DNA of 64,000 nucleotides, taken from NCBI GenBank assembly GCA_011032825.1, contig JAADJZ010000011.1, forward strand, positions 1,178,001 to 1,242,000, given 5' to 3'. Every line of letters starts with the position of its first letter. The stretch's first letter is position 1. Below, in pieces: positions 1 through 64,000 of this stretch. Below the pieces are notes generated by a model that saw only the letters and a list, made by a program, of their open reading frames with translations, had not been told where the DNA came from and made no database searches. The DNA is from Massariosphaeria phaeospora (lineage: Eukaryota; Ascomycota; Dothideomycetes; Pleosporales). The translations under genes were made by a program, and so were the position numbers.

Positions 1-1445
1 GCCATGCAGCGTAGCGGCGAGCGCGTCGGTGCGGCGGCCGAAGTAGCCGAGCAGGTTGACGGGCTTGCGCGGGTCGGCGTCGGCGTCGGCGGCGTCGTCG
101 GCGGCGTTGAGCGAGGCGGCGGCGCTACGCGGGGCCGATTTGGAGGCGGCGCCGAGGTTGGTCGTGCGGTGGCCGTAGTGGAATTGCGCGGGCAGTTCGA
201 GGTTCGTGATGCTGCGGAAGCTGAGGGTCGCGTCGGCCGCGTCTTTCTTGACGACTTCTTTCTGGTGGGCGATGGTGGCGGAGTCGTTGTCCAGGCCGAG
301 CTCGATGGTCGACAGGAAGTGCTCGATGTAAGCGACGTCGGGGCCGATGGTGGCGACTTCGTCGCCGTGCTGGGGGAGGGCTTCGCGGATCTTGTGGGCC
401 GTGGTGATGCGGGACTGGATTTCGTCGTCGATGGCTTGGATTTGGACTTGGATGTCTGGGTGCAGGTCGTTGAAGCGCGTGGTGCCCTTTAGGGTTTCCA
501 GGGCGGTCGTCTGGATGGGTTGGGCGCTGGCGCTGTGGTTGGGGTTTTGGCTGTTCATGTTCATGCCGCCGCCGCCGAACAGCGAGTTCTGCTGCTGCTG
601 CTGGGGTTGCTGCGTCTGCTGTGTCGAGCCAAAGAGCGAGGGCGTGGCCGTCTGCGTCTGCTGCTGCGTGTTTGCGTTGCCGAACAAAGAAGGCGTCGCG
701 GTGGTTTGCTGGCCTGTTGTTGATGCGCCGCTGGAATGCAGTTAGCCCTCGTGCGACCGGAAACGCCGCGTCCTTACTTACAACAGCGGCTTCTGTGCCC
801 CGAATAGTCCCCCCGACTGGGTCTGCGGCTGCGGTTGCGTCTGCGTCTGCGCGTTCCCTCCGAGTGCGCCCCCAAACAAACCTCCGCTCTGCTGCTGCTG
901 CTGTTGTTGGGGCGGCGGCTGCGCCGTCGACGAGCCGAACAGGCCGCCGGCCGTGCCTGCAGGTTTGCTCAGATTGCCAAAGAGGCCCGTCGCCGGGGGC
1001 TGCGATGACGACTGGGGTTGTTGGGTGGCGCCGAACAGCGATGTCGTCGTCTGCTGCGGGGGCTGTGAGGCAGCTCCCGCCGTGGCTCCTGCTCCGAACA
1101 ATCCTCCAGCCTGAGACTGCGTCGTCGCGCCAAAGAGGCCGGCCGTCGGGGGCTGCGATGCATTGGTCGACGAGCCGAACAGTCCGGCACTCTGCTGCTG
1201 TTGCTGCTGGCCTTGGTTGCTTCCGCTGGGGCCGTTGTTAGCATGCGTACGTACGGCCGGAGGTGGCTAGACAGGCCTTGCCCGCCGCGTGAGCGAGCGA
1301 GTGTGCCTGGAGGGCGCTGCGGTCGCGGAGGATGCGGCGCCGTAGGAGGAGCGACGTGGGGGCATGGTGCAGGTGGTATATAAACTTACAAGAGACTGCC
1401 GCCGGTGTTGATGCTCAGCGAGTTGGAGCGCCCGAAGCCCGCCAT
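1..1445 (-). CDS. NUP49: Nucleoporin NUP49/NSP49-type GLFG protein, C-terminus beyond the left edge
   Basis: This is an FG-nucleoporin of the central transport channel, the Nup49 partner in the Nsp1-Nup57-Nup49 complex. Exons read on the minus strand are 1445-1390, 1225-782 and 730 to the window edge. Both introns have GTAAGT donors and CTAAC branch points, and the frame stays open across them. The first ~200 residues are a low-complexity FG domain with repeated GLFG or SLFG units separated by Gln/Ser/Pro/Thr runs. The last visible exon leaves the FG region near 560 and enters a helical, coiled-coil-like segment containing HPDIQVQIQAIDDEIQSR, as expected for Nup49/Nup58. The start is the ATG at 1445, giving MAGFGRSNSLSINTGGS. 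The gene is divergent from FIP1 with about 160 bp between start codons. Family identity is firm; Nup49 rather than another GLFG nucleoporin is inferred from the helical domain. Confidence 0.85.
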
Positions 1446-1605
1446 TGCGAGTCTGTCCTGCCTGCCGTAGCCGGTCGCCCTTGCTTCAGCGCGTGTGTGT
1501 GTCTATAGTAGGTATGTATCAGGTGTCGAGTGCTCCCCGTGCGGCAAGCGTGCAGCTGAGACGGGGCAGTGGTGCTGTGTTGCGCAGTCGCAGCCCGAGA
1601 TCGAG
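1446..1605. promoter_or_regulatory. Short shared promoter between NUP49 and FIP1
   Basis: Only 160 bp separate the NUP49 start (minus strand) from the first in-frame ATG of the FIP1 reading frame (plus strand), so both genes must use this stretch or each other's 5' ends. I see no convincing TATA box. The region is GC-rich with a short GT run (about 1491-1500). If FIP1 starts at 2177 instead, its promoter would extend to that position. Confidence 0.4.
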
Positions 1606-3459
1606 ATGCAGCGGCGGCCGTCCCCAGCGGAGCTGTTCCCCAGCTACAGCGCGGTCGAGGCGCGGCGCGAGTGGGAGATTGGGCTGATCTTGGAGAAGCT
1701 GGCGCGCAATGAGCAGGTCGACCTGCCGGTGTGTCGGGTGGAGCGGGTCAGCGCGTAAGTCACGTTAGCCAGAACAGACAGTACAGTGAGCCTCGTGCAA
1801 CACGAACACCAGCGCGCGCATCGCGCATCGCGCATCGCCGCCCAAAAGCTCCGCGTGCCAAGCCCTGCACCGCGCAGAGCCAGAGCCGCACTCCACATTC
1901 CGCGCCCGGCTAACGCTGCCGTTTAGGGACGCGCAGACGGTGCGCTTTGGGCTCAAGCGCGGCAAGCTACTATACGTCTTCAAGTACCCGGCCCACAACG
2001 TCGAGCGCGACAAGCACCGCAACGTCATCACCCGCGCGCGCGCCATCAAGCTCGCCCTCGACGCCGCCGGCTACCGCCTCATCCCGTGGGACTTCAAGAA
2101 GGGCCAGCCGCCGACCTTCTGGGAGGACAAGGACAGGGACAACGACAACGCCGACCCCCAGGACAACGACAACACAATGGAAGAGGAAGACGACGACCTG
2201 TACGGGCCGGCTGACACGGCGGGAGCTGCTGCTGCTGTTGTTGCGCCCGCGGCTGTCAAGACGGAGGGTGGAGTCAAACAGGATAGCGACGGCGACAGCG
2301 GCGACGAGCCAATGGACGAGGGCCTCGAGTCGGGCGAGGACGACGAGGACGACGAGGACGACAGCGACAGCGATAGCGACTCTGTACGCTCTCTCCCACG
2401 CGTGTGCGGGCGTGTCCCAGTGCTAACCCCCGCGCGCAGGACCTAGAAATCATCATCGACAAGCCCAAGACGGCGCCCAAGCCGCCCGTCGTGTGAGTGC
2501 AGTGCGCCCGGGCAACCCAACCCAACCCAACCCAGCTCAGCTCAGCTCAGCTCAGCTCTGAATAGCTTCTGAAAGAAAGAATCGCTGGCTAATCCGCAAC
2601 GACGCAGACAACCGCAGGTCGTGGCCCCAGAGGCAAAGTCCAAGGCCATCAAGATCGAGCAGCCGCCGCAGCCCGCGTCTACGTCCACGGCCACGACCAC
2701 AGCTCCAGCTCCAGCAACAGCCACGCCCTCGCACCCCAGCGCCCGCCCCGCAACACTACCCATCCACGCCCAATCCGGCACCGCCTTCCCCGCCGTACGC
2801 ACCTCAACCGTCGACGTCAACGCCGACCCGCTCTACCCGCCCGCCGGCAAGCCCATCTCGCAGCTGGACATCGCCACAGGTGCGTTCTCCCTCTCCGCCC
2901 TCTCCCCCCCTCTCCCTCAAACTAACCCCCCACAGACTTCGAAAACAACATGCCCTGGCGCCTCCCCGGCACCGACCCCTCCGACTACTTCAACTACGGC
3001 TTCGACGAATTCACCTGGGAAACCTACCGCCTGCGCCAGCAGACCATGTCCTCCAGCCTGGCGACGCAAAAAGCCGAAGCCATCGACATGCAAGCCGCGC
3101 TCGCCGCTATGCAGCAGCCTCCTCCCGGGGCTCCCAGCGCCCCCACGGGTCCTTCCGGTGGTGGTGGTGCCATGGGCGGTGGCGCCATGCCCATGCCGCC
3201 CGGCGCCCCCAACGAAGAGCAGATGCAGATGATGTTCCAGCAGATGCTGAGCTCGGGCATGGATCCCAGCCAGATGGACCTGGGCATGTTTATGCAGATG
3301 GCGGGGCAGGGGGGCATGGGCGGGTTTGGCGGGGGTGGCCAGCCGTCGGGCTTTGGGGCGCCACAGCAGCAACCGAGTGGGCCGTCTGGAGGGGGAGGAG
3401 GCGGCGGCGGTGGTGGGGGAGGGAGGGGTGCGGGGCGTAGGGGACGCGGCGGGTGGTGA
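1606..3459 (+). CDS. FIP1: FIP1, pre-mRNA polyadenylation factor, with a possible N-terminal extension
   Basis: FIP1 links poly(A) polymerase to the cleavage and polyadenylation factor in the nucleus. Exons are 1606-1754, 1927-2383, 2440-2492, 2608-2879 and 2936-3459. All junctions are GT-AG, keep frame, and total 484 codons. The diagnostic Fip1 motif (MPWRLPGTDPSDYFNYGF) sits at the start of the last exon. It is preceded by an acidic Asp/Glu/Ser segment and a Pro/Ala/Thr linker, and followed by a Gln/Met/Gly-rich tail ending in RGAGRRGRGG. A conventional Fip1 would start at the internal ATG at 2177 (MEEEDDDLYGP), giving 351 residues. Upstream of that, 133 further codons stay open across a canonical intron (1755-1926) and encode a globular-looking segment I do not recognise. 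Identity is secure; the start is unresolved. Confidence 0.85.
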
Positions 3460-3689
3460 TTGTGATGGCGAGGGACCTACGAACTCTGACTCTATGCATA
3501 GATGCGAAAATGGCGTTACTTAACTTAGTGTGTACGATATCAAGGGTAATAGGGTGGGCGTATCTGCGCCTGCTAGGGCGGATGTAGCCACCGGGACGAA
3601 ATTTATCAATTGGCACTGATCATTTTGAAGTAAGGGCTCATATTGCTATGGTGTCCAGAGAGATCAGATTTGATACCTAATTCCTTGCC

Positions 3690-4565
3690 TTTCAGCTCAT
3701 CCCTTTGGAGCACCACTCTTTTTCGAAGCACCAGCATATAAGAGCCTTCGCCATAGCAAAATTACTCTAGCACCGCTTTACTACCTAATACCTAACACCT
3801 TAAGTCTCTATCGTCTTAGCGAAGCACTAGCCTGCTTTAGAGCACTAGCCTTTTTTGGAGCAACAGCATATCAGAGCCCCCGCCATAGTGAAATTACCCC
3901 AGCACTACTTCAACAGAGACTATATCAGATTTGTTTCGTATTTCCTTCTGCCCAAGTCCTCCTTTTGGAGCACCAGCCTTTTTTGGAGCAACAGGATAAA
4001 TAAACTCCCGCCATGGCCTAGCACTGCTTCACCACCTAACCCCTCAAGTCTCCATCGCCTCCGCCCCTCAAAAAAAGCACAAGCATGTTTTAGAGCAGCA
4101 GGATAAACGAACTCGAGCTGTGGTGAAATTAACCCAGCACTGCTTCAACAGAGACCGTAATTCCTTGCCTTACGGCTCATCTTCTTGGAGCACCAGCATT
4201 TCTAAACTCTCGCTATGGTGAATGGAACCTAGCACCGCTTCACCACCTAACCCCTCAAGTCTCCATCGCCTCCATCCCCTTTGAAAACCACTAGCATGTT
4301 TTGGAGCACCAGCGTGTTTTGAAAGCACAGCCTGTTTTGGAGCAGCAGCATATCAGAGCCCCCGCCATAGCAAAATTACCCCAGCACAGCTTCAACACCC
4401 CATGTGCCCGGCAAGGGAACCTATTTCCTCATTCTCCTTCATATCTCCGTCGCCTCAGCGTCTAGCATGTTTTGGAGCACCAGCCTTTTTGGAGCATCAG
4501 CATCTCCGAACTCCCGCCATGGTGAAATCAACCCAGCACCGCTTCAACACCCCATGTGCTCGGCA
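3690..4565. repeat. Degenerate tandem repeat field between FIP1 and LEA1
   Basis: A diverged unit recurs about six times, roughly 70-200 bp apart. Its recognisable pieces are (a) tttggagcaccagc variants, for example near 3714, 3856, 3965, 4187, 4304 and 4470; (b) cgccatggtgaaat or cgccatagcaaaat variants near 3751, 3881, 4010, 4204, 4362 and 4515; and (c) cccagcaccgcttcaacacc or ttcaccacctaacccctcaagtctccatcgcc variants. Copies differ by many substitutions and indels. No open frame runs through the field, so I read it as non-coding decayed repeat. The flanks 3460-3690 and 4565-4818 hold nothing else I can support. Confidence 0.7.
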
Positions 4566-4818
4566 AGGGGCCGCGGAAGCAGTGGGTATGGTTTCCAGCT
4601 TTCGAGCTTTATGTGCTGTATGTTGTTCCGCTACCATCAGTCTTAGACATTCACTCAAACTGGGGTTTCTGAAGTCCGATTTTGAATCGTCGATTATCTC
4701 ATGTGAATTCGAGGGCTGCCTATGCCGAATCGTCGAAATGCATATCCTTAGACACAAGCAAGCACAAAGCCCCGCTAGGCCTAACTAGTCCTCAAACGCC
4801 AGATTCATTCTCTCGCCC

Positions 4819-5947
4819 TCACGTCTCCATCGCCTCACCCGCCCCCTCCAAAATCGGCGGTGGCACACGTCCCTCCCCAAAGTCCTTCTCCAGCCTCTCG
4901 ATCTCCGCCAAGCTGCCCGCCGCCTTGATAGCCTGCGTCAGCCGCTCGCGGTCCTCGGCCGTGAAGATGCGCGTCTTGGCCGGTGCGTCGCTGTTGTTGG
5001 CGTAGGACGGGACGACGAACCCGCTGGCTTGCTGGCCCAGGAACTGGCTCGCGAGGTCGGTCGGCTCGGCGGCGGTGCCGAAGAGCTTGGTCGCGGTGCT
5101 GCGCTCGGCGTCGCGGACGCGCGTGAAGTCGAGGTAGCGGACGGAGGGGCAGCGGAAGATGACCCAGTGGCGGTAGTGCTGTGCGGGGGGTGGTGTTAGT
5201 ATGGAGGTTTTTTCGTGCGTGGTGTGGTATGGTGCTGTGCTGTGCTGGCTGGCTATCGCCCTGAGCGGAGCTGCGCTGAGCCGAGCTGTGTAGAGCAATC
5301 AAGCAAGCGAGTCGCATAGCGCAGATGAGCTGCAAGGCCCGTCTGCCGCTTCAGCGTACCTTTTGGTACAATTAGGCATATCTACCCACGAAAGCACGCA
5401 TGGAGACATAAGCGACGCACCTCTTTGTTCGTAACCGGGTTCCCGAGCAGCGTCAACGACACCAACTTCTTGAAGCCCGCGAGGGGATCCAGGTCCGCCA
5501 GCTCAGCGATGCGGTTCTTGGTGAGGACAAGCGTCGTTAGGTTGGGGATGCTCGATGAGAGGCTGGCCTGGATGGCGCCGATACGGTTTTGAGCGAGAAA
5601 TAGAGTGCGGAGACGCGGTTGGAGCGGGAAATTGCCTAGCTGCGCAATGTCGTTGTCGGTAAAGTCGATCGCGTCATTGTCCTAAGCCGCGCGTGTCAGT
5701 CACAAAAAGCTGCGGGCGAGCGTGTCGCGTGAGTGGAGTGGAGCGGGCGACGACGACGTACTTGCGCGGCGCCCAGGTTCTCGATTGCGGTGATTTTGTG
5801 GCCTAGAATATGCAACGATTGATATCAATTGAGCTCTCCAAGTGTAGTATCTGTTCTTTTCCACGCACCTCGAAGATCGAGCTCGCGCTCTTGTAAACAG
5901 TTGATGTATGAGAGGGATTTGTGGATAAGGTCTGCGGTTAACCTCAT
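4819..5947 (-). CDS. LEA1: U2 snRNP A' (LEA1), leucine-rich-repeat splicing factor
   Basis: The protein binds U2 B'' and stem-loop IV of U2 snRNA in the spliceosome. Exons on the minus strand are 5947-5869, 5802-5762, 5681-5421 and 5178-4819. All splice sites are GT-AG and phases match, giving 246 residues, close to the ~250 usual for U2A'. The protein opens with MRLTADLIHKSLSYINCLQE, then carries short LRRs (LRGHKITAIENLGA, IDFTDNDIAQLGNFP, LRTLFLAQNRI, LTTLVLTKNRIAEL). The LRR cap follows with NPVTNKEHYRHWVIFRCPSV and LDFTRVRDAER, all classic U2A' signatures. The C-terminal third is charged and poorly conserved. Four exons for a short protein is typical of this family in fungi. The start is the only ATG that keeps the N-terminal cap. 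Confidence 0.93.
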
Positions 5948-6373
5948 TTTTGCGGTGTTGTGCGTCGGCCGAGCCTACACAGAAGTGAGCTGTTCTTAAA
6001 TGTGTGTTTGCGGGTTGCGAGCGAGTGTAGTGTGGGGAAGTAGGGCAGAGCGGGCGGGCAATTTGTTAAACCATAGGTTGGTGCCAAGATATCTTACGCT
6101 AGGCCCCTCTCGGTATAGCGGAATTCAGCCTTATGAGCACCGACATGGGCAAGTAACTGATCCGCGAGAAGCTCAACATCTGTACTCACTTTCAAATGGT
6201 GTATCCGTTCATCGTTCTAAATAATAACTATACGCCTTGTATCATTTCTAGTGAGAGAACAGATAAGAAAGATAGCAGAGCATCAAGCTTCCTAACATCA
6301 AAAAAGTGGTTGACCACCGTATGTTTGTCTTCCTAGCCCACTTTAAGATGCTACCTAGGAGACCGACAAGCCT
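5948..6373. other. Intergenic, nothing recognised
   Basis: This 426-bp stretch lies between the 5' end of LEA1 and the 3' end of IML1. It should hold the LEA1 promoter and the IML1 3'UTR. No open frame, repeat or RNA gene is visible. Confidence 0.6.
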
Positions 6374-9300
6374 CTACGTTCCTCCTCCAGCACTTCCCTG
6401 GCTGTCTTGTCTCTTCGGGAGACTTTCGGTGCTACCCTCGAGTGACGCTTTCTTCCCATTACCGCTCCCCTCACTCCCCTGCCTTCTTCCCGCGATGCCA
6501 CTGGGCGTCATGACCGTGAAGTCACCCATATTACTACCCAGTCCTCTGGGACCCCCACCAATCAGGCTGCCGCTAAGGCTCCATGGGTGGTTAGCTGGAC
6601 TCGCCCTTTCAATGTTGATCGCAGGTGGCAGCCCCAAATTCGGAATATTGCTATCCGGGATCGGCAGTATGCGTGGCGAGGGTGAAGGCGCTTGTTTGAT
6701 AGCTTCTGAGTAGAAGGTGCGAAGGAGTTTGGCGTCGGAGCAGAACGCTTCCATTTCGTCCTTGATCTGCTCGGGGATTTGAGTCAACGGCACCGTGGGT
6801 GGAAGAGTCATGGGCGGTTCTTGGAAAGCCGAGTGTAGGAGAGCCGAGTCTTGCACTGGACGGGCAAGCGGGGAAGAAAAAGGAGAGCGATTGGAACTGG
6901 CTCTCTCTGCCGGTGTGGTGGGCATCCTGTTACTTTCCTTGTCTGCCGTTGCTTTTTTGTATTCATAAGGATCTGTGACTCTGAACTTGCTGCCGTCTTT
7001 TGCCCTATTATGCGCTAGACGATTAGCAAGCACTAGAAACTCTCCATCGTCTGTGATTTGCACTATCAAGGTGCCACTTTTGTGAATGAATTGCGTGTAC
7101 TTATAGTCCGGACTACCCCAGGAGTAAGTCACGTCCACGTCGTTTGGGAAAGAGTTTGCGGCTTCTATGTCAAGTACGAAGTTCAGTTTTCGTAGTATTG
7201 CTTTATGATATGCAAAGCGATCAGGCTTTGCATGCTGTGGCGAGAAATGCGATGTATCCCATGTGGCTTCTGGCTGTGCTTGGGGAGGCTGCACTGCAAG
7301 CTTGACGATATAAGGTGAGCGGAAGGGATGGGATTCGCCGATGCTTGATGCTTCAGTTATAGGAACTTCGACGAGTTTGAGTCCATATTTCTCAACGCTG
7401 GTAGCCCAAGTGACAATCGCGTCTTCAATAAGCTTGGCCGTGACGTTCATCCAATCGATGCGAATGTGATAGCAGTTATCGGGGTTATGGAGGCGATCGT
7501 AATGCAGAGAGATGATTTCCGGACGGTAGGACCGCCTGCGAGGGTCAACATCGTAGCGCATGACGCGGGATAGGTTGACTTTCCGCTTGGGTGTGTCGGT
7601 GCGGGTCGGCGTCTTTTCTCCGTCGTATTCAGCATCAGGTACGTTCGCTGAGTCCCCAGTGCTTGGACGTGAGCGTATGCTTCTCCCTGTCAGAGGTGAT
7701 GTCTTTGGCCCTTCTGACAGAGGAGTAGATGGCACCGATCGATCAGTCTTGCGCATACCGAACCATCCTGTGCGAGATTCAGGCCGCGGGGCTCGGTACT
7801 CGGCCGCTATTTGGTAGAAGAAATTGCCGTCTCGAAACTGATGTCGTTTTTGCACATGCTGGAAAAGGCCTTTGTTCATGAGCTGATTACCCAAATCAAC
7901 TGCGTCATCGCGAGATTCAACGTCTTTGAAATTCGACAGTAACCAGCTGGTCAAATCAAAACCTAGGAAACAATTGTAATGTAGTCGCCAATGCCATCGC
8001 CGGTCTAGCATTCTGATGCCCTTTTCACCCTGGAGATCTTCAGCAAGTTTCTTGATGTCGATGCTTGAAGTATGGTATTGATCGGTCTCCAAAAACAGCG
8101 AAGTTTGGAACTCGCTATCAATGTCCGGCAGAAGGGCAGTGTCCGGTCCAGCTGCAACAATTGCCGATGGATCACGAGTATGGTACTCAATAGCGAGAGG
8201 GTTAGGGTCTTTTTGCTTTTTGGTCGTTGCTTGAAAATAGCGTTCCTCTGGCGGGATGTAGCGATATCTCTGCCACACTTGTGTCAGTTTCCTGATGCCT
8301 TCCAATCGTATCTCTTCCTCCGAATCCTCATTCAAAGGGGAAAGTGGACGCCGGTTGACGGTGGGTATATCGACCGGGATCAGTACAAAACGAGCTCTCC
8401 AGAATCGCAGGGCCTCAGAGAACTCCTCCTCATGGTAGCCAGCCAAGAAGGTGTCGATAAAGTTCCAATTTAAATCCTTCAATGGAGGCTGTAGTATGAC
8501 ATCCCGGGAGCGATAGTCATGCTCAAATGCTGTTCGGATGAACGGCTTATATGGGAAAGGGCTATCGATTCCTGCAGATGATTGCAAAGCTGTCATAGGC
8601 TTCCGACTAAATCTCTTGACTTCGACTTCCCCACCTGCTAGGCAGACCAGTTGATGGATCGTATTGCCCACGCACATGAACACCGTGTCACCGTCGTGTG
8701 ACATATAATCTGACTTGAATATACTCGACAGATCCTGTTCCCGACCTCCTGAGTATTCGGCAACAGAAGTGCCAACGATGATCTGGAAACCGTGAGAGAG
8801 CCGGAACGCTATTAACTCTCTGATCAGAGTTTCTCTTGACTTGGGTGCTTCCAGCATTTCGTCCTCATCATTTTGTGTGATTTTATACGGGCTCTCATTA
8901 TATTCGGTCGCAAGCTGATTGGCGGTTGGGAAATACTCGTGAGTCAACGGCACCGCTGCTGGAGAGCACAAACTTTTCCACTTAACCGACGATGTTCGCA
9001 AACGCTTGGGGAAGACATGTTGCCATCTTCTAAACTGATTGGCAACGTTGATTGTGTTCTTCTTGGGGTTACAGGGATTGACTAGTACAGCCCAAGGTGC
9101 AATAGCACTGGTAGGTGACAATGTTCGTGGAACATCCTTAGCGCCACCACTAGAGGAGAGGTCCAATTTGGGATTTATGGATTCACCCAAAGCTCTCGAT
9201 CCCGCAAGCAGAAAGGTCGATCCAGGATCCTTAGTGATCGAGCCGGTGTGGGAGGGTATTGTATTTCGTACCGATCGTGCACCTCTAACCGTTTCCACGG

Positions 9301-12218
9301 ACTGAGATTCATGTTCTGTTGAGGGAGAGTGTGCAGATGACATACTAGCTCGCGATGCTGCCCTGATGTTGATCGGCTCGGACGGCTTCTCGAGATTGGT
9401 CAATTTTGTGCTTGCTAATTTTGCAGCAATGGCACCTTTTTGGTTATTCTCAACAGTCAGCCTGGCCGGTTTCACTTTGCCATGGGTGATATCAATCGCT
9501 GCGACGCTGGCAGTGGATTTCGATGCGCCTCCGCCCCTTCCGCCAAAACTTATTTGTCTCAGGAACCAGCCACCTGGTCTACCAGAGTCCATTTTTGCCG
9601 AGGATGCAGGAGATGGGGCGGAGAGGAGTGGCAGAGCACTTCTTTTCGGGGGAGAGTTCCCTCGACTAACGGCTGGAGAGTCGTTTGGAGTCGAGTATAC
9701 AGATTTACGGGGATCGTTAGAATCCCCAGAGCCGCCCCTCTGATGCAGGCTAGGCCGCTGGAAACTCTTTGTTCTTGTTGACGACATCTGATACGACACA
9801 TCTGCAAGGGGCATGAGGTTGACCTTGGCGTCTTGATGCCTGTACACACTTCCTTTGGGTGACTGCGTTTCCGTTGCGGCGTCTACTGAGGCGAGCGCGG
9901 CCTTTCCATACAAAGCACTCATACTTCTAAACGAAGTGGATAGGTAAGGGTCTTTTGGTGGATACTCTGGTGATCCCCTCCGCGTCTCGCTTCGTTCGTC
10001 GCGGGTAGAGTGCTGTTCTGGAACCCCAGGTTGGTCGACCGATGGCAAGAATACGTTGTCGTCGTATGCTTGCATCCAATCTTTGTAGAGCGCCTTGGTA
10101 CGATCGGAATGATCAGTTATACGTGTCTGCTCTTGGTTGGAAGAATAAGACCCATGTTCAAGTGCCATAATTCTGGTCGCCTTGTGTGTCTCTTCAAGTT
10201 TGCTAGGCGGATACTCGAGATGCTCTCGTAGCTGGTGGGGAAACATGGGATCTTCTTCCATGTAGGGTATAGCTATGTCCCCAAGCTCATTTTCCATCAC
10301 CCCCATCATCTGCAGCTCATACATTCGGCAGCGCAGGGCAAAAGTTCCCCCTTTTTTGTAGGATTTCTTGACAATCTTGTCTGATTTTCTTAGTTTCGAT
10401 AATTCCACGATCTCATCAGAGGGTCCAGACCAGAACGAAACGTCGAGCCAGTGCGGCATCGCATATCGCCAGTCCTCTGTGTCGTTAGAGAGTAGAGGAG
10501 TTAGATCACTGGATATGATTGGGGGCGGTGGTGCTGGAGATGCTCGTATCATAGAACCGAAAATAGGCTGACGCTGCCGAGGCGTCTTTTCGTCTTGCTC
10601 TTCGAAGCCGTCAGCGGTCGCTTGCTCCTCGTACCGGTCCGTTGCTTGGGCTCTTAAACTGGAGATAAGCCGTGGATTGCGATACTTGAAGAGAGGTACC
10701 GAGTGCAGTGGCATTGGTGACAAGCACACCAAATCAATGCCAATGCCTGAACCCACAAGTGTATCAGTTGTCAACTTCAGCATGTTGTAGTCAACCTCGA
10801 AGACCCCTGTTCCAGCTGTAATAACCACTACAGAAATACCCGTCCGCACCAGATCCCGGTCGATATAGTCTTTCGCAAATTGGACAGCGGCTAGGTTGAT
10901 TGCTTCTAGCACGTTTCCCTGAGCTGCAGAGGATGGTTTACCGGCAATGATGACTTGGGGCTCGGAGTTCTCGTGATTGCTCGCGTCGATGCTCGATGCA
11001 TGTCTCGTCGATCTTGGTACCAGAGACACATCTCGCAGAAAAGTCCGGAACTCCTTTTTCAGCTGATACAGAATCTTGATCCAGTCTCCGCTCGCTGTGT
11101 CGCTCACTACAACTCGGTAGTAGTCCCTAAAGCGGCCTGACTGGCTACCAAAGTTGCTGTGGTTGGTAGTATCATCCGGTTGATCAGCAGAATTATGTCC
11201 GTCATACCGCATTCTGGTGAATAGGATGATTGTGACCAAGTGCCGTGCACTCACTTTCAGCCAACGCTTGAACAAATCTGGCAGGAAGCCATTCACCACC
11301 TTGTTGAACATGATCTCGCCGGCGCCTTCTGCATCGAAATCCCACATTTCTTTGGACATCTGAATGAATAGCACATACCGTGATGATTCGCTGCGAAAAA
11401 CTGGTTTAGTAACAGAGGAAAAATACCCTGAATGATTGGACTGTCCATTGATGTAAACGTTCTTTATTGTTGCCTTGATAGTGCCCATGAACAGCAGTTT
11501 TTGCCCGCGATATACTGTGCGACTGCTAAGTTCTGAGATCGACATCCGCCACATGTCAGCTCTGGTAAGGTATTCGTCTCGGAAAGCGATCTCGACATGG
11601 GACGCTGAGTGTTTCTCTTCGTCGGCCTAGATACGATTAGATACAGTGTAGAGTATGATGGACCATATACTCACCTGAGTCATAATCACCTGCATTCGAT
11701 TACGGAAACCAAAAACTTTCGCAATCTTCTCTGCTATAGAGACCTATAGGCAGCTGTCAGCATGTTTTAGCAGTACTCGCAGCAATACTAACCTGTAGAT
11801 TCGTATGCTTGGCTTTCATATCCGCGGGAAGAGGCCGCGCTACGAAAATGTACGATTTCTCAGGGTCCACATCACGCCCACCATGAATGACTGACCCATT
11901 CTCATCAAGTGTTATCATAGCCGAGCCTCTTCGGCTCCGTCTTAGCGGAGCTTGAGAAACTGCATCATTCGAAGAGCCATGCGCTTTTGCTTGGTGCTTC
12001 TCATTCGGGAGAGTCTTCGTAGGTGTCTGAAAGTCTCGGACTGCTGTGCCATGCTTGAGCGCTATGATCTGAATTAGGGAACCAGGTGTTGCTGGAAGCT
12101 CTGGGAACTTCTCCCCGTTGAAGACAACGTCGTCTCGTGAAAAGTTATCGTCGTGAGTCCAAAGAGTGCACACCTTCTGCACTCTTTGGGCCTTAGTGCT
12201 CGTGGCGGACTTGGACAT
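6374..12218 (-). CDS. IML1: IML1 (DEPDC5 homologue), GATOR1/SEACIT subunit with DEP domain
   Basis: In yeast and animals this GATOR1 subunit acts at the vacuole membrane as part of the GAP for Gtr1/Rag, turning TORC1 off when amino acids are short. Exons are 12218-11793, 11743-11675 and 11626-6374, with phase-0 GT-AG introns, giving 1,915 residues. The N-terminal ~140 residues carry a basic Ser-rich insert. The Iml1-type N-terminal region follows across exons 2-3 (MADMW..SELSSRTVYRG and the EMWDFDAEGAGEIMFNKVVN block). A long Ser/Pro-rich linker spans roughly residues 560-900. A DEP domain lies near residues 1365-1445 (RRWHWRLHYNCFLGFDLTSW through FRDGNFFYQ). The C-terminal segment contains DPRRRSYRPEIISLHYDRLH, typical of the family. 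Length, order and motifs all fit. The very large third exon is normal for this gene in filamentous fungi. Confidence 0.95.
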
Positions 12219-13060
12219 CGCGGCCCTTGGTCGTCTGCGCCAAAGTACGATTTACCGGCGTGGTGGTCATCTCCACTTGATAGCCATAGTGTTCAGACTC
12301 AACGTGGCTGGTCCGTGGACGGTCGTCTTTGCCGAGGTGGTTCTGCTGTGATTCTGGAAGCTACGTAGTCAGGTCATAGAGATGAATCTGACTCATTATC
12401 ACATTGTTGGGTAGGTTATTGTTGATGATGAACGGAGCAGTACCTAGCGGAGGGACGCCTGAAGGTGCCAAGATATTCATTACCGAGGCACGGTGAAAAT
12501 ATCTTCCGGTTCCACAACCTGTACTTACATCGCTTGCATCGCTTGCAACAAGACATGCCTCACTCTCGAATGGGCCGCTTGTAGCTGCAATCTAGCCAAT
12601 GTGAACGGCTACCTATGTACTGACTGGCCTAGTTACGACAGTTACGAAAGGTCTTCCGCATGTTAAATGCAGGTGCATCATCTTTACATCGGGAGAATTC
12701 CTCCATATCAATAATTATCTACTCACAGACGCGCCACTCAGACGCAAGATTAAGTTTCTCTACGGCCATCTTCCCATACATGTACTCTGACTAGCAAAAG
12801 TACTACTACTGTGGTATTGGTGACTGAAGACAAGGAATCATCAAATCTCTAGTCACTAAGTTAAAGCCAGAATATGACAGTGGTATGCGTAGTCACTCAT
12901 AGTTCATTTCAGACTCATCAGGGTACGAGTATATATCCTTCAACTATCTACCTATCTTTCTTTCTTTTTTCACCGTACTCTACAATCGAATTTTACTACA
13001 TCAATCAAAATTGAGCTTTCCTATCTTTCAAGAACATACTGAGCAAAACCCTACATAACG
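12219..13060. promoter_or_regulatory. Divergent promoter region, IML1 / unknown gene
   Basis: This 842-bp AT-richer gap separates the IML1 start from the plus-strand gene at 13061. A TATA-like element (gagtatatatcc) lies at about 12927-12938, some 130 bp before the plus-strand ATG, followed by a pyrimidine-rich tract (12950-12972) common before fungal start sites. No other gene is apparent. Confidence 0.45.
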
Positions 13061-14217
13061 ATGCCTTCCAGACACAGCGCGCGCTATAATGACGAAGCTG
13101 CGAGACATAGTAGTGGAGCAGCCACACAACGAGAGAATGGGTACTTTCCACGAGCGGGGGCGTCTCAGCCTTCACCCATATACCCTTCTTACCCTCACCC
13201 AGAAGCTCCTCCTGGGGCTGGGTTATGGCATGCACAGACTTATCCCGGAGGTCCTCCTATGCAACCCAACTCTTACCCTTCTTCTGGAGCTTTTCCCGCC
13301 AGCGCACATCAATACGGGCAACCATTTCCTCAAGCTCCCCCGGGGTATCCCATGCCATACGCCAACGGACACCACTATCCCCCTGGATCATATCGGCAAT
13401 ATCATTCCCCCGAAGCCTCCGCTGACTATTCTACTCCAACTGGATCTCGCTCGTCTCCCGACAGGACACACATCGTCGAATGCGAGATCGAAGAACCGGA
13501 GGATGCCGATGGAGAGGGAGTAACTCCTGAAGCCCGTGAGGTGCCTAGAATTGAATGGTACCCGCACAAATCCAACTGCGATGAAGAGTCAGTCGATGGT
13601 GTTCACGAGGGCTATCCGAAATCTGGGTCTAGTAACCAAGGGGCCGAGGTTGAAGGTTTCAGGCAGGTTGCAGAAGACAACATCCCGAAGTGCAATGATC
13701 GAAAGCACCCACTAGGAAAATACGACTTAGCAGTAGCCAACTCAAACAAATGGGCCGTGTTCCAATGGGAAGGTTTGTATCTTCAGCAAGACTATGTTAA
13801 AGCAGGGCGAGGTTTTATACGGTTGGACAACAATCCTCGAGCTAAACATATGATCAGAGACTTGGAAAAACTCAAAATTGTCGTGGAAGAGAGAAAACTG
13901 ACCTTGTTTAAGCGACTGGATATGGGTAACCCAGGAGAGGCGAAGTGGACATTGGACAAACTTCATGAATGCATTGGCGAGAAGGGGGATTTCAACGGAT
14001 ACATGGGCTGCACAGAAAAAGGTATGATCATATCAATACGTATACTTCTCTTGACTAACTCAACTCAGTATGGACATTCTATCGCAAATATCTTGCAAAG
14101 AAGGACGAGGAGACCCGAAGAGAAAAAGACAGGTTTAGTATTATGTGCGGTATAGCTGAGAGAGACGAAAGATTGGCGAAGGAGAAGAGTGAGAGGAAGC
14201 GCTTGGGCCAGAAATAG
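13061..14217 (+). CDS. Unrecognised two-exon protein, Pro/Tyr-rich N-terminus and helical C-terminus
   Basis: I do not recognise this family. Exons are 13061-14021 and 14069-14217, joined over a 47-bp intron with GTATGA donor, a gactaac branch and CAG acceptor, giving 369 residues. Reading through the intron would end at 14155 with a less plausible tail. Residues ~1-140 are low complexity, rich in Pro, Tyr, Gly and Ser, and look disordered. An acidic stretch follows near residues 145-160. The last ~150 residues look folded: WAVFQWEGLYLQQDYVKAGR, then a helix around MIRDLEKLKIVVEERK, and a charged C-terminal helix ending ERKRLGQK. There is no signal peptide or membrane segment. A TATA-like element lies upstream at about 12927. 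It may be lineage-restricted. Confidence 0.75.
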
Positions 14218-14808
14218 GGGACTCGTATCTTCGAGTATCTTCTATCATGCTTTTTAGTCTTTCGTTTATAGGGTTTACGGGTTGGCGTTTTTGAGTTATT
14301 GTTTACCGTCTTTCATTTCTTGCGCTACACTTTGTACTACAATATACTGTTTTTGCTTTGGGAATATCAGTAGAGTCGCAGCTACACCGCAGAAGTCTAA
14401 AACGTGTCACCCATTAAATGCATTGACGGTCAAAGATGTTGTTTAGCGGTGGCTCTGAGCGCGAAGGTTCGGAGTCGTATAATGTAAGCCTCCTGACCTC
14501 GTCATTCGTCATGTTCGTTTTCTCGCAGTCATACGTTGTGTGAGTCCATACACGCTCCGCGTAGTCAATGACTCGGCCATGCGTCTTACTCCCAGATCCA
14601 GTCACTAACCCAACATGACTCCAGGGGGACTCATCCATAGCATATAAGATCACGATTTGCACTGCACAACCTTCTCTCCTCAAACAACCTTCTCCACACT
14701 CTCGAATACCCAACCGTCTACTCACTTACGAATTCGTCTACGAACACACAAGCTCATCAAACCAAATCCCACGATCCGACTAGCAGAAACGCAAGCCGTC
14801 AGAACCAC
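14218..14808. other. Intergenic; TATA-like element for the next gene
   Basis: This 591-bp spacer has a TATA-like sequence (catagcatataaga) at about 14636-14650, roughly 160 bp before the ATG at 14809. A pyrimidine/adenine-rich leader follows. No other gene is supported. Confidence 0.4.
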
Positions 14809-15518
14809 ATGGATTACGCTCGAGTTGCCGCAATGGCCGACAAGGACGGAGGCCTGCAACTTCAAGAGAGAGGGCCTCGTGCTTCTGACTCAAGCACTGG
14901 ACGAGAGCCGGGCATTAAGCTGCCCATCGACGGCATCGAATTTCGGAAAGACACGACCGGCGAACCCGTCAGAATATCGATAAACGGACACCTACTGGGG
15001 ATCTTTAGCAAATCACCCACCAACAACCATTACTCAAGTCGCCGTTGGATACTCATAGAGTGGGATCCTCGCGTTGAACTTGAAGAGGATTCGCCCAGCC
15101 GTACAGAGCAAGGAGTCATGCGCGTTGACCATCCCTCCTCCGAGCATACCAATGATACCATGGTGGACGACATGATCCGTCGGGGCATTCCGTGTCGGTA
15201 CCTGGACACGGGAAACAAGGACCACGGGGAGATCCTTGCGAGGATTCTCTTCGATGACGACAATGGAGGGGAATCATCCAACGGCGCCCCAGAAAGCATA
15301 GAGACTGGTATGTGTAAGACCGGATGTTCGCCATTAGTAGTTCTGTTGACTAACTAGTGCCGCCAGTGCATTGCTCACCAGGACAAGTGGTGAGTCTGAA
15401 GTCGGGGGTTGAGTATGTGATTGCATTAGGTGATGCGGATGTGGCAAGATGGAACGACGAGGATGAGAATGCGCCAACATTACGTGGTGCGGCCAGCGAG
15501 GAAGAAGGAGACAACTAG
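14809..15518 (+). CDS. Unrecognised acidic two-exon protein
   Basis: No family is recognised. Exons are 14809-15307 and 15367-15518, with GTATGT donor, a gactaac branch and CAG acceptor, giving 216 residues. Without splicing the frame would stop at 15357. The protein looks cytosolic, with no signal peptide or membrane segment. A compact region (IRISINGHLLGIFSKSP-like, then RRWILIEWDPRVELEED) suggests a small beta-rich domain. The tail is strongly acidic (RWNDEDENAP, EEEGDN). The gene lies head-to-tail after the previous unknown gene, and both have a single phase-1 intron near the 3' end, but I see no sequence similarity between them. A downstream ATG at 14833 (MADKDGG) is an alternative start. 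The stop lies in a duplicated 18-bp unit, described separately. Confidence 0.7.
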
Positions 15519-15536
15519 GAAGAAGGAGACAACTAA
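15501..15536 (+). repeat. 18-bp tandem duplication spanning the stop codon
   Basis: gaagaaggagacaactag (15501-15518) is followed directly by gaagaaggagacaactaa (15519-15536). Both copies encode EEGDN plus a stop (TAG, then TAA). If the first stop were read through, the protein would gain exactly one more copy of its own C-terminus. Confidence 0.9.
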
Positions 15537-15758
15537 GCTGCGGAACCCCTAGTAGCTGTTGGAGCCGGGCCATGCGTCACTACTCTTGGACTTCCAGAGA
15601 CCGGTGTTATGGTTGAGTTATATGCGTTGTATTTTTGGTTCCTACTTCCTGTAATAATTCTGGGCGTACTGCTTTTCTGATGTTGTTTCTCGGCTATCTA
15701 GTTGCTTGTTAATGTTAAACTTGTTTGCGACCACTAGCTAGTGCAAATAAATGCATCT

Positions 15759-16700
15759 CTACAGCTTCGCAGCCCGCTCCTTCATACCCTCGAAGTCTTC
15801 ATCTTCCACGCTATCCACTCCGTCCTTAACAACCTTCTTGACAGCCGCACCTACATCGTCATCCCCGTCTAGCATATCAATCCATCCTCTCGCACCGTCA
15901 GTCTCCAGTACTGCAGCTATGGCCTGCGCAACAGTCTCCCTACTAACCGAACCCCTACATGTAATCTTCCCCATCTTAACACCACCAGCCTTCGCGCTAG
16001 TCAAAGCACCGGGCCTCAGACTGATACCATGAAACCTTTCGTTCTCCGGCACGCCCTTCTTTGCCTCCGCGTCGAATCGTTCTTTCGACAGCACTGTCAA
16101 GACTTCGTCGGCGGCCACCTTGGCCTGAAAGTATGTTGGAAGGACTTCGTTGTTGACTTTGAGAGCGCTGTCCCAGTCCTCGCCAGACCACCATGACGGC
16201 TTGTTGCGTCGTGAGGAGATGTAGGACACGGTGAGGAATTTCTTGACGCTGGGGGTGTGGATGCTGGCTTTTGTGAACGAGACAGCGGCGTCGCGATCGA
16301 TAGCCATTGTTCGCGGGGCGCCTCCGCGTCCTCCGGCTCCTGGACGCGATGTTAACATACGGCTGGTTCTGGGAACTGGGTTTTGTGGCGATGATCTCAA
16401 GAAGGCAGGAATAGGGGTGGAAGAAACGTGTTTGGGACACTTACCAGCAGTCCAGATGACCCAGTCGGGCTTGACCTGCTCTATAATCTTCTGCGCATCG
16501 GCTTCACTCTGGACATCCTCTACGCTACTGACGAGCACATCGAGTTTTCCTGGTTGTCCTTGCTTGAGACTCTCGATGGTATTCTTCTGGTCTGCAGAGC
16601 GAATCATGCTAAGGACGTTCCATGATCTCGCTAGTAGGAGCGGTGTCAGAAGCTGTGCCACCTTTCCGTGCCCACCAATGAGGAGGATGTTGTGAGCCAT
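15759..16700 (-). CDS. Atypical SDR / NAD(P)-binding Rossmann protein
   Basis: This is an NAD(P)H-binding epimerase-like protein (NmrA/SDR_a type) with probable oxidoreductase or sensor function; the substrate is unknown. Exons are 16700-16445 and 16339-15759, giving 278 residues. A Rossmann nucleotide-binding motif GGHGKVAQ lies at residues ~8-15, followed by the first strand-helix pair. The conserved SDR centre (VSYISSRRNKP) and the substrate-side region LRPGALTSAKAGG are present. The intron (16444-16340) has GTAAGT and CAG ends. It is 105 bp, has no stop and is a multiple of three, so retention would give a longer open protein. Splicing is preferred because it joins VIWTAG directly to a Gly-rich loop. 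The start ATG at 16700 (MAHNILLIGG) is preferred over one four codons upstream. Confidence 0.82.
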   Translation of the reverse strand: MAHNILLIGGHGKVAQLLTPLLLARSWNVLSMIRSADQKNTIESLKQGQPGKLDVLVSSVEDVQSEADAQKIIEQVKPDWVIWTAGKCPKHVSSTPIPAFLRSSPQNPVPRTSRMLTSRPGAGGRGGAPRTMAIDRDAAVSFTKASIHTPSVKKFLTVSYISSRRNKPSWWSGEDWDSALKVNNEVLPTYFQAKVAADEVLTVLSKERFDAEAKKGVPENERFHGISLRPGALTSAKAGGVKMGKITCRGSVSRETVAQAIAAVLETDGARGWIDMLDGDDDVGAAVKKVVKDGVDSVEDEDFEGMKERAAKL

Positions 16701-17652
16701 TGGAGTGAGCAATATTCAGGTTGAGCAATGTTCAATTCAGAAGAAGTAACGCGGAGGATGAACAATGCTTGCTGATCCGGAGGAACGCTGTTTATATACC
16801 TGTTTATATACCAGTCTTCACGCGATCAGGACAGATCCGGTTGTTCCGACGACTTGGTACTCGCAGCAGATTAGTTTGAAGATTAGTAATGAGAGTATGA
16901 CGTCGTCTTTATGGATACCATTGATATGGCGTGTTTTTGCGATGATCAGGGCGTCTTCGAGGTTGACGTGGAGAAGGAAGCTAGGGTGTATGCACGGACC
17001 CGCACACGCCATCATCTTGCAGTCATCCCCGCACTTTTGTCACCTACACGATCGACAGAGTCCATATGTCATCAGGACTAGACTCATGCTACAATTTATG
17101 CCACTCATCGTGTGTCTTGCTGTGTCACTGTGAAACTCGAAACCTGTTGACAGCCTCGAACAACTTACTCAGAGGATGGCCACTCTTCGTCGTGAACACC
17201 TGCGGTTCAGAATACTAACGAAACAGATGCTTTGACCTCAAAATTGCTTGCAGAGAAAGAAATCTTGAACGGAAATGCAATAGCTCCGACAGGCTGAACA
17301 GCCATCAATGAGTCGTCTTCTATAAACATACTCATACGGCAGAAGATAGCGACTTACTGCAAGAGTCAGGCCCAACACAGTCTTCGCGTCCTATAGTCAT
17401 GCCCCCAGAAAGAAGTTTCCAGGGCATGAATGGCTCATACCGAGACTCATACCATGAACATTGAGTCTTCAGTCTACGGTCATCGGCGTTGCTGTCATAC
17501 TATGACTGCGCCGAGGGGAGCATATATAAACGGTCCTTCACATCGAACATTTCTACATACCACACTCTTCCTCTTCTCCTTCTTTCAAACATCTGCTTCC
17601 TTTCTCAATAACAACACTTTCGATCAATACAACTACCACACTCAACGAGAAC
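16701..17652. promoter_or_regulatory. Divergent intergenic region with TATA box for the chitinase
   Basis: This 952-bp gap lies between the SDR gene and the chitinase. A clear TATA box (catatataaa) sits at 17521-17530, about 125 bp before the chitinase ATG. A C/T-rich stretch (17560-17600) lies between the TATA box and the start codon. The rest shows no supported gene or RNA. Confidence 0.6.
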
Positions 17653-18987
17653 ATGCGTACATCCACTCTCTTACCGCTCCTAGCAGCGGTTGGTGGGGCT
17701 CTGGCACAATTCAAGAAAGACGGCAAGTCGAATGTTGCTGTCTATTGGGGTGTGTAAACACAAACACTATATTCAAGTGCATTTTCTAACATGATTCTAG
17801 GTCAGAACTCTCTCAACAAGCCTGAATCGCAGAAGCGTCTCTCTTCTTACTGCGAAGGTAGGTACTCGTTCTTAGCTTCTCCACTTAGTGGAGGCGATTT
17901 TGTCATGAAGGGGAACACCACTATCGTCGTGGCTACGCTGCTCATCACTTTCCACTCAAAAATTTATGATAGAATGCTGACACAATGGGACAGGTGAAGA
18001 TGCGGATGTATGATATCCAACGCCAGATCCAATACCGTGAACTAAACCATCCTAGATCATCATCCTTGCTTTCGTGACACAGACTAGGGATGCGAGCGGA
18101 AAAGGTCTTGGTCTTGTAAGTGAAATACGTCCGCTTTTGATTACATCGCTGACATATGGAGAACTTCGCAAACCTAGGGGGGCCATGCGTACTGGACCCA
18201 AAGAACGAATGTGTCGAGATAGCGTATGGCTCACCAAGCCAACCTCATTTATTGATAATGCGCTGACAGCACCCCCAGAAAGGATATAGCAGTGTGCAAG
18301 AAGAACAACAAGACAGTACTGCTCTCCTTGGGCGGTGCCGTCACCCAGCAAACTGATTTCGCGAATGCAACGACCGCCGAAGAAACAGCAAAGAACATTT
18401 GGCATATGTTTGGCCCAAAACAGCAGGGCTCTGCCGCCGCTCGTCCATTCGGTGAAGCCGTTGTTGACGGTCTCGATCTCGATTTCGAGAAATCCATCAA
18501 ACACCTACCAGACTTTGCCAAAAAGCTGCGTGAACTCATGGATGCAGGAGGCAAAGGCAAATTCTTCCTGAGCGCCGCTCCGCAATGCCCAAGAGATACA
18601 GCGCTTCCAGTCGTCGCCGCCCAAGATGCTCTCCTCAGAGCCGATGTTTTCGACATGGTCTTCGTCCAGTTCTACAACAACCCTGACTGTTCTATCGGGG
18701 GTAACTTCAATTTCGAGGCTTGGAATACTTGGGCTGAGGGTACTACAAGCAAGCCGCGTGTCTTCGTGGGCGTTCCCGGTGGAGAAACTGCGGCCCCCGG
18801 TGGAGGATATGAGGACAAAGAGAAGGTGGGCAAAGCCATTGCCGCTGTTCAGAAATCCGCGCAGCTGGGCGGCGTTATGATCTGGGATGCTAGCCAGGCC
18901 TGGGCTAATACGGACTTCATCTCGAAGATCAAGACCAATATGGGCGGGGGATCCGGCCCTGCTCCAAGCAAGAGAGCCACTCCATAA
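17653..18987 (+). CDS. Secreted class III chitinase (GH18, hevamine type)
   Basis: This endochitinase hydrolyses beta-1,4-linked N-acetylglucosamine. Exons are 17653-17749, 17801-17857, 17994-18007, 18056-18115, 18162-18223 and 18279-18987. All phases match, giving 332 residues. A signal peptide (MRTSTLLPLLAAVGGALA) precedes the first GH18 strand (SNVAVYWGQNS). The SLGG strand appears as VLLSLGGA. The catalytic DxxDxDxE motif is complete as DGLDLDFE, with the acid/base Glu. Later strands are FDMVFVQFYNNP and GVMIWDASQAW. The third exon is only 14 nt. The protein stops soon after the barrel with a short Gly/Ser/Pro tail, so there is no carbohydrate-binding module, Ser/Thr linker or GPI signal; this is a compact secreted form. 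The least certain junction is the intron 4 acceptor (GGAG). Confidence 0.9.
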
Positions 18988-19244
18988 GCCTGTTGTTCAT
19001 CAGCCCCGGGCTCTGGTCTAGTCCAACGGGGCCCTTTCCTTATTTTCTTATGTTCTTTTGGGCGGCTTGGACTTTTTCTTTAGTGGAGGCTTAATTCGGT
19101 AACGGTCTGTCTCTTTCCTTGTTTTGTTTCCTATATATTGCACCATCACAGCTGGCTGTGACCCCAACGGGACTTTTGACTGTTTCATACTAGAAATTGT
19201 GTAGATAGAATATCATTTCTTTGCTTCACATTACCTCTCCATCA

Positions 19245-20147
19245 CTACGACACTGTTTCTGACCCGGCAGCATCTTTGATGTCCTCCTCCCTGGCCTTCT
19301 TGTACTCTTGATAATGCCTCTCCATCAACACCCTCAGAAGCGGCGGATCCTTGGTCACATACGCCTTCGCCAAAGCCCTCCGACTCGCAGGCGACTGGTC
19401 CAACAAGCCATACCTCACACTGGTGCCAAGAATCCTCCGGGGCCCCCGTATATGCTTCGCGACGAACTCGCGATCCTCGTCCGTCGGCACCGCGAAAACC
19501 TCCGTCACGTCGGTGTAGCCCATAGGCTCGTAGTCGTCGTTTTCGCGGACCGCCCAGCGCGGCGCATGCCACTCCTTCTCCAGCACGTCATCGAAGGAGA
19601 CGAGGAACGTGACATCAGGCGCGGGATCCCTTGCGCGCAACTCGTAGATGACCGGGCTGAAGACCTGGAACAGGAAATACGGCTCCTCGGTCTTCTGCAT
19701 GTACACGGCCAGCGTCTCCAGCCGGGGGAGGTCGAGCAGCTTGCTCCAGCGGCCGCGGTCGGGCGTTTGCGCGTGCCAGTGCTCCGCGTCGGAGTAGTTG
19801 AGGTGGCGCGAGTAGGTGAGGGGTTCGCTGGTTTGGACGTGTAGGTGGCGGATGTGGGGGAGGAGAGCGGGGTGTGGACCCCAGCGGAGAGGCGAGATGT
19901 GCCGGGGGATTATGTGGAAGTCGAGGATGAAGGTGTTGGTTTGGTAGAAGGATTCGAGGGCTTCGGCGGCGATGGTGGGGTGCGATGCGCGGGGTGATGT
20001 GATGGCGTGGGGATTCGGCGCGGAGAGGGGGATGGGATGGGTTTCAGCGACGATGTGGGGGTATATCATGTCGCGTAGCTCTCTTGGTAGGCGGAGCATG
20101 AGCAGCGATTGTTGGTGCAATGGACTTTCCGCCATGATGGTGGACAT
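19245..20147 (-). CDS. F-box-like protein of fungal LPxELRxxIY type
   Basis: This is an intronless ORF of 300 residues. An N-terminal F-box-like helix pair (MLRLPRELRDMIYPHIVAE) is typical of a large fungal family annotated as F-box-like or DUF proteins. These are presumed, but rarely shown, to bind Skp1 or mediate protein contacts. The middle contains a short amphipathic stretch (PHIRHLHVQTSEPL) and the pattern LLDLPRLETLAVYM, resembling LRR-like spacing. The C-terminal helix is charged (LMERHYQEYKKAREED). It has no signal peptide or membrane segment. It belongs to the same broad group as the gene at 52530-54230 and the pseudogene at 40559-40957. Function is not known. Confidence 0.78.
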   Translation of the reverse strand: MSTIMAESPLHQQSLLMLRLPRELRDMIYPHIVAETHPIPLSAPNPHAITSPRASHPTIAAEALESFYQTNTFILDFHIIPRHISPLRWGPHPALLPHIRHLHVQTSEPLTYSRHLNYSDAEHWHAQTPDRGRWSKLLDLPRLETLAVYMQKTEEPYFLFQVFSPVIYELRARDPAPDVTFLVSFDDVLEKEWHAPRWAVRENDDYEPMGYTDVTEVFAVPTDEDREFVAKHIRGPRRILGTSVRYGLLDQSPASRRALAKAYVTKDPPLLRVLMERHYQEYKKAREEDIKDAAGSETVS

Positions 20148-20752
20148 CCTGGGGGATAGGTTCTGGTTGAGTATAGTTGAGTGGCGTGTTGGAGCTGTGG
20201 TGTCCGCTGGAAAGAATCTATGATCCTCTACGAAATGTAGTAGTGAAGACTCTAAACTCTGACTATCCTACTGAGGTTTGGTGATGTGGAATGAGTCTAA
20301 CATGCGACCGTGTGTGTGAAGAGATGAGGAGGACAAGAGAAGCGAAGACTTTATCGGAGTTATCTTGACGAACTATGGTTCTGAGAGGCTCCACAAAATG
20401 GCCACCCATTCAGCTTCCACTGAATACAAATGAGGCTCCCCTTGAGCATTCGCGCAAACTTTTATCCAACATGCGACCGATGTTGCTGCCTGTGACGCGC
20501 GTACCGTCGTGGATAGCAAGCAATGAAGGGTTAGGCGTGAGTGAATCAATTGATCTGCTGCCTGAAGTTGACAGCGAGATGTCTGGGTTTTGTTAGTTGT
20601 CGATGTTGGTTCAGCGTGGGGTTCCCTAGCTGTGCGATAGGTACGTAGTGGACACGGGCCTGTGCATGCCAAGCCACCGCGTCCTCCGCAGCGCAGCCCT
20701 GCATCTTTTCTCGATCCCACCTCAATAAATCACCCTCGACCCCACCGCCGCC
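20148..20752. other. Intergenic between divergent genes
   Basis: This 605-bp region separates the F-box-like gene from MRPS12 and presumably contains both promoters. No clear TATA box, repeat or additional gene is visible. Confidence 0.5.
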
Positions 20753-21435
20753 ATGTCTCTCCAATTCCTGCGACGCCTCGTACGACTCTCCTTCCTCTCT
20801 CGCAGCCCAATACCATCAACACGAATCCCATCAATCCACGCCCCACCCTTCCACAATGCGACCAGCGCGCTCCCTCTCCGACCGACCCCGTCCTCGCGCG
20901 CACACAAATGCACGTTAATACAAGTCGTACGCAGCGGCCGCGGGTCGCAAAGTGCGCGGAAACTGCGGTCCCCAGCATTGGCGAACAGGCCGCAGATGAA
21001 GGGCGTGTGTCTGAAGGTGGGGACGACGAAGCCGAAGAAACCGAACTCGGGGGAGAGGAAGATTGCGAGGGTTAGGTTGAGCAGCGGGAAGGTTATCACG
21101 GCGTATATTCCGGGTGAAGGTATGTGCGATCAAGTCCTGGACGGTGTGGGGAGAGAGAATATGAAGAGACAGCGATTGATGGATGGTTACGGTATGAACA
21201 GGTGCTAATGTGGAATTGCAGGACACAACGTACAGCAGCATTCCGTCGTCATGGTGCGCGGAGGCCGGGCCCAGGATTGCCCAGGTGTGAAATACCACTT
21301 GGTGCGCGGCGCATTAGATCTAGTAAGGAAACAACGTCTTGCCCCGTTGCCGCTCGCTAACACACCCAGGGTGGAGTTGGCAACCGCATCACGTCACGCT
21401 CGAAATACGGGACGAAGAAGCCGAAGACGGCATGA
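20753..21435 (+). CDS. MRPS12: Mitochondrial ribosomal protein S12 (uS12m)
   Basis: This is a small-subunit decoding-centre protein of the mitochondrial ribosome. Exons are 20753-21119, 21222-21322 and 21370-21435; phases match and give 177 residues. An arginine/serine-rich mitochondrial presequence of ~45-60 residues comes first. The S12 fold follows: [74 protein letters not shown] and the basic C-terminus [12 protein letters not shown]. The universally conserved KPNS and PGVKYH loops are intact. The start ATG begins the presequence directly. Three exons with short introns (102 and 47 bp) are unremarkable. Confidence 0.95.
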
Positions 21436-22173
21436 TCGCTCGCATGCTGTGCGGACGAACCTGTAGATACGTGTACCATATAACTTTACTTTAGCATTGG
21501 TGGCGTCGAGCTCCAAAGAGACTCTCGGAAATACCAGGCTTTCTCAGACGAGCTTGGGGCGGATTAGGTGATACTGATGTTCTTGATGGGATGACTGAAA
21601 ATGTGAATAGGTGCTCTTCACCGCCGGCCGTATCAACGACCGCATACGACGCCTACACTTCAAACCCGTCCCAAGTACATCTAGCAACACCGCCCCCAAC
21701 ACTCCCTCTCGCGCGCTACCGTTACCATTACCATTACCATCAAAATCGCCATCAAAATCACTATAGCACCGCACCGCACCCTCCACCACACTCCCCTAGC
21801 GCTACCAGCCTCGCACTCAATCAATTCCCTTCCATATTCAGGTGTACAACCTAGCCACTAGCATCTCACGAATCTGCTCTTCTATTCTCACAGAATCTTT
21901 CTATTTATGCAAGAACTGTTGATATAAACGTTTAAAGGATGGAATTAAAAATTAAACTAAATTAAATCTAAACTAAACCCAAATCTATTAATTAATTGAA
22001 TGAAAACCTTTATTTTGAAAAAACGCCTACAAGCAAAGCTTACCGGAAAAGAAACAAAACAAACTTCTATATAGCCAAGGGTAGATTGGTCCCTCCTAAT
22101 TCCCAATTCCCAAAACGCCGAAACTCTATCTCCTCTCCCCTCTCCTCTTCCCCCTCTCCTTTCCCTCACCCCC
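21436..22173. other. Intergenic, AT-rich with small simple repeats
   Basis: This 738-bp region lies between the MRPS12 stop and the 3' end of the mucin-like gene. It contains short simple-sequence runs (taccat repeats near 21720-21740, then atcaaaatc units) and an AT-rich tract (21930-22020). No gene is supported. Confidence 0.6.
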
Positions 22174-23988
22174 TCACAAAACCCCCACCGCAACCACAAT
22201 CCCCACCAGCACCGCCACCCCCTTATCCCCGCGCGCAGCGCCCGCCCTCGGCGCCATAGCATCTAACCGCGCATGCGCAAGCGAAGGCGTAGGCTCCGAC
22301 GTATACGCAAACGGATCATATTCGCTGGTAGTAGCGGTCGTCATTGTGGCGTTTGTGGACAGCGTCATTGTGGCGTTTAGGCCGGAGGAGAAGGTGGACA
22401 GCGTACTCGTGGTGGTGGTGGTGGTGTTGAGCGCGGACGCTGTGGACGACGTGGCGTTGCGGTAGGGAGGGAGGAGGGTGAGGGCGGATGACTGGGTGTT
22501 TAGTGTGAGTGAGGGGGAGGGGGACTGGAAGGCGGTGGATGCGGAGACGGCGGCGGCAGAGGAGGTGGAGGTGATGGTGTACGTAGCCACCACGTCGGCC
22601 GTCCGCGTACTAGCTCCAAGCTCAGGGGAGGGTGCCTGGATCGCAGTGGTGGTGCGGGAGGATGCCGCAGCAGAGGCCTTGACAGTGTACGACGTCGCTG
22701 CGTCAGCCAGTGTACGGGTTTCCGGCTTGGGGACGTGAGTTTGGGCCGCGGAGGTGAAGGGTGCGTTTGCAGGAGACGACGCGGCGGGTGCAGGCGGGGC
22801 GGGGGGAGCATTGATGGACGTAGGTGCCACAGCAGTGCTAGACGCCGCGCTCTTCGCTGGCACAGTGCGATCCGCCGTCTTTGTCGTCGTAGTCGTAGTC
22901 CTAGCAGTTGTTGTAGCCGTAGTCGTAGCTGTCGTGGTCGTTGTAGTCGACATTGTAGTCGAGGTCGTAGTCGGCGTCGTAGCCGTCGTAGTCGTCGTAG
23001 TCGTCGAAGCCGCACCCGTCTTGTCCTCCAGCAACGTGCGATGCCACTCGGAAGTCCGGCTCGACGCCGAAGAGGAAGCGGCGGGTATAGTTATGGTGGT
23101 AGTGGTGGTGCTGGTGCTGGGGGGGGAGAGGGGAGGAAGAGGGGAAGGTGGTGTAGGAGTACGTGTAGGTGTACTGGCGTTGGGGTTGGGTGTGGGTGCT
23201 GTGACCGAGCGGGAGCTGGGGGTAGACATGGAAATCGGGCTAGGGACCGAGGATGCCCTCGTGGTGGGATATGTCTTCTGCGGGGCGAGTGTATACCAGG
23301 TAGAAGTCGTAGCGGTAGACGGGACCTGCTCGCTGGACATGGTGCCATTGACCCAAGGAACAAGAGTCTGGGTTACAGACACCCTCGAGGTGGGATATGT
23401 CTTCTGCGGGGCAGTATCGAGTGTATACCATGTTGAAGGCGTAGCGGTAGACTGGACCTGCCCGCTGGACATGGTGCCGTTGACCCAAGGAGCAAGAGTC
23501 CGGGTTACAGACACCGTACCATTAGCCCTCATGCTCGTAGCATTCCCACTCGTCTCTACAGCCGTGTAACTCGTTATTGTCATTGTCGTCGTCGAATTAC
23601 TGAACGTCCCCCAAGCGAGCGTGGTATGCGGGTGAGGAGCATGAGTCCGGGTTGCAGACGCGGTAGTGTTGCCGGGTGTACATGTGCAGTTTCCACTCGT
23701 GCAGTTTGCACTTGGTCGCGTGGTGTTATGCATCGGAGGGCTCGTAGGCGCGGAAGCTTGAGACTGCGACGCTGTAGTCAAGTTATTGAACGGCCCCCAA
23801 GCGAGCGTGGTAAGTGGAGGAGCTGCGGTAGGGACTGCGGAAGCAGTAGCATTACCGCCTACGCTCGTGTAAGTCGTCGTCGTCGTCGTCGTCGAGTTGT
23901 TGAAAGGCATGCGGGTTGCAGACGCCGTACCATTGGTCCTCAAGCTCGTAGCATTTCCACTCGGCCGTGCGGTACTATGCCTTGTAGG
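22174..23988 (-). pseudogene. 3' half of a hAT-disrupted GPI-anchored Ser/Thr-rich protein gene
   Basis: This segment continues the reading frame of the 5' half at 27083-29931 once the hAT element (23989-27082) and one copy of the 8-bp target duplication are ignored. The frame is preserved exactly, and the joined residues match an intact internal repeat of the protein. It encodes ~600 residues rich in Thr, Ser, Ala and Asn-x-Thr sites, with long Thr runs. Two diverged copies of a ~45-residue unit (LxPWVNGTMSS through TYPT) lie at 23240-23500. The protein ends in a GPI-attachment signal: small residues near APRAGAARG, then hydrophobic VAVLVGIVVAVGVL and the stop at 22174. On its own this half has no signal peptide or start of its own, so a functional product from it is unlikely. 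Confidence 0.85.
23981..23988. repeat. hAT target-site duplication, left copy (cttgtagg)
   Basis: The 8-bp sequence cttgtagg directly abuts the left inverted repeat and is identical to 27083-27090 on the right. Eight base pairs is the characteristic duplication length of the hAT superfamily. Confidence 0.93.
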
Positions 23989-24150
23989 CAGACTTGTCAA
24001 CAATCCGTCCGGATTGACAGATTGATTGGACGGATTGATTAATAAGCAATCCGTCCAATCAATCCGAGACCTTGATTACTAGCAATCCATTCAATCCAGA
24101 GGTCCCAGATTGATTGGACGGATTGTTTACGGATTGATTGTTTTGCGTAC
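23989..24150. repeat. Left terminal inverted repeat and subterminal repeats of the hAT element
   Basis: The terminal 22 bp (23989-24010) are the inverted repeat. The next ~140 bp contain at least five copies, in both orientations, of ggattgattggacggattg-like or aatccgtccaatcaatcc-like motifs, for example near 24021, 24046, 24085 and 24109. The right end (about 26940-27082) has the same motif family. Confidence 0.85.
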
Positions 24151-24429
24151 AGAGGTCCTTCAAGATTCTAGGTGTTGATAGCTAGCGGAGGCGTAAAAAT
24201 ATAAAATATAATATACTCTCCAGTTCGAATCCTGTAAAATTACTTTCTCGCCCTCGCTCAACCGGCCGTATTAGGCCTAGCCGCCCCGGAAAATCGATTA
24301 CGCCGCCCCGAAATATCTCGCGACCCAAGATTTTCGACGCGCTGAGATTAACGCGCACTCACTACGTTCGCCCACACCCACGAAAGTACGTATGTTTATC
24401 GCGATTTTTCGCCCAAACTGACCTCGCAG

Positions 24430-26937
24430 ATGAATCAGCAGCTTAATGAAGTATTTGGGCGGGTCCTTGACTCCCAGTCCACGCAAAACGCCGCCGGCGC
24501 AGCCTCCTCGTACCAGGCAACCGATGCACAGTCAACATCTGACGCGCCACTCGATCTCGATCCTCTCGCTGTCTCTGCCTCCGCCGACGATGATGAGGAC
24601 TATGAAGGCCTTGTTTGGTCGCGCGTACCTAATTTACAGAAGCCTCAATACGCTGCTAAACGTGCCTTAACAAGCTGGGTTTTTCAATACGGCTGGCGCG
24701 TATACCATCGCAAGCATGAAGCGCTGTATTGGCTGTGCAAATACTGCCATATACACAAGCAAAACGGGCTGTTTAAAGTGGCAACTTCAACCTCTGCTAT
24801 CCATCGGCACCTCGAGGCGCGGCGACCTGGCCACGGAGTCGGCAAAGATGGCCCAATTCGGTTCAAGAAGGAGGCATCTATCATCTCCGCCCTACAGCGA
24901 CAGGGCGTTGATGTGAGTCAAGAGGTAGCAAACGCCGTCGCCGATACCTTTTCGGCGCCCGCTTTTCAGCAGGCGCTTATCGAGTGGGTGGCTGCTGATA
25001 ACCAAGCTCTGCGCGTTGTAGAGGTGCCTGCCTTTCGAGATATGATCAAGGCTGCTAATCCGCTCGCTGAGCGCGTTTTGTGGAGCAGCCACAACACTCT
25101 CCGGTCGCACATTATAGATGAATACAACGCCTACCTACCCGCCGTCGTGAGCTACATAAAGGCAGCCAAATCCGCTATACACGTATCCTTTGACAACTGG
25201 ACCTCATACGGCGGCAAACGCGCTATTACCGGAATCTGCGTACACCACTTGAACGCAGCGGGTCAACAAGTAGATTACTTCCTTGGCCTGCCGACGCTAT
25301 CGGGCGACCACTCTGGTTCAAATATCGCAGCAATCGTGAGCTCAACTCTCCACCGGTTTCATATACGAAAAGAAGCCCTAGGTTACTTTGTGCTTGATAA
25401 CGCGACAAACAACGATACTGCCGTCAACGAGCTAGCGGAGGAGTACGGCTTCAACCCGAGCCACCGGAGATTGCGCTGCAGCTGCCATATACTCAATCTC
25501 GCTGCCCAAAACGTTATCTTTGGCCAGGATCGCGACGCGTTTGAGAACTCGCAGGAGAATTTAGTAGTACGTATTGCCCTTTCCCTTCCTGCCGCCGTCT
25601 CTCGCGCAGCACCTGCTAACTCGCCCCAGGCAGAGGAACAGTACATGAACGAGTGGCGCAAAGCTGGCCCGCTAGGCGTACTGTTTGATGTCATCGCCTC
25701 AATCTGTACGCCGCAGGCGCGCGAGCTTTTGGAGGGATACCAGCGAGATGAGGCAACGTCGCTAAATCTCACGAACTTTACGCCAAGAGAACTCAAAAAG
25801 CCAGTCAAAACTCGCTAGAACTCTTACTACGATACGTTTGAGCGCGCCGTCGACCTCAGGGTGCCTCTGGACGATTATATGGGCTACAAAATCGGCGAGA
25901 GCAACCGCCCCGCAAACCGACAGCGATCTCGGGCGGGAGCTCGCCCTCCGGAGGCCAGCCAGCCACGCCTGTATATACGTGAGGGAGGGCTTACTGGCAA
26001 AGATTGGGCTACTATTACTGAGTATATCGAGTTGCTCAAGCCTTTCAAGGAGGCGACTAGCTGGCTCGAAGGTCGGGGCAAGGCTGGTCGCCACGGCGCG
26101 ATTTGGGAGGTTATCCCTACGTTTGAGTGGCTCCTCGCTACGCTACAGGCTCAACAGGATCGCGTAGAGGCAGTGGATTACAACGATCCTGACGCGCCTG
26201 AGGATCACGTCAAAACAAACCTCAATCTCGCTATTAGTAAGCTGGAAAAATACTACGCCAAATTCAAAGACGCCCCGGCGTATTACTGTGCCCTACGCCT
26301 CCACCCAGCGTACAAAAACTTTATCGATACTGCCTGGCGAGTACCCGCCGAATACGATGACGTAGATGGCCCCCATCCCCGCGAGGGGTGGCTAGAGGCA
26401 AACAACAAAGGCTTTCAATCACTTTGGGCGGGCGCTAAGCTAGCATCTAAAATCGCCGCCGCCGATTCAGCTACGCCGCCGCCTGCTAAGCGGCAACGTT
26501 TTGACTACGCCGTCAACCGTACTGAGTTTATGCTAGCCTCTATGAGAGAGGCGGAGATTGCGGAGGAGATTACTGACGAGTATGAGCTCTGGAGCGCGGA
26601 GAAACCAATTGATCCAGCTCACAAGCTTGCTCAGCTGCCAATTGCCTACTGGTTGTCAAAGGAGCATCAATACCCTGTTTTGGCGCGGTTTGCTATGAAT
26701 ATATTGAGTATCCCAGCCTCAGCAGCCGATTGTGAGAGGACTTTTAGTGAATTGGCTGATCTTTTAGGCGTACGGAGACTCAATATGAGGCCAGATTTAC
26801 TATCCGCTTTACAGAGCCTCCGATCCTGGAAACGCCTTGGGATTGAGCGCTTCAAAACGCCTTACAAACCTACGAACACGTACGATATCACTATCCATGA
26901 GATCGACGAATATATTGGGCAATTCACCAATAGTTAG
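24430..26937 (+). pseudogene. hAT transposase, interrupted by one in-frame TAG
   Basis: This is a single frame of 836 codons with one internal stop at 25816-25818 (codon 463). The first part (462 residues) carries a BED-type zinc finger: Cys103-x2-Cys106 with His125/127 in the WLCKYCHIHK...AIHRHLEARR region. It also has two RNase-H-like acidic blocks, VSFDNWTSYGGKRAITGIC and GYFVLDNATNND. The stop falls where hAT transposases have the Trp of their TRWNS motif, since the flanking residues are VKTR and NSYYD. After it the same frame runs on to the C-terminal hAT dimerisation domain (ILSIPASAADCERTFSELAD). TGG to TAG is a single G-to-A change, equal to CpA to TpA on the other strand, as RIP produces. 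No frameshift is present. Confidence 0.9.
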
Positions 26938-27060
26938 CTTACTAATCAATCCATCCAATCTATCAATCCGTCCACCCCCCAAATCCCTAAACAATCCATT
27001 CAATCCAATCCAGGAGAGATTTCTTGTCAATCCATTCAATCCGGGGACCCGGATTGGATT

Positions 27061-27090
27061 GGACGGATTGTTGACAAGTCTGCTTGTAGG
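27061..27090. repeat. Right hAT terminal inverted repeat (27061-27082) and right target duplication (27083-27090)
   Basis: 27061-27082 is the exact reverse complement of 23989-24010. The following cttgtagg (27083-27090) equals 23981-23988. Confidence 0.95.
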
Positions 27091-29931
27091 CTCAAATGTG
27101 TGCGAGTGCGACGCGGTAGTCCTGTTACCAAAAGGCCCCCAGATGGGCGTAGCATGTGGAGGAGCTGCGGTATGGACTGCAGAAGCAGTAGCATTACCGC
27201 CGAAGCTCGTAGCATTGCCGCTCGGTCGTCCCGCTCTGTAACTTGTCGTCGCGTATGTAGGCCAAGGAGTATAAGCAGGACTTGACGTAGTCGAATTCGT
27301 GACGGCAAATACAGATGCAGTGGCATTCTCCACTGCGCTCGTAGCATTGCCGCTCGGCCGCGCGGTACTATGCCTTGTCGGATTCGTGGGCTCAGATGCG
27401 TAGGAACGCGATGTTGTAGTGAAGTTACTGAACGGCGCCCCGGTGGGCGGAGAATGCGGACGGGGAGGAGTGAACGTGTGGACTGCAGGTGTTGTAGTCA
27501 AGTTCCTGAACGGCGCCCCGGTGGGCGGAGAATGCGGACGCGGAAGAGTGAAAGTCCAGACTGCAGTCGCAGTAGCATTCCCCGCCGCGCTTGTAGCATT
27601 GCCGTTCAAGGATCCTGTTTGCGCGGCAGACCCACTCGAAGTAGATGCGACAGATGCGGAAGAGGCGTTACTGTACGGCCCCGCTGTGGGCGGAGAATGC
27701 GGCCGGGGAGGAACAAATGTCCAGTCTACAGTCGCAGTAGCATTCCCTGCCGCGCTTGTACCACTACTGCTCGAGAATCCTGTGTGCGCGGCAGAGCCAC
27801 TTGAACTAGATGTAACAGATGCGGAAGATGCGTTACTATACGGCCCCGCGGTGGGCGAAGAATGCGGACGAGGAACAACGAAAGTCCAGACTTCAGTCGC
27901 AGTAGCAGTAGCATTATCCGCATTGCCGCTCGAGGATCCCGTTTTCTCCGCAGAAGAGCCACTCAAACTAGATGTGACAGATGCGGAAGATACATGTGAG
28001 CGCGACGCTGTAGTCAAGTTACCGAACGGCACCGCGGTAGGCGGAGAATGCGGCCGGGGAGGCACGAAAGTCCAGTCTACAGTCGCCGTAGCATTGCCGC
28101 TCGAGGATCCCGTTTGCGCGGCAGAAGAGCCAGAGCCACTCGAGCTAGATGCGACAGGTGCGGAGACAGTGTACGCCAAAGTCAACGGGGGGCTTGGTTC
28201 GCTCGTACGGACTGGTGTCCACGTAAGGATCGTATCGATTGATTCCGTACGGGTTGAATTCTTGGTGTGGATGGGGACCGTGGACGTGAGATTGCTGGAT
28301 GTCAAGACAGTAGTAGATGATTCCTCCGTCTGGATTGATTCCCCCGTATGCACAGGCACCGCAGACGTACCATTACTGGATATCGGGGCACTAGTACTCC
28401 GCGTGCTCGGGAACGTATGGTGTGGTTCCGGTAGCCCTGGGACCGTGGACGAGTCACTGCTAGGTGTCGGAACCGTGGATGTGCTGGTTAATGTCTTCGT
28501 GCGGATTGGTCTCCGCGTGTGGACGGGAACTGAGTGTGAGGAAGTGCTGGATGTCGGGAGAGTGGCGGTGTATGGCGATGCGGCGAGGGGAGATGTGAGC
28601 GAGTCAGGCGACGAGGACTCCACAGACTCCACAGACGGGCTGGTCGTGATATCATCGCTGCTCGGGCTGGGCGAAACCGTGCTGCTCGTCGAGCCTGTGC
28701 TGCTTGTTGAAACCCTTCTGCTCGTTGAACCCGTGCCGCTTGTTGAAACAGTGGTGCTCGAGGATGTGAACGCCGCAGACTGAATAGGAGTACCCTCGCC
28801 GCTTGCGCTTGTCAAAACCGTGCTGCTCAAGGACGAGGACTCCAAAGACTGAACAGGAGTGCTGGTCGTCGCCGCAGACTGAACAGGAGTGCCGGTCGCG
28901 ATATCATCGCTGCTTACGCTGCTCGAGAACGTGGACTCCACAGACGGAACAGACAGAACAGACAGGCTAGTCGCGGTGCCATCGCTGCTCGCGCTGGCCG
29001 AAACTGTGCTGCTTGAGGACGTAGACTCCACAGACAGGACAGACGGGACAGACAGGCTAGTCGTGGTGCCATCGCTGCTTGCGCTTGTGGAAACCGTGCT
29101 GCTTGAGGCCGTGGACGCCACAGGCTGAATAGAAGTGCCGGTCGTGGTTTCCTCAGTGCTTGCGCTGGTCGAAACGATGCTGCTCAAGGACGTGGACGCC
29201 ACAGACGGGACAGACAGGCCAGACGGGCTGGTCGTAATGCCATCGCTGCTCGCGCTGGTCGACACCGTGCTGCTCGAGGACATGGACATGGACGTGGACG
29301 TGGACGTAGACATCGCCGCAGCCATCACCGAAGACGCCTCCACAACCGAACTCACCACCAAAGACGCCTTCGTGCGCACCGTCTCCCCACCACTCATCTT
29401 CGCCGAAGAGCTCAAACCAACCACCTCATTAGTCACCGCCCCCAACTCCCCCACACTCTGCACCACCACCGCGCCAATAATACTCCTCTTGCGCACCCCC
29501 GTCCCAACCCTATACTTCAGATAGCAATGGCCTACCCCCTCCAGACCCTCGCGCTCTAGCGGCGCATCAAACGACACAGCCAGACAACCCGGCCGCGCCG
29601 TGCAGTGCGCCAGACACTGCGCCATGGTGGTGGCGGGCGTGGGGCTGAAGGCCGCGAAGTCGTTGCCGTAGTGGTCGGTGCCGCATTGCACGAGGTAGAC
29701 GGTGGGGCCGGAGCGCACGGCTTTTTGGTCGTAGGCGGGGCAGATTTCGCGGAAGTGTGGGCGGTGTTCGAAGGGGTGGGCGGTTGTGGTGACGGCGGCG
29801 GTGGTGTCTGGGGGTGGGTTGTTAGATGGGGGGATGGATGGGGGGGACGGGGTGGCTTGCTTACCGGTGGTGGATTGTGCGTAGATGAGGTTGGTCAGAA
29901 TAGCCAGGAGGGAAACACGGAGGAGCACCAT
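27083..29931 (-). pseudogene. 5' half of the hAT-disrupted secreted, PAN-like, mucin-type wall protein gene
   Basis: The start at 29931 gives a signal peptide (MVLLRVSLLAILTNLIYA). A possible 57-bp in-frame intron (29864-29808; GTAAGC donor, CTAAC branch, CAG acceptor) follows. Next comes a cysteine-containing PAN/apple-like module of ~100 residues (ICPAYDQ, VYLVQCGTDHYGNDF, MAQCLAHCTARPGCLAVSF, GHCYLKYRVG). Beyond it are ~780 residues dominated by Ser/Thr with Val/Pro, arranged in many diverged tandem units such as SSSTVSTSASSDGTTTS and VDWTFVPPRPHSPPTAGP. The organisation suggests a heavily O-glycosylated surface protein. Its GPI signal lies in the separated 3' half. In the present allele the frame continues 91 codons into the transposon and stops at 26809, so any product would be secreted but unanchored. 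The role (adhesion, shielding) is inference. Confidence 0.85.
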
Positions 29932-31419
29932 CTTGACGATGAGACTCGAAGTCGTTTTCTTGCTTGTACACTGGCCCCTTTTGGTGGGCAGTGACGAAGC
30001 GGCGTTATACCGAGTACCTCAGTAGAGCGATATCTCCGTGTATACCGTACAGCAGCTACAGTGACTACTCGTTCGAATACCACTGCTAGACGTGGTGAAA
30101 GCCTAACGTAGGCGTGAGCTCGTAGGGCGTGAGCTCGTAGAGCGTGAAAGTGTGAAAGTGCGAGGAAGCGAAGAGACGAAAAGATTTGCTGTTGGATATT
30201 TAAGCCCGCGCTCCCCTCTGTGTAGCGCTCTCCGAAACTATCAGCCGAATTCCAGACTACTAGCTTTTGCATGCCATCCACATGGTAGTTGCATCCCATG
30301 TGGACCAGTGGTACACCATCGGAGGAGCGCTCCAACGAAAGGACCCGTGGATTCCAGTTCGGTTCAGTTCCGTTTGGTTCAGATGCCGAAGGTAATGGCC
30401 TGGATAATCATATGTACGAGCGTTGGTCAGGCTTAGAGTTGGGTGTTCTGTAATCACACCAATATTGCAATCCACTGTGGCGGCAAGCACTAAGAAGATA
30501 AGGCGCCATACATACTGAGGACACGGTGTTGGGTAGAAGAGTTTAGGAAGAACGTACCGGCTTCTGGAGGATCCACCCAGAGTACGTTGTAGTCAGGCAA
30601 CAAGATAGAGCGCTCAGTGGACATAGGCTCAGCGTAGATCATACCGAAACATGTCCCCTCACTCTTTCATCTCTCCCTAGAGGGATCAGTCGCGCCGACA
30701 CCGAGTTGCCTCTTTATCAACTCCAAGCAGCAGCACATACTAACGAACGCTCCGGGTCAGACCAGTTTGCAATATCTCTTTCCAGTAATATTCTCTCACA
30801 CTTCGGAAACGGTAGGCTTAGCAAAATCGTTGAATGGAACCGGTAGCGACAACCACGCCCAGCAAAACTCCCTCATCGGGATAAGTATCCACAGATAAGA
30901 CGTAGGAACGTAAGAACGACCCCTAATTACTTACTCTTACTCTGCAATTCGTGGTCGACCTGGTCTCGGCTATTCTCGGGCGTGCGGAAAGACTAGGAGT
31001 TATCTCGAAAATTTGCGTCCCATCATTATTCACACCTATCGGATACCCCGATTACCGTAGAAAGTCGCGTTCCGCATGAAAATATAACCGAATGGTTGTT
31101 GGTGTGATGACGATAAAGTAGTACGGGACGCCCCTCATCTGGGACTGCTCTGTAATACTGAATTCACCGTTAACATGAACAGATACGTAGGATATAAGCC
31201 TGTAGATATGTCAACAAAAGGCCGGCATATGTAGCAATGAAATGCCAGTAATTCATGCCATTGAAGGACGGTATCGTAACAGTCATCTCCATAACCTGCG
31301 GATGCACCCCTGACATCCTAACCTGCACCCCCATGAATGCTTGGGTCCATGACCCATCTATCCCCAGTATCCAAAACCATCCGCCGAAGAGGATCCATTT
31401 CACGTTCAAGTCGCTATGT
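29932..31419. other. Intergenic, 1.5 kb; one coding-like minus-strand stretch
   Basis: I see no confident gene. On the minus strand, the interval ~30,640-30,548 and the open frame 30,490-30,260 could be two exons (donor GTACGT, acceptor CCACAG, phase 1) of a short protein containing STERSILLPDYNVLWVDPPE and ending TWDATTMWMACKS. No start or upstream exon could be fixed, and the stretch may be a decayed gene. The rest has many stops in all frames. Confidence 0.35.
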
Positions 31420-32066
31420 TCATGCAGAAGCGGCGGTGGTGTAGTTGGCCTTGATGGCAGCCTCGAGGGCCTTGGGGTTTGCGCCGACGACCTCGCCTAC
31501 TTTTTCGCCGTTCTTGAAGAGCAAGAAGGTGGGCATGGCGCGGATGCCGAGTTCTTGCGCAACATCGGGGACCTCGTCAACGTCGATCTTATAGAAGCGG
31601 GCATCGGGGTAGTTGTCGGAGAACCTTTGCGGCGTCAGAGGAGTCAACGCGGGCTGGTTTGGAGAGACTCACTTGACGACCTGCGGGGCGATGACTTTGC
31701 AAGGCCCGCACCAGGTAGCGAAGCAGTCGAGAACGAGGAGCGAGTCCTTCTCTTCGAGCGCCGTGTCGAAGTCGGCCTTACTGCATTTCGTATCGTGTTA
31801 GCCACCGGGTCGCAGAGGTGATGACGTCTTCGGCTTGCGCCTCAGACATGGCGGGGAATCGGAAGCACTTACGCCTGTAGGTTATGTACGCCCTGACCCA
31901 TTTTGCTTGTGATGGAGAAGAACTTGGGAGTGAGAAGCGGCCGATAGAGGGTCGCGTTGGTCGTGGAGGTGTTCGTAGCTGTTCGCAAGCGGGCAGATGT
32001 GAGTAGAGTTCTTCGGAAACCAGACATCGGAGACATGATATATGCGCGGAGAATCAACTGAGACAC
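31420..32066 (-). CDS. Thioredoxin with a mitochondrial-type leader
   Basis: This is a disulfide reductase with a complete active site. Exons are 32066-31873, 31780-31673 and 31624-31420; phases match and give 168 residues. The thioredoxin fold spans about residues 56-168. It has WCGPC after VLDCFAT, then [20 protein letters not shown], the cis-Pro motif [11 protein letters not shown] and a Gly-Val-Val strand. The first 55 residues are basic and Ser/Thr/Arg-rich without acidic residues ([16 protein letters not shown]), fitting a mitochondrial presequence. The internal ATG at 31901 (MGQGVHNLQ) would give a 113-residue cytosolic form of normal thioredoxin length, so dual targeting by alternative starts is possible. 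The two upstream ATGs (32066 and 32036) are both usable for the long form. Confidence 0.92.
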
Positions 32067-32156
32067 TGGTGAAAGAACGATTTCAAAGACTTGAGCGATG
32101 GAATGCCCTGGATGACAGCCGCCGATTACAATGCAGTGACCGAGCGATGCGCTGAT

Positions 32157-32430
32157 TCATGAGAGGGCAGGGAACTCGGCAACGGTGCGGGAGTCCCTGC
32201 GCATGGCCAGCGATCTGATGCCGAGGGGAAGATCTGGAAGCACGGACACGAGCAAAGAAACAGGGCGACTTACGAGATTCGAGCGTGCGGTATGCAGGAA
32301 TCAAAGAGGCCGGGTCTTCGAAGTAGTAGTAGGCGCTTCGTCGATGATAAATCGATCGCGAGGTAGGCTTGATTACGGCACTGCCAATGACGTGCGCGCG
32401 GCTTTGCCCAACAAAGGGAGGTGCGGCCAT
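32157..32430 (-). CDS. Possible small two-exon gene, 77 residues, unknown function
   Basis: I do not recognise a named family. Exon 1 (32430-32274) begins MAAPPFVGQSRAHVIGSAV and contains IYHRRSAYYYFEDPASLIPA, a composition unlike random frames here. A GTAAGT donor follows directly. Exon 2 most simply starts at 32233 after CCAG, gives LPLGIRSLAMRRDSRTVAEF and stops at 32157. An alternative acceptor (GCGCAG) gives another frame. The gene is 90 bp upstream of the thioredoxin start on the same strand. The short, basic, Tyr-rich product might be mitochondrial, but that is a guess. Confidence rests on codon character and the clean donor only. Confidence 0.5.
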
Positions 32431-33476
32431 GGTGGGGTCACCTCGCTCGGCAGCCGCCTTTCACTGCCCACCAGCCCGCACTGCGAATGCCGCCCGCCCG
32501 GCACGCGCTCCCTTCTTGCGGAGGAACCACATATATTCAGAGGAGCGAATACTTTGCATATCCGCAAGGAGCAGACTCTCCGACAGCACATAAGGCTCTA
32601 CTCTTGACGCCGTATGAAGGTAGGTAGGTATTCACGTCGACCTTCCTCCGTTGCCCCGCCTCTACACTACCTCTACAAGTACCACGCCACGCCCATTGCA
32701 GCCCTATCGGCAACCACCAGCTTCGCTAGACACTACTCGTACCACCTCGGCACATATGGTACGATGATTGCAGCAAAACGGCACCAGCGCGACCATCGAT
32801 CTCAGAATCACCAATCCAGGTGTATTGAAACTATAGAACCAGCCGAAACGAGGTATATGGCTGCGGACTGACCGCGCACTGCGGGGTCGCCAGATTCGCC
32901 CCTCCAGCAACCAAGCGCTTCCAGACGTACGATTTATTTGGGGCGACGGGCCAGGACATGTTTCGCCGTCCGGGCCCAGAGAAAAAGAAAGTAGCCACAC
33001 GCACTGCAAACTGAATGTACGGGCGAGAAACCGAGTCCGAAACCCGCAAGCCTGTCCCATCTATGTCCATGCTACCACCTAGATCCCCAGAAAACAAAAA
33101 ACAGCCGAGTTCCGCGGCAGGTATACAGTACAGAACCTAAAAAGAAAACCAAACTCAAACTCTCACCAACGCCTTGCTAATTCTTGCCGACAATGTAAAA
33201 ACCCAGAGTGCCCAACAGCTCACCCAAAGCTATGGCCAAGCGGAACGGTAATCGATCGAGGTCGGTCGGAGAGAGTCGGGTACTGCCATGTTTGCCAATC
33301 CAGAAGTAACACAGAAACAAATAAGGAAACTCAAGCGAGTGACTATGGTCAGGAACGGTACCAGGAAGGACTGACAGATACAAAGGAAATTCAAATGAAT
33401 GGCGCGGTCTGGCAAACAGGTATGTACCTCGATTATCTCTCCGTTCTCGACCGAAAGATCACCTATTCTCGTTTAG
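32431..33476. other. Intergenic, nothing recognised
   Basis: About 1.05 kb lies between the small gene and the 3' end of the 860-residue gene. Short frames occur on both strands, but none has recognisable motifs or splice structure. Confidence 0.5.
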
Positions 33477-36059
33477 TCACCGGTTTTGCGAGGCTGTGCT
33501 TGATCGCTTCTGGATTTCCAAGAGCCTTGCAGATCCAGCACTGAGATGCCGGACATGGTGTTTCCCAAGCTCTATACTTGTTGCGCGTTGGAGGGAAACA
33601 GGTTCGCCATCGGATGTAGGGGAATTAGGTTCGCCCTCAGATGTGGGCGAGTCTTGTTCAGTGACTTCTTCGGTTCTAGCGGCCGAATCCTCAGGCATAA
33701 TTTTGTCGGGTTGAAAATAACTTAATAAAGCTTCAGTAGACTTGACGCGAGCCCGGCGGTGTATGATAGTAGGCTGACGTGCGACCCCGGTATGTACGAG
33801 CTCTCCCTCAGCCGAGACCGTTTCTGCAGCTGGGACGTCCTCGTTGTCGTGATCCGAGTCGGCAGCATCTTCAATCGTTGCGATGGCAGTGCTACTGGCT
33901 TTTCTCGCTGGGAGGTCACCAGATAGCGCTGACCTGCGTCGCTCGTCGGGCTGTGGTGTTAATCGTCTGAAGTACTCATCATCGGGAATTCCTAATTCCT
34001 CGTATGAAGCGCTGAAGTCTTCGTTGCGCTTCACTGCCGAAGACGACCCTACACTAAATCGTGGGTGAGAATTGTTCGATTGTCGTTTCAGAGGCTTGCC
34101 AGATAGCCATGATGCTTCAGAATCAACTGATGCAAGGGATTGTGACATAAGACCAGTCGGTGGCACTCCTGGACTAACTGGGGAGTCTGTTCGACCGCCA
34201 GAGCCTGAGCTGGTCGATGTCACTTGGACAGCTGAAGGCGGTTGAGTCCGGCGGCGAGCTGCAATGGCAGTGGCACCGGCAAAGGTAGTCTCAGGTGACT
34301 GCATTCGAGAGTCGGGTGGTGACAGTGGGAATTCTGGCAAGTCCTCCCTGAATTTGGACATGGTGCGACGAGGCACACTCGAAGATTGTCGAATTGGCAC
34401 GGGAGGTATAGACGTGGGCATAGTAGCCACAAGATGGGAAGGAAGTGGCTGGCGAGACATTGACTCTCGGGATGTGTTTGAGAATGAAATTTCGGACGGC
34501 GTGGGTTCTCGAGAGGTGCGTTTCCCGCGTCTGAACAATGCGGCCCATATGCGCATACGCCTTCCCTCCGAGCTGCGTCTTCGGCTGGACCCCTTCTTGG
34601 AAGTAGTAGCCGTGTCCGTAGTCACTACTGGATGCAGAGAGCCGCTTGTTCGGGGATCGTGGACCGGCTCGATCGACTCGACAGGCGTTTGCCGTGCGAT
34701 TTTCTCTGAGAGCAACTCTGGCAAGTGTGATACGTTTGATGGTGCGCGAGTGTGAGTTGGAGAGGACACACTTCCTCGCGAGTAGCGAACAGCTTTAGCA
34801 TCGGAGACAACTACTTCCTCGACCGGACTGTCGAGTGGCGTCGGGAGCTGGTTATTCTCCTCTACAGCCGGAGCAACTGCATCGGTTTCCAGCCTGTGTG
34901 GCTGGCGTTGGGGCGGCGTTGACGGGCGAATATCCTCCATAGGCGTAGGAGTGTCTTTCTCAATGCCTAGACCAACTATTTCTCTTGCTGCCCTACGAGG
35001 TGTAACAGCAGGTGAATCCAATGCTTCAGCAGCTCTTTGTTTCTCTGCCCGTCGCTCTAGTTTACGTAGAAGGCGTTCATCGTCTGCCTTCCTCTTCTTG
35101 TCTCTGCGCCGTTTATCGCGCTCTAATATCTCTCTCAGTGCTCCTGCATCGAGAGAATCGGCCAAGTCATCGACTCGGCTAGTCCTTTTTTCCTGTGCGC
35201 CATGCCTGCTGGCAGTTGTTCTGCGCTCTTTGTGTACTTCGCCCTTTGCAGTGTAGGATGTGGGCGAGGCACCTACTCCGCCGTAGCAGTACTGCGATCC
35301 CACAGAAGACCGGATTGTGGGCCGCGGAGAAAACATGTCGAAGGCACTCACCCTGAACGCACGGGTTTCGGAATTGCCGGACATGGACGAGTGTATCGAA
35401 TCTTCAAGCGGTAGCGAGATATCCGACGAGGGTCTTTCGAAGCGGTGGTTCAGTCCGCCCTTGACCTTCTTACTCTCTCGCCGCAGCATCGATCCTGAGC
35501 TGCCGGCGGGGCGCTTCTGTGCAAGAGGCATGCTCATGGCTCTGATTTCTTCTTCGCGGACGGGATCATGCTCCCTCTTCTTGCTCGACTTGCGGCGGAC
35601 GAGCAAGGACTCGGTGATGGGCTTGCGGAGCGACTGGGGCCGTTGGAGTTTGCCTCGTTCCCGGGCAGAGGTGAGGCTCGAATGCGAGTGGGTGTGGAAG
35701 TTGTAGGGGATGCCGTGCGCTTGTGTAACGGGACGCAGGTGCGGGCTCTGCTCGAGGCGCTTGCTGAAGGGCAGAGCGGTGATGTGGTCGGCGCTGGAGC
35801 GCGGCAGCGTCTCGAAGGCGATGTCAGCTAGCGGGCGGTCGGGCGAGGCCTTTGCAGTGTCACGTAGGGAAGCAGCGGCGCGTGAAGTCCTCCTTTTGCG
35901 GCGACTGCTGCGTCTGGTCGGCGTTGATTTCAGGGCATCGTGGCTCGCGACACCGAGACCGTGGACGGCAGCAGGGCCCTTCCCTTCTGCGACGGCGGCG
36001 CGGCCATCTTTTAATTTGGCGGCCTTTGCACCTCGCCGGCCGAACGGCCACATGGGCAT
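33477..36059 (-). CDS. Large basic, Ser/Arg-rich, mostly disordered protein, single exon
   Basis: This intronless frame of 860 residues matches no named domain I recognise. It resembles a class of conserved hypothetical proteins in filamentous ascomycetes. The start at 36059 gives MPMWPFGRRGAKAAKLKDG; an ATG two codons downstream (MWPFGRR) is equally possible. Basic clusters lie at residues ~48-60 (TRRSSRRKRRTSR) and ~155-165. A Lys/Arg/Glu-rich helical segment near residues 300-340 (REILERDKRRRDKKRKADDE followed by LLRKLERRAEKQRAAEA) predicts coiled coil. A further basic patch lies near 515 (KKGSSRRRSSEGRRMRIWAA). The rest is Ser/Pro/Thr with many potential phosphosites. There is no signal peptide or membrane segment. 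A nuclear or cytoskeletal scaffold role is only a guess. Confidence 0.8.
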   Translation of the reverse strand: MPMWPFGRRGAKAAKLKDGRAAVAEGKGPAAVHGLGVASHDALKSTPTRRSSRRKRRTSRAAASLRDTAKASPDRPLADIAFETLPRSSADHITALPFSKRLEQSPHLRPVTQAHGIPYNFHTHSHSSLTSARERGKLQRPQSLRKPITESLLVRRKSSKKREHDPVREEEIRAMSMPLAQKRPAGSSGSMLRRESKKVKGGLNHRFERPSSDISLPLEDSIHSSMSGNSETRAFRVSAFDMFSPRPTIRSSVGSQYCYGGVGASPTSYTAKGEVHKERRTTASRHGAQEKRTSRVDDLADSLDAGALREILERDKRRRDKKRKADDERLLRKLERRAEKQRAAEALDSPAVTPRRAAREIVGLGIEKDTPTPMEDIRPSTPPQRQPHRLETDAVAPAVEENNQLPTPLDSPVEEVVVSDAKAVRYSRGSVSSPTHTRAPSNVSHLPELLSEKIARQTPVESIEPVHDPRTSGSLHPVVTTDTATTSKKGSSRRRSSEGRRMRIWAALFRRGKRTSREPTPSEISFSNTSRESMSRQPLPSHLVATMPTSIPPVPIRQSSSVPRRTMSKFREDLPEFPLSPPDSRMQSPETTFAGATAIAARRRTQPPSAVQVTSTSSGSGGRTDSPVSPGVPPTGLMSQSLASVDSEASWLSGKPLKRQSNNSHPRFSVGSSSAVKRNEDFSASYEELGIPDDEYFRRLTPQPDERRRSALSGDLPARKASSTAIATIEDAADSDHDNEDVPAAETVSAEGELVHTGVARQPTIIHRRARVKSTEALLSYFQPDKIMPEDSAARTEEVTEQDSPTSEGEPNSPTSDGEPVSLQRATSIELGKHHVRHLSAGSARLLEIQKRSSTASQNR

Positions 36060-38423
36060 CTGAGCGCGCGGCGGTCGAAGCGCGAGCGGGTCGTGGCGAG
36101 AGGTTGGTCAATGGGCGGCGGTTGCGCAGTGCAGAAATTGCCCGCGTGGACGCGCAGCGTGAGCGGAATGCCGTTATCTGCACCTGCGGGTGCGGGCCAT
36201 CGTGGGCTGAGTTTGGCGGTTGGACTTGGCACGGGGGACGTGTCAGCGGCAGCGCGACAGCGTACAGCGCGGGCGACAGGACAGCGACAGCGAGCGGCTG
36301 GTGTCGTGGTGAAGGCAGCAAGCAGGCGGTCGTGGAAGGGGCGCGCGCGAACAGGCGTGGTGTAGCGGGTGGTGGTATGTGTCTAGAGAGTTGGAGTGGT
36401 GGCGATATGTAAGGGAACAAGTGACGGGCGGGCGGCGGGCAGGATCGGTGGCCTGTCAGCCTGGCTGCAAGTTGACACGGCCCAGCAGCAGCGGTGCGCA
36501 GGCGTCCCAAAATAAAATAAACGGCTTCGCGCTGGTCGGGGGATTGCCAGATGCAAGGCCAGTCCAGGCGGAGACGGCAAACCTTGGGACTCTTGACTTC
36601 GCGCCTCGCCTTGCCGGCAGTCACGAGTGGAGCGCCCTCGGCCGCCCATCGCCGTCTCGTGGCCGCCGTCGACCCACAACAGCAGCCCATCGCAGCCATC
36701 GCCGAGCCACGGGCGAGTGGCGAAAGGACTCCCAAACGCTCTGTCGTCAAAAGCTGCCCCCCATGATTTCCCGGTGGCTTCGTCTCGTCTCTAGTCGCCC
36801 GCCCGGCCTGCCCGCTCATCAGCGCCGCGCCGCCAATCACGCCTGGAAACCGACCAGACGCTCCCTAGCCGCGCATTTCTTCTGGCACTGCTCAATTTCA
36901 CCCAGCAGCCCTCTCGCCGGCGATGCTGTCATGATCGCCGCTCCGCTCACGCGCACCGCAGACGCTACACACCGAGGCAACGCCCGTAGTCTAGTGGTAG
37001 GGCCACATGTACGTACGCCAGTTCTGCCGCGAGTCGAGCAACAACACGCAGTCGCGCGCAGTGTACATATGTACCTACTGCAGCTTGCTGCGGATACAAT
37101 ATCGAAGCAGCGGGACGTGGAGAGCCACGTCGGTCCTGCAGCGGCCAACGGCGAACGCTAGGCCTGGTCTCACGGGAGCATCTGTCCAGCGAGCTCCAAT
37201 CGAGCCCAGTTCCTGCACCCGCTGCATCTTGACCCTTCTGCCGTTGCCAACGCCCTCCACACAGCTCCACTACTGGCAGCCTGACACCCACTCAGGTACC
37301 CGGGCTCTCAAGCATGCCGCTCTCGCGTAGAAGCCATGCCAGCACCAAATCTCCTGGGGGTTGGGCCTCTCGCAGGGGCTTGTTACTTGCGCCGGCGACA
37401 GTACTCAGGACCAGAGAGGCGGCCACGTACAGATATCGCTCGTACCCGTCACGTTCAAGCATGCACGTCTCACACCAACTAGCCGATATCATGTCCAACC
37501 TTCCGGAGTACAGCGGTGTGGTTTCTGAAGCACCCTAGTTGGACCCTGAGCAGGTGTCCTGTCAGCGTTCGAACACCTTACCACTAACTTCAGAGTATCT
37601 CGAGACTATGCCAAGCTTAGCATGTGCTCATTGGACAGCACGCTGGGTGTATCGGTGGGATACAAGGCTGCACCCCTCTGCCTCACTAGCATCGTGGCAC
37701 AGTGTGACCCTGGCTCGAAGGAGTATACATGCATACCGATTCTGAGCCAAACAAAAGGAAAAACGGTCGCAATGTTTGATCCAGCTGTGCTTGCGCTCTC
37801 GAAGTGTATCTAGCACTAACTGGTTATTTCGTACTCAACATAGGTCACTGACATATCATACCAAGAAAGGGGGGTATAGAGATAGCACAGCGGTAAGGGA
37901 TAACGTTCCTCCAACACGTACGAGCTGAATTGTGCTCGGATGCAACCGCCATAACAGCAAGAGAGCACAATGTAACTATTCCACGCCAATGAAGGGCATC
38001 TGACAGGACTGTAACCCGTCGGAGGTGCTGGTCGACTCTACTTGAGTTGAGAACTAATTTTCTAGATTGTTCGCCCTGTCCTAGTGATTGAGAGTTAGGT
38101 TTCTTCGGTGGATGCTCTAGATATTGGCACGCGACAGCCATAAGTGATAGCCAATGGACTGTTTTAGAATGATCTTCTACTAAAGCGATGATTTGAAGCT
38201 GAGAGCAATACGCTCGAGGTTGTGCTAGCATTACATCTCAATCAGGACTAGCTTTTGAGGCTAAGCTAGCTAGGCTTAGCCTGATCGGCATGGTCCTCAC
38301 AACCGAAACTTGTAAACAAACATCCAGCGACCCCACGACTCCGCATCAACAAGCCAGCAACAAGCAACGAGCGAGCAAGATACGTCGCAACTCACGATTA
38401 TCTGAACACTATATCATTTCAGC
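36060..38423. other. Long intergenic region, 2.4 kb
   Basis: This should hold the promoters of the divergent 860-residue gene and NUF2. The part at 36060-37300 is very GC-rich and throws up long spurious frames on both strands. The remainder is closer to average. A minus-strand frame of 128 codons (37845-38231) in non-GC-rich sequence is the only candidate gene, and I could not support it. A tRNA-like 5' fragment occurs at 36980-37004. Confidence 0.5.
36980..37004 (+). other. Fragment resembling the 5' part of a tRNA-Gly gene
   Basis: cgcccgtagtctagtggtag followed by ggcc has the layout of an acceptor-strand start, D-arm and A-box (TAGTCTAGTGGTAGG) as in fungal glycine tRNAs. No matching anticodon arm, GTTCGA T-loop or complementary 3' acceptor strand follows within 100 bp, so this is at most a truncated copy. 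Confidence 0.35.
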
Positions 38424-39975
38424 ATGGCGTATAATCCGCGCATGAGCATGGCGCGCACCACTTCGCACAATCAGCGGCCGAAACCTGCCGACAACGAAGA
38501 TGCCTTTATGATGCTGGTATGTTTCTCGTCTTCCCATTCTGCGCGCGCTTCAGTGCTGACCCCCAAAGCCCGATCATGAGATAGTAGCCTGCTTCGCTGA
38601 TATTGGCATCGGCCTAAGCATGGGAGACCTCCAAAAGCCCAATCCGCAGATAATCCAGAAGGTCTTCGAATGTCTGGCTGAGTTACTGATGAATACAACG
38701 CGCGATGTGATCGCGCCGGCCATGAGGGCCGCAGCCGAAGACATGTCTGGGCAGGACGCAGACCGAATCTTCTCTAGCGACACCCGAGACCTGATGGCCT
38801 TTTTTGTGGTCCTAAGGAAACTGTTGCGCGAGGTAAGGGCAATGTAGCTCAAACCGGGCGCGTATACTAACCATATCAGTGCGGCATTCACGATTTCACC
38901 TTCCAGGACTTATACAAGCCGGCTCACCCGCGCCTCGCGAAGATCTTTTCCTACATGATTAACTTCATCCGCTTCCGCGAATCCCAGACGGCTGTCATAG
39001 ATGAGCACTTCAACAAAGCCGAACGTACGAAGCTCCGAATCGAACAGTTGTACGATGATAAGCAGAGGAAGGAGATGCACCTTGCAGAACTGGAACGTAA
39101 CCGCATGGCCACGCAGAAATTGGTGCAAGAGAAGGAGAAGCGCAACGCCGAGCTCAAAGCAAAGCTCCTCGAGCTAAAGAAAGGCCAAGATGCTGTTGGT
39201 GAGAAGTTGCAACAAGCACGAGACGAGCAGTCTCGACTGAAGAAGCTCCTCCAGCAGAAGGCTGAGCATAAAGAGAACGTTCAACGCGAAGTTCTCAAAT
39301 TGAAACCGTACACCCAACAGAGCCCCACGGCGCTGGAAGACTCACTGCGCGAGCTGAACGACAAACTCTCCGGCGAGAAGGCACAGATCGAGACCATGGA
39401 CCGCCGAGCCCGCGCTCTCCAAACCTCGACGGATTCGTTTGGTGTCGTAACGACCGAGGTCACATCCTGCACTCGCCTCCTTACCGACGTCCAAGGCGAC
39501 CTCGCAAAAGAAGAAGAGGAACTAGCAAAGGCGTCGCGCCACCGCGACGCGCTCGCCGACCGCAGCAACAACGTGCGCGACGTGGAGCGCCAAGAGCGGC
39601 TGCTGCAGAAACAACTCGGCAACGTGAACGCGCGCACCGAGAAGCTGAAGAACAAAGCCGACGAGGAGGCTGAGCGCGCGCGCACGCGCATGGAAGAGCT
39701 GCGCGATACGCATAGTAAACTTGCGGAAGAGCGGGGCGAGAAGGGCCGCGAGATGGAGAGACGGAGGGTTAGGATCGAGCAGACGGAGAAGAAGGTATGT
39801 GATGCTTGGAGTGGTGTGGTGGTGATGATGATGATGATATGGGTGCTAACGATACATGCAGATGGCGGAACTTAAGGATAATATCGAGAACGAGGTTCAT
39901 GCGGCGCATGATGAGTATGTTAAGTTGGAGAGCCATATCAAGCTCTACGTTACGGAGATGGAGCAGAGCATTTGA
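38424..39975 (+). CDS. NUF2: NUF2, kinetochore protein of the Ndc80 complex
   Basis: NUF2 pairs with Ndc80 to attach kinetochores to microtubules. Exons are 38424-38516, 38569-38832, 38880-39794 and 39862-39975. All junctions are phase 0 with good donors and CTAAC-type branches, giving 461 residues, the normal fungal length. The N-terminal calponin-homology-like head starts after exon 1 ([20 protein letters not shown]) and includes [15 protein letters not shown] and the conserved [20 protein letters not shown] motif, followed by [11 protein letters not shown]. From residue ~155 to the end the protein is nearly continuous heptad coiled coil ([20 protein letters not shown] onward). The short last exon encodes the terminal helix ending TEMEQSI. 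The ATG sits in the expected basic N-terminal tail. Confidence 0.95.
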
Positions 39976-40558
39976 AGTTCTTGATACTAGGTCTTCGTCT
40001 TTGTTTGTGTTTTTGGTTTGGATAGGATAGGAAGGGTTCGGGACTTCAACGACTGATGAAGGCGTTACTGGTCTTGGGTACGGTACGGTACTGCGGAGTT
40101 GAGAGGTTGTGGGATCTGGGCGTGGATTGAGATACCTACTTGCTTGCTTGCTTGCTGGCGCTTGAGAAGCGAATGCGTTGGTGTTAGGTTCTTTCTTGTG
40201 CATTGTGGATTGTGGAGTTTTGGGGGTCGTGAGTGTGGGACTAACTGTTTGTTTTTGAGGTAAGGTGACGGTAAAGTCTGAGGCATATTCCAAGCGGGAT
40301 ATAATCTGATCCGTGTGCTAGCCGTTTTATTCTCCGCAGTCGGATGGACATGACTTGACATGGACATTCCAAAACTTGGTGATTCAGAGGGACATAGTCG
40401 ACGCTGGTTGCTGTAGAATGATACGAGTACGGCTTTGGTATTCCTTGTTCAGTTAATGTGCTACGTGTTGAGGTTCAAAACTTTTCACTCCTAAGGTCTT
40501 AGTTTAGTTTGGTTTAGTTTAGCTAGTAGGAATAGTTCTAAGTTGCTCTACAGACAGA
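39976..40558. other. Intergenic, AT-rich
   Basis: This is the 3' flank of NUF2. It contains a short ttgc microsatellite (about 40139-40155) and a tttagtttggtttagtttag run (about 40502-40521). No gene is supported. Confidence 0.5.
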
Positions 40559-40957
40559 CTATATACCTCTCTTTCTACTATTATTTAAAATATACCTACA
40601 GGTCCGGCGCCATAAGAATACATACCCACAGCGTACATTCTCACAGCCAGTCCCACTGCACACCAGCCTCCCATCTCCCCTCCCATCCTCAGCGCCACCT
40701 CCTCGCACTTCCAGTGCGGGCCCGCCCCATGACGACTGCACCCGGAGCAGCCACACGGAATCAGAGCCGTTGCACCAGTCAACCGAGTTGCAGCATTCCA
40801 TGCCATCGCGGTGGCGGCTGCTGATTGCGCGGGGCTCGATGCAGGGTGAAGTGTACAGTTTACCGCGGAGGAGGTGTGCGTGGACGCCGTGAGGGAGTAG
40901 GTGGCTGTAGATGGCCTAGCGAATTTCCAGCGGCGTGGAGAAGCATCTGCTTTGGGA
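40559..40957 (-). pseudogene. Decayed fungal F-box-like gene (nonsense plus frameshift)
   Basis: On the minus strand the segment reads FSTPLEIR, then TAG (40918-40916), then AIYSHLLPHGVHAHLLRGKL and TSPCIEP. This is the usual start of the fungal LPxEIRxxIY family, with the expected Gln codon CAG changed to TAG. The frame continues to VWLLRVQSSWG. Near 40715-40730 the coding sense moves to another frame, which gives PHWKCEEVALRM and then VRMYAVGMYSY to a stop at 40585. A nonsense codon and a frameshift in one short stretch mark this as a pseudogene. The CAG to TAG change is CpA to TpA, as RIP makes. Family assignment is from motif memory and tentative; the break points are read from the sequence. 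Confidence 0.55.
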
Positions 40958-41929
40958 CTAAGAGTTGATGGGGGTTTGTAGGAGGGGGAGGGGGTGGGTG
41001 GACATGGTAGGGAAGCGAGCTCAAGGGCTAGTTGGAAAGATCTTGGGTTAGTGATGTGGGCGAATCATCAAGACGATACTCTATACGGAGTAGATAGGTA
41101 GATAATAAGGTACTATGCTGTAAATCGTAATGGTTTGATGAGTCGCAGTAGCCTTGGGGAGAGACAAAGACCTGGAGTTGGATAGTTCGATTACCTAAGT
41201 GCCGCTAGTGAGGTAAGGCGGATAGCACGTGATTGTGCCCCTCACGTAAGCCCACAGGTCGGGAACCCACAAACAACCTCGCAACTACGCACATCATGTC
41301 GTCCAGTCTAACGCCCACGTCTATGCATGATATGGCTGTTTCCCTATGCTGCGAGGAGTTCGAACAGGAAGTCTTCGCTCGTCTTCCGCATCTATCGCAC
41401 GCCTTTCTCGTGGCCTGACGCCTCATCATGGAAAATCTCGAATACAGCAGTACCCTCCAGGAACAACTAGCAAGCTTGGCGTTGCAAGACATGATCCGCC
41501 GTTCGTGAAGTGGCTCTCTTCCTCGTGGGCGACATTCTCGAACCCCAAGAAGTGAGATCATCGCAATTTCAGGACGAAAGCGATAAATCTATTAGCTGCC
41601 GTCGCCCAGGTCCTGGAGAGCAAGCACCTACAGTACCACTCTCGTCCCCTAGAGGCACCGTTAGGTCTACGGGTCATGTTTTCATCATTTGCAGGAAGTA
41701 TACGTGGGTCAATTCGAGCAATGCATTAGTACGTACCTAAACCTATGGAATACTATCGGAAAGGGGGCAAACTACCGTACACATTTGCTGATCACTAGGA
41801 GCGGATATCTGCTATATAGTTGGCAGGATAGAGCAGATATGAGTGATCGGAGCAGCTTCGTTAGAGCTCTAGCAATCACTCTCTGCTAGCATTCAGCTAA
41901 TACTGCAGGTCTGTACGGCAATTCGATTC
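40958..41929. other. Intergenic; possible gene remnant near 41,296-41,516
   Basis: A plus-strand frame from the ATG at 41296 (MSSSLTPTSMHDMAVSLCCE) reads EEFEQEVFARLPHLSHAFLV, stops at TGA, then continues in the same frame as RLIMENLEYSSTLQEQLASL before a second TGA. The composition looks coding, so this may be a decayed gene. No family is recognised. The rest of the interval is empty. Confidence 0.35.
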
Positions 41930-43639
41930 CTACATCCTCGCGCCGGGTGCCCCTTTGCACTTCGCTTCAAAGGTGCACCAGACCGCCTCCATATTATCGT
42001 TGTGCTTGCCATCGAGTTTCCAGTCCTCTCTGTCCATCATCGAAAACATATACGACGACTCCTTGCAGTCATTGTCCGCATAGAAACTGCAGCAACCTCC
42101 CCACGTCTCCACCGCAGTCACCTTGTTCTTCAAATTGTCCGGGATGGTTTGGCAGTCTTCGTACAGTAGGCGGCCAGGGCGGGGAATGCGGTCTGGATAC
42201 GTCGACGCCCAGTCCGTGGCTCCTCCGTTCTTTGTGACCTTATTATCTGTGTCCGCGCCGAGCCTCACTGTGATCTGCCGATCCTCGAATTCCTCCCCGG
42301 GGATCTTGAGAGCATTTCGTGGCGCGTTCCAATCGATCACGACACGGTAATCGTTGACGTCGATGGACCTAGGAGGGTCGGCTGGTTTGTGTCTGCCCCT
42401 AGCCTTCACAGCCAATGCCGGTGCGGCCGCCAGGCAGTCTAGAAACCGCTGGTCTTTGATCATTTTGCCCACTGTGCCGGACTTTTTGGCAGCCTCAAGA
42501 GACTTCGGAGGTGCTTTCGGCCGCGATCCTGCCCCCTTGAGCTCGGTATAGAACGCTTTTCTTGTCGAGGGAGGTGCCGCGCGGGGGGTGGCTTTTTTGA
42601 AGATTTGGAAGAGTTTGATGATCCCTTTGATTATCATGACGATGGGTGGACCGGCCATAGTCGTCTCTGATATCCCACCAACCGCAGTCTTCGGCTTGTA
42701 ACCTATAGTTACCATGTGGTCATCGAGAAATTCAGGGTCAGCGTCGTTCTCGGGCCACGTTTCCATCATGCCGTCCACTTCATCTGGAGACATGGCCGCG
42801 ACCTCTTTCAGGTCCCACGTGCCGATGCCTACCAGGAGCGCGAAACAAAAGCCATTGCGGCCGCGGCGGTTGTTCTCCTTCTGCTCCGCCTTCTTCGACT
42901 CGGTAGTCCGTTTCTTCTGCTCCTTTGCAGTCTCGACTCGCTTCTGGTAATTCTCCACCAGTTCTTTCTTAGTGTAGCGCGTAGTCCGGCAGCTATGCTT
43001 CATGACTTTATCGTCCTCGCCCCTAGTCTCGCTCTCCATGTGGTGGTACGTCCTCTTGTGATTCTTGCACCGGTAGTTGGGGTCTTCGTCTTTGGCACAC
43101 TCAGGGGTGTAGGTTTCGGCATCTTTGGGCTCCACTTTGTTTTTCGGCCTGCGCGTTACCGGTGTCCGGGACTTATCCTCGCACTTTTTGGAGTCGTCCA
43201 GCGTGCAAACCGGGTTTTCTGTATTCTCGTCCTGTCCGCCTTCAGCGGGATCGAGGATATACCCTTCGTCCTTGCACTTGCCGCGCTTCTTCTGATTGTC
43301 CGGGCCTTTATCGACGCAAACTGTGTTCCCGACGTTCGGCTTCGTGCCTTTAGGGCAGGTCTCACATTCACCTGCCTCGTTCGGGGCCATGTTCCCCATG
43401 CACTTATCTTCGACGCAAACTGTGTTCCCGACGTTCGGCTTCGTGCCTTTAGGGCAGGTCTCACATTCACCTGCCTCGTTCGGGGCCATGTTCCCCATGC
43501 ACTTATCTTCGACGCACACCTCTGGATCTACCTCGGTTTCCGGAAGTTCAAGATCTGTTTGCTCTTCTTCTTGCGGGGCGCCATTTACAAGGGCGAGGCA
43601 GGAGACTAGCAACAAGATCACGTATCTGTATGCCCGCAT
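41930..43639 (-). CDS. Secreted Cys-rich protein with exact 33-residue tandem repeats
   Basis: This is a single exon of 569 residues. A signal peptide (MRAYRYVILLLVSCLALVNG) is followed by an acidic segment. Two identical 33-residue units (DKCMGNMAPNEAGECE, then TCPKGTKPNVGNTVCV) follow, and a partial third begins CKDEGYILDP. Their Cys spacing resembles ephrin-receptor-like or EGF-like growth-factor-type modules. Residues ~130-270 are very Lys/Arg/Glu-rich (TPVTRRPKNKVEPKD, AKEQKKRTTESKKAEQKENN). Residues ~330-350 form a hydrophobic or amphipathic segment (MAGPPIVMIIKGIIKLFQIF) that could be a membrane-active or transmembrane helix. The C-terminal ~170 residues look globular with paired Cys (GGCCSFYADNDCKESSYMFS). 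I do not recognise the whole architecture. Surface or secreted role is inferred from the signal peptide. Confidence 0.75.
   Translation of the reverse strand: MRAYRYVILLLVSCLALVNGAPQEEEQTDLELPETEVDPEVCVEDKCMGNMAPNEAGECETCPKGTKPNVGNTVCVEDKCMGNMAPNEAGECETCPKGTKPNVGNTVCVDKGPDNQKKRGKCKDEGYILDPAEGGQDENTENPVCTLDDSKKCEDKSRTPVTRRPKNKVEPKDAETYTPECAKDEDPNYRCKNHKRTYHHMESETRGEDDKVMKHSCRTTRYTKKELVENYQKRVETAKEQKKRTTESKKAEQKENNRRGRNGFCFALLVGIGTWDLKEVAAMSPDEVDGMMETWPENDADPEFLDDHMVTIGYKPKTAVGGISETTMAGPPIVMIIKGIIKLFQIFKKATPRAAPPSTRKAFYTELKGAGSRPKAPPKSLEAAKKSGTVGKMIKDQRFLDCLAAAPALAVKARGRHKPADPPRSIDVNDYRVVIDWNAPRNALKIPGEEFEDRQITVRLGADTDNKVTKNGGATDWASTYPDRIPRPGRLLYEDCQTIPDNLKNKVTAVETWGGCCSFYADNDCKESSYMFSMMDREDWKLDGKHNDNMEAVWCTFEAKCKGAPGARM
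43312..43509 (-). repeat. Two exact 99-bp tandem copies inside the secreted protein gene
   Basis: 43312-43410 and 43411-43509 are identical by eye, and the first bases of a third, diverged copy follow. The unit is in frame (33 codons), so copy number can change without breaking the gene. No silent differences are visible between the two full copies, which points to a recent duplication or gene conversion. Confidence 0.88.
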
Positions 43640-44862
43640 GGTTGCCCCCCTCGGAACGAAGGACTATAGGGGCGACAAGTAACGAGAAAAATAGTTAGAA
43701 AGCGATGGAGCGAATATGGCTAACGAAACATAGCTGTCCATGTTACTGCTGAATCAAGAGAGAAGCAGTCCTGATATACACATGACCGCAGATCAATAGC
43801 TAAAATGTTCTTAGTATAGGAACTTATCGGGTCCTTACGCGTTCGAACCACACAACAATCGCTACTGCCGCACGGACACCTACGTGAACACAACCTATTC
43901 CTTCCACATATTCCGTTGTTGGACAGTGACAAGGACTCGACAACTCTAATTGACTAATTGACTAATTGAAATTAGAAATTACCTATTATGCTGGATACGA
44001 TAGGGCTTTGTGAAGATAGACGCAAGCTATTAAACTGCTACCAGAATCTACTACACCGCCAAAAGGCTTACCTGGGAGCTGTCTTGACCGGCAATGAAGC
44101 ACAACTGGAGGATGAGGTCTGAGCCGCGGCAGAAGACTGTTGGGCTCCTGCTGGTTGTTCAGACAGGCTGCAGCTAAGCTGGCGGGTCGCCGTCCTTTCC
44201 AGTTTCTCCCGGTTCCCGAAGCCTCATTCCCCACCTGCAACCACGGCCGCATCGGGCGTTGCTGTCAAGCCATTCGCTAGGACAGGACGGGCGAAAAGTT
44301 GGGTTGCCGTTAGGCGGGGCCGTCTTCGGGGTGGGATTGGGGATCATTACCAGGCGAGTACGGTGGGTGACGTACCCGCCTTTCCAGTCCAGTACTGCGA
44401 GAATTGGTGCCCGGTAGCTGGGCGCTGGTTTGCCCCAGATAACATATTCCAACCTCAGCGTCAATGCTGGATTAACGCCGGGGGATTATGCCCGGGGTTG
44501 GGTTGCGGGCCCACAACGTCATGGACGGAACGGGATCATACGCCCGAGTTGCGCATTTCTAGGCTCATTGTTGGGGTAGTTGGATTTGATATCAGCGTTG
44601 CATTCAGCAATAGCAAGCGGTGTGTTAAAGTTGACGGGCTGGGTGCTTCGCGGTATTCCCAAGGACCTTCGCAACGGTACGTACTCCGTACCTATATGCA
44701 TATCTCGCTGTTTCATTGCTAATAATCCAGACTCGCACTTTCTTCACTCGCTGTGATCGACCCTCGCGCGAACATCCTGCCGCGACTTCGTCAACCCGTC
44801 CGTTAGTTAACTCGACCTCTTCGACTCGACTCGACTCCACCCCTCGCCAAAATCCAAACGCC
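43640..44862. other. Intergenic, 1.2 kb
   Basis: This is the promoter side of both the secreted protein gene (minus) and the small secreted gene (plus). It includes a ttgactaattgactaattga run near 43948. Short frames around 44174-44464 lack motifs and splice support. No RNA gene is found. Confidence 0.5.
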
Positions 44863-45309
44863 ATGCTCCCCGCCTCCCTCCTCCTCCTCCCCACCATCCT
44901 CGCCCTCACCACCGCCTTCAGCATAACAACCTACACCTCCCAACGCTGCACCGGCCTCAGCGCACGCATCAACCTGACCGTCTCCGACGGCTGCAACACG
45001 TTCCGGGCGGGCGAAGCGCAAGCCTTCATCATGCCGTGGGCCAGCGCGGCCGACGACGAGCTGCTGCTGGTGACGTACAGCGACAAGCACTGCTGCCACG
45101 CAGACAAGGTTGCGGCGTACGGGTGGGAGGACGAGTGCACGGCGTTTGGGCCGTCGCCCGGCGCTGTCGTCGCCGCCTGGAGGGTCGTGGATCCGAATGA
45201 TCCGGATAGGGGCAAGGCTGAGGAGATGGATAGTTATGCGTGTCGCAAGTGTGGGAAGGATGCTTGTGGGACGGTAGAGCCTGGGTTGATTCCGGATGTG
45301 CCGAAATAA
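44863..45309 (+). CDS. Small secreted cysteine-rich protein, 148 residues
   Basis: This is a single exon. The ATG at 44863 begins a clear signal peptide (MLPASLLLLPTILALTTAFS); an in-frame ATG at 44716 would bury it behind 49 polar residues and is rejected. The mature part is ~128 residues with eight cysteines in the order C, C, CC, C, C-x2-C, C. The spacing begins SQRCTGLSARI, DGCNTF and KHCCHADK and finishes YACRKCGKDACG. It is predicted to be extracellular. The even Cys count suggests four disulfides. Size, secretion and Cys content fit the loose class of small secreted fungal proteins, which includes effectors. I have no specific homologue in mind and give no function. Confidence 0.8.
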   Translation: MLPASLLLLPTILALTTAFSITTYTSQRCTGLSARINLTVSDGCNTFRAGEAQAFIMPWASAADDELLLVTYSDKHCCHADKVAAYGWEDECTAFGPSPGAVVAAWRVVDPNDPDRGKAEEMDSYACRKCGKDACGTVEPGLIPDVPK

Positions 45310-46055
45310 CGCGCCCTGTGTTTTGCGCATGTCTCCACTGCTGGACTGCCTAGCTGGTGGTTTGCTCTTAGCCGTGCTGCGATCTGGGTAGGAGGAAAGA
45401 CCAGCACTTCGGACAGAGAGGAGTAGAAAAGGAGTCACTGTACCTGGACGTGGACTGCTTGTGACTGCTTGAACCATGTTGCTTCGCCTTTCCCTAAAGT
45501 CTATTGTTCTCTTCCCCAGCTCCCAAACCCGCCCCGAACAGCAGAATCTTATTCCCAAAACCCAAACCCGTATCCCAATCTTCTAAAGCCCTCCGCTCAC
45601 CGAGCCCCCCACAAACCAATCCCCGAATCGCCAGCCCAGTCAACAGTGCGTACAAACAAGTACGAGCAGCTCTGTACGTCGTGTGTGGACGCAAAGGCTT
45701 GTCCCCTATCCACGAATGAAAATCACAATCACCAACAAAGACAGTGCCAGTAGTCTCCGAAAACGCAAATAGAATTAAAACCCAGCTCCTAACCCGCCGT
45801 ACCCTCGCTGCAAACACTAACATTGGATCTCGGCCAAGACAGGGAAATCCGAAGCGCAAGCTCCTGCACATACATTGACTTCGAGCGGAAAAAGAGGAGA
45901 GAAGTGAAGGAGTTGTAAAAGACTGCAAAGGAAATAAACTCGCAAAGAGGTATTAAACATCTGCATCAACCACAGCCCACGAAAACCAGAAAATCACGAC
46001 TGAGAAAGAAAAACCTAGGAAACACCTTCGCCAGCATGCTCTAACGCTCACACGC
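45310..46055. other. Intergenic between converging genes
   Basis: This 746-bp stretch holds the 3' flanks of the small secreted gene (plus) and the UFO1-like gene (minus). It is A/C-rich on the plus strand. No supported gene is present. Confidence 0.55.
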
Positions 46056-49000
46056 TCAAAGCATCTTCCCTTTGCCTTTACCCTTGTTGTTGGCAGAGGG
46101 AGTTGGACTCAGTGGCGGGAACTCATCCTCGGCTTCTTTCCTGCTCTGCTCCTCTGCCATGCTCAGCTGCAAAGCATACTCCAAATCCGCCAATTCAATG
46201 TCCTTGCTTGCTCCCACTTCCAGATCCGCACTTACTTTGCCCTTTGCCATAGGGCTTGATTTAGCTCTTGGTGAGGACTTTTTACCCTTGACATACTTGA
46301 TCGGAATGTCAAATCCAGGGTTCGGTGCCGGACTACCACTGCCATAATGGCTTGACGAGGGGGTGTCTTGCAAGGACAGGCGAATTGCTTCAGCAATGTC
46401 TGCATCAATCTCTTGATCAGGTTTGGTGATCGGCGAGGAAGAGTGACCATGGACGGTGGGTTCAGGAGTAGCGGTGTCACTGCTTAGGACGCTGCTGCTT
46501 TCGCTCTCTCTTCGTTTCTTCTTCTCCATCTCCAAACTCTCCTGAGAGAGCAAGGCGGCATACGCGAGTGCCTCTTCTTCATTGCCAAGCAGATCGATTC
46601 CGAATCGTCCAGCGAGGCGGTCTGCTTGGCGACGCCGCTCCTGCTTTTCCCGATCCAATTCATATTTCTCGTTGGCAATGTAGTCTTTCAAGTTTGCACG
46701 ACCAGTGCCAGAGAACTTTTCACCTCCGTTATTGCTTCCACGTTCGGAACGGCGGAGTTGACGCTTACTGCTCTTATACTGATCCGCTGCCGTGGAACTA
46801 TAGCTCCAATACCGGATTTGTGTACCGAGCGACACGACCCCTCGCAGGACTGTGGGGTCTGGGTCTAGAGCAATAGCTCCGGCAGCAAACATGTTGATGC
46901 CCACCCCTTGCGCCGAAGCCTGAGCCTGGACAAGTCGTCTGCGCGCGCGGGACGAGAAACGCGAGTTCAAAGTCCTAATGGGCTGCATGTGCGACGCTAG
47001 CGGATCCCAAGCCTGAACAAGACCATCATTCCCACCTACGACGAGATGTAAAGCTGTCAAGCCTAAGCAGGACACCTCAGGAGATTCGGTATAAATGACA
47101 CGAATCGGGTTGATGTCGTTCGGAAATTCAGAAGTACGTGACACCGGGGCCCGAATGTTCCACAGGAGGATGATACCGGTATTAGTTCCGGCGACCAGGA
47201 AACGCGCGCGTTGACCAGGGATGTCTGAAGGAGATGCTGGTTGACTGGCAACGGACATGGGTGAAGCATATGGTGAAGAGGCAGTAGATGCAGCAGAGAA
47301 CCCGAGGGCGGGATCTTCAGACATTGTGAGAGTTGCGAAGGTAGAGGTGTCTAAAGCAGTGGCCGTAAAGCCCATAGCCCCAAGGCCGCCGAATGTCAGG
47401 TTGGAGCATCGCCATTCTTCCGTCATGTTCGCTCTCTCAGGCGAACTTCCAGACGACATAAATGACGAGCTCCTAGTGCGTTGTGTGGCCTTGCCATACC
47501 CTAAGTCAGGAGTGCCGGTGCCGGAACTGCCAAAGATAGACTGTGTTTGAGGAGCAACCATTGGGGTGGCAGCGATGCTGGCTTTCTCCTGCCCTCGCGT
47601 CTTCCATCGAGTGAAGCGCTTGATGTTGGCGTCGTCATCTTCTTCAAGTCCACACTCGAAAACCACGATGGCCTCGCCAGCATAGTTGCCATCATCACCC
47701 GAGAAGTCCACTTCAAGGCGCCTTCTCATGTCCCAACCAAGACATAGTTTCCGGAAATCCTTTGGCTGTTTTCGGATATACTGTTGGATCTCTTTTGTTT
47801 CTGCGAGGACCTGTCCTTTGCTCAAACACATGCCCTCCCACGAAGAACGGGGCGAATAGCTTCCATCAATTTCGCCATCATGGTAAGGGTCGGGACGGGC
47901 GAGACGGCGGCTCGGCTCCACCAGGTTCCAGTGTACGCTGCGTCCAGTGAGCCAGGCGAGATATTCCGGGTGCGTGTCAGGACTGATTATAGGAGCTTGA
48001 CTGCGGGTTGGGAATTTTGTCAGGTAGAACAGCTCACCCAACGCGTTGAGAGCAACTGCCCATAGGCGGTTTTGAGCCTGGCGCTTGAGTGAGTAATTGT
48101 CGTCTACAGCGATAGCCACGATCGGTACGCCGGGGCTAAGAACCCAACGAGCGGTGAGCTCGCCACGGTGTAGCCGTGAGCCGCGCAGACCATCAGTGCC
48201 CAGAGTGCATGCTGTAACAACACCGGCTGCAGAACCCATCATAAGCCCAATGAGGCCCTCTGAAAGCGAAGGAATAGTGGCAGATTTGGCAATCCATACA
48301 CAGCCAATAGCGCCTCCATCAACCCCAAGCTTGGGGATTCCGGCATCTGGCATTGAGAAATCCAATGGCTCCGCAATGAAACGACCGCGCATCTCATCGA
48401 GAGCTCGGTAATAGCAAGAACCCTCCGGACAACCTTGACCGGATATCATGCCGTGGGGCTGGGATACATCCATGACATTAGGACATCCGACTACTTCCCC
48501 TGCACCGAGGCCCCATTCAGCAACGCCCGGGAAACGCTCCGAAAACTGGCCGTAGAAGTTGGGATCACTCTGTCCCCAGGGGTCCACTTTTCCGGTGGTC
48601 GGATCACTACTAGTAGCCATCCCGATGTCATCGGCACCATGGACGAAGCGAGGGACCCGCTTGTTCAGACCAGTCCCAAAAGTGGCGTGGATATGGTTGA
48701 TAGTGGTAAAGGTCTGAGCGTTGTACATGATGACTGGTGCAGTGGTCTGGGTCTGGTTGTGGCGTGTTGAGGCAGACGACGACGGTACACGGACCGGCTT
48801 GCCCCTAGACAAAGAGCGCAGAAGCCTGGTCCGCAAGATGTATTCGCTTCTCCAGGACGCCAATGCCGTGAGCCTGGTGAATGATCGCTTCTCAGAACGG
48901 ACGGTTTCCTCGTCAGTTCCTGGCCGAACGGAAGCAACGTCGAGCGCTTCGGGTCCAGGGAAGAAGCGCGAGAAGGCAACCCGCCAGGCGTGAGGTGTAG

Positions 49001-49754
49001 TCACCAAGTTATGGAAGTGTCGAGACACGAGTGCTACGGCAGCAAGATCGTTCGGCGACAGATGCGACAGGGCATGCGTCAAGACCTCTACGCAGATGTT
49101 AGACCGAGATAAGATGCGGTCAAGGTACACTCATGCCAAACATTGAGTGAACACTAATGGCCGTACTGGCCCATCGACCAGCAACGCCCGAATCTGAGGG
49201 AATGACATAAACTCACCATTGGGCAGGTTGACAATAGGGGAGCTTTTGTCATCCGGGCTGCGGTCCTTCTTCGTCACCTTGAAGACAGAACCTTCGTCTT
49301 TCCTGCGAGCAGACAGAGCGGCTGCATTCTCATAGTCGGCAATGCGGCTGCCGGGCGAGGGTGTCCTCGGACTCAGTCGCGCGGCTTCATCTGCAGCAGC
49401 GACGCGTTCAGGCGACGGCTCCAACCGGCGCCGGGCCTGGCTGCTCTGCGACTCTCCCCGCTCCTCGAGGCGAGAAGGCAGAGAGGCCGTCTGTCCATCA
49501 TCGTGTATGCCATGGTTGGAAGAAGGTGAGGTGGTGTCGGGGGTGGTTTGGGGGATAACGTGTTGGGGTGCGTTTGAGGGCTCGGGCTGCATAAAAGAGG
49601 GGACGCGTCGATTGGGTATTCGCAGTTGACCGAGCTGATCTGGACTGCTCAGTCGAGATAGATGGGCTCTGTGCTCTGCCGGTTTTTGTAGGGAGTAGTG
49701 GTTGAGGAAAGAGTGCAGTGGAAAGTTTCGAGATGAGGTTCGCCGGCGCGCCAA
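46056..49754 (-). CDS. UFO1: F-box / WD40 / UIM protein, UFO1 type
   Basis: This is a substrate adaptor of an SCF (Skp1-Cullin-F-box) ubiquitin ligase. Exons are 49754-49217 and 49087-46056, giving 1,189 residues. The intron (GTGAGT donor, TCTAACATCTGCGTAG 3' end) lies inside the F-box, which reads LPNEVLTHALSHLSPNDLAA once joined. The first ~175 residues are Ser/Pro-rich. The middle is a beta-propeller with WD-like units (RFLVAGTNTGIILLWNIRAP; LHLVVGGNDGLVQAWDPLAS; VSLGTQIRYWSYS). Near residues ~1078 and ~1145 are two ubiquitin-interacting motifs (DADIAEAIRLSLQDT and LADLEYALQLSMAEE). In budding yeast the F-box/WD40/C-terminal UIM arrangement is known from Ufo1, which turns over the HO endonuclease and Ddi1-linked targets. 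Orthology is inferred from architecture; yeast Ufo1 has three UIMs. Confidence 0.85.
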
Positions 49755-50054
49755 GACATGGTAAATAAGATTACGCGATCACCCCCCGGCGGAGTCGGGA
49801 CGATAGGGGTTCACGGGCATCAAACGGCGAACCAGCACAACATTCACAAAATTCAAAGACTACGGTATGATCTAGTCCATAACGTTTGAGAGTCTCACCA
49901 CTCCGATGCCACCAAGTGGACTTCATCAAATCTCACGATAACTCTAGCAGGCCGTGTACTGGCAATTCCCAAACGTTAAAGACCAAATTCTACGGCATGA
50001 AAGGCGAGAAGAGGTATCACTCCTCAGCTCAGCATCAAGCCTTCTCTCCATCGT

Positions 50055-51410
50055 TTACGCACCAGTTCCCATCTCGTGCTCCTCAGCCTCATCGTCCTCG
50101 TCCTTCTCCTTCTCCTTAACATCTACCAAGCGAATTAGCAGACACGCGCATCGCAATTGCTTGCTTCTCTACCGCCGGACCTGACGTACCAGTATAAGCT
50201 TCCAGAAACGCCATAGCCGGCAGCATCAACAGCAGCATCGGCACCAGCTGGCCAAACCCCCACTGGTTCTCCCTCCGCCACTCCCCCGCCCCCATCAGCG
50301 CCTGGCCCGCCGCGCGGTTCGCAAACGCCCACCAGCAATTCAGGCCGAACCACAGCAGCATGACCAGCAGCTCGGTGACATCGGCGTAGATCCAGAAGCG
50401 CAGCGCGAGCGCGGCGCTGCGGACTACGCGGTACGGCACCGAAGGAGACTTTGGTGGTGGGCCGTTGAGCAGCGCGTCCACCCGCGCGTGCCGGCCGAAG
50501 ACCTTCTCGCCGATCTGCGCGAGATACAGCGTGTACAACGAGACGAGCAGATACGACGTGCCGACGGCCCACGCCAGCGGCGAGCCGCCCACGGCGCGCG
50601 GCACGCACGCGGCCGGGCAGTCGTACATGTCGTCCCACGCGGCGCCGGCCGTCTGCCACGTCGCGGCCATCAGCAGCGCGAAAAACACCAGCATGCACAG
50701 GAAGCGCCATTTCCAGACCCACGACACGGGGAACTTGCTGGCGCGCCGGTTGTGGTGATGGCGGTCTGGTTTCCGCTCGCTGCGCTCGCGGCGCGTGGAG
50801 CGCCACAGCGCGAGCAGCGACAGCAGGTGCGCGTTGGAGCTGAAGAAGGCGAGGTCGCGCACGACGCTGAAATGGTAGACGGAGATAGCGCGGCGGGCCA
50901 GGAGCGTCAGCCCGGCGGCCAGCATGGCGATGCCCGTGACGAGCTGCTGGTCGCTGAGCGCGACAGTAACAGCGTAGAAGCTCGCGGCCAGCACGCGGGC
51001 GCGCCTGACGCCGACGCGGTTACGCACCGCGAGACAGACGCGCTGCTCGAAGACCTCGTCGATGGCATTGGTGCGAAACTGCTTGTTGGGCTGCTCGAGC
51101 ACGACGTGGCCGAGGGTGGAGACCCAGGCGAGGCCCGCTGATACCGTGAAGGCTACAACGACCTACAGCGAAAATGGTAAGCTTGTGTTGTGTTCATCCA
51201 TTCACGCACGCAACGCAAAGCAAGATGAAGACGCTGGTTGAGCTTGGGCCCAAGCCCCATACATAAATACATACATACTCCGATGCCCGCAATATCGGGA
51301 TCAGCCTGCAGTGCGGGACAGCCCGTGAAGTCCTCGTAGTTGACGCAGAAGCGCGAGTCGAATGCGTTGCATCGGAACTGGCTTGCGGTGCAGGGGACTA
51401 GGCTGCTCAT
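50055..51410 (-). CDS. Polytopic membrane protein, unknown function
   Basis: Exons are 51410-51279, 51162-50190 and 50122-50055, giving 390 residues. Splice sites are GTATGT/TAG and GTACGT/TAG, the latter with a GCTAAT branch. Using the third exon replaces a readthrough tail by an acidic cytosolic tail (DVKEKEKDEDDEAEEHEMGT). The N-terminus is a short cysteine-bearing extracellular-type segment (TASQFRCNAFDSRFCVNYED, then FTGCPALQADPDIAGIG) common at the start of fungal multi-pass proteins. About six or seven hydrophobic helices follow, for example FTVSAGLAWVSTLGHVVL, FLCMLVFFALLMAATW, LAWAVGTSYLLVSLYTLYLA, ELLVMLLWFGLNCWWAF and LVPMLLLMLPAMAFLEAY. A basic loop (RSTRRERSERKPDRHHHNRR) lies between helices. 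I recognise the general fungal family but not a function. Confidence 0.78.
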
Positions 51411-52529
51411 TATTGCGTGCTGTGGAGGAGAGGAACTGCTGTCCGGAGTACTCGGCAGTCAGTTCGTCTTACTAGAGAAGTACTCCCTCGGTAGACTAGT
51501 GCAGCTGGAGTCCGTACCTTTCAAAGTCAGCCAAGAACGCCACGATTATAATATTCAGTGTATTTAGCATATCAATGGAGAAAGAGAAAGTTTTCGCTAA
51601 GCTCGAATTTGCTGCGGAGAGCCTTATTTGTTTTCAGCGTGAGCTGAGTAGGTGTTTGTTTTGTGGAGCCTCTCAGACCTACATAGGTCCGACTTGTCCG
51701 ATAGATCTAGAAAAACGCGAGTAAAGACTATGAATAGGACTTCGGATCTGGTCCTTCCTTCCAAGACCGATCCATACCAATCTCACCACCTCATGGCCGA
51801 TACTCTCTCAAGTCCCTCTCTCTTCCCCATTCATCCCTTCTCTACCCTCCCACCTCCACAAACAACCTGCTTTGCAGTCCTCCGTCCTCCGTCCTCCGTA
51901 CTCCGTACCCACACCCGCTAAAACAAAAACAAAAACAACCCAGAACCCCGCCATCTTTCCCGCCATCTTTCCCGCCATCTTTCCCGCCATCTTTCCCGCC
52001 ATCTTTCCCGCCATCTTTCCCGCCATCTTTCCCAGCCAGCCCAGCCAGCCCAGCCCAGCCACCTAGCCCTCTCTCCCAACAAACAGCCAGCAAAAAACCA
52101 CGAGCCGAGTGGAGTAAATCACAGTAGTTGCCTGTAGTTTAGTTTTTGTCGCGGCTAGCCAGAACGAGGACATGGATAAATAGATGGATAGATAGAGACA
52201 TATGAAGGGATAGGATAGGATAGGATAGATGTATGCCTATATACACCAAATATGTCTTGTCGTTGGGCACGCTTTCTGCCAGTTCGCCGTTTGATACGGG
52301 GTCTAGAAGGGCAGAGATGCAGAGATGCAGTGTTTGACCTGTCGGACTGACCCAATAGGTGAAGGTTTGGGGGTAGATCTATCATATTAGATGACATTTG
52401 AGCAAATCAAGCCCCCTAGATGTCGTCGCCCAACCTCTCGTCCTCTATATTCCCTCCGCGGTCCACAACCCCTGCCTTTAACAGTCCAGGGACTACAGCA
52501 TATCCACAACCCAAGAACCAACCAACTCC
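51411..52529. other. Intergenic, with minisatellite
   Basis: This 1.1-kb gap has no supported gene. It contains a 12-bp minisatellite (listed separately), CAGCC-rich sequence just after it, and a ggata microsatellite near 52188-52208. Confidence 0.55.
51949..52032. repeat. 12-bp minisatellite, seven perfect copies
   Basis: The unit cgccatctttcc repeats seven times without a mismatch. Because 12 is a multiple of three, all frames stay open. One strand reads repeated FPAI and the other KMAG, which generates misleading short ORFs. Confidence 0.95.
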
Positions 52530-54230
52530 TCACCACCACCCCGTAAACGCCAGAAAGCTATCCACAGCATCGACCCAATCCTGGCCATTCAGCGTGCCCG
52601 CCCTCCTCTTGCCCCACAGCCCGGCTACCAGCTTCTCCAGATGCACTCTGCCCTTCTCGCCGTTCTCACGCGAGCCATCGCACCGTACCAGCTCGACCTT
52701 GCCGCCCGCGTATTTCTCGCTCAGGTCAATCTTGAAGCTGGCGTCGCCGTCGGGCGGATGGTAGTCCTCGACCGCGCGCTGCGCTCCGGTGTTGGCACTG
52801 TGGCCGGCGAGCACGGGGAATATGACGATGGGGTGGTGTCGTGTGCGCGGCTTGAACAACGAGCCCCGCACGGATATGTGCACCAGGCGCAGCGACGCCG
52901 CGCCGGGGCCGAGCCGGATGATCCAGGCGTGGAAGGCTTCGTACATCATGCGGAACTCGAGCTTGATGACCCACGTGTTGTAGCTGTAGAATATGGCGAG
53001 GGCTTCGGCGCGGACGAGGGGCGAGACGGACGCGAGCGGGTGCTGCAGGTTGTTGGCGAAGGTGGAGAGGCAGTAGATGAGCGGGGTCGGGCGCACGAGG
53101 TCGGGGAGGTAACGGTAGATCTGGTGGCGGATTTCGGGGGGCAGGGTGAGGAAGGTCGGGGGAGCGTCGGGGCTGGCGGTTGTAGATGCGGGTTGGGAGA
53201 GGGCGAGGGCTTCCATGCTTGTTGCTGGGGTTGGCCGGTCCCGGGAGAACAGCGACAGGCGCGAGGCGCTCATTTCGTCGGAGACGCTGGTATGCGGCGA
53301 GCTCGGCGAGAAGGGAGTCGAGTCGTCTTCGCTGGACGACAGGGCCCAATCGCTCTCCTCGGGGAAACGGCCGATCACGTCCCTATCGTCGTCGTCGATG
53401 TACATGTCGCTCTCCTCGCGGAACGGATGACGGCCGATCACGTCCAAATCGTCGTCGTCGAGGTACATCTCATCGTCCTCGCCATGCTGCTCGAGGCCCA
53501 AACGGGCAATCTTTGGGGGATCGCTTTTCTCAGGGAACGGATGACGACCGCTCACGTCCAAATCGTCGTCGTCGAGGTACATCTCATCGTCCTCGCCATG
53601 CTGCTCGAGGCCCAAACGGGCAATCTTGGGGGAATCGCTCTTCTCGGGGAACGGATAGCGGCCAATCAGGTCCATATCGTCGTCGTCGAGGTCATGCTGC
53701 TCGAAGCCCAAACGAGCGATCTTGAGGGAATCGCTCTCCTCGGGGAAACGGCCGATGATGTCCATATCGTCGTCGTCGAGGTCATGCTGCTCGAAGCCTA
53801 AACGGGCGATCTTGGAGGAATCGCTCTCCTCGGGGAACCGGCCGATGATGTCCCTATCGTCGTCGTCAATGTAGATATCATCCTCCTCGTCATGCTGCTC
53901 GAGGCCCAAGCGGGCGATCTTGGGGGGCAGCTCGAGCGAGGACGGCGTGCTGGGCGAGGGCAGCGCCGTGGCGGACCGCTTCGACGACGTGCGGCCTGCC
54001 GTGTGGTGGTGCGCCATTGTGCGCCCGCGCTCCGCTCCGCTCGTGCCTGCCGCTGTCGGGATCGAGGTTGTGGTGGGTGCCGGGCACGCCTGGCCAGCCT
54101 CGCCGCCGCAGAGCCCGCAGCTGGTCGTCGCCACGCTGGTGTCGAGCGCCTGCGGCTTGGGCGACCTCATGCCGCCGCCATGGTCCGGCGGCGTCTGGCC
54201 CGTGACCGAGTATCGTCGTTGCAGAGGCAT
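52530..54230 (-). CDS. F-box-like protein with acidic tandem repeats
   Basis: This is a single exon of 566 residues from the ATG at 54230 (MPLQRRYSVTGQTPPDHGGG). The frame is open further upstream to 54689, but that part is Pro/Ser-rich without a convincing start. Residues ~95-300 are a tandem array of about six ~30-38-residue units, each with KIARLGLEQH or KIARLGFEQH, an Asp/Glu run such as DDDDMDIIGR, and FPEESD or FPEKSD. After a Ser/Pro linker comes an F-box-like region (FLTLPPEIRHQIYRYLPDLV) and a fold typical of that fungal family (IFYSYNTWVIKLEFRMMYEA, LRLVHISVRGSLF). The tail ends DAVDSFLAFTGWW. It groups with the gene at 19245 and the pseudogene at 40559. The acidic array is not part of the usual family; it might bind basic partners, but that is speculation. 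Confidence 0.75.
   Translation of the reverse strand: MPLQRRYSVTGQTPPDHGGGMRSPKPQALDTSVATTSCGLCGGEAGQACPAPTTTSIPTAAGTSGAERGRTMAHHHTAGRTSSKRSATALPSPSTPSSLELPPKIARLGLEQHDEEDDIYIDDDDRDIIGRFPEESDSSKIARLGFEQHDLDDDDMDIIGRFPEESDSLKIARLGFEQHDLDDDDMDLIGRYPFPEKSDSPKIARLGLEQHGEDDEMYLDDDDLDVSGRHPFPEKSDPPKIARLGLEQHGEDDEMYLDDDDLDVIGRHPFREESDMYIDDDDRDVIGRFPEESDWALSSSEDDSTPFSPSSPHTSVSDEMSASRLSLFSRDRPTPATSMEALALSQPASTTASPDAPPTFLTLPPEIRHQIYRYLPDLVRPTPLIYCLSTFANNLQHPLASVSPLVRAEALAIFYSYNTWVIKLEFRMMYEAFHAWIIRLGPGAASLRLVHISVRGSLFKPRTRHHPIVIFPVLAGHSANTGAQRAVEDYHPPDGDASFKIDLSEKYAGGKVELVRCDGSRENGEKGRVHLEKLVAGLWGKRRAGTLNGQDWVDAVDSFLAFTGWW
53345..53930 (-). repeat. Tandem coding repeats in the F-box-like gene
   Basis: About six in-frame units of roughly 84-114 bp alternate between long and short forms. 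Two adjacent units (about 53440-53640) are nearly identical over 100 bp (cgaggtacatctcatcgtcc through ggcccaaacgggcaatct). This pattern fits unequal crossing-over with ongoing copy-number change. Confidence 0.85.
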
Positions 54231-55243
54231 GCTGGGCGGGAGGAGAGAGTGAGGACGCGGCGGTGGTGGGGACGTGGAGTCTGCAGTGTCGGGCCAGAGA
54301 TTGCGAGGGCGAGGGGATGTGCTGGCAGTGGTGAAGGCGCCGGGCACCAAGGTCGAAGGTCGAGACGAGAAGAAGGCCGGACGCGTCAGGCCGTTGCGGG
54401 GTTGCGATTGGCGGGGTTGGCCGGTGTGCAGGCGAGGCTGAGACGGAGGGAGAATATGCAGATGTACGATAGGTAGGTAGACAGAGAGCGCGGCCGTGGA
54501 AGGGAGAGTAGGTAGGTAGGCAGCCTGCGACGAGGTAGAAAAGCGACGGGTTGCGTGAGAAAAAAAGGAGGCTCGCAGACGTCGAGAAGCTGTTTCACCT
54601 GGGCGGTGCGCAGCGGAAACCGTCACCGCAATTAAATATTGCAGCGGTGCTGTGGGGGGCTGGGTCCGGGCGCCCTGGGCCACACGCAACTCGCCGGGAG
54701 AAAATCATTGTGTCACCTTCACTCACCTTGTTCGTCTTTCCGCAGTCAGGTTTGCTGGAAAGCTGTGTGGGTTTGCCAACTTTGCTTGCCCAGCGGCTAT
54801 CGACGCCCGCAGGTGCAGGAGCAGGTGCAGGAGCAGGTGCAGGTGCAGGCGACCGGAGAGTCAAGCGGCCCTGGTGTCGCATCTTTCCCTAGCCGGCACG
54901 CCTTGCCGATCCTGGACCCCTGCTGTCCAGGATAGAGAGACAACATCACTTGCAACTTCTTCATGCAAGACTGCTGGCTATCGATGGACACCCATCTCGC
55001 CTCAATTGCGCTATAGAAATATGTTCCGAATCTGTAAAACGAGTGTGCAAGGAAACAAACACAACCCCAGCATTGCCCCCTCTCTGTTGAAGAGATGCGC
55101 CCAACGCCCTACCCTCTCCAGGCCATCTCAGACATTTACCACCGTGGCTCATCTCATACGAAGAGCTGGTTCCGTGTTGAAGTGGCGCTCCTCGATGGGG
55201 GCCTCGACTCATCCCACCCACAATGCCTGCCCCAGACTTCTAC
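54231..55243. other. Intergenic with short tandem repeat
   Basis: About 1.0 kb lies between the F-box-like gene and the GNAT gene. It contains a 12-bp-type repeat aggtgcaggagc (54811-54849, about three copies). The open extension of the F-box-like frame (to 54689) covers part of it. No other gene is supported. Confidence 0.5.
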
Positions 55244-56178
55244 CTACGGCCCAACCTTCTCCTGGGCACCGGGCTCGCGCACCATAATGTCCAGCCGGAT
55301 GTTCTCCTCCGCGCGCTGCAAGTGAATCGTGCGCCTGTCCTCGAAGCCGAACTTACGGTAGATAGTCGGATTGACGTCGTTGCTCGACTCGAGCTGCTAC
55401 CGCGTTAGCTGTCTATCCGTCTACACGCTGCAGTCATGAAGGGGAGCAAAGGACATACATAGCAAGCCCTACCATCGCGGTCTGCCTGCTTGGTAACGTG
55501 CTCGATTAGCTTGCGGCAGTAGCCCTTACCGCGCCCACTCGGGCTGGTGCCGATGTAGACGAGATACCAGCTGTCGTCGTCGCGCGCGCCGAGCGTGGCC
55601 GTCTTGGTGACGTGCAGCAGAGGCAGGAATTCCTGGAAGAAGCGGCTCTTGCCTTCGGCGGACAGTCTGTAGTTGAGGCGCCACATGCCGCTGCGGACGA
55701 TGGTCCAGAGGTCGTCCATGTTCTGCCCAGGAGGCATCCTAGAAGCCATTTCAGTACGCAGTCAAGGTTCTGGGAATTGTGGCCATTCTTACCACAGCGC
55801 GACGGCCCCGTAGTTGCCTATCGTCGTCACAAGGCCCTTCAGAATGTGAGCATACACGACATATTCGAAGATCTCGACATGCAGCTCCCACTTCTCCTTC
55901 TCCGTCCAGTGCTTGCGATCAGGCACATCAATGAAGTAGCGGGACACATGATCGTCAGCAAAAGCCGCAGCCAGGCAAGCCGCCGCCTCCTTGTACTCGC
56001 CAGCCGTGACGATGCGAATCTCCTCGGTGGGGCTAGACAGTGCCGCCGGGGGCAATTGCTTCCGCATCATGAATCTAGTGGGCACATCATTGACCTGAAC
56101 GTTAGCAGACTTCAGGCTGGGTTTCGATTCGATAATAGCAGCCGTAACGGGGGCGACGGGAGCAAGCGACTTCGCCAT
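55244..56178 (-). CDS. GNAT-family N-acetyltransferase
   Basis: This is an acyl-CoA-dependent N-acetyltransferase of unknown substrate. Exons are 56178-55793, 55738-55459 and 55393-55244; phases match and give 271 residues. The GNAT fold is clear: an N-terminal alpha/beta part (IRIVTAGEYKEAAACLAAAF), then LYLVYIGTSPSGRGKGYCRK-like motif A (VYIGTSPSGRGKGYCRKLIE), whose RGKGY loop binds the CoA pyrophosphate. Motif B follows with LESSNDVNPTIYRKFGFEDR, typical of many fungal GNATs. The third exon could start three bases earlier (adding a Gln); the chosen CAG acceptor gives the family-like YVLESS junction. The N-terminal ~45 residues are unstructured. The protein is probably cytosolic, as no signal peptide is seen. 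Confidence 0.88.
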
Positions 56179-57925
56179 GTTTGCGGTTTCGTGCGTAACC
56201 GTCTACTAGTATTGAGGTGTGACCTGCCGCTTCTCTTGATAATAGGCACGGTTGTGGAATTAGCCAGCGTGAAGGTTTGCTTCCCGACGCGGCGTAGTCG
56301 CCGAAGAAGATGTCACTTAAACTGGGTGTCCTTGTTAGAGACGCCTTCAGTCCAAATTACACTACTATCTGGCAATTAGTCTGGTTGTAGACCGTGGCAG
56401 CCGGGTCTAGCAGGAGTCGTGGCCATGATCGCCTGCAATAGTATACCTTTCGAATTGGAATCGAGTCACTGTTTATGTTTCAGCGGGACGATTACTGTCT
56501 CCTGTATGAACTCTTGAGAGCTGCGATCTCGAGCCAGATTCAACTCGAGAAGGAAATCGTAGTGAGGTAAATGCTCGACGGATATCAGCCGACATCAATA
56601 GGCGGAGCTATGCAAGCTGCCCTTGAGTGGGATCTTGGATAATGGGTGCGGCTTCCGAAGGGGAGGCAATATGCACGAGGATGTGTTATCGAAAGACGGC
56701 GGCTTTCGTAGTGTGAGGTGTGGAAGTTGATGTATGGCGAGGAGCTCGGGCCTTTGCTTTTTCTAGTGGACAGTGCCCAGGTGGACGGCTCGTCACAAGA
56801 CCAGTCGAGTGATAGCAGTCTGCACACGGCTTGCCTAATTCCCGTACGCCGAGCGCTACACAGTGGAGCGGAGAGGATTGTTGGGCAAAGCCGGCTGTAG
56901 CGGGACAGCGTGCGTCGTGGGGGTGGGAAGGGATAGAGCTGGTTGGTGCAGCGGGCGCCGATGACGATAGACGTTCGAAGTAGGGTCTACGGGATCAACG
57001 ACGGGGAATGCAGCCCTGATATACCTTTCCACCCCTACCCTAGTAGCGGCAACGCCCCTCGGATCAGAGGTGGAGGCCATGCCAACGTGCCAGCGGGACC
57101 TAGTTTAGGATGGTTTAGCACGTCCTGTAGAGTTGCCTCGTCGTTTGTAGAGCAATGACTTAGCTCCGTCTAGATGCAACGGATCGATGCCTCTCACTGC
57201 CCCATTGCGGCTTGCAGGTGCGCTTCCAGCTCACGTAGCTGAACGCAATCGTGCATACAAGCCCAGCCGCTGGAGCACAGCGGAGGGCGGCGCTCGCGTC
57301 TAGGGCCAGTCTTACTACATACATGGCTGGGCGCGAGGCGTGTGTGAGGCATGATCTCTCCAATTCTCGGTAGTACATGCTCGATCCGGCTAGCTGCACC
57401 CTGCGTCTGCTTAGACGCTTGTCGATAGTGAGTATACCGAAACAGCATCGCCGTAAGATATGCATCGGTTAGTGAGTTACTCCGTACACTGATAGACAGT
57501 CAAACAGCCTCGTTCTCGGATGTTCGAATGCTGCTCCTTCTATGCAGACCCTAAGATCGCCGGCCACGTCGACAGTCACGGAAAGTAGGTAGGTAGTGAG
57601 AGGAGAGGCGGGGGCCCGTTCATGCACGTCCGACTAAACCACTGCACTTCTTTGACTAGATAGCAGCGCGCGGGGACAGATAATGTCATATGGGCCGATA
57701 GCTGGATTCAAATCGCCGTATTGCATCTATAGAAAACCCGGGCGTGCATGCATTGCATTGCGCCTCGGAAGCGGGCTTGAAGGGGGGCACCAATGGAATC
57801 GAAACTCTGCACCGTGACCCCTCAGTGGGAAATCCAGGCGGTTGCAAGCGCAGTTGGGGCTCATGACGGCCCTAGCCCTGTGTGCCTTACCATTGTATCT
57901 GTGTGTACACCAGCGCGCGGCGCGC
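56179..57925. other. Intergenic, 1.7 kb
   Basis: This lies between the GNAT start and the IDI1 stop. Short frames occur on both strands (for example 57160-57465 minus), but none has a motif, splice pattern or signal peptide I can support. Confidence 0.5.
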
Positions 57926-58889
57926 TTACATTCGTCGAATCTGTTGCTCTCCCATGTACTTCTCCAGGCCGGAATCGAGGTGGTCCCACCATTCAAACAG
58001 CATGCTCTCGCAGATCAGCTTGAACCACGGTGTGAACTTGAGCGACTTGTCCTTGAACATGGTCTTGAGCTCATCTTGAGACACGTAGCAACTGTCGCGC
58101 ACTTCATTGGGGTTTACGCCGAGGTCGACGTCGGCTTTGATGAAGAGAATGTAGTCGACTGGGTAGTGTAAGTATTGTTCATCAAGTGGGGAGACACCGT
58201 TCGACAGCGCAGAGACAGATAGCCACAACACCCCGAGAAGACTGCACTTACTTTCATGCTCGCCCCATTTGCCGTCACTGGGCGACTTGTAGTGTATCCG
58301 TGTCAGGAAGCGGAAGTTGTCGATAGGTACCTGAACAGCCGGAATGCCCAGTTCGTGGTCTAGCTTGCGTTGCGCCGCACGACGCACGCCCTGCACCGAC
58401 TCGTCGAGTCCCACGCCAGTCTCTCCCGGTATGCCTAGCGGGTGCGAGCAGCAGGTGTTCGTCCACATATCGGGGAAGGTGATCTTCTCGGTCGCGCGCT
58501 GTTGGAGGAGGAGCCGGTTCTGCGAATCGAAGAGGAACACGGAGAAAGCGCGGTGGAGCAGTCCTTGGTCAATGTTCTCCATCAAGTGGCCTGTAACTCA
58601 TGTTAGCATTGCAAGCGCAAATTTGTAGCCGATGCATCTGCTACACCGAGGGGCGCAACTCACAGACTTTCTTGCTGGCGCTACCGATCGGGACATCGTT
58701 CTCGTCCAGCACAATACACACCTCATCCATAAGCCGTATTTGTTCCTCATCGTAGCCTTCCAGGTCGTTGTCGCGGGTGGCGGAATTGTGAGCCCCGCCT
58801 ATGAGGGTGGTGTTGACTTCGGGGAAGAGGCGCAAGACGTTCTCCGCCGTAATCGTGGGAGCCTCGGTGACGGTGACTATCGAACTCAT
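57926..58889 (-). CDS. IDI1: Isopentenyl-diphosphate delta-isomerase
   Basis: The enzyme interconverts isopentenyl and dimethylallyl diphosphate in the mevalonate pathway, feeding sterols, dolichol, ubiquinone and prenylation. Exons are 58889-58664, 58590-58252 and 58158-57926; phases match and give 265 residues. It is a Nudix-fold isomerase. The substrate loop is [18 protein letters not shown], the catalytic Cys lies in [10 protein letters not shown], the Nudix-like helix is [17 protein letters not shown], and the second catalytic acid region is GKWGEHEIDYILF (completed across the second intron). The C-terminal [18 protein letters not shown] block is conserved in fungi and animals. No mitochondrial or peroxisomal leader is evident. 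Identity is secure. Confidence 0.96.
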
Positions 58890-59415
58890 GTTTGCGCAAG
58901 CAATTCAGGTATGTGGAAGTATAGGTGCAGTAATGTACAAGAGAGTGTGAGGGTGCAGGGTCTTGCGGAGGTAGGCGCGGCAATTGCCCCAAGAAAGCTT
59001 TATCAATCGTCTCGGGGCTTTCCAAAGTCAGCGATCGGACCCTGGGTTTTTAGGTGCCACGAGATCACGTGACAGTAACCAAACCTCGGAATGGATCCAT
59101 GGACTAGAGCCGCGGAGCTCCTGTCGGGAGTCACCGTTGCGTCATGCGTCACAAACAAAATACACAATTAACAATTCCCAAGTGCGCGTCCAGCTGATAA
59201 GAATATCTACAGTGTGTTTCGTTACAGTTTTCATCTAGCATACGCGAAGTATATGCCAGAAATATCCATCCAACCTCTCAGTCGTAGGTATGCAAGGTAT
59301 CGATAAAGAGAAACTTTTCCAAAGCCTCAATAATGCAGGTGATCCAAACCCCAGACCCGGAAAGCAAACAAAGAAACCACGGAACTCCAGTCATCCAATA
59401 CTGGTTTGGCGTGCT
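58890..59415. other. Intergenic, 526 bp
   Basis: This holds the IDI1 promoter and the 3' flank of the homocitrate synthase gene. No additional feature is recognised. Confidence 0.5.
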
Positions 59416-61407
<1,992 letters not shown>

Positions 61408-61883
61408 TATTAGGATTGAGATATGGATGTGAGGAGGTGGAAGGTGTGAGGGTTGGTAGATAGCTAAATTAGGGTCGGGAGGAAGTACAGTGTGAGTCAA
61501 GCCGAAATTCTCTCGCTGATGATGAAAGAGGGCCGCGATCGGGGGGCCGTGCAGGGCCACGGGCCGCCTCGCGGCCACAGCTTCCTAGAAGCGGGGAAAT
61601 CCATGCATCTGAAAAGTTTCTCATGCAGGCCCGTCGCTCCACTTGTCCCCCCCCGCAAACGTTTGACCGCATGTTCTGGTCGAGATTGCCAGACCTCTGA
61701 ACAAACGTAGCTTTCCAGATTGATGATGTGTCGGCAGAATTGTTACTCACCGCCTTTTGCGCACGCGACCCTGCCAGTATTTTCTCCTGGCGCCCATGGG
61801 ACGAAAAGCAAATAGTTTATCACTGACACCAAAGGAATCTCACAAAAGCAAAAAGGACAACAGCGTACTAACGTTTGTACGTA
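61408..61883. other. Intergenic, 476 bp
   Basis: This is the promoter side of homocitrate synthase and the 3' flank of the GFA gene. Nothing else is recognised. Confidence 0.5.
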
Positions 61884-62500
61884 TCACTTGTTCAAATCCA
61901 CAGCCGTCCCAGCAAACGCCTTCCTCTCCACCCTATCCTGCAAATACTTCGACCCCTCAAACCCATCCGTAACCCCCGGAATCTCATTCTCCGCAAAGAT
62001 GTGATACTGCGGATAACACAGCTCCTTCCCCCATCCTGATCCGCGGATCCTCGGTACATGTATCCCATACTCATCCTCCCACGCCTTAGCCTCATCCTTC
62101 TTCCCGCACAGAACCTCCTCGTCGATAGCACCTAGGTTGATCTCGATGACGTCCGGCTCTTTCGCATACTGGAAGGTCAGCGCGCTGCCGCACGTGCTGC
62201 AGAACCCGCGGTGTGCTGAGGGGGTGGAGGCATAGCGTTTGAAGGTTGGGTTTGAGTCGAGGGGCGGGGTGATGTGGGATTTGGGGAAGGAGCAGTTTTG
62301 GGGGAGGAGGGAGCCGGAGTGCTTGCGGCACATGGTGCATTGGCATATGCCGTTCTGGATGAGGAGTTAGAAAGGAAGGATGGTGTGCGTTATGGGCTAC
62401 GCACGCCTTTGGGAGGCCAGTCTTCTGCTTTGGGGAAGCTGATCGTGAAGCGGACGGCACCGCAAAGGCACCCGCCTGAGATACTGTCTGGACGAGACAT
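61884..62500 (-). CDS. GFA/CENP-V-family zinc protein
   Basis: This belongs to the glutathione-dependent formaldehyde-activating (GFA) family, a zinc fold shared with CENP-V. In fungi most members have no proven reaction. Exons are 62500-62405 and 62354-61884, giving 188 residues with a GTGCGT donor and CCAG acceptor. The zinc-binding cysteines are in place: GGCLCGAVRFT, then CQCTMCRKHSGS just after the intron, and GFCSTCGSALTF. The C-terminal part (VIEINLGAIDEE, HIFAENEIPGVTDGFEGSKY) follows the usual GFA pattern. No targeting signal is seen. The role in formaldehyde or thiol metabolism is inferred from the family only. Confidence 0.9.
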
Positions 62501-62965
62501 TGCCGTTCAGATTGGACGCGGTGTGTGGTTGAAGGTCTTGAAACCTTGTGGAGATGGGTAAGTAATGAGCTCTTTTTCAATCGAACAGCTGGAGCGATTC
62601 ACATCAGTCGTAACAACAGAACAATTCGGTGCTATATATATGTCAGGAGTAAGGCATAGGGCGTGCTAGGGTTAACATGCAGCCGCATATGACGTAGCTT
62701 GCCTTTACTCAGGAAAGCGACTAATACGATGTTGCATACAGCCAATCACGAAGTAGACATCATGAACTCTCATTCACCTTCCAACCAGGCACAGAACCAT
62801 AGTATGGTAGCACATATGTATATGAATTTTTCCGTCACTCTTGTCTTCTTCTTTTTCAGCGTGCGATGATGTGCAACGGTCGCGAGAAAGGATACGAAGA
62901 CTCCGTCCAAACCGTAACAACCCTGAATTGGACCGTTTCCGGGCACATCTGCTGCTTTCCACTCC
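62501..62965. other. Intergenic or 3' region of the WSC gene
   Basis: No independent gene is supported. If intron 3 of the WSC gene were retained, its frame would run to 62770. Confidence 0.4.
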
Positions 62966-63685
62966 TCAGCGGCCTGTGGGTTGAGACTGGCGAAAACCGC
63001 CATCTCCACCTTCGAATCGTCGACCTCTCCATGCATGCCACCAATAACCAATGAGACGTTTAACAATAAATACAAGGCACAGAGCTTGAGCACACAAACA
63101 TAGAGAAAGACACTTACCGGTGCTGTGTACTTGTACACGGTCATGAAACCCGCGCCTCCACCACACGATTCGGTAGCGTTCGTAGCGCACGCAACGTTAC
63201 AAGAAGTGCTCGCGACTGGGTTCGGGTACAACGGATTGATGTCCATGTCGCAGACTAGGCAAGCATCAGCTACGTACAATTCATGTATTCAATCGAAACT
63301 GGACTGCGACCACATACAGCATCGTTGGTCAGTGCTGATACCCCTCAGACCAGCGTAGATATAAGTTGTCGCGTTGGTGGGTCGATTGGTCGCATCTGCG
63401 AGACATCTATCCGTGCAAAGCTTGGCAGTCGAGTAAGTGCCGACTGCTTGTCTAACACCAATTCTGTTGGGTAGTACAGTCCTGTAAACAAGTGTCCTGT
63501 TTGCGACTGGACTGTCGACGAAGCTTCCTGACGTTAGTACGGTTATATTGCTTAAAACTGTGCTCATGCGCTTACGTGAAACAGCCCGAGTGCGCCCAGA
63601 ATCGAGGAGCTGGCGTGTCGAGCTGGACGGACAGAGTCGAGAAAAGAGCCACACCGGCCAGCAAGTGGCCGAAGGGGAGTTTCAT
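62966..63685 (-). CDS. Small secreted WSC-domain protein
   Basis: The WSC domain is a cysteine-rich carbohydrate-binding module of fungal wall sensors and secreted enzymes. The proposed exons are 63685-63576, 63523-63342, 63254-63118 and 62986-62966, giving 149 residues. A signal peptide (MKLPFGHLLAGVALFSTLSV) precedes the domain. Its start is WAHSGCFTFVDSP, its middle LCTDRCLADATN then TTYIYAGLRVCDMDINP, and its end ASTSCNVACATNATESCGGG followed by the typical AGFMTVYKYTAP. Exons 1-3 are well supported, though the second acceptor (GAAG) is unusual. The 3' end is uncertain: a 131-bp intron gives a seven-codon last exon, while readthrough would add an unrelated tail ending at 62770. No transmembrane helix follows the domain, so it looks like a free secreted module rather than a WSC sensor. 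Confidence 0.72.
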
Positions 63686-64000
63686 GGCTGCGCCGGGAGG
63701 GCCGTTCGGAAACGGTCGAAGATCGCGGGACCTAAACGATTAGTAGAAAACAGGGGGACAGGGGGAGTAGGGTGAATGATGAAAGAGCAAAGTAGCAGAG
63801 GAGCAACGAGCGAACAACGGTGATACCGGTAAAGATTGTATCAGTAGCAATGGATTGTCAATGATGTTGTAAGCAGACGATAAACGATTGAAAAATGACG
63901 AAAGAGAGTGAAGATTCGAATACGGGTGCCTGTGGGCATTTTATTGCCAGGACGCGGCGGGTGGCCATTCCGATGCTGAGGGTGGGATGCAAGGGCAAGG
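63686..64000. promoter_or_regulatory. Upstream flank of the WSC gene to the window edge
   Basis: This 315-bp region should contain the WSC gene promoter. No TATA box or second gene is evident. Confidence 0.35.

Follow-up and report, generated by a model that had tools for sequence, protein, structure and literature searches.

At this locus of Massariosphaeria phaeospora (Pleosporales), a transposon lies between two long open frames on the minus strand of a 64-kb window (the whole stretch of DNA that was analyzed). Two questions arise: whether the insertion broke a single gene and whether the inserted copy could have moved by its own means. We propose that a young hAT insertion interrupted the gene for a probable surface protein and that the inserted copy is one of a set of stop-bearing copies mobilized in trans, an account to which, as a whole, we assign a probability of about 0.88.

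The insertion and the interrupted gene

The element occupies positions 23989 to 27082 (3,094 bp, plus strand) and is antisense to the minus-strand host gene. Its terminal inverted repeats (23989 to 24010 on the plus strand and 27061 to 27082 on the minus strand) agree at 22 of 22 bases, and the identity ends there. An 8-bp target site duplication, cttgtagg, is present in identical copies at 23981 to 23988 and 27083 to 27090 (plus strand). Perfect ends with cttgtagg on both flanks, as the initial annotation had described them, were thus found, and its statement that removing the element together with one duplication copy keeps the reading frame also holds: the removed length is 3,102 bp (3 × 1,034), and the start codon (29931 to 29929) and the stop codon (22176 to 22174) are in one phase. 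Subterminal repeats of the CAATCCGTCC / GGACGGATTG type at 24001 to 24146 (plus strand), with comparable repeats at 26946 to 27072, are putative transposase binding sites. Within the 64-kb window, no tRNA genes were found, nor were there Rfam matches at the gathering score.

The upstream half of the host gene (27083 to 29931, minus strand) runs for 949 codons without an internal stop from 29931 to 27085. The downstream half (22174 to 23988, minus strand) is open for 604 codons (23988 to 22177), a count that includes its target duplication, and is followed by the stop. The longest open stretches in 200 base shuffles per piece were 331 and 287 codons, respectively. With 949 plus 602 native codons, the uninterrupted protein would have had 1,551 residues, in agreement with the ∼1,550 residues claimed earlier. 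The upstream half begins with a hydrophobic N terminus and contains a PAN module (residues 85 to 139; 29515 to 29679, minus strand), which the earlier reading had also noticed and which matches PF14295 (PAN_4) marginally, at 27.3 bits against a cutoff of 27. Both halves carry the Ser/Thr-rich repeats reported before (Ser plus Thr, 38% and 40%; 19 N-glycosylation sequons in each half). The two most hydrophobic 16-residue stretches of the protein are its N terminus and its last 16 residues; the latter follow small residues at the end of the downstream half (22177 to 22254, minus strand). By hydropathy, the termini are a putative signal peptide and a probable glycosylphosphatidylinositol (GPI) anchor signal.

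An internal repeat is common to the two halves (E = 2e-15 by BLASTP). The downstream piece starts with PTRHSTARPSGNATS, and the same 15 residues occur inside the upstream piece. As both cttgtagg copies encode Pro-Thr in the phase of the host gene, this match is visible without joining the halves. At the DNA level, the left flank of the insertion matches 27337 to 27381 at 41 of 45 bases (score, 70; 200 shuffles, ≤25). The right flank matches the continuation of the same repeat at 27386 to 27488 (score, 46; maximum of 35 in 200 shuffles, with a shorter query and against the upstream half only) and, in the downstream half, 23741 to 23838 (score, 76). These flank matches identify, within the host gene, a close equivalent of the insertion site: a neighboring repeat at 27337 to 27488 (minus strand) that carries no element and has 9 additional bp at the corresponding point. 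The earlier claim that the residues at the junction match another repeat copy of the same protein is borne out by both comparisons. The shared frame, the occurrence of one repeat family in both halves, and the near counterpart in the gene support the view, held already in the initial annotation, that the two halves represent one long gene split by a hAT element.

Could the halves instead be separate adjoining genes with the element between them? Internal ATG codons do occur in the downstream frame, but this half lacks a hydrophobic leader, and two independent genes would have to share both a phase and a repeat, with the element sitting inside a repeat unit that is found uninterrupted elsewhere in the gene. 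The upstream module, moreover, has no other match in the genome (the N-terminal 197 residues of the upstream half matched one place in their own genome). We give this arrangement next to no weight. Only slightly more credible, and still highly improbable, is that the element is removed from the host transcript like an intron and that the protein is still made. Plant hAT elements can be spliced out of transcripts, and the combined length of the element and one duplication is divisible by three; fungal introns, however, are short, and the intron predicted for the transposase measures 63 bp. In a search for relatives of residues 1 to 210 of the upstream half, none was found at an E value of ≤0.001 among 2,353 candidates from 5.8 billion proteins. 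The window's own product was likewise missing from the listing, so this search does not support orphan status for the host gene.

On the reading of a single split gene, a cut-and-paste hAT transposon landed recently, in antisense orientation, in an apparently single-exon coding sequence, making the usual 8-bp duplication. The gene would have encoded a long, secreted, Ser/Thr-rich protein, probably GPI anchored and located at the cell surface. The interrupted open reading frame (26809 to 29931, 1,040 codons) would yield at most the first 949 native residues plus 91 element-encoded ones before a stop (26809 to 27082, minus strand). Since this frame has no anchor signal, a surface-bound protein may have given way to a released, shortened one or to none. 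An insertion preference for genes was considered and rejected: both 300-bp flanks were open in a matching frame in 7 of 20 copies of the element, a rate much like that at control positions in the window (406/1,188; 34%).

Transposase and copy family

The assignment to the hAT class, proposed from the outset, is supported by the 8-bp duplication, the 22-bp inverted ends, a PF05699 hAT dimerization domain (E = 1.4e-13; 50.8 bits; cutoff, 21.4), and similarity of the transposase of an open copy elsewhere in the genome (L015) to Hermes transposase (E = 2.4e-8). In the window, the transposase is predicted to comprise exon 1 (24430 to 25566), an intron of 63 bp, a multiple of three (25567 to 25629; GTACGT … CTAAC … CAG, splice signals read by eye), and exon 2 (25630 to 26937), all on the plus strand. 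The open-copy product aligns with six relatives at 41 to 58% identity, and ∼21 residues at the predicted intron are missing from all six (in one relative with three fewer gap columns). Exon 2, which includes the dimerization domain, contains a premature in-frame stop (25816 to 25818, plus strand) upstream of that domain.

Asp255, Asp323, and Glu769 are invariant in the seven aligned proteins. Glu769 aligns with position 572 of the 612-residue Hermes chain, which we take to be the catalytic Glu. The catalytic Asp-Asp-Glu set is complete in the frame of the open copy, whereas the frame of the window copy is closed at codon 463 and does not reach the Glu, so the window element appears to be a defective rather than an autonomous hAT element. 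Codons 1 to 462 gave no Pfam match to a BED-type zinc finger; Cys103, Cys106, His107, and His127 are invariant in the seven aligned proteins. The house fly element Hermes (PDB 6dww and 8edg) is a distant relative. Its conserved Glu and C-terminal region, where alone the match is significant, align with the Massariosphaeria transposase, whereas its two conserved Asp positions align only within a weakly matching N-terminal segment (i-Evalue, 0.46); the frame of the window copy ends ahead of both the Glu and the dimerization domain.

In the genome of the single isolate compared, the element has at least 20 full-length copies, the window's and 19 others; neither this family nor the broken transposase frame had figured in the earlier reading. 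All 20 have exact inverted ends on both sides and perfect 8-bp target duplications, each of a different sequence. The transposase frame is broken in 19 and open in 1 (L015); among 54 scored transposase matches in the genome (from 177 candidates), 1 is stop free. Of the 19 full-length copies whose frame is not shifted, 18 carry the stop at 25816 to 25818 and 1 is open. Ten recent copies form group A, of which eight, including that in the window, are identical over 3,094 bp, lie on seven contigs, and share one premature stop. As seven copies elsewhere match the window copy over its full length, the insertion is young, as had been argued earlier from its perfect ends. Assembly polishing may have partly homogenized the copies, yet those of group B, described below, retain private differences.

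The same stop in seven identical copies at other sites suggests that the window copy was probably already dead when it moved. That the copies instead were alive when they moved and acquired the stop only later, through gene conversion, is unlikely in our judgment. L015 and the identical eight differ at only three positions, which fall inside a 47-bp stretch and where the eight agree with group B, the pattern expected of a conversion tract (at these positions, older copies are themselves mutated and mutually discordant). Conversion would, however, need to have transferred the same tract and nothing else in eight copies on seven contigs, and it does not fit the common changes of group B, which span the whole element. 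Less probable again, and quite unlikely, is that the stop is tolerated, through read-through or an unrecognized intron, and that group A copies are autonomous. A single stop does interrupt an otherwise open frame in 8 of the 10 group A copies (L013 carries this stop together with one inserted base relative to the identical eight, which shifts its frame; L015 is open), but it falls in a stretch that is conserved in all six aligned relatives and has no intron-like gap, and group B multiplied too, with 12 common stops. Read-through is possible for the one stop of group A and implausible for the dozen of group B. The clustering of the three L015 differences hints at past gene conversion between copies.

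Damage shared within group B

Group B consists of 10 copies at separate insertion sites, with pairwise differences of 0 to 11 bases. All ten share 12 internal transposase stops and 84 differences from L015 along the whole element, 66 of which are C:G-to-T:A changes and 16 of which are T:A-to-C:G changes when direction is set relative to L015, which is no proven ancestor. The 16 opposite changes indicate that group A changed as well. Half of the C:G-to-T:A changes (33/66) are in a CpA context, against 22% expected (P = 5e-7), a signature like that of repeat-induced point mutation (RIP). A genome search for a RID-type DNA methyltransferase returned four PF00145 matches in three places, which may be RID or another type.

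We also considered whether the ends of group B had been selectively spared. With limits set after the data had been seen, 0 of 266 terminal bases were changed compared to 84 of 2,828 elsewhere (P = 0.0011); with fixed 100-bp ends, the counts were 1 of 200 and 83 of 2,894 (P = 0.041). The comparison was with six older copies that have no known burst. Their fixed 100-bp ends gave a mixed picture, with fewer changes in L037 (P = 0.0017) and L033 (P = 0.039) but no sparing in L031, L032, L038, and L034 (P = 0.18, 0.59, 0.66, and 0.7, respectively); with the limits set after inspection, L031, L037, and L038 also had fewer changes at the ends. End sparing is therefore not special to multiplied copies, and we do not claim selective sparing in group B.

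The stops common to the eight identical copies and to the ten near-identical copies of group B suggest that dead copies multiplied, most simply by using the transposase of another copy. At the time of its move, the copy in the window most likely could not produce intact transposase and would have been mobilized by transposase from elsewhere in the genome; the single open-frame copy is a candidate source. For group B, damage would have come before multiplication, the founder having gathered a dozen RIP-like stops before its descendants reached ten copies.

Relation to other fungal elements

The best transposase matches in Pyrenophora, proteins of P. tritici-repentis and P. teres annotated as Dimer-Tnp-hAT and of the same type as ours, share 47 to 51% identity over 79 to 93% of the length; others are lower. 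One report describes near-identical hAT copies in Pyrenophora, elements with a histone H3-like cargo gene, a long form whose transposase gene is full length, and a low level of RIP (PMC3538342). In the Massariosphaeria element, by contrast, we saw no cargo gene, and the transposase frame is broken in 19 of the 20 full-length copies. For the hAT elements of another dothideomycete, Pseudocercospora fijiensis, 8-bp duplications, 20-bp ends, and CpA-biased RIP damage are reported, and the histone H3 copies that they captured are described as RIP inactivated (PMC6710886). Duplication length and CpA-biased RIP-type damage are alike in the two species, but in P. fijiensis RIP is described as inactivating copies already amplified, whereas in Massariosphaeria amplification appears to have followed damage to the founder. 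Mobilization in trans has a parallel in the Tc1-mariner elements of Sclerotinia sclerotiorum, where copies with truncated frames and preserved ends are described as mobilizable by an intact copy; these belong to another superfamily, and no RIP signature was found in them (PMC4188875). In the portions of the literature covered by our search on RIP-damaged or defective fungal DNA elements, multiplication or trans-mobilization of RIP-damaged copies is nowhere stated.

A gene broken by a transposon is an ordinary event of a known kind; the multiplication of copies that already bore RIP-like damage is of greater interest. Presence or absence of the insertion in this gene is a clean marker among M. 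phaeospora isolates, and the 20 full-length insertions, with intact duplications, two stop-sharing groups, and one open copy, allow a direct test of whether RIP-damaged elements are mobilized in trans. Tentatively, and with just short of an even chance in our estimation, a copy disabled by RIP-like mutation parasitized an intact one and reached at least 10 sites, and a lightly damaged copy later did likewise, one of its descendants breaking the surface-protein gene. If this is true, genome defense would not end an element's career, and RIP, besides killing elements, would seed nonautonomous families.

The insertion site and the interrupted gene

The element, a hAT transposon copy, occupies positions 23989 to 27082 (3,094 bp), with perfect inverted repeats in its outermost 22 bases and the sequence cttgtagg adjoining it on either side, features of the initial annotation that sequence comparison bore out. 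Together with one copy of the duplication it measures 3,102 bp, which is divisible by three, and the minus-strand frames starting at 29931 and ending at 22174 are in the same phase, so its removal keeps the frame, as had been proposed. The upstream piece contains 949 stop-free codons and the downstream piece, including its own copy of the duplication, 604; in base shuffles of each piece (200 each), the longest open runs were 331 and 287, respectively. A BLASTP comparison of one piece with the other found the same repeat in both (E = 2e-15), in a match that starts precisely where the downstream piece abuts the element, which upholds the earlier claim that residues at the insertion point match another repeat copy of the same protein. 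The DNA of the left flank resembles 27337 to 27381, and that of the right flank resembles its continuation, 27386 to 27488. A near counterpart of the target therefore lies inside the same gene, uninterrupted but 9 bp longer at the insertion site. The repeat and counterpart matches are both visible without joining the two gene pieces.

The upstream piece starts with a hydrophobic leader and contains a PAN module that barely exceeds the Pfam cutoff (27.3 versus 27 bits). Ser and Thr account for 38% of the upstream and 40% of the downstream piece, each piece carries 19 N-glycosylation sequons, and no stretch of the entire product is more hydrophobic than its final 16 residues. On a fair reading, this would be a secreted, GPI-anchored, mucin-like protein, with leader and anchor assigned by hydropathy alone. 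Translation from the gene's own start would now cover 949 native and 91 element-encoded codons and end at a stop at 26809, and such a predicted product would lack the repeats of the downstream piece together with the anchor signal.

The N-terminal 197 residues have one match in the genome. A search with residues 1 to 210 against 5.8 billion proteins returned no relative, which is weak evidence because the product of the window itself was also missing from the list. As this search missed the split-gene protein even though another protein of the genome (P0121) is in the collection, the split gene may be absent from the published annotation or be annotated there at a length outside about 522 to 1,660 residues. 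An antisense open reading frame (ORF) of 454 codons (27419 to 28783) overlaps the Ser/Thr-rich region of the gene and is probably a by-product of codon bias.

Two other ORFs in the window contain in-frame tandem repeats. A 99-bp unit at 43311 to 43516 (2.1 copies, 100% identity), inside a Cys-containing minus-strand ORF (41930 to 43639), is a recent internal duplication, and 90- and 114-bp repeats at 53407 to 53867 (88 to 90% matches) encode acidic, Asp-rich units in the ORF at 52530 to 54689.

The transposase and its copies in the genome

The transposase frame (24430 to 26937, plus strand) has a probable 63-bp intron (25567 to 25629, plus strand), where about 21 residues are missing from six aligned relatives. 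In the window copy, a premature plus-strand stop at 25816 to 25818 precedes the conserved Glu and the hAT dimerisation domain, which is located in the part downstream. The product of the one open copy, L015, matches the house fly transposase Hermes, significantly in the C-terminal stretch only, and Asp255, Asp323, and Glu769 are invariant across seven aligned proteins. Among the best 120 of 196 proteins listed, the nearest (a JGI record) was 56% identical, and the top Pyrenophora proteins were 47 to 51% identical over 79 to 93% of length.

The genome of Massariosphaeria phaeospora, a saprobic ascomycete of the Pleosporales, contains at least 20 full-length copies, namely, that of the window, on a contig of 1,343,746 bp (C3), and 19 others (L010 to L028). 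Copies were found by left-end and right-end searches, and the counts are lower bounds; L029 to L039 were excluded as older, deleted, interrupted, or partial, some being one copy fetched twice. All 20 copies have perfect 8-bp duplications, every one different. L015 alone among them has an open transposase frame, and it was the only stop-free match of the 54 transposase matches scored in the genome (177 candidates).

The full-length copies form two groups of ten. Group A comprises eight identical copies, including that of the window, together with L013, which has one extra base, and L015, with three substitutions. The absence of any difference among eight 3,094-bp copies and the open frames on either side indicate that the insertion is a young event, in agreement with the initial annotation. 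Group B copies differ from the window copy at 83 to 88 positions and from each other at 0 to 11, and this group is probably somewhat older.

L031 and L032 (contig C1) have a 50-bp subterminal deletion in common, perfect 8-bp duplications at different sites, and many stops; they represent a further defective variant, one that transposed and whose copies were apparently hit independently afterwards. Some older copies are interrupted by 2.1-kb elements (L034:483-2593, L037:1078-3197, and L038:838-2949) of a distinct family, with 49- to 60-bp inverted ends (92 to 96% matched) and, in part of the sequence, 67 to 86% likeness to one another. A second, related hAT subfamily (61 to 74% protein identity) occurs on contigs C1, C3, C12, C13, C15, C34, and C37; its matches split near residue 385, the position of the element's intron, and every one among the matches listed contains stops.

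Probable multiplication of damaged copies

The eight identical group A copies have one premature stop in common at eight different sites, and most simply, this stop came before their movement. Group B makes the case more strongly, with twelve internal stops common to all ten copies. Of the 84 differences from L015 that all ten share, 66 are C:G-to-T:A changes and 16 are the reverse; half of the 66 lie in a CpA context, compared with 22% expected (P = 5e-7), which is the pattern of repeat-induced point mutation (RIP). Independent RIP is not expected to repeat itself identically (L031 and L032 differ from each other at 135 positions), which argues that damaged copies multiplied, presumably mobilised by a transposase from elsewhere.

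Probable gene conversion between copies counts against this reading. L015 is set apart from the eight identical copies at three positions that fall inside a 47-bp stretch, and at all three, the eight share the bases of group B. This pattern points to at least one transfer of sequence between copies, probably as a gene-conversion tract. With fixed 100-bp ends, group B gave a P value of 0.041 for sparing; we do not claim special sparing of the ends of the multiplied copies, as the same was seen in two of six older copies.

The portions of published reports that we compared state that truncated fungal Tc1-mariner copies are mobilised by an intact one (PMC4188875) and describe RIP-damaged hAT elements in Pseudocercospora (PMC6710886) and near-identical hAT copies in Pyrenophora (PMC3538342). 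For Verticillium they report hAT copies that are degenerate, and for Zymoseptoria tritici, RIP-mutated elements that contain stops (PMC3441728 and PMC4522978). The last two, in those portions, do not contain the order of damage and then multiplication proposed here, and in the parts of the fungal transposon literature covered, we found no report of multiplication from a founder with prior RIP-like damage. The open-access literature naming Massariosphaeria phaeospora included no title on its transposons. Of the readings compatible with the evidence, the most interesting is that the founder that multiplied already bore RIP-like damage, although this follows from known principles.
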